A stretch of 39,982 nucleotides of DNA from Pseudomonadota bacterium (lineage in GTDB: Bacteria > Desulfobacterota > Desulfobulbia > Desulfobulbales > SURF-16): the NCBI GenBank assembly GCA_018897105.1, contig JAHILF010000105.1, positions 1 to 39,982 on the forward strand. Direction: 5' to 3'. Shown here one piece after another: positions 1-39,982 of this stretch. The position numbers were made by a program, and so were the translations under genes. The stretch's first letter is position 1; each line of letters opens with the position of its first letter. The notes beneath the pieces were generated by a model. That model ran no database searches. It saw nothing but the letters and a program-made list of their open reading frames with translations, and was not told the DNA's origin.

Positions 1-22
1 AGAAAAACCTGACTACCCTCGT

Positions 23-93
23 CGTCACCCCGGCGAAGGCCGGGGTCCAGAATTGTCGTAACTACCTGGATTCCGGCCTTCGCCGGAATGACG
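23..93. repeat. Palindromic intergenic repeat (REP/MITE-like hairpin)
   Basis: Two arms, 24-50 and 66-92, are imperfect inverted copies built around CCGGCGAAGGCCGG, with a 15-nt spacer. Each arm is itself nearly palindromic, so the RNA or single-stranded DNA could form a long hairpin or a cruciform. Elements with this core are dispersed in many copies in intergenic DNA of proteobacteria; that is family knowledge, as only one copy lies in this window. It sits about 85 bases upstream of the first gene and is unlikely to be part of its promoter. Confidence 0.75.
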
Positions 94-179
94 AACCTGG
101 GCTCAGGCAACCGGCGAAAAGGCTTAAGTTAATGACATTGACTTTTCACTTCTAACTTTTCACCTCCCAAGGAGGACAG

Positions 180-743
180 ATGACACAGAAATTCAAGCGA
201 AGAAATTATTTTATCGATAAGGTTGTCCAGGGCCGGTTCATCGCCGGTTTTTCCGCAGCCTCCCTGGCCGGTGGCGTGGCGGCGGTTTTCTGTTTTCGCT
301 ATTTTGCCCAGAAAAAACTGGATGCCACGCTCTACACCATGAGACTGCCCGATGTACCCATAAGAAATCTGCTGATGGGGGAAATGGTTATGACCACGAT
401 CCTGACCGCCCTTTTTGTCGTGCTGCTTTTTGTCATTACCGCCCGGCTGGTTTTTGCCAGGATCGAGGGGCCGTTAAAGAAAATGGCGGGATGTCTGGCC
501 GGGATAACGGCCGGAGATCTGCGCAGTGAAGTGAAGTTGCGGGAACAGGATGAATTTCAGGAGTTCGCCGAAGAGGTGAACAACATGGTGCAAACCATGA
601 ACAGCAGGTTGTCCCACCTGGGATTTCAGGCGGAAAAAATCGGCAATCTCTGCAACAGAGCAGGTGAAGAGGAGAACGTAGCGGAACGCATCAGGCACCA
701 TCTCAGTCTCATGAAAAAGGAGATGCAGGTTTTTAAGCTATGA
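180..743 (+). CDS. HAMP-domain membrane protein without an output domain
   Basis: This 187-residue inner-membrane protein has two hydrophobic helices (about residues 17-40 and 68-92) around a short periplasmic loop of about 28 residues, followed by a HAMP domain (about 92-143) and a coiled C-terminal helix. There is no kinase, GGDEF or methyl-accepting domain after the HAMP, so it can relay or receive a conformational signal but has no visible catalytic output. The start is supported by AGGAGG five bases upstream of the ATG. The stop overlaps the start of the tetraheme cytochrome gene by 4 bases (ATGA), so the two are translationally coupled and probably cooperate. The partner protein is unknown. 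HAMP assignment is fairly secure; the role is inferred only from position. Confidence 0.8.
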   Translation: MTQKFKRRNYFIDKVVQGRFIAGFSAASLAGGVAAVFCFRYFAQKKLDATLYTMRLPDVPIRNLLMGEMVMTTILTALFVVLLFVITARLVFARIEGPLKKMAGCLAGITAGDLRSEVKLREQDEFQEFAEEVNNMVQTMNSRLSHLGFQAEKIGNLCNRAGEEENVAERIRHHLSLMKKEMQVFKL

Positions 744-1168
744 TGCCCAGATTTTTTCTTTTTTTTCTGATCAATGCCTGGTTTTTCAGTGCTTCATCCC
801 TGTTTGCCGCAGGTCCCCATGATGATTCGCAGGTCAGGTGCCTGAATTGTCATGGGGCCCTGCCGCTCGGAGGAGGGGGGCTGCGTTTTCATGTCGATAT
901 CCAGGATATCTGCCTGAGGTGCCATGGGGCTTATTCCTGTAAACCGCAACAGGCTGGCAATGAGTTCCGTCATCCCGTATCAGTTGTTGCGCCATTTCCC
1001 ATTCCGGCGGATATGCCTCTTGACGGAAAAAACAGGATCGGCTGTACCACCTGTCATCTTTTTCATGAGGGAACCGGATCAAAGGAGGACCTGCCGGTCT
1101 ATCTCCTGCGGCGTCCCTTTGGACCGACTTTCTGTATCACCTGCCACCGGAAATTGGTGCTGCCGTGA
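740..1168 (+). CDS. Exported tetraheme c-type cytochrome
   Basis: This 142-residue protein has an N-terminal signal peptide (hydrophobic residues about 4-23, cleavage near AAG) and four CxxCH haem-attachment motifs, at residues 34-38 (CLNCH), 58-62 (CLRCH), 102-106 (CTTCH) and 132-136 (CITCH). Histidines 51, 78 and 109 are candidates for distal axial ligands. It should be matured by the cytochrome c machinery in the periplasm and act as a small electron carrier, or as the haem sensor of the coupled HAMP protein. It overlaps that upstream gene by 4 bases and lies 29 bases before the DUF1566 gene. The motif spacing is not that of the classical tetrahaem cytochrome c3, so I give no subfamily. 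Export and haem binding are secure; the redox partner is not visible. Confidence 0.9.
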   Translation: MMPRFFLFFLINAWFFSASSLFAAGPHDDSQVRCLNCHGALPLGGGGLRFHVDIQDICLRCHGAYSCKPQQAGNEFRHPVSVVAPFPIPADMPLDGKNRIGCTTCHLFHEGTGSKEDLPVYLLRRPFGPTFCITCHRKLVLP

Positions 1169-1197
1169 ACCGAAGCGGCAAAAAAGTGTAACAGAGG

Positions 1198-3267
1198 ATG
1201 AGGTTGCTGTTGCCGAAAACATATCATTGCTTTTCTCAGGGCCGGCTGGCGGCAGTACTTCTGTTTCTCCTGCTCATGTCCATGCTTACGGCCGCGGGAA
1301 ACGCTGCTGCGGAGTTGCCCCGGACCGGTCAGCGTACCTGTTACGATGACCAGGGGACAGCTGTTGACCATGCCGGCACCGGACAGGACGGGGATCTGCA
1401 GGCAGGAGTGGTATGGCCCGACCCGCGTTTCACCGATAATGGCGACGGGACAATAACGGACCGTCTCACCGGGCTCATGTGGCTGCAGGATGGAAGTTGC
1501 CTGGGCCGGTTGAGCTGGCAGGGCGCCATGGATATCGCCGGGGGCGAAGGCGACGATGTGGCCCGCCTGGAAAGCTGCCATGAGCTTGCCGCCTACAAAG
1601 ATTGGCTGCTGCCTGAGATCGGCCAGCTTGAGGTGCTGTTTGATGCGGAGGAGGTGTCGGCCGGGAACTGGTTGAACAGGCACCGTTTCAAAAATGTGCA
1701 ATCAGCGGCATACTGGTCAAGGACCACCGGACCGAACCCCTATCGCGCCTGGGTATTTCATTTCGACAGCGGGGAAGTCAGGTTGGCAGGTAAGATTGAT
1801 CTGAATTTCAGTCTGCTGGTCCGGCAGCCAGCCTCCCGGGAGGGTGAGGAGGCAGAGCCGCCGACAGACCGGACAGCAGCGGTCGGCCGCCTGGTTGACA
1901 ATGGCGACGGCACCGTGACGGATCAGGCTGCAGGACTGATGTGGCTCAAGGATGGCGCCTGCCTGGGGAACGCTTCCTGGCTGGCGGGCCTGCAGGCAAT
2001 AGGTGACTTTAATCGTGATCCGGCAAAATATGACTGCCAAGGGCTGAAAGCCCGTTATCAGGACTGGTCCCTGCCCAACCGGCATGAATTGCGCAGTTTG
2101 ATTGATCACCGGCGCGATCTTCCCGCTCTGCCGGCTGGCTCTCCTTTTCTCGACCCGCTTTCCCATTACTGGACATCCACCACTGCGGCAGCAAGACCTG
2201 CCGCGGCCTTCGGGCTGCTGCTGGGTTCAGGCGAATTATTTGCCGTGGAAAAGGCTGAGGTGCTGGGAATCTGGCCGGTTCGATCCGTGGCCGGCAGGCC
2301 GGATCGGAGCAGGATCAGGGCGCAGGAACTGTCGGCCGGAGCAGTGAAGGATCCTTTTTTGCTGGAGCCCATCGGCGGCAGCAGGGCCATCGTCTGGCCG
2401 GTCAAGCGTTTTACCGAGCATGGTGACGGCACGGTGACAGATAATATCACCGGATTGATGTGGCTCGATGACAGGGCATGTTTTCTGCCGGAAACCTGGG
2501 ATAATGCCGTCAAGGTGGTGGAGGCCTTGAACAGCAAACCTGACCGGCTGGCATGTGGGGTATATAAGGGGCGATATGCAGACTGGCAGCTGCCTGATCT
2601 CGCCGCTCTGCGGGAGCTGCTGCAAGGGGCTGAAGGAGAGCCTGCCGCCTGGCTGAAGAGCCAGGGTGCCGCTGATATCATTGCCCGCGACTACTGGGTG
2701 CGGGACACTAATCCCTTAAATCTCTATTTTTCCTGGGCCGTTAATCTGCAGGACGGTACTCCCCGGGATTACCCGAAATCCTTTGAACTCTATGTCTGGC
2801 CTGTCCGCTTGCCGGATCTGCCTGAAAGCGTGAGTCCCGCCCCTCTCATCCAGGGCAACGGTGAAGAGGGCAGGCTTTGGTTGAAAAAGGGTAATGAGTT
2901 GCTGCTGTCCGCGGCAATCGGTCAGGTCAGCGGGGCAGTGCCCGCGGTTTTCATGATCTGGTATGTGGACCCGACCGGCAAAAAAAGGTGGCTGAACGAC
3001 CAGGGAGCATGGGTGGGAGAAGAGTCGGCGTTGTATCGCAGCAACCTCTTTCTACTGGAGAAGACTCCGGTCTTCCGGGGGGACACGGCAGAACTGGCGC
3101 CTGGCGACTATACATTTTTCTTTGCCATCATTCCCGCTGGGGGAAAGGGAGAGGCAGGGCAGAATGAGTTCACCTCGCAGCTGCGGGTAACAGTGTCGGC
3201 GGCAGAGGCTGCCGCGGTTTCTCTCCCCCCTGAAAAATCCGTTACTGAAGAAGTAATTCATGAATAA
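1198..3267 (+). CDS. Secreted protein with three DUF1566 (Lcl C-terminal-like) repeats
   Basis: A 689-residue protein with a signal peptide (about residues 15-38) and three repeats of the DUF1566 domain, at about 75-212, 230-365 and 400-545. Each begins with a GDGT(V/I)TD strand and a GLMWL motif and contains a W-x-LP segment. A C-terminal beta domain (about 555-675) contains LAPGDYTFFFA, a pattern common in related exported proteins of this group. DUF1566 domains are of uncertain function and are usually found in exported or surface proteins. The ATG at 1198 has only a weak AGAGG directly before it, so the start is less certain than the frame. It follows the cytochrome gene by 29 bases and is probably in the same transcript. 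No catalytic motif was recognised. Confidence 0.85.
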   Translation: MRLLLPKTYHCFSQGRLAAVLLFLLLMSMLTAAGNAAAELPRTGQRTCYDDQGTAVDHAGTGQDGDLQAGVVWPDPRFTDNGDGTITDRLTGLMWLQDGSCLGRLSWQGAMDIAGGEGDDVARLESCHELAAYKDWLLPEIGQLEVLFDAEEVSAGNWLNRHRFKNVQSAAYWSRTTGPNPYRAWVFHFDSGEVRLAGKIDLNFSLLVRQPASREGEEAEPPTDRTAAVGRLVDNGDGTVTDQAAGLMWLKDGACLGNASWLAGLQAIGDFNRDPAKYDCQGLKARYQDWSLPNRHELRSLIDHRRDLPALPAGSPFLDPLSHYWTSTTAAARPAAAFGLLLGSGELFAVEKAEVLGIWPVRSVAGRPDRSRIRAQELSAGAVKDPFLLEPIGGSRAIVWPVKRFTEHGDGTVTDNITGLMWLDDRACFLPETWDNAVKVVEALNSKPDRLACGVYKGRYADWQLPDLAALRELLQGAEGEPAAWLKSQGAADIIARDYWVRDTNPLNLYFSWAVNLQDGTPRDYPKSFELYVWPVRLPDLPESVSPAPLIQGNGEEGRLWLKKGNELLLSAAIGQVSGAVPAVFMIWYVDPTGKKRWLNDQGAWVGEESALYRSNLFLLEKTPVFRGDTAELAPGDYTFFFAIIPAGGKGEAGQNEFTSQLRVTVSAAEAAAVSLPPEKSVTEEVIHE

Positions 3268-3330
3268 TAAAACCCGCGACTTCTGGGTTGCTATGATCTG
3301 CACCATATTCACCTTAAATCAGGAGTTCAG

Positions 3331-3867
3331 ATGAAAAAAATATTTATTTCACTCGGCCTCTGCTTGGCAAGTTTATTGATGTTTGCCCTGGCTGCCGTCC
3401 CACACTGCCATGCCTACGGAAACGGTTCAGGCATTCCCAGCTGCCATGATGATATTGCCGCCAAAAACACGGGACCCGGTACAAGCCCTGAATGCACCCC
3501 GCTACTCATCGTCAGTGACAAGGCCCTTAATTTTTTGCAGGAATTTTCGGTCAGAAAAATAAACAAGAAATGGTATCTGTTTATTTCCGCTGAAGAATTT
3601 GCCGGAAAAATGGATGCGGTTGCCAGATGGAAGACCATCAGTCTGCTGGTCTCGGCGGTGACCAGTCAATTCGGCGAGGAAGCGGACTGCTTTATTGCCA
3701 GGGTTCCGGGAAAAAAGGAGGAAAAGGAGGCGCTGCTTGCGGGTGATTACCCGCAGGGACTCATTGCTGCTGCGGCGCATCATGTCGTCTTATCGGAAGA
3801 GGAGCAGCGCGGGAAGATGTGGCCTGAGTACCATCATCATTCTCTCTATACGCTCACGGTTTATTGA
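3331..3867 (+). CDS. Small exported protein of unknown function
   Basis: A 178-residue product with a clear signal peptide (MKK, hydrophobic to about residue 22, likely cleavage after CHA near residue 28) and an AGGAG ribosome site upstream. The mature part has three cysteines, two close to the N-terminus, then a mixed alpha/beta region and a tail rich in His and Tyr. I recognise no domain. It is 63 bases downstream of the DUF1566 gene on the same strand and is followed by a strong terminator, so it is likely the last gene of the four-gene unit. The histidine run near the C-terminus might bind metal or haem, but that is speculative. Confidence 0.7.
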   Translation: MKKIFISLGLCLASLLMFALAAVPHCHAYGNGSGIPSCHDDIAAKNTGPGTSPECTPLLIVSDKALNFLQEFSVRKINKKWYLFISAEEFAGKMDAVARWKTISLLVSAVTSQFGEEADCFIARVPGKKEEKEALLAGDYPQGLIAAAAHHVVLSEEEQRGKMWPEYHHHSLYTLTVY

Positions 3868-3933
3868 TGCCGTTTGTTTGGTAAACGGGACTCGATCGAG
3901 TCCAAGTAATCATCACTTCATGGTTTTTAAAAC

Positions 3934-3969
3934 AAAAAGGGCCGCCGGCTTATGCCGGCGGCCCTTTTT
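3934..3969. terminator. Bidirectional Rho-independent terminator
   Basis: A perfect 16-bp stem (3934-3949 with 3954-3969) closed by a TTAT loop. The stem has a GC core and is flanked by A5 on the left and T5 on the right, so it has a U-tract in both directions. It lies between the convergent ends of the gene at 3331-3867 and the pyruvate oxidoreductase gene and can serve both transcripts. Confidence 0.93.
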
Positions 3970-4002
3970 GTTTTGCAACAAGCTTTATCCAGCTTTCTGC
4001 TG

Positions 4003-7000
4003 TTATTTTGCTTCCGTTTCTTCCGGCTCAAGAGCCTTGAACCGGCCTTCCAGGAATTTCCAGGCCCTGTCCACGTCCTTCTGAGACTCAGCCATCAATT
4101 CATCAGCCATGGATGGATTGGTGATCTTCAGAGCCCGGTAGCGGTTCTCGCCCAGGGCATACTCAGCAAAGGGCATGGATGGTGCCTTGCTGTCAAGGTG
4201 CAGGGGGTTTTTCCCTTCTTTGTCCAGGTCCGGATTGTAGCGGTACAGAGGCCAGTGGCCGCACTTGACCGCCTTGACCTGCTGGTCAAGTCCCTTTGCC
4301 ATGTTGATGCCGTGGTTGATGCAGTGGGCATAGGCAATAACCAGGGACGGTCCGTCGTATGCCTCTGCCTCGGCAATGGCCTTGGCAAGCTGTCCCGGAT
4401 TGGCGCCCAGCGCTACCTTGGCCACATAAACATTACCGTAGGTGGAGAAGATCATGCCGATATCTTTCTTGGGCATCTTCTTGCCGCCGGCGGCAAACTG
4501 GGCCGTGGCGGCCCGCGGGGTGGATTTTGACATCTGGCCGCCGGTGTTGGAGTAAACCTCGGTGTCAAGGATCATGACGTTGACGTTTTCTCCAGAGGCC
4601 AGAACATGGTCCAGACCGCCGTAACCGATATCATAGGCCCAGCCGTCGCCACCGAAGATCCACACGGATTTTTTGACCAGATAGTCAGCCACATGGAAGA
4701 GCCGTTTGGCGATAATGTTGTCGCTTGCCGCAAGGACCTCTTTCAGTTTGGCAACCCGGTCGCGCTGCTCCTCGATCTCCATCTGGTTTTTCTGGGAGGC
4801 ATTGACCAGATCGGTTAGCATCTTTTTGGTGATGATCTTTTCGGCAACAGCTTCCTCCAGAAGTTCTGCAGCCTGGTGACTAAGTTTGTTCACCGTCTGA
4901 CGCATACCGAGACCGAACTCGGCATTATCCTCAAACAGGGAGTTGGACCAGACCGGACCACGGCCGTCACTGCGTTTGCAGTAAGGGGTGGTGGGCAGGT
5001 TTCCGCCGTATATGGAGGAGCAGCCGGTGGCATTGGCAACGAGCATGCGGTCGCCGAACATCTGGGTGACCAGTTTGATGTAAGGTGTCTCACCGCAGCC
5101 GGCGCAGGCGCCGGAGAACTCAAACAGCGGACGTTTGAGCTGGCTGCCCTTGACGGTGGAGGGGTCAATCTCGGAGTAATCCACCTCGGGCAGAGACAGG
5201 AAGTACTTGACGTTGGCGGCCTCAGTGTTTCTGATTTCTTCAGTGTTGGTGGTCATGACCAGGGCCTTGGTCTTGGCCGGGCAGACTCCCTCACAGAGTG
5301 TACAGCCACAGCAGTCCTCGGTAAACACCTGAACAATGGCCTTGCGTCCCTTGAACTCCTTGCCCACGGCGTCGGCGGTTTTGAGAGCCTTGGGTGCTTT
5401 CTTCATGTCCGCTGTTTTGACGATTTTCATACGGATGGCGGCATGGGGGCAGACCAGGGAGCAGCGTCCGCACTGGATACAGTTTTCCGGCAACCAGACG
5501 GGGACATGGACGGCGATGTTGCGTTTCTCGTACTGGGTGGTGCCGGTGGGCCAGGTGCCGTCGTCAGGCATCTGGGAAACCTTGATCTCCTCGCCCTTGC
5601 CCTGGATCATTTTTGCGGTGACTTCCTTGACAAAGGCAGGGGCATCGTCCGAAACAGTGGGCGGCATTTCGTGGCCGCTGATTGTTTTCGGCACTTTGAT
5701 CTCAACGATGTTGTTCACTGCCGTATCAACCGCACTGTAGTTCATGGTGACGATTTTTTCGCCCTTCTTGCCATAGGTCTTGAAGATGGCTTCCTTGATG
5801 GCCTTGATGGCCTCTTCCTTGGTAAGGATGCCGGAGATGAGGAAGAAGGCGGTCTGCATGATCATGTTGATCCTGGCGCCCAGACCGATGGCTTCGGCCA
5901 GGTTGATGGCATCGATGATGTAGAATTTGGCCTTTTTATCAATGAGCTGCTTCTGAACCGTTGAGGGAAGCTGTTTCCAGATATCTTTCTGTTTGAAGGT
6001 GGTGGTCAGCAGAAATGTACCGCCCTCTTCCAGGTTGGCCAGCATGTCATACTTGTCCAGGAAGGTGAAGTTGTGGCAGGCGATGAAGTTTGCCTTGTTG
6101 ATCAGGTAGGGCGCCACAACCGGGTTTTTGCCGAAACGGAGATGGCTGGTGGTGATGGAGCCGGATTTTTTCGAGTCATAGACAAAGTAACCCTGGGCGC
6201 TGTTGTCCGTTTCCGTACCGATGATCTTAATGGTGTTCTTGTTGGCGCCGACCGTTCCGTCGGCACCCAGGCCGTAAAACATGGCGCGGTAGACGTCTTT
6301 TCCTTCAATGTTAAAGGACTTGTCATAGGCCAGGCTGGTGAAGGCCACATCATCGTTGGGGCCGACGCAGAAATGATTTTTCGGAGCCCAGGCTGCCATG
6401 TTGTCAAAAACCGCCTTGACCATGGCCGGGGTGAACTCGGCGGAACCAAGGCCGTAACGTCCGGAAAGAATCATCGGATGATTCTTCATGGAAGAGGTTT
6501 CAATGGCTTCACCCACCGCGGCGCGAATATCCAGATAAAGCGGCTCGCCGGGAGAGCCCGGCTCTTTGGTGCGGTCAAGTACGGTTATGCGTTTGACCGA
6601 AGCCGGCATGGCATTGACCATGGCCTTCATATCAAAGGGGCGGTAGAGGCGGACAATGACCAGACCTATTTTTTTGCCCTGGGAGGCAAGGTGGTCAATG
6701 GTTGCGGCAACGGTCTCGCAGCCTGAACCCATCATGACGACGATCTCCTCGGCATCAGGTGCGCCATGGTAATCAAAGAGATGATACTGACGGCCGGTGA
6801 GGGCGGCGAATTTGTCCATGGTTTCCTGGACAATTCCCGGAGTGACGTCATAGTACTTGTTGACCGTTTCCCGACCGGTGAAATAGACATCGGGGTTCTG
6901 GGCCGTACCGCGCATCATCGGCCGGTCCGGTGAGAGACCGCGCAGACGGTGGGCAACGACGAGATCCTCGTCAATCATGGCCCGCATGTCATCCATGGTA

Positions 7001-7557
7001 AGCTGCTCAATCTTCTGGATTTCATGGGAGGTGCGGAAACCGTCAAAGAAATGCATGAAGGGGATGCGTGATTTTAATGCAACCTGGGTAGAGATCAGCG
7101 CCATGTCCTGGCATTCCTGGACGCTCTGTGAGCAGAGCATGCCCCAGCCGGTCTGGCGGGCGGCCATGACGTCGCCGTGGTCACCGAAAATAGAGAGCCC
7201 CTGGCAGGCCAGCGACCGTGCCGTAACATGGAAGACGATGGGGGTCAGCTCACCGGCCAGTTTGTACATGTTGGGGATCATCAGCAGCAGACCCTGGGAG
7301 GCTGTAAAGGTGGTACACAGGGCGCCGGTGGTCAGCGAACCATGCAGGGACCCGGCAACGCCGCCCTCTGACTGCATCTGTGTGACAACCGGAACGCTGT
7401 TCCAGATGTTTTTCTGCCCGGCGGTTGCCTTGGAATCTGCTTCGGCTGCCATGGGGGAAGACGGGGTAATGGGATAGATGGTGATAATTTCGCTTGTGGC
7501 ATAAGCGACATGGGTACACGCCTGGTTGCCATCAATGGTGACCATTTTCCGTGACAT
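4003..7557 (-). CDS. nifJ: Pyruvate:ferredoxin (flavodoxin) oxidoreductase, single-chain
   Basis: A full-length 1184-residue enzyme that oxidises pyruvate with CoA to acetyl-CoA and CO2, reducing ferredoxin or flavodoxin in the cytoplasm. The N-terminal domain carries YPITPSSP with Thr31, Glu64 in QSEGG and Arg114 in VTARS, the same numbers as the pyruvate- and TPP-binding residues of the Desulfovibrio africanus enzyme. A two-cluster ferredoxin domain follows (CIQCGRCSLVC from about residue 693, CCGCTLCEGVC from about 749), then the GACAGCGETP cysteines of the proximal cluster. The TPP-binding domain has GDGWAYDIGYGG and SNTGGQ (Asn about 1004). The start has AAGGAGA upstream. It is a single-gene unit with its own promoter and a shared terminator. 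The family assignment is secure, and substrate preference for pyruvate is well supported by the conserved residues. Confidence 0.97.
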   Translation of the reverse strand: MSRKMVTIDGNQACTHVAYATSEIITIYPITPSSPMAAEADSKATAGQKNIWNSVPVVTQMQSEGGVAGSLHGSLTTGALCTTFTASQGLLLMIPNMYKLAGELTPIVFHVTARSLACQGLSIFGDHGDVMAARQTGWGMLCSQSVQECQDMALISTQVALKSRIPFMHFFDGFRTSHEIQKIEQLTMDDMRAMIDEDLVVAHRLRGLSPDRPMMRGTAQNPDVYFTGRETVNKYYDVTPGIVQETMDKFAALTGRQYHLFDYHGAPDAEEIVVMMGSGCETVAATIDHLASQGKKIGLVIVRLYRPFDMKAMVNAMPASVKRITVLDRTKEPGSPGEPLYLDIRAAVGEAIETSSMKNHPMILSGRYGLGSAEFTPAMVKAVFDNMAAWAPKNHFCVGPNDDVAFTSLAYDKSFNIEGKDVYRAMFYGLGADGTVGANKNTIKIIGTETDNSAQGYFVYDSKKSGSITTSHLRFGKNPVVAPYLINKANFIACHNFTFLDKYDMLANLEEGGTFLLTTTFKQKDIWKQLPSTVQKQLIDKKAKFYIIDAINLAEAIGLGARINMIMQTAFFLISGILTKEEAIKAIKEAIFKTYGKKGEKIVTMNYSAVDTAVNNIVEIKVPKTISGHEMPPTVSDDAPAFVKEVTAKMIQGKGEEIKVSQMPDDGTWPTGTTQYEKRNIAVHVPVWLPENCIQCGRCSLVCPHAAIRMKIVKTADMKKAPKALKTADAVGKEFKGRKAIVQVFTEDCCGCTLCEGVCPAKTKALVMTTNTEEIRNTEAANVKYFLSLPEVDYSEIDPSTVKGSQLKRPLFEFSGACAGCGETPYIKLVTQMFGDRMLVANATGCSSIYGGNLPTTPYCKRSDGRGPVWSNSLFEDNAEFGLGMRQTVNKLSHQAAELLEEAVAEKIITKKMLTDLVNASQKNQMEIEEQRDRVAKLKEVLAASDNIIAKRLFHVADYLVKKSVWIFGGDGWAYDIGYGGLDHVLASGENVNVMILDTEVYSNTGGQMSKSTPRAATAQFAAGGKKMPKKDIGMIFSTYGNVYVAKVALGANPGQLAKAIAEAEAYDGPSLVIAYAHCINHGINMAKGLDQQVKAVKCGHWPLYRYNPDLDKEGKNPLHLDSKAPSMPFAEYALGENRYRALKITNPSMADELMAESQKDVDRAWKFLEGRFKALEPEETEAK

Positions 7558-7560
7558 AAC

Positions 7561-7569
7561 TTCTCCTTA
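7561..7569 (-). promoter_or_regulatory. Ribosome binding site of the pyruvate oxidoreductase gene
   Basis: On the minus strand TAAGGAGAA precedes the ATG at a good distance. It fixes the start at 7557, so that the Thr31/Glu64/Arg114 numbering holds. Confidence 0.8.
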
Positions 7570-7609
7570 CATGTTGATAGGTTAGATATAAGATGATAAC
7601 AAATCGGGA

Positions 7610-7624
7610 GTGCCTTAACGGCAC
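7610..7624. promoter_or_regulatory. Inverted repeat in the 5' leader of the pyruvate oxidoreductase gene
   Basis: GTGCC-TTAAC-GGCAC is a perfect 5-bp inverted repeat just downstream of the predicted -10 box (7638-7643, minus strand) and about 55 bases before the start codon. The position would suit a repressor operator. It does not match the Rex or LexA consensus as I remember them. Short palindromes also occur by chance. Confidence 0.35.
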
Positions 7625-7637
7625 ATGTATTGGCAAA

Positions 7638-7665
7638 ATTATACATTAGTAATCCATCTTACAAA
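7638..7665 (-). promoter_or_regulatory. Putative sigma-70 promoter of the pyruvate oxidoreductase gene
   Basis: On the minus strand a perfect TATAAT (7638-7643) is preceded at 16 bp by TTTGTA (7660-7665). The predicted transcription start is near 7631, giving a leader of about 75 nt. The -10 is strong and the -35 weak. Confidence 0.5.
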
Positions 7666-8054
7666 TTATTTCCACCCTTTCATCGGTAAAATGATATTTT
7701 TTTTTGCCTTTTGCTGTTCCGGCACTGTCGGCAAAAGATGGTGCCCGATCACCTTTTTCGCATATGAAGACTCTGCTGCAATTTCTGGAAATTTCATCGC
7801 CAGGAAGGGGTATCGAGAAAAAGTCCGCTAAATTTGTCTGTTATATTTCCTTTGTTTCTTGCTGGCAAAGCCCGGGAAATACCTGCACTCGAGCCGCTCT
7901 GCGACATTTTACCGCATTGACGGGGATCAGATATTATTTTTAGCAGTAATGGTAGCCTGGTAAACTGTTGTATTTGTCGGTCTGATTTTTTTGGGAATTT
8001 TTCAAAGTTCCCTTAAATCTGTCCCGCAGGAGCAAAAAATTATATGGGGGCATA
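7666..8054. other. Divergent intergenic region with no recognised gene
   Basis: About 390 bases between the pyruvate oxidoreductase promoter and the regulator gene. Short open frames here have no ribosome sites or recognisable products. A small hairpin (7993-7997 with 8008-8012, GGGAA/TTCCC) lies 40 bases before the regulator start. GGGGG at 8046-8050 is the likely ribosome site of the regulator. No riboswitch was recognised. Confidence 0.5.
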
Positions 8055-11000
8055 ATGAGCAATATTGTCAAAATCAGCAAACCTTGTCTCGGCGCAACAT
8101 TACCCCGCGAAGGCCTCTTTCTTCAACTTGATAAAGCCAGAAAACTCCCCGTGACGTTCATCACCGGCCCTGCAGGTTGCGGAAAGACGTCCGTTGTCGC
8201 AAGTTATCTGGAGTCACGGCAGCTTCCATCTGTGTGGTATAAGGTGGACTCAGGTGATGACAATCTCAGCTCATTTTTCCACGACCTGAGCCGGGCGCTG
8301 GGGAATTTTGCCGAGGAAGCCGGCAGAATGCTTGCGGAACTGGCAGACAGATCTGCCAAGGGTATTCAGAAATCCAGCAGGCAGTTTTTCAATAACCTGG
8401 CCGGTAGCATCAAGCCGCCGTTTGTCCTGGTTCTTGATGATTACCAGGAAATATCCCCGGGTGCCCCTTTGCATCGAGCGCTTCTGGCCGGTTTGTCGAG
8501 AATACCCGAAGGGCTCTCGGTGATCATTATCAGCCGTAACGGTCCGCCCACCAAATTTTCAAGGTTGCGCGTCAACCGGCAGATGGCTCTTCTGGGCTGG
8601 GAGCAGTTGCGTCTGAGCGAGAGCGAGTGCCGGAAGATCTGTGAATTGCACGGCTTCAACACGTCGGATATGGAGCACTTTCCGGATGTCTTTGCCCAGA
8701 TTGACGGTTGGGCGGCTGGTCTGCAGCTGGTGATGAACGGCTGCCTGGCAAATAACGATATTACTTTGCGCTTTTATATCTCCAGTCAGGAAGATATTTT
8801 CGAGTATTTTGCCGGAGAGGTCTATGATGAACTGGCGGATAACATGAAAGATTTTCTCCTCAAAACGTCCTTTCTGAGCAGTATTCATCCCGACCAGGCC
8901 GCCCGGCTTACCGGTTTCCCGCAGGTCAGCAGCCTGTTGTCATTTCTGTGCCGTTCCAACAAGTTTACCAAGAGGGTGGAAAAGGATCAACCGCTCTATC
9001 AGTATCATCCGCTTTTCCGTCGCTTCCTTCAGGACCGGGCAACCATGCAGTTTTCCGCGCAGCAGAAGAAGGTTCTGCTGCAGAAGGTAGCCAGCCTGAT
9101 GCTGGAAGCGGGTCAGGAGGATCAGGCCTCTTTCCTGCTCAGGCAGGCATCTGACTGGGAAGGTCTCGCCTGGTTGATTCTGCAGAAGGCAAGATCTCTG
9201 ATAGAGCAAGGGCGATGCCCGGTTCTCTCTAAATGGCTGCAGGCCCTTCCCGGCCATATGATTGAAAATGATCCCCGCCTGCTTTACTGGATGGGCATGG
9301 CTGAAAAGGATTCGGATCCTCTGGCTGCCCGGCATTTTTTCCAGCGGGCTTTTGTCATTTTCCGCGATGCGGATGGGGGACGGACAGATACCATGCTGGC
9401 CTGGGCAGGCATCATGGAATGCCTTTTGGCCAGCCTGGATGACTCTGCTTCTCTTGACCGTTATCTGGCAATACTTGAGGAAATTATGCCTGATCCGCAT
9501 CGACTTCCTCCCGGAGAAGCAGCCGATCGGGTGACGGCAGGCATGTATGTGGCGCTGGTTATTCGGAATCCCCGGCATGAGAATTTTTCTGTCTGGGAAG
9601 AACGCGGGCTGCAGCTGGCCCAATCAACCAATGATCTGGCGGTCAAGGCTCAGATCCTGGTGCATGCGGCTATTTACCGCGTTTACACGGGAAAGTGTGA
9701 TGAGGCGGAGGGGGTACTTGATATACTGCGGCAGACAGCCTGTTCTATGCCGTCAGATCACGCCTCCCGGATCAAGATAATAGCCGCGGAGATATTTCTG
9801 GCAAACGCCCGCGGTGAATTCAATCAGGCCCTGAAACTGCTCAACGACGGATTGGCCCTAGCTGATCTCTCGGGTAAACATTTAATGGATTTCGAGCTGC
9901 TGTGCGACGGTGCCAGGGCTGCTCTTTTCAAAGGTGACACAAAGTTTGCAGCAGAACTGCTCACCCGCATGGCTGCCATTCCGCAGAGCAAATATCCGAC
10001 CTGCCAGTTCTGTTATCATTTTCTGCATGCTGCTCTGGCCCTGCAGGAGGGGAAGCTGGAAAATGCGGCATCGGCAGCCACTCTGGCCATGGAACTGGCG
10101 GATTCCGCCGTGGTCTGCTATGCAAAAACAGCCTGTATCCTTCTCCGGGCCGCGATCGCCTGCGTCCATGGCGACCGGGAACTGGCCTGGCAGTTTCTGC
10201 AGCAGGGGAAAGAAGCTTCGCTGCAAGGTGATTTCTGTCAGCTGGAATTAGAGGGCAGTCTGCTGGAGGCGTATTTTCATTTTATCGACAGTGATGCACC
10301 GGCCGGATTCAATACACTGCGACAGGCCATGGCTCTGGGAAGCGGACAGCATGGCCTGGTGCCATTCATGCTGCAACGGACGGTACTGGCCGAACTCTGC
10401 GCCAAGGCCATTGTAGAGAATATCCAGACTGACTATGCCCAGAAAATTGTGCAGCGCTGCCGGCTGCAAATCCCGCAGTCGCCTCAGGAGGTGGAGGAAT
10501 GGCCCTGGATGTTCCGGGTCTATACCCTGGGTCGCTTTGGCCTGGCAAAGTACGGCAAAAAGCTGCCCTATGCCTCCAAGAAAAAGACCAAGCCCCTGGC
10601 TTTTCTCAAAGTTCTCCTGGCCTTAGGCGGCCGCAAGGTCAGCGAATTGAACATCATGGATGCCCTGTGGCAGGAGGCAGACGGCGAAAAGGCGCGGCGT
10701 TCCTTTGACACCACCCTGTTTCGTCTCCGCACTCTGCTGGGCGCCCATGAAGCCATCCTTCTACAGAAGGGCAAGGTGACCATTGATCCGAATTGCTGCT
10801 GGGTGGATGCCTGGGCCTTTGAGCGTCTGCTCAGCCGTGCCGAGGCACTCTTGAAAAAAAATGGGAATAGTACCGCCCAGGCAACTGTCCTGGCCCGCAA
10901 GGCATTCCGTCTTTACCATGGTCCCTTTCTGGCCCAGGATAATGACGAGCACTGGACAATTCCCATGCGCGAGCGGCTGGAGAGCAGGTTTGAGCGGGGC

Positions 11001-11291
11001 ATTGAGCTGTTTGGCAAACAACTGGAGGAGGCCGGCAAGTGGCAGGAGGCAGCCGGTCTGTACCAACAGGCCATGGAGAAAAGTCCGCTCTCCGAAGTTT
11101 TCTATCAGCGGCTCATGATCTGCCTGCAGAAGCAGAACCGCATAACCGAGGCGCTGAAGGTGTACAGCAACTGCTGCCAGGTGCTGCGCGCCGTGCTCGA
11201 TGCAGAACCCTCATCCGCGACAATAAAATTGCACCACTCCCTGCGGGCTGGGGTTGATAAAAAACTGCCCTCACCTCAGCCCCCTGCCTGA
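8055..11291 (+). CDS. Large SARP/BTAD-type ATP-dependent transcriptional regulator
   Basis: A 1078-residue cytoplasmic regulator. The N-terminus is a STAND/MalT-like NTPase with Walker A GPAGCGKTS (about 38-46) and Walker B VLVLDDYQE (about 124-132), followed by long helical TPR-like repeats (about 330-800). From about residue 817 there is a winged-helix DNA-binding domain starting VYTLGRFGLA, with an RRSFDTTLFRLR recognition region (about 880-893). It is followed by a bacterial transcriptional activation domain (about 915-1065) with the typical LYHGPFL and WTIPMRERLE segments. There is no LuxR-type helix-turn-helix. Proteins of this build bind nucleotide and an inducer, oligomerise and activate nearby promoters. 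It sits directly upstream of the secreted-protein island, and the 11-bp-spaced repeats between it and the next gene are its likely targets. The inducer is unknown. Confidence 0.88.
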   Translation: MSNIVKISKPCLGATLPREGLFLQLDKARKLPVTFITGPAGCGKTSVVASYLESRQLPSVWYKVDSGDDNLSSFFHDLSRALGNFAEEAGRMLAELADRSAKGIQKSSRQFFNNLAGSIKPPFVLVLDDYQEISPGAPLHRALLAGLSRIPEGLSVIIISRNGPPTKFSRLRVNRQMALLGWEQLRLSESECRKICELHGFNTSDMEHFPDVFAQIDGWAAGLQLVMNGCLANNDITLRFYISSQEDIFEYFAGEVYDELADNMKDFLLKTSFLSSIHPDQAARLTGFPQVSSLLSFLCRSNKFTKRVEKDQPLYQYHPLFRRFLQDRATMQFSAQQKKVLLQKVASLMLEAGQEDQASFLLRQASDWEGLAWLILQKARSLIEQGRCPVLSKWLQALPGHMIENDPRLLYWMGMAEKDSDPLAARHFFQRAFVIFRDADGGRTDTMLAWAGIMECLLASLDDSASLDRYLAILEEIMPDPHRLPPGEAADRVTAGMYVALVIRNPRHENFSVWEERGLQLAQSTNDLAVKAQILVHAAIYRVYTGKCDEAEGVLDILRQTACSMPSDHASRIKIIAAEIFLANARGEFNQALKLLNDGLALADLSGKHLMDFELLCDGARAALFKGDTKFAAELLTRMAAIPQSKYPTCQFCYHFLHAALALQEGKLENAASAATLAMELADSAVVCYAKTACILLRAAIACVHGDRELAWQFLQQGKEASLQGDFCQLELEGSLLEAYFHFIDSDAPAGFNTLRQAMALGSGQHGLVPFMLQRTVLAELCAKAIVENIQTDYAQKIVQRCRLQIPQSPQEVEEWPWMFRVYTLGRFGLAKYGKKLPYASKKKTKPLAFLKVLLALGGRKVSELNIMDALWQEADGEKARRSFDTTLFRLRTLLGAHEAILLQKGKVTIDPNCCWVDAWAFERLLSRAEALLKKNGNSTAQATVLARKAFRLYHGPFLAQDNDEHWTIPMRERLESRFERGIELFGKQLEEAGKWQEAAGLYQQAMEKSPLSEVFYQRLMICLQKQNRITEALKVYSNCCQVLRAVLDAEPSSATIKLHHSLRAGVDKKLPSPQPPA

Positions 11292-11370
11292 ACTGAACCC
11301 GTATCTTTGCTGTCTGCTCGACTTTCTGCCTTTTCCTTTTTTTTGGCTGCCTGCCTAAAATCCGTTCGTA

Positions 11371-11389
11371 ACTGTAAGCGGACTGTAAG
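11371..11389 (+). promoter_or_regulatory. Direct-repeat pair A (ACTGTAAG x2, 11-bp period)
   Basis: ACTGTAAG occurs at 11371-11378 and 11382-11389, exactly 11 bp apart. The heptamer CWGTAAG recurs at 11415-11421 and in pair B. SARP-type activators bind heptameric direct repeats with 11-bp periodicity, and the gene just upstream encodes a SARP-type winged helix. The repeats are visible; the binding is inferred. Confidence 0.5.
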
Positions 11390-11414
11390 TTTTCAACAAC
11401 CTGAAAAATTGATT

Positions 11415-11421
11415 CAGTAAG
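11415..11421 (+). promoter_or_regulatory. Single CAGTAAG heptamer
   Basis: A fifth copy of the CWGTAAG heptamer, 32 bp (about three helical turns) after the second copy of pair A and in the same orientation. Taken alone it would not be notable. Confidence 0.35.
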
Positions 11422-11423
11422 AG

Positions 11424-11461
11424 CAAAATGACATGGCCGAACAAAGTGGCATGTCATTTTG
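11424..11461. repeat. 12-bp perfect inverted repeat between regulator and PEP-CTERM genes
   Basis: CAAAATGACATG (11424-11435) and CATGTCATTTTG (11450-11461) are perfect inverted copies around a 14-base loop. It could terminate the regulator transcript, although no real U-tract follows, or act as an operator between the two groups of direct repeats. Confidence 0.55.
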
Positions 11462-11537
11462 TTGAATTATGAAAATCAATGAAAACAAATAGTTGTTTGT
11501 CGCAGTTTGCAGTCAAATTTTTTCAGGAATAAATTTT

Positions 11538-11575
11538 TCAGTAAGACATCAGTAAGATCATATCTGTCATATTAT
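11538..11575 (+). promoter_or_regulatory. Direct-repeat pair B with candidate -10 box
   Basis: TCAGTAAGA occurs at 11538-11546 and 11549-11557, again exactly 11 bp apart. TATTAT at 11570-11575 is a plausible -10. At a 17-bp spacing the -35 position (11547-11552) falls at the second copy and has no consensus hexamer. Repeats overlapping a poor -35 are the usual arrangement of SARP-activated promoters. This would drive the PEP-CTERM gene at 11801 with a leader of about 220 nt. Confidence 0.5.
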
Positions 11576-11581
11576 TCAAGA

Positions 11582-11788
11582 ACAGGTCAGGCTGGTTGGT
11601 TGTGTCTGGTGGGATAAAATAAACGGAATAGGTGAAGCTCCTCGCAGAAGAGCGCTTTGTGGTGTTTTGTGTTTCGAGATCAAGGGGGAAAATGAAATGT
11701 CGTTTCAGCTAGCTGTGGGGTTGATATTTTGCCTATGCATGTAAAGAGGGGGTTGTATCGAAAAGGAAGTAAAACAAGAAAACTTTTT
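11582..11788 (+). other. Untranslated leader of the PEP-CTERM gene
   Basis: About 200 bases between the candidate promoter and the ribosome site AAGGAGG at 11789-11795. It contains an imperfect hairpin around 11637-11656 and a tiny ribosome-site-preceded frame (ATG 11692, six codons, stop at 11712), neither of which I can assign. No known riboswitch core was recognised. Confidence 0.4.
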
Positions 11789-11800
11789 AAGGAGGAAATG

Positions 11801-12487
11801 ATGAAAAAAGTAAGTCTAGCAATGCTCATTGTCGCAATGCTTTTCGCATTCAGCACAGCCGCCAAGGCTTCAACGGTGCTCACCTTTGACATAGATTTCT
11901 ATGGGGGGGATACGTCTTTGGCCAAAAGCGTGCTGGATACTGGAACGACCATCGACTTAAAAGTAGGCGACACCGTGATGGTGGATTTATGGTTTAATAT
12001 CTTGGATGTTGATGAGCAGGGACAAATTATTATTCCTGACCTAGGGCTCTGGAAGGCGGGTTGGGACGTACAGTTTCCTGATGCAAATCTTGATGCTTCC
12101 AATCTTGCTTTATATGAAGCATGGGCGGTTTATCCGGATGACCCGCAGGGTATAAGCTCAGGCCATGTAAGATTCCGCGGTCAAACGATGAATGAATGGG
12201 CTTTCACTGGTCTGAGAGCGGGGGAGGATCTTCTGTTTTTCGGCACCTTTGAGCTTACTGCTACTCAGGCGAGCCTTATGAATGAAATTTGGTTTTACGA
12301 CTATAGTCTAGACCCGAATAGACCAGATTGGGCACTTGCAATAATCGATGGGGGTACGATTATTGACGATCTGGTTATTCCCACTCATCTTGCATCCGTC
12401 AACGTTGTCCCAATCCCCGGTGCCGTATGGTTGCTCGGTTCAGGGTTGGCAGGTCTTGTTGCCTTGCGGCGCAGGATGAAAAACTGA
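11801..12487 (+). CDS. PEP-CTERM exported protein with cohesin-like beta domain
   Basis: A 228-residue protein. The start at 11801 is chosen over upstream in-frame starts because AAGGAGG (11789-11795) is well placed and a good signal peptide (MKKVSLAM to AKAS, about residues 1-24) follows. The C-terminus is a PEP-CTERM sorting signal: a VPIPGAVW motif, one hydrophobic helix and a basic RRRMKN tail. Such proteins are recognised by an exosortase, cut and usually placed at the surface or in the matrix; no exosortase gene lies in this window. The middle is all-beta in pattern. LKVGDTVMVDLWF, then WKAGWDVQFPDANLD, then LLFFGTFELTA resemble in order the strands that open, follow and close cohesin domains. 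Cohesin likeness is my inference. The three following genes carry dockerin-like loops, which makes a receptor role attractive. Confidence 0.85.
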   Translation: MKKVSLAMLIVAMLFAFSTAAKASTVLTFDIDFYGGDTSLAKSVLDTGTTIDLKVGDTVMVDLWFNILDVDEQGQIIIPDLGLWKAGWDVQFPDANLDASNLALYEAWAVYPDDPQGISSGHVRFRGQTMNEWAFTGLRAGEDLLFFGTFELTATQASLMNEIWFYDYSLDPNRPDWALAIIDGGTIIDDLVIPTHLASVNVVPIPGAVWLLGSGLAGLVALRRRMKN

Positions 12488-12765
12488 TGGGTTTCTGCTG
12501 ATTTTTTTTGTAACCACGGGGCATCCGGCAGGAGGTCCTCTGGTTACAGGCAGATGATAAAATTGCGGGAAGGGACTTCAGGTATCGTTTCATGATGGTA
12601 CCACAGTCTGTCTTCGTCATGAAGAAATGACCTCGCTGCCTTAAATGTCTTTTCATATTTGGTCTGTTGAAAAGGCGCAGCACGGTACGGAACTTATCTG
12701 CTGCCACCGTGAATTCGGCGTTCATTGCTGTGTCTTTCCTTATCAATCATCAATATGACCCAGGG
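12488..12765 (+). other. Intergenic region upstream of the FG-GAP protein gene
   Basis: About 280 bases with no gene. It holds an 8-bp inverted repeat, TGTAACCA (12509-12516) with TGGTTACA (12541-12548), preceded by a T8 run, and an imperfect GC-richer inverted repeat around 12675-12713. I see no CWGTAAG repeats here and no recognised riboswitch. AAGGAGG at 12766-12772 is the ribosome site of the next gene. Confidence 0.4.
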
Positions 12766-12778
12766 AAGGAGGATAACC

Positions 12779-15700
12779 ATGCAAAAAATAATCAGTATTC
12801 TCTTGGCAGCTGTACTGTTGACAGCGATGTCACTGGTAACGGTGCAATTGTCTTTTGCACAGGTCGGTTCGGGTGCCCTGAAATTTTGCAGCGAATTTGC
12901 CTATTCCCTGGAAGAGGATTTTGTCACCCAGGGTCCGACACCACCAGACGGTAATCGCATTATCTCGGACGGTGATCTGCTGGGTAAAAATTGTGCTGTC
13001 TGCGCCCGCAATGCCGATCTGTTACAGAAATATGATATTGCAGCGGATCTTGGCCTTGACGCAGTTGATGTCGTTGACGTGGAACTCTACCTGGTTGCCT
13101 TTTCAACGGAACTCGACAGCCCCTATGGCCAGTTCACGGCCGGCGACCTGCTGGTGACCAATGGGGCAGTCATCCCGAACATCGCCCTGCTGGACAAATT
13201 CAAGACCCTGAGGGCTGACTACGGTCTTGACGCCCTGCAGTTGGTCGGTTCACCTGACCGAGTAATATCCTTTCTGAAGTATGCCTCCACCATATCCCGA
13301 CAGGAATGGCTCAACAACCCGGAAAGGCTGGCCGCCATGCTGGAGGAGTTCGATATTGATATCCTCTTTTCCATTGAGGGAATCGGCCCTGATCCGGCGG
13401 CTCCGGCTTTTCTTGACGGGGACCTCCTTTCCGCTCGATTCGGTATTGTCGTCGAAAAAAACAGTTCCTTGTTGCCGCTGTCAGTACCGGCAGGCATTCC
13501 GGACAGGGGTGTTGATTTCGGTCTTGATGCTGCCGCCCTGGTCCAGGCGGCCACAGTTTCTCCCATATACTTTTCCACGGAGATTCTTTTTCATGGCAAA
13601 ACTTCCTTCACCGATGGGGACATGCTGGAGGCGGGAGACGGAGTGATTATCCCCAATGGCGATCTGGTCATCTGTTTTGAGCCGAAGGCCGGCTTTATCG
13701 GGCTTGACGCCCTTTTTGCCAGGGTGGAACAGGAAACCATGAATGCGCTTCTCTCCCAACTGGCGTCAGCCCCACGGGCAGCCGTGGCAAAAACAAGCGG
13801 GTCGGAAAAGACAGCCGCTGTAACGGCAACCGACGCGGAAGACATTGATACAGTGGGGTTGCAACTGGAAGCCTGCCGCGAGATCGCCTTTTCCACTGAA
13901 GAGGATTTCGTGACCCAGGGACCTGAGCCGCCCGACGGCAATCCGATTATCTCTGACGGAGACCTGATCGGCCGGGACTGCACGCTCTGCGCCAGGAATC
14001 AGGATCTTCTCAGGCCCTTTGACGTGAAATCAGATCTCGGGCTTGACGCGGTAGACGTCATTGAAAGCGAAAAGGAACTGGTGGCCTTTTCCACAGAGCT
14101 GGATAGTCCCAACACCGGCCAGTTTACCGCTGGTGATCTTCTTGCCACCAACGGGGCGATTATTCCCAACAGCGCCCTTCTTTATCTTTTTAAAATTCAA
14201 TACGATATCGGCCTGGATGGTCTGCAGTTTGTCGGGAAAACTGAGATGATAGCGCGGTTCCTTGAAGCGGCAAGAAGTCTGGGCCGGGATTTCTTCATCA
14301 ATAACCCTGATGAGCTTGCCGTCATGCTCCGTAAATACGAACTGGACATCTGGTTTTCCACTGAGGGTACCGGCCCCATGCCCATTTCGCCCGTTTTTCT
14401 TGATGGAGATCTGCTCTCGGCCGCAACCGGCGTCATTGTCGAGGCAAACTCCACCCTGCTGCCGGCCGATGTACCTGCCGGGATTCCTGATCGGGGCGTT
14501 GACTTCGGTCTCGACGCAGTGACCGGCCGCCGCGATGGAGCCAGGGAACTGCTCAACTTCTCCACCGAAATCCTTTTTGAGGAGACGCCGGCATTTACCG
14601 ATGGCGACATCCTGAAACGGGGCAACGGTGTGGTCAGCACTAATCGGGAACTGATCAGCTGTTTTGAGCCTGAGGCGGATTTTGTGGGACTTGATGCCCT
14701 TTCCAGCAGCTGCTGGCCGGAACTCGAGTGGACCTGGAACAGTACCACGGTGGAACCTGAATATGATCAGGTCATGATGGCGCCTGTGGCTGCCGACGTA
14801 AACAGCGACAGGGTGCCGGATATCATTTTCAGCACATTCAGTAAGGCACTGGGGTGGCAGGGAGGAGGAATTCTTCGTGCCATAAGCGGCGCCGGCGGCA
14901 GTGAAATTTTCAGTGTTACCAGCCCGAATTACCGGGTCAATGCCGGTGCCGAACCAGCCGTGGCTGATATTGATAAAGACGGCAAGCCGGAGATTGTTGT
15001 CAGCAAAGATTCCGGTCACATTATCTGCTTTGAAAACGATGGAAGTTTCAAATGGATCAGCAGCACAGTAATCGGTAGAGTCGCCGTTGCCGTTGCCGAC
15101 CTTGATGAAGACGGCACACCTGAGATCATTGCCGGCAGAACTGTCTTCAACAATGACGGTACCGTACGCTGGACCGGCGTAGCCGGCTCAAGTTATGCCT
15201 CAGTAGTGGCGGATCTCGACCTGAACGGCCATCCCGAGGTGATAACCGGCGGCACCGCCTACAGATTCGATGGCGCCATCTACTGGAACACCTCACCTGC
15301 CGGCAATCCGGCCATTGGAAATTTCGACGATGATCCCTACCCGGAGATCGTTATTGTCGGGAGTGATATGGTCACCATGAAGGAGCATGATGGAACGGTG
15401 AAGTGGGGACCGGTGAGCATGCCGCCGGGAGGAGGGAACGGCCCGCCGGTTGTTGCTGATATTGACGGAGACGGGCAGCTTGAGATCGGTGTCGGCGGCT
15501 ATGATTATTATGTCGCCTTTGAAACAAATGGCACAGTGAAATGGATGACCGAAATAAGAGATCACAGCTCCAGGGCGGCGAGTTCTACCGCCTTTGATTT
15601 CAATCAGGATGGACGCTTCGAGATTGTTTACAGCGACGAAGAAAAGCTTCGCATTTTCAAGGGCGACAATGGTGCTGTTCTTTTTGAAGCACCGGGACCG

Positions 15701-16168
15701 TCCGGCACCCTTATGGAACAGCCGATCATCCTCGATGTTGACAATGACAGGCATGCTGAAATCGTCGTGGCGGTCAATAACTACGCCTTCCCCGGCAACA
15801 CCGGTATTGAGGTGTACGGCAATGACAGCTGCTGGCCGGACGCCAGAAAGATCTGGAACCAGCATACCTATCACATCACCAACATCAATCCGAACGCCTC
15901 TGTGCCGCAGTTTGAGCCGGACAACTGGAAACTCTATAACAACTACCGGACACAGGCCCTGTCGGAACCCTGCGAATGCGACCTCAATATTGACGGAAGC
16001 TGCAACATGGCGGACTGGCTGCTGTTCGGCCAAGACTGGGGCCGGACCGATTGTCTCGATCCCGGGGTGGTCTGTGAGTGTGATTTGAACACGGACGGAA
16101 GCTGCAACATGGCGGATTGGTTGCTGTTCGGTCAGGACTGGGGCAGGATGGACTGTCCGGTGCCATAA
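12779..16168 (+). CDS. Exported FG-GAP protein with duplicated module and two dockerin-like loops
   Basis: A 1129-residue secreted protein. The start at 12779 is set by AAGGAGG and a signal peptide ending near SFAQ (about residue 24). It has four parts. First is a module of about 285 residues (about 33-318) that is repeated at about 361-645 with shared EEDFVTQGP, DGD, FSTELDSP and DRGVDFGLDA motifs. I do not recognise this module as a named family. A propeller-like region of eight FG-GAP/VCBS repeats (about 660-1020) follows, each with a DxDxDGxxE-type calcium site. Last are two 28-residue dockerin-like loops at the extreme C-terminus. FG-GAP propellers occur in adhesins and matrix proteins. 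No enzyme motif was seen. It is probably co-transcribed with the next gene, 50 bases downstream. Confidence 0.85.
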   Translation: MQKIISILLAAVLLTAMSLVTVQLSFAQVGSGALKFCSEFAYSLEEDFVTQGPTPPDGNRIISDGDLLGKNCAVCARNADLLQKYDIAADLGLDAVDVVDVELYLVAFSTELDSPYGQFTAGDLLVTNGAVIPNIALLDKFKTLRADYGLDALQLVGSPDRVISFLKYASTISRQEWLNNPERLAAMLEEFDIDILFSIEGIGPDPAAPAFLDGDLLSARFGIVVEKNSSLLPLSVPAGIPDRGVDFGLDAAALVQAATVSPIYFSTEILFHGKTSFTDGDMLEAGDGVIIPNGDLVICFEPKAGFIGLDALFARVEQETMNALLSQLASAPRAAVAKTSGSEKTAAVTATDAEDIDTVGLQLEACREIAFSTEEDFVTQGPEPPDGNPIISDGDLIGRDCTLCARNQDLLRPFDVKSDLGLDAVDVIESEKELVAFSTELDSPNTGQFTAGDLLATNGAIIPNSALLYLFKIQYDIGLDGLQFVGKTEMIARFLEAARSLGRDFFINNPDELAVMLRKYELDIWFSTEGTGPMPISPVFLDGDLLSAATGVIVEANSTLLPADVPAGIPDRGVDFGLDAVTGRRDGARELLNFSTEILFEETPAFTDGDILKRGNGVVSTNRELISCFEPEADFVGLDALSSSCWPELEWTWNSTTVEPEYDQVMMAPVAADVNSDRVPDIIFSTFSKALGWQGGGILRAISGAGGSEIFSVTSPNYRVNAGAEPAVADIDKDGKPEIVVSKDSGHIICFENDGSFKWISSTVIGRVAVAVADLDEDGTPEIIAGRTVFNNDGTVRWTGVAGSSYASVVADLDLNGHPEVITGGTAYRFDGAIYWNTSPAGNPAIGNFDDDPYPEIVIVGSDMVTMKEHDGTVKWGPVSMPPGGGNGPPVVADIDGDGQLEIGVGGYDYYVAFETNGTVKWMTEIRDHSSRAASSTAFDFNQDGRFEIVYSDEEKLRIFKGDNGAVLFEAPGPSGTLMEQPIILDVDNDRHAEIVVAVNNYAFPGNTGIEVYGNDSCWPDARKIWNQHTYHITNINPNASVPQFEPDNWKLYNNYRTQALSEPCECDLNIDGSCNMADWLLFGQDWGRTDCLDPGVVCECDLNTDGSCNMADWLLFGQDWGRMDCPVP
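12875..14713 (+). repeat. Tandem internal duplication of a ~285-residue module
   Basis: Copy A (12875-13733) and copy B (13859-14713) encode the same order of motifs with clear but diverged similarity, joined by a linker of about 42 residues rich in Ala, Thr and Ser. Each copy has several four-fold internal echoes of a short unit: F-S-T/L-E-x-(D/I/L), a DGD-(L/I/M)-L turn, a second NxxLL segment, and GLDA. Copy A may therefore itself consist of four shorter repeats of about 70 residues. The duplication is seen directly; the fold is unknown. Confidence 0.75.
15971..16054 (+). repeat. Dockerin-like loop 1 of the FG-GAP protein
   Basis: 28 codons. The first half has the form CxCDxNxDGxCNMxDW, with acidic or Asn ligands at EF-hand loop positions 1, 3, 5, 9 and 12. 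The second half is LLFGxDWGRxDC. Cysteines bracket the unit and one lies inside the loop. Confidence 0.75.
16073..16156 (+). repeat. Dockerin-like loop 2 of the FG-GAP protein
   Basis: A near-identical second copy, separated from the first by six codons. It differs mostly at synonymous sites (for example GGC/GGT and CTG/TTG), which suggests either old duplication under protein-level constraint or exchange between copies. Confidence 0.75.
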
Positions 16169-16218
16169 ACGAAGAGGATTTGCTCGGCAAGTGGATAACC
16201 ACTTAGAAAGGGGGGAAA

Positions 16219-17493
16219 ATGATGGGGAGAAAGAAGGGGTGGTGGGGAATTCTTATTGCTTTATTCTTATTGGTTAATACAGGGATGGTATTTGCTGAAG
16301 AAGAAGTCATCTATGAGGAGGGCTTCGAGACGGGCATGGGCGGCTGGTACCCTGACAACGGGGTATGGGATTTGTGTCTACATACCCCTCCTAATCCACC
16401 TTGGGGAGGAGGATTGTTGTATGTGGCGACGGTTTGTGGGGGGAATTATCCTACTGTAACGGACAGTCGGCTTATCAGCCCTTCCATAATACTTCCTGTT
16501 ATTACAGGCGACGAGGAGTTGCATCTTCGCTTTATGCAATGGTTTTCCTATGAGGGAGGCGATTATGGTTATGTTCAGATCTCAGTTTACGATGAGGCGT
16601 CGGGAAGCTGGTCTCCTTTCAGCTCCATAAACGGTGCAACAGGCAACACTTCTTCTGTAGTGTGGTCTCCGCAAAGCATAGATATTACTGCTTACGCAGG
16701 GAAGAAAGTCAGGATAGGCTTTTGGCATTACACAGACAACGACAGTGGTATCGGTGCTGGGTGGTTCATTGATGATCTTGAAATAATTAAGAAGGTTCCA
16801 GAGCTAACCTGGGATTTTGAATGCGGTTGGGATGACTGGTATACGGGAAATGGGGTCTGGGAGGTCGGGGTACCCACCTATGGGCCATCCGCTTGCTATA
16901 GCGGAGAACAGTGTGCAGGGACAATTCTGGGCGGAAAATATCCGACTGTAACCGATAGCCGTCTTGTCAGTCCTTCCTTTTATCTGTCTATAGACGTGGC
17001 ATCTACCCTTTGCTTCAGGCATTGGTTTTCCTACGAGGGGGGCGATTACGGCTATGTGCATCTGTCGGTATTTGATGAATCCTCACAAAAATGGTCGGCG
17101 TGGCAGGATATAAGCGGCCCTGTCGGACCAGGACCATCAGCTGGTTGGACATTGAGATGTATAGATCTCTCAGCCCATACGGGCGAAAAGGTCAGGATAG
17201 CCTTTTCGCATCAAACGGATAATGACAGTGGTACCGGAGCAGGCTGGTATATCGATCATGTCAGGATCGCCGGCCTTCCTCATTTCTGTGACTGCGATCT
17301 CAACCAGGACACCCTGTGCGACATGCAGGACTGGCTGGTGTTCGGCAGTGATTGGGGGAGAACAGATTGTAACGAGGTTGATGTTCAGCCGTGCGAATGC
17401 GATCACAACCATGACGGTAGCTGCAATATGCTTGACTGGTTGCGCTTCGGTGAGAACTGGGGGCAGAGTGATTGCCTGATATGTGAGCAGTAG
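16219..17493 (+). CDS. Exported double jelly-roll protein with two dockerin-like loops
   Basis: A 424-residue secreted protein with a signal peptide (hydrophobic residues about 9-25, cleavage near VFAEE) and a GGGGGG ribosome site before the ATGATG. Two beta-sandwich modules (about 32-192 and 195-350) share YPTVTDSRL, WFSYEGGDYGYV and TDNDSG motifs followed by GAGW(F/Y)ID. They resemble the MAM-like or choice-of-anchor type jelly-rolls of secreted peptidases and adhesins, which bind proteins or glycans. No protease motif is present. Two 28-residue dockerin-like loops end the protein. Its coding sequence looks richer in A+T and in codons such as ATA, TGT and AGG than the flanking FG-GAP gene, which may mean separate acquisition. 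It lies 50 bases behind the FG-GAP gene. Confidence 0.85.
   Translation: MMGRKKGWWGILIALFLLVNTGMVFAEEEVIYEEGFETGMGGWYPDNGVWDLCLHTPPNPPWGGGLLYVATVCGGNYPTVTDSRLISPSIILPVITGDEELHLRFMQWFSYEGGDYGYVQISVYDEASGSWSPFSSINGATGNTSSVVWSPQSIDITAYAGKKVRIGFWHYTDNDSGIGAGWFIDDLEIIKKVPELTWDFECGWDDWYTGNGVWEVGVPTYGPSACYSGEQCAGTILGGKYPTVTDSRLVSPSFYLSIDVASTLCFRHWFSYEGGDYGYVHLSVFDESSQKWSAWQDISGPVGPGPSAGWTLRCIDLSAHTGEKVRIAFSHQTDNDSGTGAGWYIDHVRIAGLPHFCDCDLNQDTLCDMQDWLVFGSDWGRTDCNEVDVQPCECDHNHDGSCNMLDWLRFGENWGQSDCLICEQ
17287..17370 (+). repeat. Dockerin-like loop 1 of the jelly-roll protein
   Basis: 28 codons starting CDCDLNQD. Loop ligand positions 1, 3, 5, 9 and 12 are D, N, D, D, D, and the unit closes with FGSDWGRTDC. 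It is the most diverged copy, with TL in place of the usual G(S/A). Confidence 0.72.
17392..17475 (+). repeat. Dockerin-like loop 2 of the jelly-roll protein
   Basis: 28 codons starting CECDHNHD. Loop ligands are D, N, D, N, D, and the unit closes with FGENWGQSDC. It is separated from loop 1 by seven codons. Confidence 0.72.
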
Positions 17494-17515
17494 CAGGCAG
17501 CTAATTGTCTGGCGG

Positions 17516-17543
17516 CCGTATCTTTTTTGACAGAAAGGTACGG
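17516..17543 (+). terminator. Possible terminator after the jelly-roll gene
   Basis: A 10-bp stem with one G-T pair (17516-17525 with 17534-17543) and an 8-base loop, 23 bases after the stop codon. The following sequence is only moderately T-rich, so termination is plausible but not certain. Confidence 0.4.
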
Positions 17544-17613
17544 CATTCTGTTGGGTTATATGCTTGAAGATGGAGGACAAATGCAACTCAAATTTCTACT
17601 GCATATCTGAATT

Positions 17614-17715
17614 ATCAGTAAAGCCAAACCTATCGTGAGGTGGGGACGGAAAGCCACGGGTTTTTTTCTGTCTGCATTGGCACTTTATTAAATAAAACAG
17701 CCGGGCTGCCGCGTC
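17614..17715 (+). promoter_or_regulatory. GEMM-I (cyclic di-GMP class I) riboswitch aptamer
   Basis: The core order is characteristic: AAAGCCAAACC (17620-17630), then a 6-bp hairpin capped by a GTGA GNRA tetraloop (about 17629-17644). GGGGACGGAAAGCCACGGG (17642-17660) follows, then a variable P3 arm (GTTTTTTT with AATAAAAC), and last CAGCCGGGCTGCCG (17699-17712). Deltaproteobacterial GEMM-I RNAs share these blocks. The base that aligns with ligand-contacting G20 of the Vibrio Vc2 aptamer is G (17623). That favours c-di-GMP over the 3',3'-cGAMP-sensing variants, which carry A there. It is the leader of the propeller protein gene. Boundaries are approximate. Confidence 0.85.
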
Positions 17716-17760
17716 TGACTTCGAAAAGTCGGAAATACGGCGTAGCCCGGCTGTTTTATT
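17691..17760 (+). terminator. Riboswitch expression-platform terminator
   Basis: A perfect 17-bp stem (17691-17707 with 17744-17760, arm AATAAAACAGCCGGGCT) encloses an inner hairpin, GACTT-CGAA-AAGTC (17717-17730), and is followed by T-rich sequence. The 5' arm reuses the 3' strand of aptamer arm P3 and the conserved CAGCCGGGCTG. Aptamer and terminator are therefore mutually exclusive, which predicts an ON switch: ligand binding prevents termination. Confidence 0.85.
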
Positions 17761-17848
17761 TTGATCAGTGAAAGGCATTCGGAAAAGTGTCGACGTTGTT
17801 AATAATTGACGGGTGGAGCACTGAAAATTTTTGAAAAGGAGGAGGGGT

Positions 17849-19462
17849 ATGAAACGATTATTCAATGCGGTTTTATGGCAAGGATTAATATGCCGAGTGG
17901 TTGCTTTATTTTTTATTATCATGCTGTGGTGCTGTGTCAACTCTGCCCTGGCGGTGACCATCCCGGTGATGGTGGATTATGCCGACACCGGTTACTTCGG
18001 TGGGCAAACTCCTCAGGGCATTACCCATATTCCCTCGACATGTCTTTTTGCCATTGTCGATGACGAGGATGACATGGTGTATATCATCGATCGGCAAGGG
18101 ATTGTCCAAGATCAATTTTCAGTAAGTTCCTATTCCAACTATGCCAGCGGCATTGCCTATATCTCTGAGGGGGAGAACGCTGGAAATTTTGCCATCATCG
18201 ATGATTCCGCGGATAAGGTTTTTGTTGTTCCCACATCGGGTGGCAGCCCGGTTCATGAATGCTCCACTACAACCTTTGGCTCTACCAATCCGCAAGGGAT
18301 CACCTATATTGCCGATGGCCTCTATGCCGGAGATCTCGCCATTGTCGATATTACTACGGATTATGTATATTTTGTTGATTTTGATTGCAATTTGCTAGGA
18401 TCATTTCCCGTCGGCCCAGACGGCTGCACCACCCCCTACGGCATTACCTTCATGCCCGGCTCAGAATACTTGGCCATTATTGATGGTACTCTGAACGACG
18501 TGTTTCTTTTCGACCAGTCCGGCAATCTGCAGGATCAATTCGATGTCGGCTTTGTTTCATCACCGTACTCCTACGGCATTGCCTATGATGCTTGTAATGA
18601 AGACCTGGCGGTTGCCAGCAACGGCCAGGATGAGGTTTTCTTCTTTAATATTACAGGAGAGGTGGTAAAGACGATTAATCTTTTTGATCTTGGCTGTTCC
18701 AGTCCAACTGGCATCGCCTATGACCGGAGCCAAAGCATTTATGCCATTGTCGACAATACAGGGGCAGAGGTATTTTTCGTTGATCCTGAGTCGGAGGCAT
18801 TGATCACGCAATGTGACATTTCCGCTTTTTCCACCAGTGCCAAAGGCATCACCTATGGACCCGGTGTCGGGCAGTTCAGCATTGTCGACGACTATAAAGA
18901 TAAAATATTTACCATTGACGCAAGCTGTAATCTGCTGGCGCAATTTGACACCGCAACCTTTGGCATCAGCGCCACTTACCCCAGCGGCATTGCCTATGTG
19001 CCGAGCAGTGGATATATGGCGGTAGTGGATTACATAAAAGATGCTGCCGTGATGGTAGACCTTTCCCGTCCCGGAAGAATAGTAGACCAATTCAGCTTGG
19101 ATGTTTTCGGTTCCAGTTATGCCAGTGGTATTTCCCATATCTCTGTAAACGGCAATTTTGCCGTCACTGACAGTTCGTTGGGCGAAGTGTTTGTCGTAAG
19201 TCCCAAGGGAGTCCTGAAAGCAAGATTTGACACAACACCCTTTTTCCCAACACCGCAGGGCATTGCCTTGGACATCGACACCAACACCTTTGTACTCGTT
19301 GATAACACCAATGATGAGTTGAAGATACTCGACCTGCCTTGCCTGTTATTCCCGCCTCCGCCTTCTTGCGAATGCGACCTCAACAACGACGGCGCCTGTA
19401 ATATGGATGACTGGCTGCTATTCGGTACAGACTGGGGACGGAAAGATTGTCCGCTGCAATAG
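17849..19462 (+). CDS. Exported ten-repeat beta-propeller protein with one dockerin-like loop
   Basis: A 537-residue secreted protein. The ATG at 17849 is preferred to an in-frame TTG at 17831 because AAGGAGGAGG (17836-17845) would lie inside the longer version. The signal peptide is long (hydrophobic about 21-40). The body has about ten repeats of roughly 45 residues, each with a G-I-(A/T)-(Y/H) turn, an (A/S)-(I/V)-(V/I)-D strand and a V-(F/Y)-x-(V/I/F)-(D/N) strand. These resemble SdiA-regulated/NHL-type propellers. A PPPP linker leads to a single 28-residue dockerin-like loop. No catalytic site was recognised; a scaffold or carbohydrate- or protein-binding role is likely. Expression is predicted to depend on the GEMM-I riboswitch that ends 88 bases upstream. 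Confidence 0.87.
   Translation: MKRLFNAVLWQGLICRVVALFFIIMLWCCVNSALAVTIPVMVDYADTGYFGGQTPQGITHIPSTCLFAIVDDEDDMVYIIDRQGIVQDQFSVSSYSNYASGIAYISEGENAGNFAIIDDSADKVFVVPTSGGSPVHECSTTTFGSTNPQGITYIADGLYAGDLAIVDITTDYVYFVDFDCNLLGSFPVGPDGCTTPYGITFMPGSEYLAIIDGTLNDVFLFDQSGNLQDQFDVGFVSSPYSYGIAYDACNEDLAVASNGQDEVFFFNITGEVVKTINLFDLGCSSPTGIAYDRSQSIYAIVDNTGAEVFFVDPESEALITQCDISAFSTSAKGITYGPGVGQFSIVDDYKDKIFTIDASCNLLAQFDTATFGISATYPSGIAYVPSSGYMAVVDYIKDAAVMVDLSRPGRIVDQFSLDVFGSSYASGISHISVNGNFAVTDSSLGEVFVVSPKGVLKARFDTTPFFPTPQGIALDIDTNTFVLVDNTNDELKILDLPCLLFPPPPSCECDLNNDGACNMDDWLLFGTDWGRKDCPLQ
19367..19450 (+). repeat. Dockerin-like loop of the propeller protein
   Basis: 28 codons starting CECDLNND. Loop ligands are D, N, D, N, D at positions 1, 3, 5, 9 and 12, and the unit closes with FGTDWGRKDC four codons before the stop. 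This protein has one copy where its two neighbours have two. Confidence 0.75.
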
Positions 19463-19511
19463 CTCATGGGCTGGATTAATGGCTGGACAAATTCAGTAAA
19501 TATTTTGAGAA

Positions 19512-19551
19512 CCGACAATCACTGCACCGAGTTCTGCGCTGTGATTGTCGG
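19512..19551. terminator. Inverted repeat between convergent genes, possible terminator
   Basis: CCGACAATCAC (19512-19522) and GTGATTGTCGG (19541-19551) form a perfect 11-bp stem with an 18-base loop, about 50 bases after the propeller gene and 60 bases after the formate dehydrogenase gene on the other strand. Position suggests a shared terminator. Neither side has a clear U-tract. Confidence 0.45.
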
Positions 19552-19611
19552 GATTGGTGTCTGGTTTAAACTGGTCTTTGGGAAACTGATCGCTGAGGGC
19601 ATGATGGCGAA

Positions 19612-22600
19612 TTATGCCGGAGGAGCGGGCAAAACGGCGACCGCGCAGGCCTTGTACTCAGGGGTGCCGGCGATCTCATCCACCCCGGGGCTGGTAATGG
19701 CATTCACCAGGGGCTCGGCAAAATGGAAGGAGGTAAAAACACTGCCCGGTCTGCTGCGCGTAGTCACCCTGGCCGGCAGCCTGATCTCTCCCCGCCGCGA
19801 GCGGACCGTAACCTCTATGCTGTCAATGATGCCCAGACGATCGGCGTCATCCGGATGAATTTCCAGAGTTTCCTCGGGGATCATGTCAACCAGTTCCTGG
19901 CATCTTCTGGTCATGGAGCCGTTGTTGTAGTGGGCCAGGCGCCGGCCGGTGATCAGGATCAGAGGATACTCCTCGTCCGGGGTTTCCAGGGTTTCCACAT
20001 TGGGCAGCACGGAAAACCAGCCTTTGCCCCTAGTGAAACTCTCGGTATGCAGGATGGGGGTGCCGGGATGTCGCTCATGGGGGCAGGGCCAGATCAGGCC
20101 CTCACCCTCCAATCGGTTGTAGTTGACGCCTCCCATGATCGGCGTAGTGCGGGCGATCTCGTCCATGATGTCCTCCGGCCCGTTATAGTGCATGGGAAAG
20201 TCCATGGCAGTGGCCAGGCGGCAGGTGATCTGCCAGTCTGGCAGGGCCTGGCCGGGGGGAGGCACCGCCTTTCTGATGCGCCGAACCCGGCGTTCGGCAT
20301 TGGTAAAGGTGCCGTCCTTTTCATAAAAACAGGCGGCTGGGAACACCACATGGGCCATGGCCGTGGTTTCGGTCAGGAAGATCTCTTGCACCACCACCAA
20401 CTCCATCCGGGCAAAGGCCTGTTTCACCATATTGATGTCCCCCTGGGTGTGCAGCGGGTCATAGCCGATACAGTACAATCCCTTGAAGCGGCCGTTTCTT
20501 GCCGCCTCATACATCTCCGGTTCGGTCAGACCCTGGTCGACGGGCAGCTCTGCGCCCCAGGCTCGTCCCAGCTCCTGGCGGGCCGCGGCATCGGCCACAT
20601 CCCGGTAACCGGAGTAGACATAGGGCAGGGCTCCCATGTCGCAGGAGCCCTGGACGTTGTTTTGGCCGCGCAGGGGGCAGATACCCGCCCCGGGACGGCC
20701 GATATTGCCGCTGGCCAGGGCGATATTGGCCAGCGCCATGACCCCCTGAGTGCCGTTGCGGTGTTCCGTCACACCGAGACCGTAAAGGATCATGCCCAGG
20801 TCGGTCCCGCAGTAAAGGCGAGCGGCCTGGCGCACCAGCTGCGGATTAACGCCGGTTTTGGCCGCCATGATCTCCGGGGAGAAATTCATGACATGCTGGC
20901 GCACCATATCCAGGTTCTCGGTGCGGGCCGCAATGAAATCTCTGTTTTCCAGGCTCTCATCCAGCATGGCATGCAGCAGGGAATTGAGCAGCGGCACGTT
21001 GGTGCCGGGCACCAGCCGCAGCCAGATATCAGCCATGGCCGCCATCTCCGTGCGCCGGGGATCGATGACGATCAGTCTGCCGCCCTTGGCGAGCGCCCTT
21101 TTCACCTTCATGGCCGCCACCGGATGCGCCTCGCTGGTATTGGAGCCGCAGATAAGCAACACATCGGCAAGCTCAATATTGTCCAGGGAGTTGGTGGCCG
21201 CGCCGCTGCCGAGGGCGATGCGCAACCCACTCACCGACGGCGCGTGGCACACCCTGGCGCAGTTGTCAACGCTGTTGGTTTGCAACACGAGCCGGGCAAA
21301 CTTCTGGGCCAGATAGTTCACCTCGTTTTCGCAGCGGGAGGAGGACAGAACGCCGACGGCCTGCGGGCCGCGGCTGGCAAGAATCCTGGTAAAACCTTTA
21401 GCGGCAAAGGAGAGGGCCTCCTGCCAGCTGGTCTTGCGGAACGGGTCTTCGATGCTTTCCCGAATGAGCGGCTGCACCAGCCGTTCATTGCTGCGGTGAA
21501 AGGCAAAGCCGAAGCGGCCCTTGACGCAGAGATCGCCGTAGTTGGGGGGCTGGCCGGCATCAGCCTTCACCTCAACCAGCACATCGTTTTTTACGTGCAG
21601 ATCAATATTACAGCCGGTGCCGCAATAGGTGCAGACGCTGCGGACCACGGCGGCTTCAGAGGGCAGCAGCGGCAGGGCCAGGTGTTTTTTGGTCAGTGCG
21701 CCGGTGGGGCAGGCATCAACGCAGGCGCCGCATGACACGCAGTTGTCGTTGAGGGCAAGTGAAATATCGGTCACGCTGCCTTCCCGCTCGACATAGTCCA
21801 TGGAAAAGGCGTCAAATTCGCAGACCCGCTTACAGCGATGGCAGACGATGCAGCGGTTGGGGTCCACGGCGATGAAGCGGTGATTTTCATGTCCTTTGGC
21901 CGGCATGCGGGTGGGCGCCGTGCGGGTTTGCACTTTATATTCGTTCAGCAGGGGCCGCAGGCCGCACTTTGCCAGGCCGAGACAGCCGCATTGCAGGCAT
22001 CTTTGCGCCTCGCGGACGGCCATCCCCTCGCTGTAGCCGAGTTCCACCTGATCGAAGTCGTTGATGCGCCTGTCCGGGGGGCGGGCGGGGATATTCTCCT
22101 GCAGGCGGATGGCTGCGCCGTCGTAATTGCGCATGTCCACCTCTTCAAATTTCTTGCCCCTGCTGCAGTTTATCCGGCCGTCGGCTTCCCGGGCCGGCGG
22201 GCGGCTGCCGGTAATATGCGCATGCATGGCCTGGGCTGCCCGCCGGCCGCTGTCCACCGCCTGAATGACGCTGCGCGGCCCGCTGGCCATATCGCCGCCG
22301 GCGTATATCTCGGCAACATTGGTCTGCATGGTGGTAGGATTTACCTTGATGGTTCGTTGGGCCGTGAGTTGCAGATTCTGCTCCAACCGGCCGAATTCAC
22401 CAATGTTACCGTCGCTTTCCAGGCCAGGGGCGGCAAATACCGAGGAACCTTCCCACCAGAGAGAGGAACCTTCGAGGATAACCGGGTGGCGCATGCCTCG
22501 TTCGTCGGTTTGGCTGAGAATCGTGCGTGCCATTTCCACCCGCAGAAGCTGTCCTTCCTGTAAGACCTGTAAGGGCTGGGCCATCATGAAGAACTGCACC

Positions 22601-23727
22601 CCTTCCTTTTCCGCCTCGGCAATGTCCCGCTGGTGGGCGCTCATCTCGACCTTGGCCCGGGGGTGAACCACGGTCACCTCCCTGGAGCCGCAACGCAGGG
22701 CGCATCGGGCCGTCTCCACCGCCATGCGGGTGCCACCGATGACCAGCACCTTGTTGCCGAGGGAAAAAGACTGACCGGCGCGGAGCCCCTGCAGGAAATG
22801 GAAGGCGTCCCGGGTGAGATCGCCGCCGGCAATCTTGATTTTTTTCTGCCCCGGCAGACCGATTGCGGCAAAAACGACGTCAAAGCCGTCGTTTAACAGG
22901 TCCGTCAGGGTGAAGTCCCGTCCCCAGCATTTGCCTGTCCGCACATGAACCCCCAGGCTGATGATTGTTTCCACCTCGAGATCGATGTCGTCATCTGGCA
23001 GTTTAAAGGCCGGCAGGGCATATCTGGTCAAACCGCCGAGCTTTTCCCTTGCCTCATAGATCGTCACATCGTGGCCGAATCTGCGCAGATAATAGGCACA
23101 GGACAATCCGGCCGGTCCTCCGCCGATGATCGCCACACGTTTCCCGGTCGCCTTGCCTGGTTTTTCCGTTTCCCCATTGCGCCGTCCGTATTCAACGACA
23201 AAACGTTTCAGGTGATTGATGGCAATGGGTTCATCGACCAGTACCCGTCGGCAGCGGCTTTCACAGAAACGGGGGCAGACCCGGCAGACAATGCCGGGCA
23301 GCGGATTTTTCTCCCGGATCAGCGCCAGCGCCGCAGCATACTCACCCCGGGCAATGAGATTCACGTAACCCTGCACATTGATGCCGGCCGGACAGGTGAG
23401 ATTGCAGGGCGCCATACAGTCGCCGTAATGGAAGGAGACAAGCTCTGCCAGTTGCTGCCGTCTGTGTTCGTCTAAGGCCGGGGTCGCGGTTTTCACCACC
23501 ATGCCTTCTATCGCTTCGGTGCGGCAGGAGCGGACCGGTATACCGTCCGTTTCCACCAGGCAGAGCAGGCATGGCCGGGATGAGTCAGGTCTTCCGGGCA
23601 GATGGCAGAGCCCGTGAATTTTTATACCAATGGACAGGGCCGCCTCTTTGAGGGTGGTTCCCTGTCTGACGCATATCTGTTTTGCATTGATTGTGAGATT
23701 GATAAACTTTGCTTCTGATCCATTCAT
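19612..23727 (-). CDS. Formate dehydrogenase fused to GltD-like flavoprotein and ferredoxin domains
   Basis: A 1371-residue soluble enzyme. The ATG at 23727 is preferred to a GTG three codons upstream because AAAGGTG is spaced correctly for it. Domain order: a [2Fe-2S] domain (Cys41, 53, 56, 68); a GltD-like Fe-S helical region (MAPCNLTCPAGIN and following cysteines, about 105-165); an FAD domain (IIGGGPAGLS, about 203-212, and AGGDMASGPRSVIQA); two [4Fe-4S] ferredoxin motifs (CIVCHRCKRVC and CVSCGACVDAC); then a molybdopterin formate dehydrogenase domain from about 695. That last part has CTYCGTGC (from 699), RVCHAPSV with Cys827 at the Mo-ligand position (a TGC codon, not selenocysteine) and LRGQNNVQGSCDMG. 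It probably couples formate and CO2 to NAD(P)H or ferredoxin in one chain. The second Rossmann motif is degenerate (VIGGTRMAVE). It stands alone, without fdhD or other subunits nearby. Confidence 0.88.
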   Translation of the reverse strand: MNGSEAKFINLTINAKQICVRQGTTLKEAALSIGIKIHGLCHLPGRPDSSRPCLLCLVETDGIPVRSCRTEAIEGMVVKTATPALDEHRRQQLAELVSFHYGDCMAPCNLTCPAGINVQGYVNLIARGEYAAALALIREKNPLPGIVCRVCPRFCESRCRRVLVDEPIAINHLKRFVVEYGRRNGETEKPGKATGKRVAIIGGGPAGLSCAYYLRRFGHDVTIYEAREKLGGLTRYALPAFKLPDDDIDLEVETIISLGVHVRTGKCWGRDFTLTDLLNDGFDVVFAAIGLPGQKKIKIAGGDLTRDAFHFLQGLRAGQSFSLGNKVLVIGGTRMAVETARCALRCGSREVTVVHPRAKVEMSAHQRDIAEAEKEGVQFFMMAQPLQVLQEGQLLRVEMARTILSQTDERGMRHPVILEGSSLWWEGSSVFAAPGLESDGNIGEFGRLEQNLQLTAQRTIKVNPTTMQTNVAEIYAGGDMASGPRSVIQAVDSGRRAAQAMHAHITGSRPPAREADGRINCSRGKKFEEVDMRNYDGAAIRLQENIPARPPDRRINDFDQVELGYSEGMAVREAQRCLQCGCLGLAKCGLRPLLNEYKVQTRTAPTRMPAKGHENHRFIAVDPNRCIVCHRCKRVCEFDAFSMDYVEREGSVTDISLALNDNCVSCGACVDACPTGALTKKHLALPLLPSEAAVVRSVCTYCGTGCNIDLHVKNDVLVEVKADAGQPPNYGDLCVKGRFGFAFHRSNERLVQPLIRESIEDPFRKTSWQEALSFAAKGFTRILASRGPQAVGVLSSSRCENEVNYLAQKFARLVLQTNSVDNCARVCHAPSVSGLRIALGSGAATNSLDNIELADVLLICGSNTSEAHPVAAMKVKRALAKGGRLIVIDPRRTEMAAMADIWLRLVPGTNVPLLNSLLHAMLDESLENRDFIAARTENLDMVRQHVMNFSPEIMAAKTGVNPQLVRQAARLYCGTDLGMILYGLGVTEHRNGTQGVMALANIALASGNIGRPGAGICPLRGQNNVQGSCDMGALPYVYSGYRDVADAAARQELGRAWGAELPVDQGLTEPEMYEAARNGRFKGLYCIGYDPLHTQGDINMVKQAFARMELVVVQEIFLTETTAMAHVVFPAACFYEKDGTFTNAERRVRRIRKAVPPPGQALPDWQITCRLATAMDFPMHYNGPEDIMDEIARTTPIMGGVNYNRLEGEGLIWPCPHERHPGTPILHTESFTRGKGWFSVLPNVETLETPDEEYPLILITGRRLAHYNNGSMTRRCQELVDMIPEETLEIHPDDADRLGIIDSIEVTVRSRRGEIRLPARVTTRSRPGSVFTSFHFAEPLVNAITSPGVDEIAGTPEYKACAVAVLPAPPA

Positions 23728-24343
23728 CTCCGACACCTTTCTTGGTTAAAGCGGAGCGTTGGACCCTTGCCATGCCGGTTGTGAAATAAAGTTCAGGCGG
23801 ATATGCCGGGAGGAGGCCAGAACCCGTAAGGGGGCCGCTGGCGCGGATTCAGCATTAATAGAGGGAATTCGTCTCCTCCCGGGCAACGCAAGGGCGTATA
23901 CGCTCTTTGCGGACATTCGGCAGGCTCACCGACTGCCCGGCCCGAACGCCTTATGGGAGAGGACTTAAAAAAAAGCGGGAAGCAGGGGACGGATCAGAGA
24001 TGAGATCGCCGGCAACTGTTACAGCCCGTACCGGGCTGACTGACAAAGCAGCGGTTCGTTCAAGTGTATTGATAAAGCACGGCGGTTCACTCCAGTTGAA
24101 ATTAAGAAAAAACACCGCACAGGGCAGTGCCTGGAAGAAAAGAATTTCTGTAACTCATTTTTTGCGTTAGAAAAAGAGTAAAAAATCATCTTTTGCAGAC
24201 TGTGTCAACTTCTTTTTTTGGGGGATCAGGAAAGACCCAACCTGGGAAACACACACAGTGAGAGCTTACGGGCAACAAAGAGGGGCTCAGGCGGAGCTGC
24301 AATCCAAAGATCGCCTGCAACGACCAAGCCCGCAAAAGGTGGA
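23728..24343. other. Long intergenic region between formate dehydrogenase and serine acetyltransferase genes
   Basis: About 615 bases, which contain the 5' leader of the formate dehydrogenase gene and the 3' end of the acetyltransferase transcript. Short open frames on either strand lack ribosome sites and recognisable products. A TTGACA on the minus strand (about 24202-24207) has no convincing -10. I looked for a molybdenum-cofactor riboswitch in the GC-rich part (23800-23960) and could not match it. Confidence 0.45.
23806..23882. repeat. Inverted repeat in the formate dehydrogenase leader
   Basis: CCGGGAGGAG (23806-23815) and CTCCTCCCGG (23873-23882) are perfect 10-bp inverted copies with a 57-base interval, 80-155 bases before the start codon. 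They could form a GC-rich RNA stem in the leader. Function is unknown. Confidence 0.5.
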
Positions 24344-25315
24344 TTATGATTTCGTTTTAAAAACCAGTTCCGGCGGATTGAGTATGACCTTGGTGTCGGG
24401 TGGAATGGAGTGGGTCAGCCAGACGTTGCCGCCAACCACGGAGCGGGCGCCGATCACCGTGTCGCCGCCGAGGATGGTGGAGCCGGCATAGACGGTGACG
24501 TCATCTTCAAGGGTGGGGTGGCGCTTACCGGTGCGTTCAAGTTCCCCTGACTCGGTTCGTTTGAAGGAGAGCGCCCCCAGAGTGACGCCCTGGTAGATTT
24601 TTACCCGATTGCCGATCACCGCTGTCTGACCGATAACCACACCGGTGCCGTGATCAATGAAAAAGGATTGGCCGATGCTGGCCCCCGGGTGGATGTCAAT
24701 GCCGGTAACGCCGTGGGCGTATTCGGTCATCATGCGGGGCAGAATGGGCACTTCCAGCTGATACAGGATGTGGGCGATGCGGTAGATGGTGATGGCCGTG
24801 ATGCCGGGATAGCAGAAAATGACCTCATCATAATTGGTGACAGCCGGATCGCCCTCATAGGCTGCCCGCACATCGGTGGCCAGAATTTTTCGTAAATCGA
24901 CCAGGGACTGGATAAAGGCAAAGGCCTTCTGTTTGCCCTGCTCATCGCACTGCTGGCAGGACCTATGGTGGCGGATGCACTCATGGCGGATGCTGTAGGC
25001 GATCTCCATGGAAAGCCGGTCGTAAAGGGTGGAAACCTCCTGGCCTATCTTGTATTGGAGGCTGACTTGATCAATATCCTGGCAGCGGAAATAACCGGGG
25101 AAGAGGATGTCCCGGCAGCGGTCAATGAGATCAATGGTCCGTTGCCTGGAGGGCAGGGGATCGGCGTTAATGTGTTCAAAACATGCCTCGCCCAGGCAGG
25201 ACTCGACCAGCTGGTCAACCACCTCTGGAATTTTGGAGCGGCATTCGCTGGTAATGTTCCGTTCATCTGCGCAGATGCCCTCCTGGGGAAATTGCACGCC
25301 GTATTTGATGTTCAT
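24344..25315 (-). CDS. cysE: Serine O-acetyltransferase (long form)
   Basis: This 323-residue cytoplasmic enzyme acetylates L-serine with acetyl-CoA to give O-acetylserine, the precursor of cysteine. The C-terminal left-handed beta-helix has the catalytic pair in GIDIHPGASIG (Asp207, His209) and FIDHGTGVVIG (His222), followed by hexapeptide repeats. The N-terminal helical domain is longer than in the E. coli enzyme, as in the EpsC/SATase-type proteins of anaerobes. A His/Cys-rich patch at about 109-123 (RHECIRHHRSC followed by QQC) is unusual and might bind metal. The start is supported by AGGAAGAG upstream. No cysK or other cysteine gene is adjacent. It diverges from the hydrolase gene across an 86-base gap. 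Confidence 0.93.
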   Translation of the reverse strand: MNIKYGVQFPQEGICADERNITSECRSKIPEVVDQLVESCLGEACFEHINADPLPSRQRTIDLIDRCRDILFPGYFRCQDIDQVSLQYKIGQEVSTLYDRLSMEIAYSIRHECIRHHRSCQQCDEQGKQKAFAFIQSLVDLRKILATDVRAAYEGDPAVTNYDEVIFCYPGITAITIYRIAHILYQLEVPILPRMMTEYAHGVTGIDIHPGASIGQSFFIDHGTGVVIGQTAVIGNRVKIYQGVTLGALSFKRTESGELERTGKRHPTLEDDVTVYAGSTILGGDTVIGARSVVGGNVWLTHSIPPDTKVILNPPELVFKTKS

Positions 25316-25370
25316 ATCTCTTCCTAGTTGATTTTTCTTGGTTTTTTAATCGTTATAAGCAACAATAACA

Positions 25371-25385
25371 ATTGATGTAATCAAT
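25371..25385. promoter_or_regulatory. Palindrome in the divergent cysE/hydrolase intergenic region
   Basis: ATTGAT-GTA-ATCAAT is a perfect 6-bp inverted repeat in the short gap between the divergent genes, just before the ribosome site of the + strand gene. It is a possible operator for one or both genes; the factor is unknown. Confidence 0.35.
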
Positions 25386-25401
25386 GACAAGGAGCCGGCC
25401 C

Positions 25402-26163
25402 ATGAAACAGCGATCTCTTGCCCGATTTTTCCTCTGTCTGATTTCCTTGGTAACGATTTTCTGCAATGCCCCGTCCGGGCAGGCAGCCACCGAGAAGGTG
25501 AAACTGACAACAGCCGACGGGTATCGGATTGCCGGCATTCTTTCCCGCCCGTCCCAGGGTGATGGCAGGCTGGGGGTGGTTCTGCTCCCTATGTACCGTC
25601 ATATCAAGGAGAGCTGGCAACCGTTGGTTGCCGAGCTTGACCGACGTGGGCTGGTAAGCCTGGCTATTGATATGCGCGGCCATGGCGAGAGCCGCATCGG
25701 CCCTGACGGAGATGATTCAGGCCGGGTAATGGAACGCGACCCTGCCCTGTTTAACGCCATGCATCTCGATGCCGAGGCAGCGGTTCGTTACCTGATTGAC
25801 CAGGCAGGCTGCAGGAAAATCGGTCTGGTCGGGGCAAGCGTCGGCTGCAGTGTGGCCATTGATACTGCCGTGCGGGCTCAGGTGCCGGTTGCGGCCGTCG
25901 TTGTCATGACCCCGGGCAGTGACTATCTCGGTATCCCCACCCTGCAGCAGATAACAGGGTGGCCCGGGGACCTGCCTCTGCTCATTTTATCCAGTGCTGA
26001 AGAAAAAGAGCGGGGAGCTGAGGCTATTTCTCGGAAATTGGCGAAACAACGAGCGGAGCTGGTTCTTTTTGATCAGACAAACATCCATGGCACCAATATG
26101 TTTGGCCGGGTTGACGGAGTGGCAGAACGCATTGTCAACTGGTTGAACGGGAAATTGCAATAA
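25402..26163 (+). CDS. Exported alpha/beta hydrolase (dienelactone hydrolase-like)
   Basis: A 253-residue protein. The ATG at 25402 is used because AAGGAGCC lies just upstream of it and inside the longer frame from 25384. A signal peptide (about 1-30, cleavage near GQAA) directs it to the periplasm. The alpha/beta hydrolase fold shows DMRGHGES (about 87-94), the nucleophile elbow GASVG with Ser146, and a candidate catalytic His229 in NIHGTNMF. The acid residue lies in the region between them. Substrate unknown: an ester, peptide or acyl group. Only two bases separate its stop from the ATP-grasp gene, so the two are translationally linked. Confidence 0.85.
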   Translation: MKQRSLARFFLCLISLVTIFCNAPSGQAATEKVKLTTADGYRIAGILSRPSQGDGRLGVVLLPMYRHIKESWQPLVAELDRRGLVSLAIDMRGHGESRIGPDGDDSGRVMERDPALFNAMHLDAEAAVRYLIDQAGCRKIGLVGASVGCSVAIDTAVRAQVPVAAVVVMTPGSDYLGIPTLQQITGWPGDLPLLILSSAEEKERGAEAISRKLAKQRAELVLFDQTNIHGTNMFGRVDGVAERIVNWLNGKLQ

Positions 26164-26165
26164 TT

Positions 26166-27035
26166 GTGAACGTTCTTTCCTATAACCGCTGCATTGAGAC
26201 AAAAAATAACCGGATATTGCGGGGCGAGGTCCCTTCCGCCGAGGATATCAGCGCAATGGGCCAGGCGGATGCCATTATCCTGCCCCAGGGCTGTCGGGAA
26301 AGTCTTTATTTTGCCGCCCGCCGCGCCTGCCGCCATGTCTTTCCCAATTATGACATTTCCTTCGCCTTTCCCGATAAAACAGGGCAGGCCGTTCTGTTCA
26401 AAAAAATGGGGGTCCCCCATCCCCAGACTCTGGCATTCCCGTGCGTCAGTCACTATTCAGGCGTTTCACTGCCCTTTTCCTACCCCTTTGTCTTTAAATT
26501 CGGCTGGGGTGGGGAGGGAAACAACGTTTTTCTGGTGCAGTCCGCCCCTGAGCTTCATCAGTGCCTGGTCATGGCTGCCGAATATGAACAGCAGGGCAAA
26601 AGAGGTTTCATTGTGCAGGAATACATTGCCACGGGCGGCCGAAGTTTGCGGGTGGTGGTGATCGGCAAAGATTTTTATCCCTACTGGCGGTGTGTTAGCG
26701 GCGGCGGGTTTTACACCAACCTGGCCAGAGGAGCCTTCATCGATTATGAGTCGTTTCCCCATCTGCAGAAAAAGGGTGTGGCTGTGCTAAGGGATTTCTG
26801 TGGGGAAACAGGCATCGATCTGGCCGGATTTGATTTTCTTTTTGCTGACGGCGATATCAATCAGATCCCGCTGTTTCTTGAGATCAATTTCTGTTTTCGC
26901 TGCCTCGGGCTGGGCGGCGTGGACATGTACCACCGTTATCTGGAGAGGGCTGTCAAGGCGTGGCTGGCGGAGGTCAAGGAAGAAAAGCACGGGCCATTAT
27001 GCCTTGACATTGCTGCGGAAGATACCCTTCAATAA
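26166..27035 (+). CDS. RimK-like ATP-grasp enzyme
   Basis: A 289-residue protein starting at GTG two bases after the hydrolase stop. The N-terminal stretch (about 1-65) looks like a genuine pre-ATP-grasp domain, so an internal ATG is less likely as the start. ATP-grasp features are the ATP-clamping strand FVFKFGWGGEGNNVF (about 108-122), VQEYIATGGRSLRVVVIG (about 154-171) and the Mg-ligand strand PLFLEINFCFR (about 237-247). Family members join a carboxylate to an amine or thiol using ATP, for example adding glutamate to a peptide or cofactor. Substrate not deducible. The neighbouring exported hydrolase and histidine kinase suggest a small envelope or peptide-modification unit, which is inference. 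Confidence 0.85.
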   Translation: MNVLSYNRCIETKNNRILRGEVPSAEDISAMGQADAIILPQGCRESLYFAARRACRHVFPNYDISFAFPDKTGQAVLFKKMGVPHPQTLAFPCVSHYSGVSLPFSYPFVFKFGWGGEGNNVFLVQSAPELHQCLVMAAEYEQQGKRGFIVQEYIATGGRSLRVVVIGKDFYPYWRCVSGGGFYTNLARGAFIDYESFPHLQKKGVAVLRDFCGETGIDLAGFDFLFADGDINQIPLFLEINFCFRCLGLGGVDMYHRYLERAVKAWLAEVKEEKHGPLCLDIAAEDTLQ

Positions 27036-27043
27036 AAACTGAC

Positions 27044-27064
27044 GAACGGCTTGCCAATCCGTTC
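27044..27064 (+). terminator. Weak hairpin after the ATP-grasp gene
   Basis: GAACGG (27044-27049) pairs with CCGTTC (27059-27064), followed by TTAATCCTTTT. It is short and would at most be a partial terminator before the histidine kinase gene. Confidence 0.35.
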
Positions 27065-27089
27065 TTAATCCTTTTCCCGTGATTGTAAT

Positions 27090-28430
27090 ATGCCTTTAAG
27101 TATAAGCCTCAGATATGCCATTGCCGGCGGCCTGCTTGCCATTGTGATTCATGCCCTTTTTTTCGAGACGGGCTGGCATGGTGAGAATCCCTATCTCCAT
27201 GGCCTTGATATCCTGAGCTGGATTCTGGCCGCCTTTTTTATCGGCAGAATGAAGGAAGGGTGGGATAGACGAACCAGGGAACTGGAATATGCCAATGCCG
27301 AGTTGCAGAAACAGATGGAGGAACGGCAGAGGGCGGAACAGGCCATGCGGGAACGGGAAGAGCTGTTCAGTGATCTTTTTGACAATTCCCGGGACATGAT
27401 CCAGAGTATCGCCCCTGATGGCAGGACCATCTATGCTAACCGCGCCTGGCGGGAAAATCTGGGCTTTGCCAAAAATGAGGTCCCCGGTTTCCCCATGTTT
27501 GAGGTTATTCATCCTGACTGTCATGCCCACTGCATTGCTAGTTTCGAGGCGCTGCTCTCCGGCGATGAGGTGGATAAAATTGAAACCGAGTTTGTGACGA
27601 GAGACGGCCGGAGAATACTGGTTGAGGGAAAGTGCAATTGCAAGTTTGTTGACGGCAAGCCGGTTGCCATCCGCGGTATCTTTCGCGATATCACCGAGCG
27701 CCGCAAGCTGGAAATTGAACTGCAGAAGGCCCAGAAACTTGAAGCCATAGGCATTCTTGCCGGCGGCATTGCCCATGATTTCAATAATATATTAACCGGG
27801 CTGCTGGCGGTCATCTCCCTGGTTAAAAGTGCTTTGCCACCGGAAAATGAGCAGGTTGAGATTCTGGAGGAAGCCAGACAGACCTGCCTGCAGGGCAAGG
27901 AATTGACCGGCAAGTTCATCACCTTTGCCGAAGGGGGGTCTCCTCTTAAAAAATGTCTTAACATCAAGGAGTTGCTGAAACAATCTGTGGAAACAGCCTT
28001 GCGGGGTTCGGATATTGAATACGAGTTTGCTCTGGCCGAGGATATTTATGATGTGCTCATTGATTCAGCGCAGATGCAGCAGGTCATTAACAATGTGGTG
28101 ATTAACGCCAGGGAGGCCATGGCAAACGGAGGAGTGGTAAAGGTCCGGGCGGAGAATCAGGAGATCGCCCAACAGAACGGCCTTGATATTGCCCCTGGCG
28201 CCTATCTGCGCATCTCCATCACCGATCCGGGGGTGGGCATTCCCCAGGAAAATCTGGCAAAAATCTTTGACCCCTATTTCACCACCAAAAGAATGGCAAG
28301 CCAGCGGGGAACGGGTTTCGGACTGGCCATATGCTACTCCATCATGAGAAAACATGACGGCACCATTACCGTGGAATCAGAAAATGGTAAAGGGACCACT
28401 TTTCACATCTATCTGCCCGCCTGCTTCTGA
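27090..28430 (+). CDS. PAS-domain sensor histidine kinase
   Basis: A 446-residue inner-membrane kinase. Two hydrophobic segments (about 10-24 and 39-51) are followed by a coiled coil (about 60-95), one PAS domain (about 92-205, ending in the GIFRDITERR PAC motif) and a HisKA helix with phospho-acceptor His229 in GGIAHDFNNIL. The ATPase domain shows VVINAREAM (N box), ITDPGVGIP (G1), FDPYFTTK (F box) and GTGFGLAI (G2). G1 has DPGVGI instead of the usual DxGxGI with D or N, a minor variation. No receiver domain is attached and no response regulator gene lies nearby, so it is an orphan kinase here. Signal unknown. The ribosome site is weak. Confidence 0.92.
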   Translation: MPLSISLRYAIAGGLLAIVIHALFFETGWHGENPYLHGLDILSWILAAFFIGRMKEGWDRRTRELEYANAELQKQMEERQRAEQAMREREELFSDLFDNSRDMIQSIAPDGRTIYANRAWRENLGFAKNEVPGFPMFEVIHPDCHAHCIASFEALLSGDEVDKIETEFVTRDGRRILVEGKCNCKFVDGKPVAIRGIFRDITERRKLEIELQKAQKLEAIGILAGGIAHDFNNILTGLLAVISLVKSALPPENEQVEILEEARQTCLQGKELTGKFITFAEGGSPLKKCLNIKELLKQSVETALRGSDIEYEFALAEDIYDVLIDSAQMQQVINNVVINAREAMANGGVVKVRAENQEIAQQNGLDIAPGAYLRISITDPGVGIPQENLAKIFDPYFTTKRMASQRGTGFGLAICYSIMRKHDGTITVESENGKGTTFHIYLPACF

Positions 28431-28432
28431 GG

Positions 28433-28699
28433 TCAATCAACGGCGGGCTGGTCCTGGTAAATCTTTTCTACAAATTCCCGTACAGCTGCCGGTGTCAGGA
28501 TAAAGCCTGCGAGTTTCCGGCCCTCGGCCGCAAGGGCCGGTATGAGCCTGATGCCATTGCGCAGGCTCTTCATAGGACGTGTGATCACCTCGATTTTTTC
28601 CACCACCAGATCCGGGTATTCCTGCTGTAGCTTCTGCAGGGTCCGTCCCACCAGCAGGCAGCGGGGGCAGAGGGCTGAATGGTAGAAGGTAATTTTCAT
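28433..28699 (-). CDS. Thioredoxin/glutaredoxin-fold protein with CPRC motif
   Basis: An 88-residue cytoplasmic protein. The start at 28699 (MKITFYHS) is preferred to an ATG 13 codons upstream because the extra residues are unlike the fold and AAGGG precedes the shorter start. The CPRC redox motif is at Cys11/Cys14 and the cis-proline loop is RLIPAL (about 49-54). It likely acts as a small thiol-disulfide oxidoreductase or electron shuttle. It ends two bases from the convergent histidine kinase stop and follows the adenylate cyclase gene by 52 bases. Confidence 0.8.
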   Translation of the reverse strand: MKITFYHSALCPRCLLVGRTLQKLQQEYPDLVVEKIEVITRPMKSLRNGIRLIPALAAEGRKLAGFILTPAAVREFVEKIYQDQPAVD

Positions 28700-28731
28700 A
28701 GCTTTTTTCCCTTGACCCGTTACTCTTTTTT

Positions 28732-28754
28732 CAGCCATCAGCCATCAGCCATCA
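28732..28754. repeat. Three tandem 7-mers at the adenylate cyclase stop
   Basis: CAGCCAT is repeated three times in tandem plus two bases, overlapping the stop codon of the cyclase gene. Slippage here would change only the spacer or extreme C-terminus. It is probably incidental. Confidence 0.8.
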
Positions 28755-30695
28755 CTTTTCCAACAGGCTCTGGATATAATATTTTTCCGGCTGTTCCGGG
28801 ATGTAGATTTCCAGGTTATGGTTCCAGCGGCTGACGAAATGTTTGGTCAGGAGGAGGCGCATGGCGTTTTTCAACTGCACCAGGGTGGTATAATGGTGGA
28901 GAAAATATTCGCCGTAATTGTTGACCGTAATAATTGCCGATTTCAGGATCGGCGTTCCTTTTACCGGCTCAGTTTCAAAATTGACGATGATCAGGGCCAT
29001 GGTGACTTTTTCTTGACTGAGCAGTTCACTGGCCGTAATCTGAGAAAAATTGAACAGGGGAAAGATTTTGATGATAATGTCGCTCAGATACTGCAGGTCG
29101 GACAGGTTGACGGACAGAAAGTTCTTGGTCAGGTGAATGTTGGTCTTCTTCTGCATGATGCCGTTGATCACCAGCCAGATCACCAGAAAAATCGGATCGG
29201 TCTCGCGTTTGATCAGCGCCTGCTGGTTATTCCTGATCGATTCCACGTCGTGGATTCCCTGGAAAACATAGTAATAGACAGCCCCCTCATACCGGCTTAC
29301 GTGAAAAGTGAGGTCGGACTGGAGGATGGACTGGCGGGAAAGGGTATGCAGGTAAGGTATCTTGTCCGGTTTGACATCGTAGAAACTGAAGAGTTTTTTC
29401 CCAAGGATGGAAAGGTCCCGGTCGCTGATGGTCCGGCCTGTTTCGTCCTGGAATGATTTCCGCAGCCAGCGCAACCGGTTGTAGGTGTCAAGCAGGTAGG
29501 CGTGCACCCTGGAGCCGAGAGCCAGAAGATCCTTATAGTCCCAGCGATGCAGTTTGATCAGCTGCTCGTAATTGGGCGGCAGCAGATCCCATTTTTCCAT
29601 CAGGGCCAGGGTTGTTTGCAGATGTCTGCCATCCTTTTCCGACTTTGTCCCCTCCAGGGTCTTGAAAAAAAGGCATTGCCTGATGAGATCATCCTCGTCC
29701 TTAATTTTATTCTTCTGGTAGAATGCCACCAGTTCCTTTGCCAGCAGCAGGTAGGGGTCAATGTGGTTGAGGGGGAGTTTGACCTCGTTTTTCGGCAGCC
29801 GTTCGGGAAATGTTACCAGGCATTGTATCTTGGTGGAAAAGAGAGGCAGAATATTTGTCCGATGCTTGAGCAGGAGTTCCAGATAAGCGAATTTGATGAC
29901 TGACTTGAAAGGACTGTCAAGGGCCTTATTGAGCTGCCAGAGACAGGCCCCGAATATTTCCGCCTTGGGGATATCGGACAGGTAGCCGAGATCGATAAAA
30001 TTATCCAGGTTAAGCGCTCGTTTCTTAATGAGCTGCTCCACATAGTCACGATACCCTTGTTCGGTCAGTCCGGGCGGAATCAGCCACCAGAGCAGCATTT
30101 TGCCGGCAACGAGAATATGGGTGCGGAACAGTTCGTCCTTGAGCAGCAGTTTTAATGCTGATCCGGCGGATTCCTCTTCGGCGGCGGATGAAAATTTGTT
30201 TTCCCTGGTCTGGTCTATATCCATTAAAAAGAAATAGACTTCAAACCCGTTTTCCAATGCCCATTTCTCAATTTTTTTACATTTTTCCTCAAGCAGGGTA
30301 ACCCCTTTGCCGCCGATTTCTTCAAGGCGGATACTCACCCAGAAATCACAATCCGATTTTTCCGACTGGGCGATGGTACCGATGCTGCCGATGGTTTTGA
30401 GCGAATGGATACAGGGATTGCGAGGGTAAGGAGAGGACGTTTTATAGTTTCTCGCGGTGGAATCCGGGAAATAGCGGCGGAACAGTTCGCTGTCGACGAT
30501 TTTCTCCGGCAGGAAACGGTAGATCCCGAAAGGGCATTGCGGGTCGTCCACATAGCCTGGCAGATCGGGATAATTGCAGTGCAGAAGATAGGGGATTATC
30601 TTGAAGAGCAGGGTGGCCTTGGCCGGGTGGAAGTTAATGGCCTTGATTTTTCGGCTTTTGTTGTATGTCTGGTATCTGATGAGTCGTTCGCGCAT
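28752..30695 (-). CDS. cyaA: Class I (enterobacterial-type) adenylate cyclase, short form
   Basis: A 647-residue cytoplasmic enzyme that makes cAMP from ATP. The nucleotidyltransferase signature GSIGTIAQSEKSDCDFWV (103-120) places metal-binding Asp115 and Asp117 next to a Ser/Gly loop, just as GSxxSIGQSxxSDLDIW does in E. coli CyaA. VYFFLMDIDQTREN (about 154-167) matches the next conserved strand. The protein is about 200 residues shorter than E. coli CyaA (848), so the glucose-responsive C-terminal regulatory part is probably reduced or absent. It begins 21 bases after folP and is likely co-transcribed with it. No CRP-like receptor gene is in the window. Confidence 0.88.
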   Translation of the reverse strand: MRERLIRYQTYNKSRKIKAINFHPAKATLLFKIIPYLLHCNYPDLPGYVDDPQCPFGIYRFLPEKIVDSELFRRYFPDSTARNYKTSSPYPRNPCIHSLKTIGSIGTIAQSEKSDCDFWVSIRLEEIGGKGVTLLEEKCKKIEKWALENGFEVYFFLMDIDQTRENKFSSAAEEESAGSALKLLLKDELFRTHILVAGKMLLWWLIPPGLTEQGYRDYVEQLIKKRALNLDNFIDLGYLSDIPKAEIFGACLWQLNKALDSPFKSVIKFAYLELLLKHRTNILPLFSTKIQCLVTFPERLPKNEVKLPLNHIDPYLLLAKELVAFYQKNKIKDEDDLIRQCLFFKTLEGTKSEKDGRHLQTTLALMEKWDLLPPNYEQLIKLHRWDYKDLLALGSRVHAYLLDTYNRLRWLRKSFQDETGRTISDRDLSILGKKLFSFYDVKPDKIPYLHTLSRQSILQSDLTFHVSRYEGAVYYYVFQGIHDVESIRNNQQALIKRETDPIFLVIWLVINGIMQKKTNIHLTKNFLSVNLSDLQYLSDIIIKIFPLFNFSQITASELLSQEKVTMALIIVNFETEPVKGTPILKSAIITVNNYGEYFLHHYTTLVQLKNAMRLLLTKHFVSRWNHNLEIYIPEQPEKYYIQSLLEK

Positions 30696-30716
30696 CTATG
30701 GTTGACCGCCTGATGT

Positions 30717-31571
30717 TTAATCATTACCCATGGCGCAGCCCTTGCTGATGGCGTGGGTCATTTTAACGGCCTGCACGGTCCTTGCCACATCATGAACCCT
30801 GATGATGGATGCCCCGTTCCAGGCGCAGAGAGCGGAGATAAGCGCAGTTGCCTCATCGCGGCCGGAGGCATCGTCAATTCCCAGGATTTTGCCGATAAAC
30901 GATTTGCGTGAATGGCCGATCAGTACGGGGCAGCCCAGTGTGGTGAATTGTCTGAGTTCCCGCAGGATGGTCAGGTTGTGGTTCACGGTCTTGCCGAAAC
31001 CGATGCCCGGATCAATGATGATTCTGTCCCGGGATACACCGTTGTTTTCCGCCCATTGTATGCGCTCACCCAGGGCAGAGCGGATCTCGCCCACAACATC
31101 ATCGTAATGTGGCATGATCTGCATATTGCGCGGGGTTCCCTGCATGTGCATGATGATGACCGGCACCTGATGTTCAGCTGCCACAGAAACCATGGCAGGG
31201 TCGTGGCTGAGTGCGCTGATGTCATTAATGATGTCGGCCCCGGCTTCAATGGCGCACCTGGCCACTTCGGCCTTGGTGGTGTCGATGGAGATGGGGATAT
31301 GATGACGGCGTCTGATGGCCCAGATTGCCGGTATGACCCGGTCGAGTTCTTCCTGCAGGGTGACTGGGGGAGCAAAGGGCCTGGTGGACTCTCCGCCGAT
31401 ATCGATGATATCAGCCCCGCTGTCCACCAGGTGATCGACCAGGGCGAGCAGCGAGTTTTCATCGCTTATCTTGCCGCCGTCGGAAAACGAGTCCGGGGTG
31501 ATGTTGACAATGCCCATGACATGGACTTTGTCATGAAAGTTCAAGGCACGATCCCGGGTGAGTATTTTCAT
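30717..31571 (-). CDS. folP: Dihydropteroate synthase
   Basis: A 284-residue TIM-barrel enzyme that condenses p-aminobenzoate with the pterin diphosphate in folate synthesis. Diagnostic motifs are MGIVNITPDSFSDGG (19-33), DIGGESTRP (about 57-65), SIDTTKAEVA, NDISAL, IIDPGIGFGKT and GHSRKSFIG. Length is normal. It follows ftsH by 36 bases on the same strand, a common pairing in this group, and has no obvious ribosome site, so coupling to the ftsH transcript is likely. Confidence 0.97.
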   Translation of the reverse strand: MKILTRDRALNFHDKVHVMGIVNITPDSFSDGGKISDENSLLALVDHLVDSGADIIDIGGESTRPFAPPVTLQEELDRVIPAIWAIRRRHHIPISIDTTKAEVARCAIEAGADIINDISALSHDPAMVSVAAEHQVPVIIMHMQGTPRNMQIMPHYDDVVGEIRSALGERIQWAENNGVSRDRIIIDPGIGFGKTVNHNLTILRELRQFTTLGCPVLIGHSRKSFIGKILGIDDASGRDEATALISALCAWNGASIIRVHDVARTVQAVKMTHAISKGCAMGND

Positions 31572-31593
31572 CTATTAATCTGCTGCTGCTGTT

Positions 31594-31608
31594 ACCGCCG
31601 GAGGCGGT
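31594..31608. other. Short hairpin at the ftsH stop codon
   Basis: ACCGCC-GGA-GGCGGT is a perfect 6-bp stem with a 3-base loop that touches the stop of ftsH, 23 bases before folP. It lacks a U-tract and may stabilise or partly attenuate the ftsH-folP message. Confidence 0.4.
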
Positions 31609-33542
31609 CAAGCCTCTGCCTGCCCGGTGGACTGTTCCGGCGCAGAGGGCGGCGGGACTTGCGGCTCCGGATTCGGGTGTTGCGGGGGCTGCTCTTTGGC
31701 GGCACTTGCATCCGGTTCATTCGGCTGTGTCTTCACAGCGGGTTTCGGCTCAAGATCCTGACCGCTGATCAGCTTTTCGATATCATCCAAGGTCAGTGTT
31801 TCCCGGTCAAGCAGGGCATTAGCAATGGCCTTCAGCGATCCGGTATTATCACGGAGCAGTTTGATGGCCTTTCCATTGGCCTCCAAAATAAGTCTTTTCA
31901 CCGCCCCGTCAATCTTGATTGCGGTTTCCTCGCTGAAATCGCGGTGCTGGGCTATTTCCCGGCCCAGGAATATCTGCTCTTCCTTCTTGCCGAAAGTCAA
32001 GGGACCCAGTTCCTCACTCATGCCCCATTCACAGACCATCTTGCGAGCCATGGTGGTTGCCCGTTCAATGTCATTACCGGAGCCGGTGGTGATTTCGCCG
32101 AAGATCAGCTCTTCCGCCACCCTGCCGCCAAGCAGAATGCAAAGATTGTTCAAAAGGTATGATTTGGCATGGGTATACTGCTCCACCGTGGGTAACTGCT
32201 GGGTCAAGCCAAGAGCCCTACCTCGCGGGATAATCGTGACCTTGTGCAGAGGATCGGTGCCCGGCAGGAGTTTGGCAATCAGCGCGTGGCCAGCCTCATG
32301 GAAGGCGGTGATCTTCTTTTCCTTGTCCGTGATGATCATGCTGCGCCGTTCCGCTCCCATCATCACCTTATCCTTGGCCCGTTCCAGATGATCCATGTTA
32401 ACCTTGTCTTCATTAAAACGGGCGGCAAGCAGGGCGGCCTCGTTGACCAGATTTTCAAGGTCGGCACCGGAAAAGCCCGGGGTGCCGCGGGCAATAACCA
32501 TCCAGTTCACATCTGCGGCCACAGGTACCTTTTTGCCATGCACTAACAGAATTTTTTCCCGGCCGCCCACATCGGGGATGGGGACGATAACCTGTCGGTC
32601 AAAGCGTCCTGCCCGGAGCAGAGCCGGGTCAAGAACATCGGGGCGGTTGGTTGCCGAAATGATAATGACTCCTTCGTTTGATTCAAAGCCATCCATTTCC
32701 ACCAGCAGCTGATTCAGGGTCTGCTCCCTTTCGTCGTGACCGCCGCCCAGGCCTGCGCCGCGGTGGCGGCCCACCGCGTCGATCTCATCAATAAAGATGA
32801 TGCAGGGGGCGTTTTTTTTGCCCTGGGTAAAGAGATCTCTTACCCTGGAGGCGCCGACACCGACAAACATTTCCACAAAATCCGAACCGCTGATAGAGAA
32901 GAAGGGTACATCCGCTTCGCCGGCAATGGCCTTGGCGAGCAGGGTTTTCCCTGTGCCCGGAGGACCTGCCAGCAGCACGCCTTTGGGAATACGGCCGCCG
33001 AGGCGGGTAAATTTTTTGGGTTCGCGGAGAAAATCGATAATTTCGGAAAGTTCTTCCTTGGCCTCGTCGATACCGGCCACATCCTTAAAGGTTACCTTGG
33101 CGGTACCGCTTTCAAGCATCTTGTGTTTGCTGCGGCCGAAGCTCATGGCCTTGCCGCCGCCCATCTGCATCTGCCGCATGAAAAAGATCCAGACGCCGAC
33201 GAGGAGAAGCATGGGAAACCAGGAAACGAGAATGGTGATATACCATGGGGTCTCCTCTTTCTGTTTCACCGTGATATTAACGCCTGCCTTTCTGAGCTGG
33301 GGAATGAGTTCCGAATCCGAGGCAGGTGTAATGACGCGGAAATGCTTTCCCCCGCTGATGCCGGATATTTCATCCCCCTGGATGGTAACCTGAGTAATAC
33401 CGTTAGAGGAGACGGCGGCCATGAAGTCGCTGTAACTCATCTCTACCGCTCCGGTCTGGGGATGATTGAACATATTGAAGAGCAGGATCATGGTCAAGCC
33501 GATCACCAGCCACATAGATAAATTTTTGTAAAAATTATTCAA
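31608..33542 (-). CDS. ftsH: ATP-dependent zinc metalloprotease FtsH
   Basis: A 644-residue membrane-anchored AAA+ protease for quality control of membrane and short-lived cytoplasmic proteins; it often controls LpxC turnover. Two N-terminal membrane helices (about 8-24 and 104-122) flank a periplasmic domain. The AAA domain has GPPGTGKT (about 194-201), FIDEIDAVG and the second region of homology. The zinc site is HEAGH (His415, Glu416, His419). The tail from about 605 is rich in Pro, Gln and Glu. The start is TTG. The conserved cytosolic opening [11 protein letters not shown] supports it over the ATG at codon 10, and GGGG lies upstream. It is followed by folP. Confidence 0.97.
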
Positions 33543-33719
33543 GAAAGAACCCCGTAAAGAAAATTTAAAAAGTGTTGATCTCTTTTTTTGGTTTAAGTTT
33601 AAACGGTAACAGCCTCGCCTGATGGGTCATATTCCGCAAGGCAAGGTTAACATTAAGTCCTTGATGTTGTAAAGTCCAGCCGTAATAGTGGAAAAGCGTC
33701 ACAATATCGTATAAAAACT

Positions 33720-36700
33720 TCACGATTGGCTTTGGGTGCCAAAGTACTCCTGGACCGATTTGACCTCCATGGATTGATGCTTGAGGGTTTCAATGGCCAT
33801 GGCCATGAATTCCGCGCCGGCTGTTGTCGTCGTGTAGGGCAGATGGTAGTTCAGCGCCGCTCTGCGGATGGTGTATGAATCCTCAGTGGTTCTTGTCCCC
33901 CTGGAGGTGTTGACGATCCACTGTATTTCATGGTCTTGAATTTTATCCAGAATGTGGGGCCGTCCCTCGGAAATCTTGTTGATTCTGGTGCAGGGGACTC
34001 CATTGCTGTTGAGGAACGCAGCGGTACCCCGGGTACCCATGATATTGAAGCCAAGCTTGTGCAGTTTTACGGCCACAGGCAGGATAACGGCCTTGTCTTC
34101 CCCTCTCATGCTGAAGAGCACGGTGCCCTCAAGGGGAATGGGTTGTCCCGCGGCAAACTGAGATTTGGCAAAGGCCAGTCCCAGTGATTCATCCATGCCC
34201 ATGACCTCGCCGGTGGATTTCATCTCCGGTCCCAGCAGGGTGTCAACATTGTCAAAACGGTCAAAGGGAAAGACCGCCTCTTTCACCGCATAATGGGAAA
34301 TTTCCACCTCTTTGGTCAGCCCGAGTTCCGGCAGTTTCATACCCAACATGACCTTGGTCGCCAGTTTGGCCAGAGGAACGCCGGTCGCCTTGCTGACAAA
34401 AGGAATGGTGCGGGATGCCCGTGGATTGACCTCAAGTATATAAAGGATATTGTCCTTAACTGCATACTGGATGTTCATCAGGCCGATAACCTTCAATTCC
34501 GTGGCCATGGCCCTGGTCGCCTCATGGATCTGTTCGATGAGGGCGGGGGACAGGCTGTGGGGGGGGAGTACGCAGGCCGAATCACCGGAATGAATACCCG
34601 CTTCCTCGATATGCTGCATGATGCCGCCGATGATGGTGTTTTCCCCATCCGAAATGGCGTCCACATCAATCTCTATTGCCTCTTTCAGAAATTTATCTAT
34701 CAGAATCGGATGCTCGGAGGAGACATCAAAGGCTGTGGCCATATACTCTTTCAGATTTTTTTCATTGTAGACGATGCGCATGGCCCTGCCCCCCAAAACG
34801 TAAGAGGGTCTGACCACAACCGGGTAGCCGATTTCCTGGGCAATACGCAGGGCGTTCTCGGTTGTTCGTGCCGTACCGTTAGCCGGCTGGATCAGGTTGA
34901 GTTTTTGCAGGAACTTCTGAAAGCGCTCCCTGTCTTCAGCCCGGTCAATGGAGTCGGGCGAGGTGCCGATTATGGGGACATTCATCTTGGACAGCGGCAC
35001 GGCAAGATTGAGGGGAGTCTGCCCGCCAAACTGGACGATAACACCATCAGGTTTTTCGTTTTCTATAATGTTTATGACATCTTCACAGGTCAAAGGTTCG
35101 AAATAAAGTTTATCTGACGTGTCGTAGTCGGTACTCACCGTTTCCGGATTGGAGTTCACCATGATACTCTCAATACCCATCTCTTTCAGGGCAAAAGAGG
35201 CGTGGACGCAGCAGTAGTCAAATTCGATTCCCTGGCCGATCCGGTTGGGACCGCCGCCTAGAATCATGATCTTGCGTCTGTCCGTCTTGCGGGACTCATC
35301 CTCTACCTCGTAGGTTGAGTAATAGTAAGGGGTATAGGCCTCGAATTCGGCGGCACAGGTATCAACCAGTTTGTAGACAGGCTTCTGTCCCAGCTTCTCC
35401 CGCAGTTCCCTGATGTCATCCCTGCTGGTGCCGGTGAGATAGGCGATCTGCGGATCAGAGAAGCCGAACTGTTTGATCTTGCGCAGGAAATCACGGTCCA
35501 GCCCCGAAAAGCCAACCTTCTTTATTTCCTTTTCCAGGTCGAAGATCTGCTGGAGATTGACCAGAAACCAGGGGTCAATGGCCGTCAGTTCATAGAGGCG
35601 TTCAATGGTCATGCCCCTGTTCAACCCTTCATAGAGGGCGAAAACCCTTTTCGAATTGGGAATCTTCAGCTTCAGTTCCAGGTCGCGCTGGTCCATGGAT
35701 GAGAAATTGAACTTTGGGTCGGCGCCAAAGCCGGTACAGTCGATCTCCAGTGAACGTAAACCTTTCTGAAAGGCTTCCTTAAAGGTTCTGCCGATGGCCA
35801 TGGTTTCTCCCACAGATTTCATGGCCGTAGTGAGGATGTCCGTTGCTTCCGGAAATTTCTCAAAGGTCCAGCGGGGGATTTTTACCACACAGTAATCAAT
35901 GGTCGGCTCAAAGGAGGCATAGGTCTCCTTGGTAATATCATTGGGGATCTCATCCAGGGTGTAGCCGACGGCAAGCTTTGCCGCAATCTTGGCTATGGGG
36001 AAGCCGGTGGCCTTTGAGGCCAAGGCCGAACTGCGGGAGACCCTGGGGTTCATTTCAATAACCATCAGCTCGCCATCCGCTGGATTGACGGCAAACTGGA
36101 CATTGGAGCCGCCGGTTTCCACCCCGATTTCACGCATGATGGCAATGGACGCGTCCCGCATCAGCTGATATTCACGGTCTGACAGGGTTTGCGCCGGAGC
36201 AACGGTGATGGAGTCTCCGGTATGAACCCCCATGGCGTCCATATTCTCAATGGAACAGATAATGACAACATTGTCATTCTTGTCGCGCATGACCTCAAGT
36301 TCGTATTCCTTCCAGCCCAGCAGACTGCGTTCGATCATGACTTCGGTGTTGAGACTGAGGTCAAGCCCTACTTTACACAGTGATTCAAGCTCCTGATTGT
36401 TGTAGGCCACTCCACCACCGGTACCCCCGAGAGTGAAACTGGGGCGGACAATGACGGGAAAGCCGATCTGTTCAGCAGCAGCTCTGGCCTCCTGAATGGA
36501 ATGGACAATACCGCTTTCCGGTACTTTCAGGCCGATGCGATACATGGCCTCCCGGAAGGAATCGCGGCCTTCCGCTTTTTTAATGACGTCAATATCGGCG
36601 CCCAGCAGCTCGACATTATATTTGTCAAGTATGCCTGTTGCCGCAACATTGATCGCCGTGTTCAGGCCGGTCTGTCCACCCAGGGTCGGCAGCAGTGCAT

Positions 36701-36950
36701 CGGGGCGCTCCTTTTCGATGATTTTGCACACCATTTCGGTGGTGATCGGTTCAATATAGGTTCGGTCGGCAATTTCCGGGTCGGTCATGATGGTGGCCGG
36801 GTTGGAGTTGATGAGAACAACCTCATAGCCTTCCTCTTTCAGGGCCTTGACCGCCTGGGTGCCTGAGTAGTCAAATTCACAGGCCTGGCTGATGATGATA
36901 GGTCCGGAGCCGATGATGAGAATCTTTTTTATATCAGTTCGTTTAGGCAT
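33720..36950 (-). CDS. carB: Carbamoyl-phosphate synthase large subunit
   Basis: This full-length 1076-residue subunit makes carbamoyl phosphate from ammonia, bicarbonate and two ATP, for pyrimidine and arginine synthesis. It has two homologous halves, each with an ATP-grasp domain ([16 protein letters not shown] near the start and [17 protein letters not shown] near residue 565). A C-terminal methylglyoxal-synthase-like allosteric domain follows (about 935-1070, with [10 protein letters not shown]). It lies downstream of carA with an unusually long gap of 127 bases and no clear ribosome site before the ATG. Confidence 0.98.
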
Positions 36951-37077
36951 AATAATTTTATATGAAGTAATGAAGATTGAGAGTTATGGGTAAGCGAAGG
37001 GGACGGAAACAGTATTCTCCGACCTTCAACTTTGAACTTTTGCATCATGGGTTTGCAGCTTAGCACTTTGACCCTTT

Positions 37078-38190
37078 CTACCCTCTCATGGCCTCGATGA
37101 ACCTGTCAAAGAGGTAGATGGAATCATGGGGGCCAGGGGCATTTTCCGGATGATACTGCACCGAGAAGGCTGAAAACCTTTTGTGGCGCATACCCTCCAG
37201 GCTTGAATCGTTTAAGTTGATATGCGTCAACTCCACCTCGTCTTTGTCAAGGCTTTGCAGGTCAACAGAAAAACCGTGATTCTGCGAGGTTATTTCAATC
37301 TTGCCGGTTAACAGGTCTTTAACCGGCTGGTTTACCCCGCGGTGGCCGAACTTCAATTTGTAGGTTGTGCCGCCGAATGCCAGGCCAAGAATCTGATGGC
37401 CCAGGCAGATGCCGAATATCGGTTTCTTGCCGAGCAGTTCGCGCACCGTAGCAACCACGTCCTTTAGGGCGGCAGGATCACCTGGGCCGTTTGACAGAAA
37501 AATTCCATCCGGTTCCATTGCCAGAATATCTTTTGCCGTGGCTGAAGCCGGCATGACCTGCACGGAACAGTCTCTTTCCGTTAATAATTTCAGCTGGTTA
37601 TATTTGAGGCCATAATCAAGGGCAACAACCTTATAGGAGCCCGAAGCCGTTGTGGAGAAATTGGTCCCGGGTGTCGGTCGGTCATCCTTCCAGCCATAGG
37701 GAGTGCTGCAGGTTACCTCCTGCACCAGGTCACGGCCGATGAGGCCAGGAGAGTTTTTTGCCTTGGCAACAAGCGATTGTGGATCAAGATCCTCAGTCGA
37801 CACAACCGCCTTCATGGCTCCGCCGACACGGATATGGCGGGTAAGAGCCCTGGTGTCAATGCCCTGAATGCCCAGTATATTATATTGTTTGAGGAAATCG
37901 GCCAGAGTGCCTGTGGATCTGAAGTTGCTCGGCAGGGCATGGTATTCCTTGATGAGAAATGCCTCAACGTGAATCCTGCTTGATTCCATATCCTCCGGGT
38001 TCACGCCATAGTTGCCGATAAGGGGATAGGTCATGGTAACGATCTGTCCCTTGTAGGAAGGATCTGTGAGAACTTCCTGGTAACCGCTCATTCCGGTATT
38101 AAAGACAATCTCGCCAGAGGTCTCCCCTGGGCCGGTAAAGGATTCCCCCTCAAATATGGTGCCGTCTTCAAGGGCAATAAGGGCTTTCAT
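37078..38190 (-). CDS. carA: Carbamoyl-phosphate synthase small (glutaminase) subunit
   Basis: This 370-residue subunit hydrolyses glutamine and channels ammonia to CarB. It has the N-terminal small-subunit domain (GMSGYQEVLTDPSY, about 34-47) and a class I glutamine amidotransferase domain with nucleophile Cys262 in GICLGHQI and the His347/Glu349 pair in YHPENAPGP. The start is supported by GAGGA upstream. The order carA then carB is standard. An inverted repeat between it and waaA probably separates the two transcripts. Confidence 0.97.
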   Translation of the reverse strand: MKALIALEDGTIFEGESFTGPGETSGEIVFNTGMSGYQEVLTDPSYKGQIVTMTYPLIGNYGVNPEDMESSRIHVEAFLIKEYHALPSNFRSTGTLADFLKQYNILGIQGIDTRALTRHIRVGGAMKAVVSTEDLDPQSLVAKAKNSPGLIGRDLVQEVTCSTPYGWKDDRPTPGTNFSTTASGSYKVVALDYGLKYNQLKLLTERDCSVQVMPASATAKDILAMEPDGIFLSNGPGDPAALKDVVATVRELLGKKPIFGICLGHQILGLAFGGTTYKLKFGHRGVNQPVKDLLTGKIEITSQNHGFSVDLQSLDKDEVELTHINLNDSSLEGMRHKRFSAFSVQYHPENAPGPHDSIYLFDRFIEAMRG

Positions 38191-38215
38191 GATATGTATC
38201 CTCAGTTATGGTAAA

Positions 38216-38251
38216 TCTCTTGCCGGAATAGGCTGCCAGCCCGGCAAGAGA
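38216..38251 (-). terminator. Hairpin between waaA and carA
   Basis: TCTCTTGCCGG (38216-38226) and CCGGCAAGAGA (38241-38251) make a perfect 11-bp stem with a 14-base loop, 16 bases after the waaA stop on the minus strand. It is followed by TTTACC, a poor U-tract. It is most likely a terminator or attenuator for waaA. Confidence 0.5.
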
Positions 38252-38267
38252 AAATGAAGTTGCTTGG

Positions 38268-39572
38268 TTAAATATGCTGTTGTTGTAAAATATTTCTAAT
38301 CAGTTCCGCTTGCCTGCGTGCGGATCCTTGCTGAGCCATGGCAGCGGCCCGGGCCTTGTCACATATATCCGTGTATTGCCCGGGGGATTGCAGCAAGGCA
38401 AAGACTGACCGGGTAAAATCCTCAGGCTGTCTGATCGGCAGACCCGCCCCCTGTGATTCAAGAATTTCCACGGCATCGGCAAAATCCTTCATATGGGGTC
38501 CGTAATAAACCGGTTTCCCCCATATTGCCGCCTCCATGATATTGTGGCCGCCCTTGGGAACCAGACTTCCTCCGCAATAGATAAACGTGCCGATGGAATA
38601 AAGGGCGGCAAGCTCTCCCATGGTATCCACAAGAATGATATTGTGCCGGCGCTTGCCAAAACATATCTGGCTGAATTTTTCATATGCCAGGTGATGAGAG
38701 GCCATCAATTTTTCAATTTCCCCAAGTCGATTCAGGTGACGCGGTGCGATGATGAAAATTGCATCGGCAATACTTTCCCGCAGTCTGAAAAAAGAATCAA
38801 TAAAGAGCTTTTCTTCTCCGGTATGGGTGCTGCCGAAAATGAACACCTGCTGATCTTCGTTGATTCCAAGTCTTTTATGATAAGCATCAGCCTGATCCGG
38901 AGACGTGTGGCCTTGTAAATCATATTTTACATTACCGGAAACAAACAGTTTCTCTGGATCAGCGCCAAGCTCCAAAAAACGTTTTCCATCGCTTTCGCTG
39001 ATAACGGCAATGGCGGCAAATGATTTGATCAGGGGATGGATCAATTCGGGTATTTTTTTATATCTCGCTAATGACCGATCAGAAAGTCGTCCGTTCAGTA
39101 ACAGAAGTTTCACGCCCAAGCGGTAGGCCACGGTGAGAAAATTAGGCCATAATTCAGTTTCAAGGCATATATAACATGTTGGCTTCAGTTTTGACAGAGA
39201 ACGTTTGACGATCCGGTTTACATCAAGCGGTGCATAAATGCACGACAAGGAGCCACTCAACTGCTCCTTGGCTACCTGTTGGCCATGTCTGGTCATTGTG
39301 GAAAGAAAATAGGCAGCTTCGGGTAAAAAATTATGCAATTCAGGAAGTAAGGCCTGAGCGGCCCGCACTTCACCTACAGAAGCGGCATGGAACCATATGC
39401 GCTGCCGCGAGGTATTGAAAGAAGGCATATCATTATAATAGGCAAGCCGTTCACGAATGCTGTCTTTATGATTTCCAGTAAACCAACTGTATAAAAAAAA
39501 GGGTGGGAAGCCGATGGTGAAAAAGATATCAGTCAATAATTTGTATAATCCGTATTGCAATGAGGCTGCCAT
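38268..39572 (-). CDS. waaA: 3-deoxy-D-manno-octulosonic acid (Kdo) transferase
   Basis: This 434-residue inner-membrane-associated glycosyltransferase adds Kdo from CMP-Kdo to lipid A precursor, showing that the organism makes LPS. Motifs include the N-terminal membrane anchor (about 10-30), WFHAASVGEVRA (about 60-71), LETELWPN (about 137-144), SGNVKYD and a C-terminal Rossmann half with PKGGHNIMEAAIWGKPV. I place the start at ATG 39572 rather than the TTG at 39605. The extra 11 residues are atypical, although GAAGGG is very close to this ATG, so the start remains uncertain. Confidence 0.93.
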   Translation of the reverse strand: MAASLQYGLYKLLTDIFFTIGFPPFFLYSWFTGNHKDSIRERLAYYNDMPSFNTSRQRIWFHAASVGEVRAAQALLPELHNFLPEAAYFLSTMTRHGQQVAKEQLSGSLSCIYAPLDVNRIVKRSLSKLKPTCYICLETELWPNFLTVAYRLGVKLLLLNGRLSDRSLARYKKIPELIHPLIKSFAAIAVISESDGKRFLELGADPEKLFVSGNVKYDLQGHTSPDQADAYHKRLGINEDQQVFIFGSTHTGEEKLFIDSFFRLRESIADAIFIIAPRHLNRLGEIEKLMASHHLAYEKFSQICFGKRRHNIILVDTMGELAALYSIGTFIYCGGSLVPKGGHNIMEAAIWGKPVYYGPHMKDFADAVEILESQGAGLPIRQPEDFTRSVFALLQSPGQYTDICDKARAAAMAQQGSARRQAELIRNILQQQHI

Positions 39573-39605
39573 CCCTTCATTTAAAACACACTTTAATTTG
39601 AGCAA

Positions 39606-39982
39606 AAAATCATAATATTAAAACTGGTATTTTGGTTTGCGTCAATAAGAAATGGTAATTTTGTGCAAAGTCAACAGATATGTGTGGCGCTATTCTTTTA
39701 TCTTGAGTGTGCAGAGGGGGAGGCGGTGTATGCGACAAAAGCGTCAGAAAACTTTTTGGGTTGCCGAGGGGAAATGAGTATGGGCAGTAAAAAAAACCTT
39801 GATGGGAGTATTGACTCGATATGTTGGTGTGTGATTACATATTAATGTAAGCAAGGCAAGGAGCGAGGTAGTGGAGGAGGCAAATCTATCTTGTTGATTT
39901 TTTGTATTTATATTAAATAGCTAAAAACAAATATTGACAAGGTTGGGCTGATTCATTAGGTTGTCGTCTTTCCGGAAGGGAG
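39606..39982. other. Window-edge region with no recognised gene
   Basis: About 375 bases of relatively AT-rich sequence upstream of waaA. One frame of 60 codons on the + strand (39663-39845) has no ribosome site and no recognisable product. The region must hold the waaA promoter and probably that of a gene beyond the window. Confidence 0.4.
39934..39962 (+). promoter_or_regulatory. Possible sigma-70 promoter reading out of the window
   Basis: A perfect TTGACA (39934-39939) is followed at 17 bp by TAGGTT (39957-39962). The -10 is poor, and what it would transcribe lies beyond the window. Confidence 0.3.

Follow-up and report, generated by a model that had tools for sequence, protein, structure and literature searches.

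Why should three consecutive genes for exported proteins with unrelated bodies share one small ending rich in cysteine and tryptophan? We encountered this question at a locus on contig JAHILF010000105.1 (GCA_018897105.1; Bacteria; Desulfobacterota; Desulfobulbia; Desulfobulbales; SURF-16), of which we analyzed a stretch of 39,982 nucleotides, here called the window. The features are collected in Table 1, where the PEP-CTERM protein is named for its proposed role as a receptor and the three proteins encoded after it are the candidate cargo. Pfam and NCBIfam models agree with the bodies proposed in an earlier, sequence-only reading of this DNA: FG-GAP repeats and choice-of-anchor J/MAM jelly-rolls in the first two cargo proteins and, in the third, SdiA-regulated and NHL matches, which are of propeller type. 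The FG-GAP protein probably starts at 12779 rather than 12725, judging by its signal peptide, and the propeller protein probably at 17849 rather than 17831, judging by its signal peptide and its ortholog in genus-mate G090. The large regulator gene has a counterpart in G090 that is 92% identical and in the same position. Because promoter-like sites match shuffles (8 versus 8.3) and terminator-like sites exceed them just slightly (13 versus 9.0, SD 2.6), we make no operon claim.

Table 1. Features of the locus, in window coordinates
Feature	Position	Strand	Basis
MalT/SARP-type regulator, large; context gene	8055..11291	+	ATPase domain N-terminal, BTAD C-terminal (Pfam/NCBIfam)
PEP-CTERM protein, diverged cohesin (supported), proposed receptor	11801..12487	+	NCBIfam tail and profile homology
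Cohesin-like domain of receptor (mature part)	11870..12391	+	A2 versus G294 PEP-CTERM cohesin
VPLPA-CTERM/PEP-CTERM sorting tail of receptor, VPIPGAVWLLGSGLAGLVALRRR	12407..12481	+	TIGR03370 above cut-off
FG-GAP protein, exported, C-terminal dockerin pair	12779..16168	+	Start inferred from signal peptide
Dockerin unit 1, FG-GAP protein, CECDLNIDGSCNMADWLLFGQDWGRTDC	15971..16054	+	Pattern and profile match
Dockerin unit 2, FG-GAP protein	16073..16156	+	Pattern and profile match; pair modelled, pLDDT 89
Exported protein, two choice-of-anchor J/MAM jelly-rolls and dockerin pair	16219..17493	+	Pfam/NCBIfam
Dockerin unit 3, jelly-roll protein	17287..17370	+	Pattern and profile match
Dockerin unit 4, jelly-roll protein	17392..17475	+	Pattern and profile match
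Propeller-like exported protein, single dockerin unit	17849..19462	+	Start from G090 ortholog
Dockerin unit 5 (single), propeller protein	19367..19450	+	Pattern and profile match

Terminal units and the dockerin fold

Five in-frame, 28-residue Cys/Trp units terminate the three exported proteins directly 3' of the PEP-CTERM gene, two each in the FG-GAP and jelly-roll proteins and one in the propeller protein. The back-translated unit pattern matches the window exactly five times and 100 shuffles not once, so the five shared loops described from the letters alone are real. Sixteen of the 28 positions are invariant across all copies (C1, C3, D4, N6, D8, C11, M13, D15, W16, L17, F19, G20, W23, G24, D27, and C28). 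The ligands at positions 1, 3, 5, 9, and 12 of an EF-hand loop are D, N, D, N/D, and D in every unit, which upholds the proposed fit to a dockerin-type loop. In a search of the whole genome, strong scores were confined to the window's five units (E 1e-20 to 4e-18). Ordinary dockerin-like units of other genes are among the matches ranked after them (E 4e-4 to 0.7). A short form of the pattern also matches once on contig C165, inside an 81-residue open frame.

The units had been called unlike classical dockerins, and this holds for part of their character. Pairing at a spacing of 33 to 35 residues is usual in the window's genome and the relatives examined. The outer cysteines, too, occur in ordinary units of the window's genome, G016, G050, and G294, in a search whose pattern itself required this pair; many cassette dockerins lack it. 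By sequence, then, what sets the window's units apart is the inner cysteines together with the Trp residues, and dockerins of this Cys/Trp type are a rare variant, seen in three genomes. Any disulfides would, by our guess, join C3 to C11 in the inner pair and C1 to C28 in the outer one.

Is the unit a dockerin in fold? A dockerin profile (A3) searched against the PDB matched the dockerin 2y3n_B with an E value of 8.7e-7, and the next best match was troponin C at 0.097. A structure model, covering the pair of the FG-GAP protein only, reached a pLDDT of 89, and its two loop-helix units are packed as in solved dockerins. The model matched 13 PDB chains at E ≤ 10, of which 12 are dockerins; ranks 1 to 11 all come from cohesin-dockerin complexes, and rank 12 is a double dockerin. 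The best match was again 2y3n_B (1.5 Å root mean square deviation, TM 0.78 on the target, E 4.2e-3). With Pfam PF00404, the FG-GAP protein scored 22.1 bits, under the gathering score of 22.9, and the jelly-roll and propeller proteins had no match at E ≤ 1; we therefore do not file the window units under PF00404, which the ordinary units of G016 and G050 pass. The modelled pair supports the predicted dockerin identity of the paired unit, as the sequence-only reading had suggested.

The PEP-CTERM protein and its relatives

The gene directly upstream of the three cargo genes had been read as encoding a PEP-CTERM protein, and its tail indeed scores 29.0 bits with NCBIfam TIGR03370 (VPLPA-CTERM; cut-off 25.35), while Pfam PF07589 (PEP-CTERM) gives 14.4 bits, below its cut-off of 20.7. 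The features of an exosortase substrate are present: the C-terminal motif, a transmembrane stretch, and a basic end. Neither PF09721 nor TIGR04152 detects an exosortase in the assembly that contains the window (G000, 177 contigs); exosortase matches are present in G090. TIGR04152 describes the exosortase XrtD, the partner of VPLPA-CTERM (TIGR03370). End-to-end matches to TIGR04152 lie over the cut-off in G016, G101, G009, G072, and G294 and just under it in G090 and G257.

Whether this protein is also a cohesin, as its predicted beta pattern had hinted, depends on profile comparisons, since the receptor has no match to Pfam PF00963 (cohesin) at E ≤ 1 and is not filed there for want of a direct match. 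We compared alignments: A2 holds the window receptor and its G090 ortholog, A6 adds a relative from G257, and A5 holds 18 PEP-CTERM cohesins that all adjoin dockerin genes and that match PDB cohesins, to E 1.2e-11. A2 matched a PEP-CTERM protein of G294 over 150 columns (95.1%, E 3.1e-8), and that protein itself passes the Pfam cohesin cut-off (30.7 versus 24.1 bits). A6 matched the 18 cohesins of A5 at 95.7% (E 8.9e-9) with a score of 57.2, whereas 100 column shuffles reached at most 17.1. The signal falls with fewer rows: the two-row A2 scored 29.4 against A5 (32%), just over the best of 100 shuffles, 24.3, and the window receptor alone scored 22.6 (5.9%). PDB searches by the receptor and by A6 returned no cohesin, the structure model from the two-row alignment, with a pLDDT of 39, is too poor to show a fold, and the receptor alone found only itself and its G090 ortholog among the 257 genomes of the class. 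These profile matches support the cohesin-like reading, with the PEP-CTERM protein as a putative diverged cohesin that Pfam misses.

In G090, the gene order is kept for the receptor and two of its three cargo proteins. The other genome with Cys/Trp dockerins, G257, carries the related cohesin and the dockerin genes found on different contigs. It also has a 68-amino-acid ORF that consists of a signal peptide, one unit, and little more. A search of 395 genomes of the phylum with the receptor profile A6, which holds no dockerin information, reached G294, a member of another class, whose PEP-CTERM cohesin lies directly 5' of five dockerin ORFs (268 to 910 amino acids) and one 63-amino-acid dockerin ORF. 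The idea that the Cys/Trp dockerin is tied to one private cohesin subtype is weakened, as G294 pairs a related cohesin with ordinary dockerins.

Recurrence of the gene pair

Across the 257 genomes of the window's class, a PEP-CTERM ORF lies within 1 kb of 25 of 95 dockerin ORFs, on the same strand in all 25 cases. This is a lower bound because several regions stop at contig ends, as do some around the 70 dockerin ORFs without such a neighbor inside 1 kb. The 95 derive from 103 match rows, seven of which were second matches in an ORF already counted and one of which (G019, whose match contains a stop) was left unplaced; the window locus and G090 are outside this set because Pfam's model misses both. 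By a generous count, chance would give 5.05 neighbors (Poisson 2e-10), an expectation that takes loose first-look candidates as the PEP-CTERM number per genome, rounded genome sizes, and an assumed 40 per 4 Mb for 17 unlisted genomes; cassettes from species of one genus are non-independent.

The adjacent PEP-CTERM proteins also tend to be cohesins. The neighbor scores as cohesin for 21 of the 25 dockerin ORFs, compared with 1 of 57 non-adjacent PEP-CTERM proteins; scoring adjacent proteins by A5 is partly circular, with each member left out for itself. Seen from the PEP-CTERM side, 8 of 9 sites with a dockerin neighbor score as cohesin and none of 43 without (Fisher 1e-8; 4e-7 without the window and G090), in a sample of the first 53 by E value among the matches listed, of which row 48 had no ORF and 52 were usable. 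Free of the A5 circularity are the G294 match and a Pfam-based count: in 40 regions fetched from a longer list of Pfam cohesin matches (E ≤ 0.5), nine cohesin ORFs carry a PEP-CTERM tail, eight of these nine lie within 1 kb of a dockerin ORF on the same strand, and only two of the nine pass Pfam's cut-off. Over ten genomes, PF00963 had no match in the window's genome, and its two weak matches (G002 and G074) are PEP-CTERM proteins beside dockerin genes. Adjacency is not confined to PEP-CTERM cohesins, since a dockerin ORF also lies within 1 kb of 3 of 10 cohesins with other C-termini (L080, L108, and, less clearly, L088), and it is therefore not special to the PEP-CTERM kind. In all, five families of the class, and another class as well, have PEP-CTERM genes, mostly cohesin-like, next to dockerin genes. 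The distribution is thus associated with cohesin-like proteins, and the cohesin/dockerin reading stands.

How else could the locus be explained? The units could be dockerins whose partner is a cohesin encoded elsewhere, such as on an adaptor, with the neighboring PEP-CTERM cohesin serving different dockerins. Cohesins and dockerins can pair promiscuously, further dockerin-type units lie on other contigs of the window's genome, a dockerin ORF on contig C168 adjoins another PEP-CTERM gene, and G257 separates its cohesin from its dockerins. We nevertheless consider this unlikely, given that the receptor stays with two cargo genes in G090 and that the PEP-CTERM cohesins seen nearly always adjoin dockerin genes. 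Very unlikely, in our view, is that the units bind no cohesin and act as calcium-binding, disulfide-bonded end caps or as a C-terminal export or sorting signal; the complexes that fill the top 11 PDB ranks and the neighborhoods across families and classes argue against it, even if the propeller protein's lone unit, the unusual Cys/Trp pattern, and the 68-amino-acid ORF of G257 would suit it. It is hardly credible that the PEP-CTERM gene belongs to a large set of unrelated genes of its kind and stands beside dockerin genes by chance: a profile with the PEP-CTERM tail in it matches at 24 places in the genome and Pfam sees no cohesin in the receptor, but the neighbor counts, the homology to cohesins, and the synteny in G090 all speak against chance.

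A proposed surface receptor and known systems

We favor, with a probability of roughly 0.77, the reading of the block as an exosortase-sorted, single-cohesin receptor with its dockerin cargo; the modules are known, and the cassette recurs. The first gene would encode a small exported protein carrying a single cohesin domain, and its PEP-CTERM tail would be processed by an exosortase, which would hand the protein to the cell surface or matrix. Genes 2 to 4 would give exported proteins with unrelated bodies, without a visible anchor of their own, and ending in dockerins. We infer that these dockerins would bind the receptor's cohesin in a calcium-dependent manner, with the propeller protein, through its one unit, supplying a half-site. 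The small module is probably made stiffer by its inner cysteines and its Trp residues. Sequence or model supports the fold of the dockerin, the homology to cohesins, the sorting tail, and the conserved clustering. Altogether, the surface complex first proposed for this locus is largely supported by the pair model, the cohesin homology, and the repeated neighborhood, with binding as the inferred step. The sequence-only reading knew of no description of the combination, which is not confined to this locus and recurs in relatives; we found no description of a recurrent cassette of PEP-CTERM cohesin and dockerin cargo in the open literature searched.

It is tempting to generalize. We would give even odds that PEP-CTERM cohesins serve the window's phylum generally as a non-covalent display system, in which exosortase fixes small receptors in the envelope or matrix, dockerins hang extracellular enzymes and multiheme cytochromes without their own anchors on them, and lineage-specific, partly disulfide-locked dockerins give private specificity. 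We know of no role for most PEP-CTERM proteins; one group of them would gain a concrete, testable job as receptors for dockerin-tagged proteins. Such receptors would explain how cells retain anchorless exported proteins (multiheme cytochromes, a multicopper oxidase, 5'-nucleotidases, a subtilase, and propellers), and they would extend cohesin-dockerin assembly to exosortase-based envelopes. Recurrence in related bacteria suggests a general Gram-negative means of surface protein display, and new cohesin-dockerin pairs, some with extra cysteines, could be used as molecular glue.

Cellulosomes are anchored through SLH domains or LPXTG, and the anchor here would be a PEP-CTERM tail. With cellulosome pairs (PDB 2y3n, 2b59, and 5g5d, titled type II) the window shares the dockerin fold of two EF-hand-loop units and two helices, the PEP-CTERM cohesins of its class match solved cohesins, and here too an exported anchor would hold exported cargo. 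In contrast, this block has one cohesin per receptor; neither a several-cohesin scaffoldin nor glycoside hydrolase cargo was found within it, its cargo being FG-GAP, jelly-roll, and propeller proteins rather than cellulases, and its units carry an extra Cys pair and Trp. With exosortase/PEP-CTERM sorting it shares the tail above the TIGR03370 cut-off; it differs in that what is sorted would act as a receptor to which other proteins bind and in that PF09721 and TIGR04152 detect no exosortase in the window's assembly.

Cohesin/dockerin complexes are reported in the syntrophic sulfate reducers Hot-Seep1, Seep-SRB1g, and Seep-SRB2, with adjacent and possibly active cohesin and dockerin genes in Hot-Seep1 and highly expressed ones in Seep-SRB2 (PMC10553843), and ANME archaea also have them (PMC9012536); a role in adhesion is proposed (PMC10553843, PMC9012536). 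The main text of PMC10553843 does not use the words "exosortase" or "PEP-CTERM," and the accounts of these systems in the relevant parts of both papers describe no single-cohesin PEP-CTERM receptor like that of the window. A receptor role for PEP-CTERM cohesins would suggest a mechanism for the cohesin/dockerin genes reported as adhesins in syntrophic sulfate reducers. The "Planctosome" of freshwater Planctomycetes, as presented in the relevant part of its report, is likewise a non-cellulosomal cohesin-dockerin surface complex and likewise a genomic prediction, but it is built from a lamin-tail-domain protein anchor, a dockerin-cohesin adaptor, and peptidase cargo (PMC6461901).

Proposed receptor and cargo gene block

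Four genes run in tandem on the + strand at 11801-19462, as called from ORFs with Pfam and NCBIfam annotation (see table). The first, a PEP-CTERM protein, is the proposed receptor, and the other three are its proposed cargo. The sequence-only reading had counted five copies of a 28-residue Cys/Trp unit ending three exported proteins, and that count stands, as 2 + 2 + 1. Signal peptides are visible by inspection at the N termini of all three cargo proteins, and 16 of the 28 unit positions are invariant across the five copies.

Just upstream of the block lies a large MalT/SARP-type regulator, 92% identical in the genus-mate G090, versus 68% for the receptor. It is a candidate regulator of the block, whose surface genes would be evolving faster. 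G090 keeps the regulator, receptor, jelly-roll and propeller genes; the FG-GAP gene is absent there.

Coordinates of the gene block and related features (L-numbers are fetched loci; unprefixed positions are in the window)
Feature	Location	Strand	Basis
MalT/SARP-type regulator	8055-11291		
PEP-CTERM protein (proposed receptor)	11801-12487	+	ORF, domain annotation
FG-GAP protein, two C-terminal units	12779-16168	+	ORF, domain annotation
Protein of two jelly-rolls, two C-terminal units	16219-17493	+	ORF, domain annotation
Propeller-like protein, one C-terminal unit	17849-19462	+	ORF, domain annotation
Second genus pair, G000 (window's genome), contig C168	L179:2851-4231		
Second genus pair, G090, contig C7	L235:1501-3024		
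Second genus pair, G016, contig C89	L122:4932-6295		
Multihaem cytochrome-like protein with dockerin	L038:6572-8587		12 CXXCH
Multihaem cytochrome-like protein with dockerin	L037:5854-8214		5 CXXCH
Multihaem cytochrome-like protein with dockerin	L173:5443-7695		4 CXXCH
Multihaem cytochrome-like protein with dockerin	L035:4552-6549		by eye
68-aa ORF with one Cys/Trp unit, G257	L030:169-372		

Cohesin and dockerin assignments

Profile homology identifies the receptor as a putative diverged cohesin, in agreement with the cohesin-like character first proposed for it. The receptor alone gave no Pfam cohesin match, no PDB match in a sequence search and no usable model of its own predicted structure (pLDDT 39, two-sequence alignment). 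A profile of the receptor and its G090 relative (A2; 72% identical over the mature parts) aligned over 150 columns with a PEP-CTERM protein of the genome G294 (95.1%, E 3.1e-8), which is itself over Pfam's cohesin cut-off. With a third relative from G257 (pairwise E 5e-7), the resulting profile A6 matched a profile of 18 PEP-CTERM cohesins adjoining dockerins (95.7%, E 8.9e-9, score 57; maximum over 100 column shuffles, 17.1), with the G257 member supplying much of the score (45.0 alone versus 22.6 for the window alone). The two-row A2 scored 29.4 against the same profile, with a shuffle maximum of 24.3. The 18 reference proteins recover cohesins from the PDB (best 3l8q, E 1.2e-11), and PF00963 matches 11 of the 24 PEP-CTERM proteins of set A4 at E<=1. 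Scored singly against the cohesin profile, the receptor reaches 22.7 and its G090 ortholog 35.6, both higher than 56 of the 57 PEP-CTERM proteins that have no dockerin neighbour, the 56 scoring at most 15.7; the remaining one, L073 (46.5), is a Pfam-positive cohesin close to a contig start.

The Cys/Trp unit is, by profile and structural model, a dockerin, which upholds its original reading as dockerin-type. Calcium-ligand residues occupy loop positions 1, 3, 5, 9 and 12, and a nine-sequence unit profile (A3) finds the PDB dockerin 2y3n_B at E 8.7e-7, the runner-up being troponin C at 0.097. Structure prediction for the unit pair of the FG-GAP protein gives two helices at pLDDT 89.4, within a spread of 53.6 to 89.4 over five models. 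None of its 13 Foldseek matches passes E 0.001; ranks 1-11 are chains of cohesin-dockerin complexes, led by 2y3n_B (E 4.2e-3, 1.5 A, TM 0.78 on target), and rank 12 is a double dockerin. Against the Pfam dockerin model, the FG-GAP protein falls just below cut-off (22.1 versus 22.9 bits), and the jelly-roll and propeller-like proteins give no match.

This Cys/Trp dockerin is a rare variant. In a whole-genome profile search of G000, only the window's five units scored strongly; ordinary dockerin-like units are present in other genes. Among 84,980 species, in a scan that possibly omits the window's own record, the strict pattern occurred only in JAKPPU (here G257) and JAHIVT (content as G090 contig C103). 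A five-unit profile at E<=1e-4 matched four of 193 genomes of the order (G000, G090, G016 and G050), and the units of the latter two are without the inner Cys (C3/C11). Ordinary units of G016 and G050 are mostly paired, with the outer Cys (C1/C28) present and the inner Cys absent, under a search pattern that demanded the outer Cys, which is also absent in many cassette dockerins of the class. In G257, a 68-aa ORF comprises approximately a signal peptide, one Cys/Trp unit and little else; it is perhaps a free secreted half-dockerin, acting as plug or competitor.

Recurrence of the pairing

Dockerins matched Pfam at E<=0.001 in 56 of 257 genomes of the class. A PEP-CTERM ORF lay within 1 kb of 25 of 95 placed dockerin ORFs, in 15 of 55 genomes, the 15 spanning five families and ten genera, versus 5.05 expected by a generous count (Poisson 2e-10). 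All 25 share its strand, and in eight the nearest PEP-CTERM ORF is upstream. At least one PEP-CTERM neighbour scored as a cohesin (above 17.2) in 21 of the 25; the other four are on G000 contig C168, in L153, in L154 (where the PEP-CTERM ORF, a 65-residue piece, was left out of scoring) and one of three in L119. Overall, 24 of 31 adjacent PEP-CTERM proteins scored as cohesins, versus 1 of 57 non-adjacent ones (88 scored). From the PEP-CTERM side, 52 usable sites among the matches listed comprised 9 with a dockerin neighbour and 43 without, with 8/9 versus 0/43 cohesin-scoring. This check of the distribution, run on genomes of the class, did not refute the proposed co-occurrence with PEP-CTERM cohesin-like proteins.

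A Pfam-based count, independent of our own cohesin profile, covered 40 regions around Pfam cohesin matches. Nine cohesin ORFs there have a PEP-CTERM tail (two over the Pfam cut-off), and in eight of these a dockerin ORF lies on the same strand within 1 kb, versus in three of ten cohesins with another C-terminus (L080, L108 and, weakly, L088). Those ten (298-351 aa; L076, L080, L082, L083, L085, L088, L090, L091, L092, L108) have a common NAPGGTGY-like end, less strict in L108, with a hydrophobic stretch after it; this may be a further kind of C-terminal signal, for sorting or anchoring.

The genus also conserves a second pair, in which a dockerin protein of roughly 250-260 aa is encoded next to a PEP-CTERM gene. 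The N-terminal half of this protein looks like a cohesin by eye, its Pfam match being dockerin only, and it is possibly an adaptor.

A6, which holds no dockerin information, was run on 395 phylum genomes drawn from a larger group. Beyond the window's genome it matched G294 (E 1.1e-9) and weakly G423 (0.0013), the latter in a 751-aa frame whose 3-kb locus gave no dockerin by profile search. In G294, a member of another class, the match is a PEP-CTERM cohesin. The next ORF opens 92 bp after it (likely start about 0.2 kb), and the same-strand run holds five dockerin-bearing ORFs of 268-910 aa and one of 63 aa. This locus, in a far-removed genome, reproduces the architecture seen in the window. 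In the examined parts of one 94.7-kb contig (L030-L032), G257 carries five dockerin-bearing ORFs; its related cohesin is on a separate contig, where no dockerin was found in 20 kb.

Proposed working and known systems

We propose, given the established role of PEP-CTERM tails, that an exosortase would trim the exported receptor at its tail and that the trimmed receptor would stay in the outer envelope or matrix. In G294 the TIGR04152 model finds a full-length exosortase at 572 bits, over the cut-off of 400. PF09721 matched in 12 of 18 genomes and TIGR04152 at E<=0.1 in 14 of 19, five over cut-off; searches with these two exosortase models found none in the G000, G074, G050, G176 or G013 assemblies. 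A PEP-CTERM-containing profile matches 24 places in G000, yet neither model finds an exosortase there, so we infer that the enzyme is likelier missing from the assembly or diverged than nonexistent.

Dockerins on the cargo would stand in for anchors. This is in keeping with the families of the cargo: the jelly-roll protein has an NCBIfam choice-of-anchor J domain and one G176 cargo protein is choice-of-anchor I, a family name that presumably implies various anchors on members elsewhere. A Pfam scan of 13 among the 25 dockerin ORFs beside PEP-CTERM genes found two with cytochrome c domains, one multicopper oxidase, two 5'-nucleotidases and one subtilase with kelch repeats, and 4 of the 25 have at least four CXXCH motifs. 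Dockerins on multihaem cytochrome-like proteins would attach electron-transfer proteins to the surface. The cassette likely serves to display extracellular enzymes, redox proteins and adhesins at the surface.

The suggestion that this combination had not been described before agrees with the 5.39 million open-access papers searched, where we found no description of the union of modules. 'PEP-CTERM' occurred there with neither 'dockerin' nor 'cohesin' (most subscription papers lie outside it), and 'exosortase' with 'dockerin' only in PMC5244752, in separate sections and separate table rows. The main text of PMC10553843 has neither 'exosortase' nor 'PEP-CTERM'. Cohesin-dockerin genes outside cellulosomes are already known: in syntrophic sulfate reducers, PMC10553843 describes such genes as conserved and expressed, as lying next to each other and as being exchanged; they are also reported in ANME archaea (PMC9012536 and PMC5244752), and a 'planctosome' is proposed in PMC6461901. 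The component modules are of known kinds, and the putative exosortase-sorted single-cohesin receptor beside dockerin cargo, with binding predicted, is a recurrent cassette.
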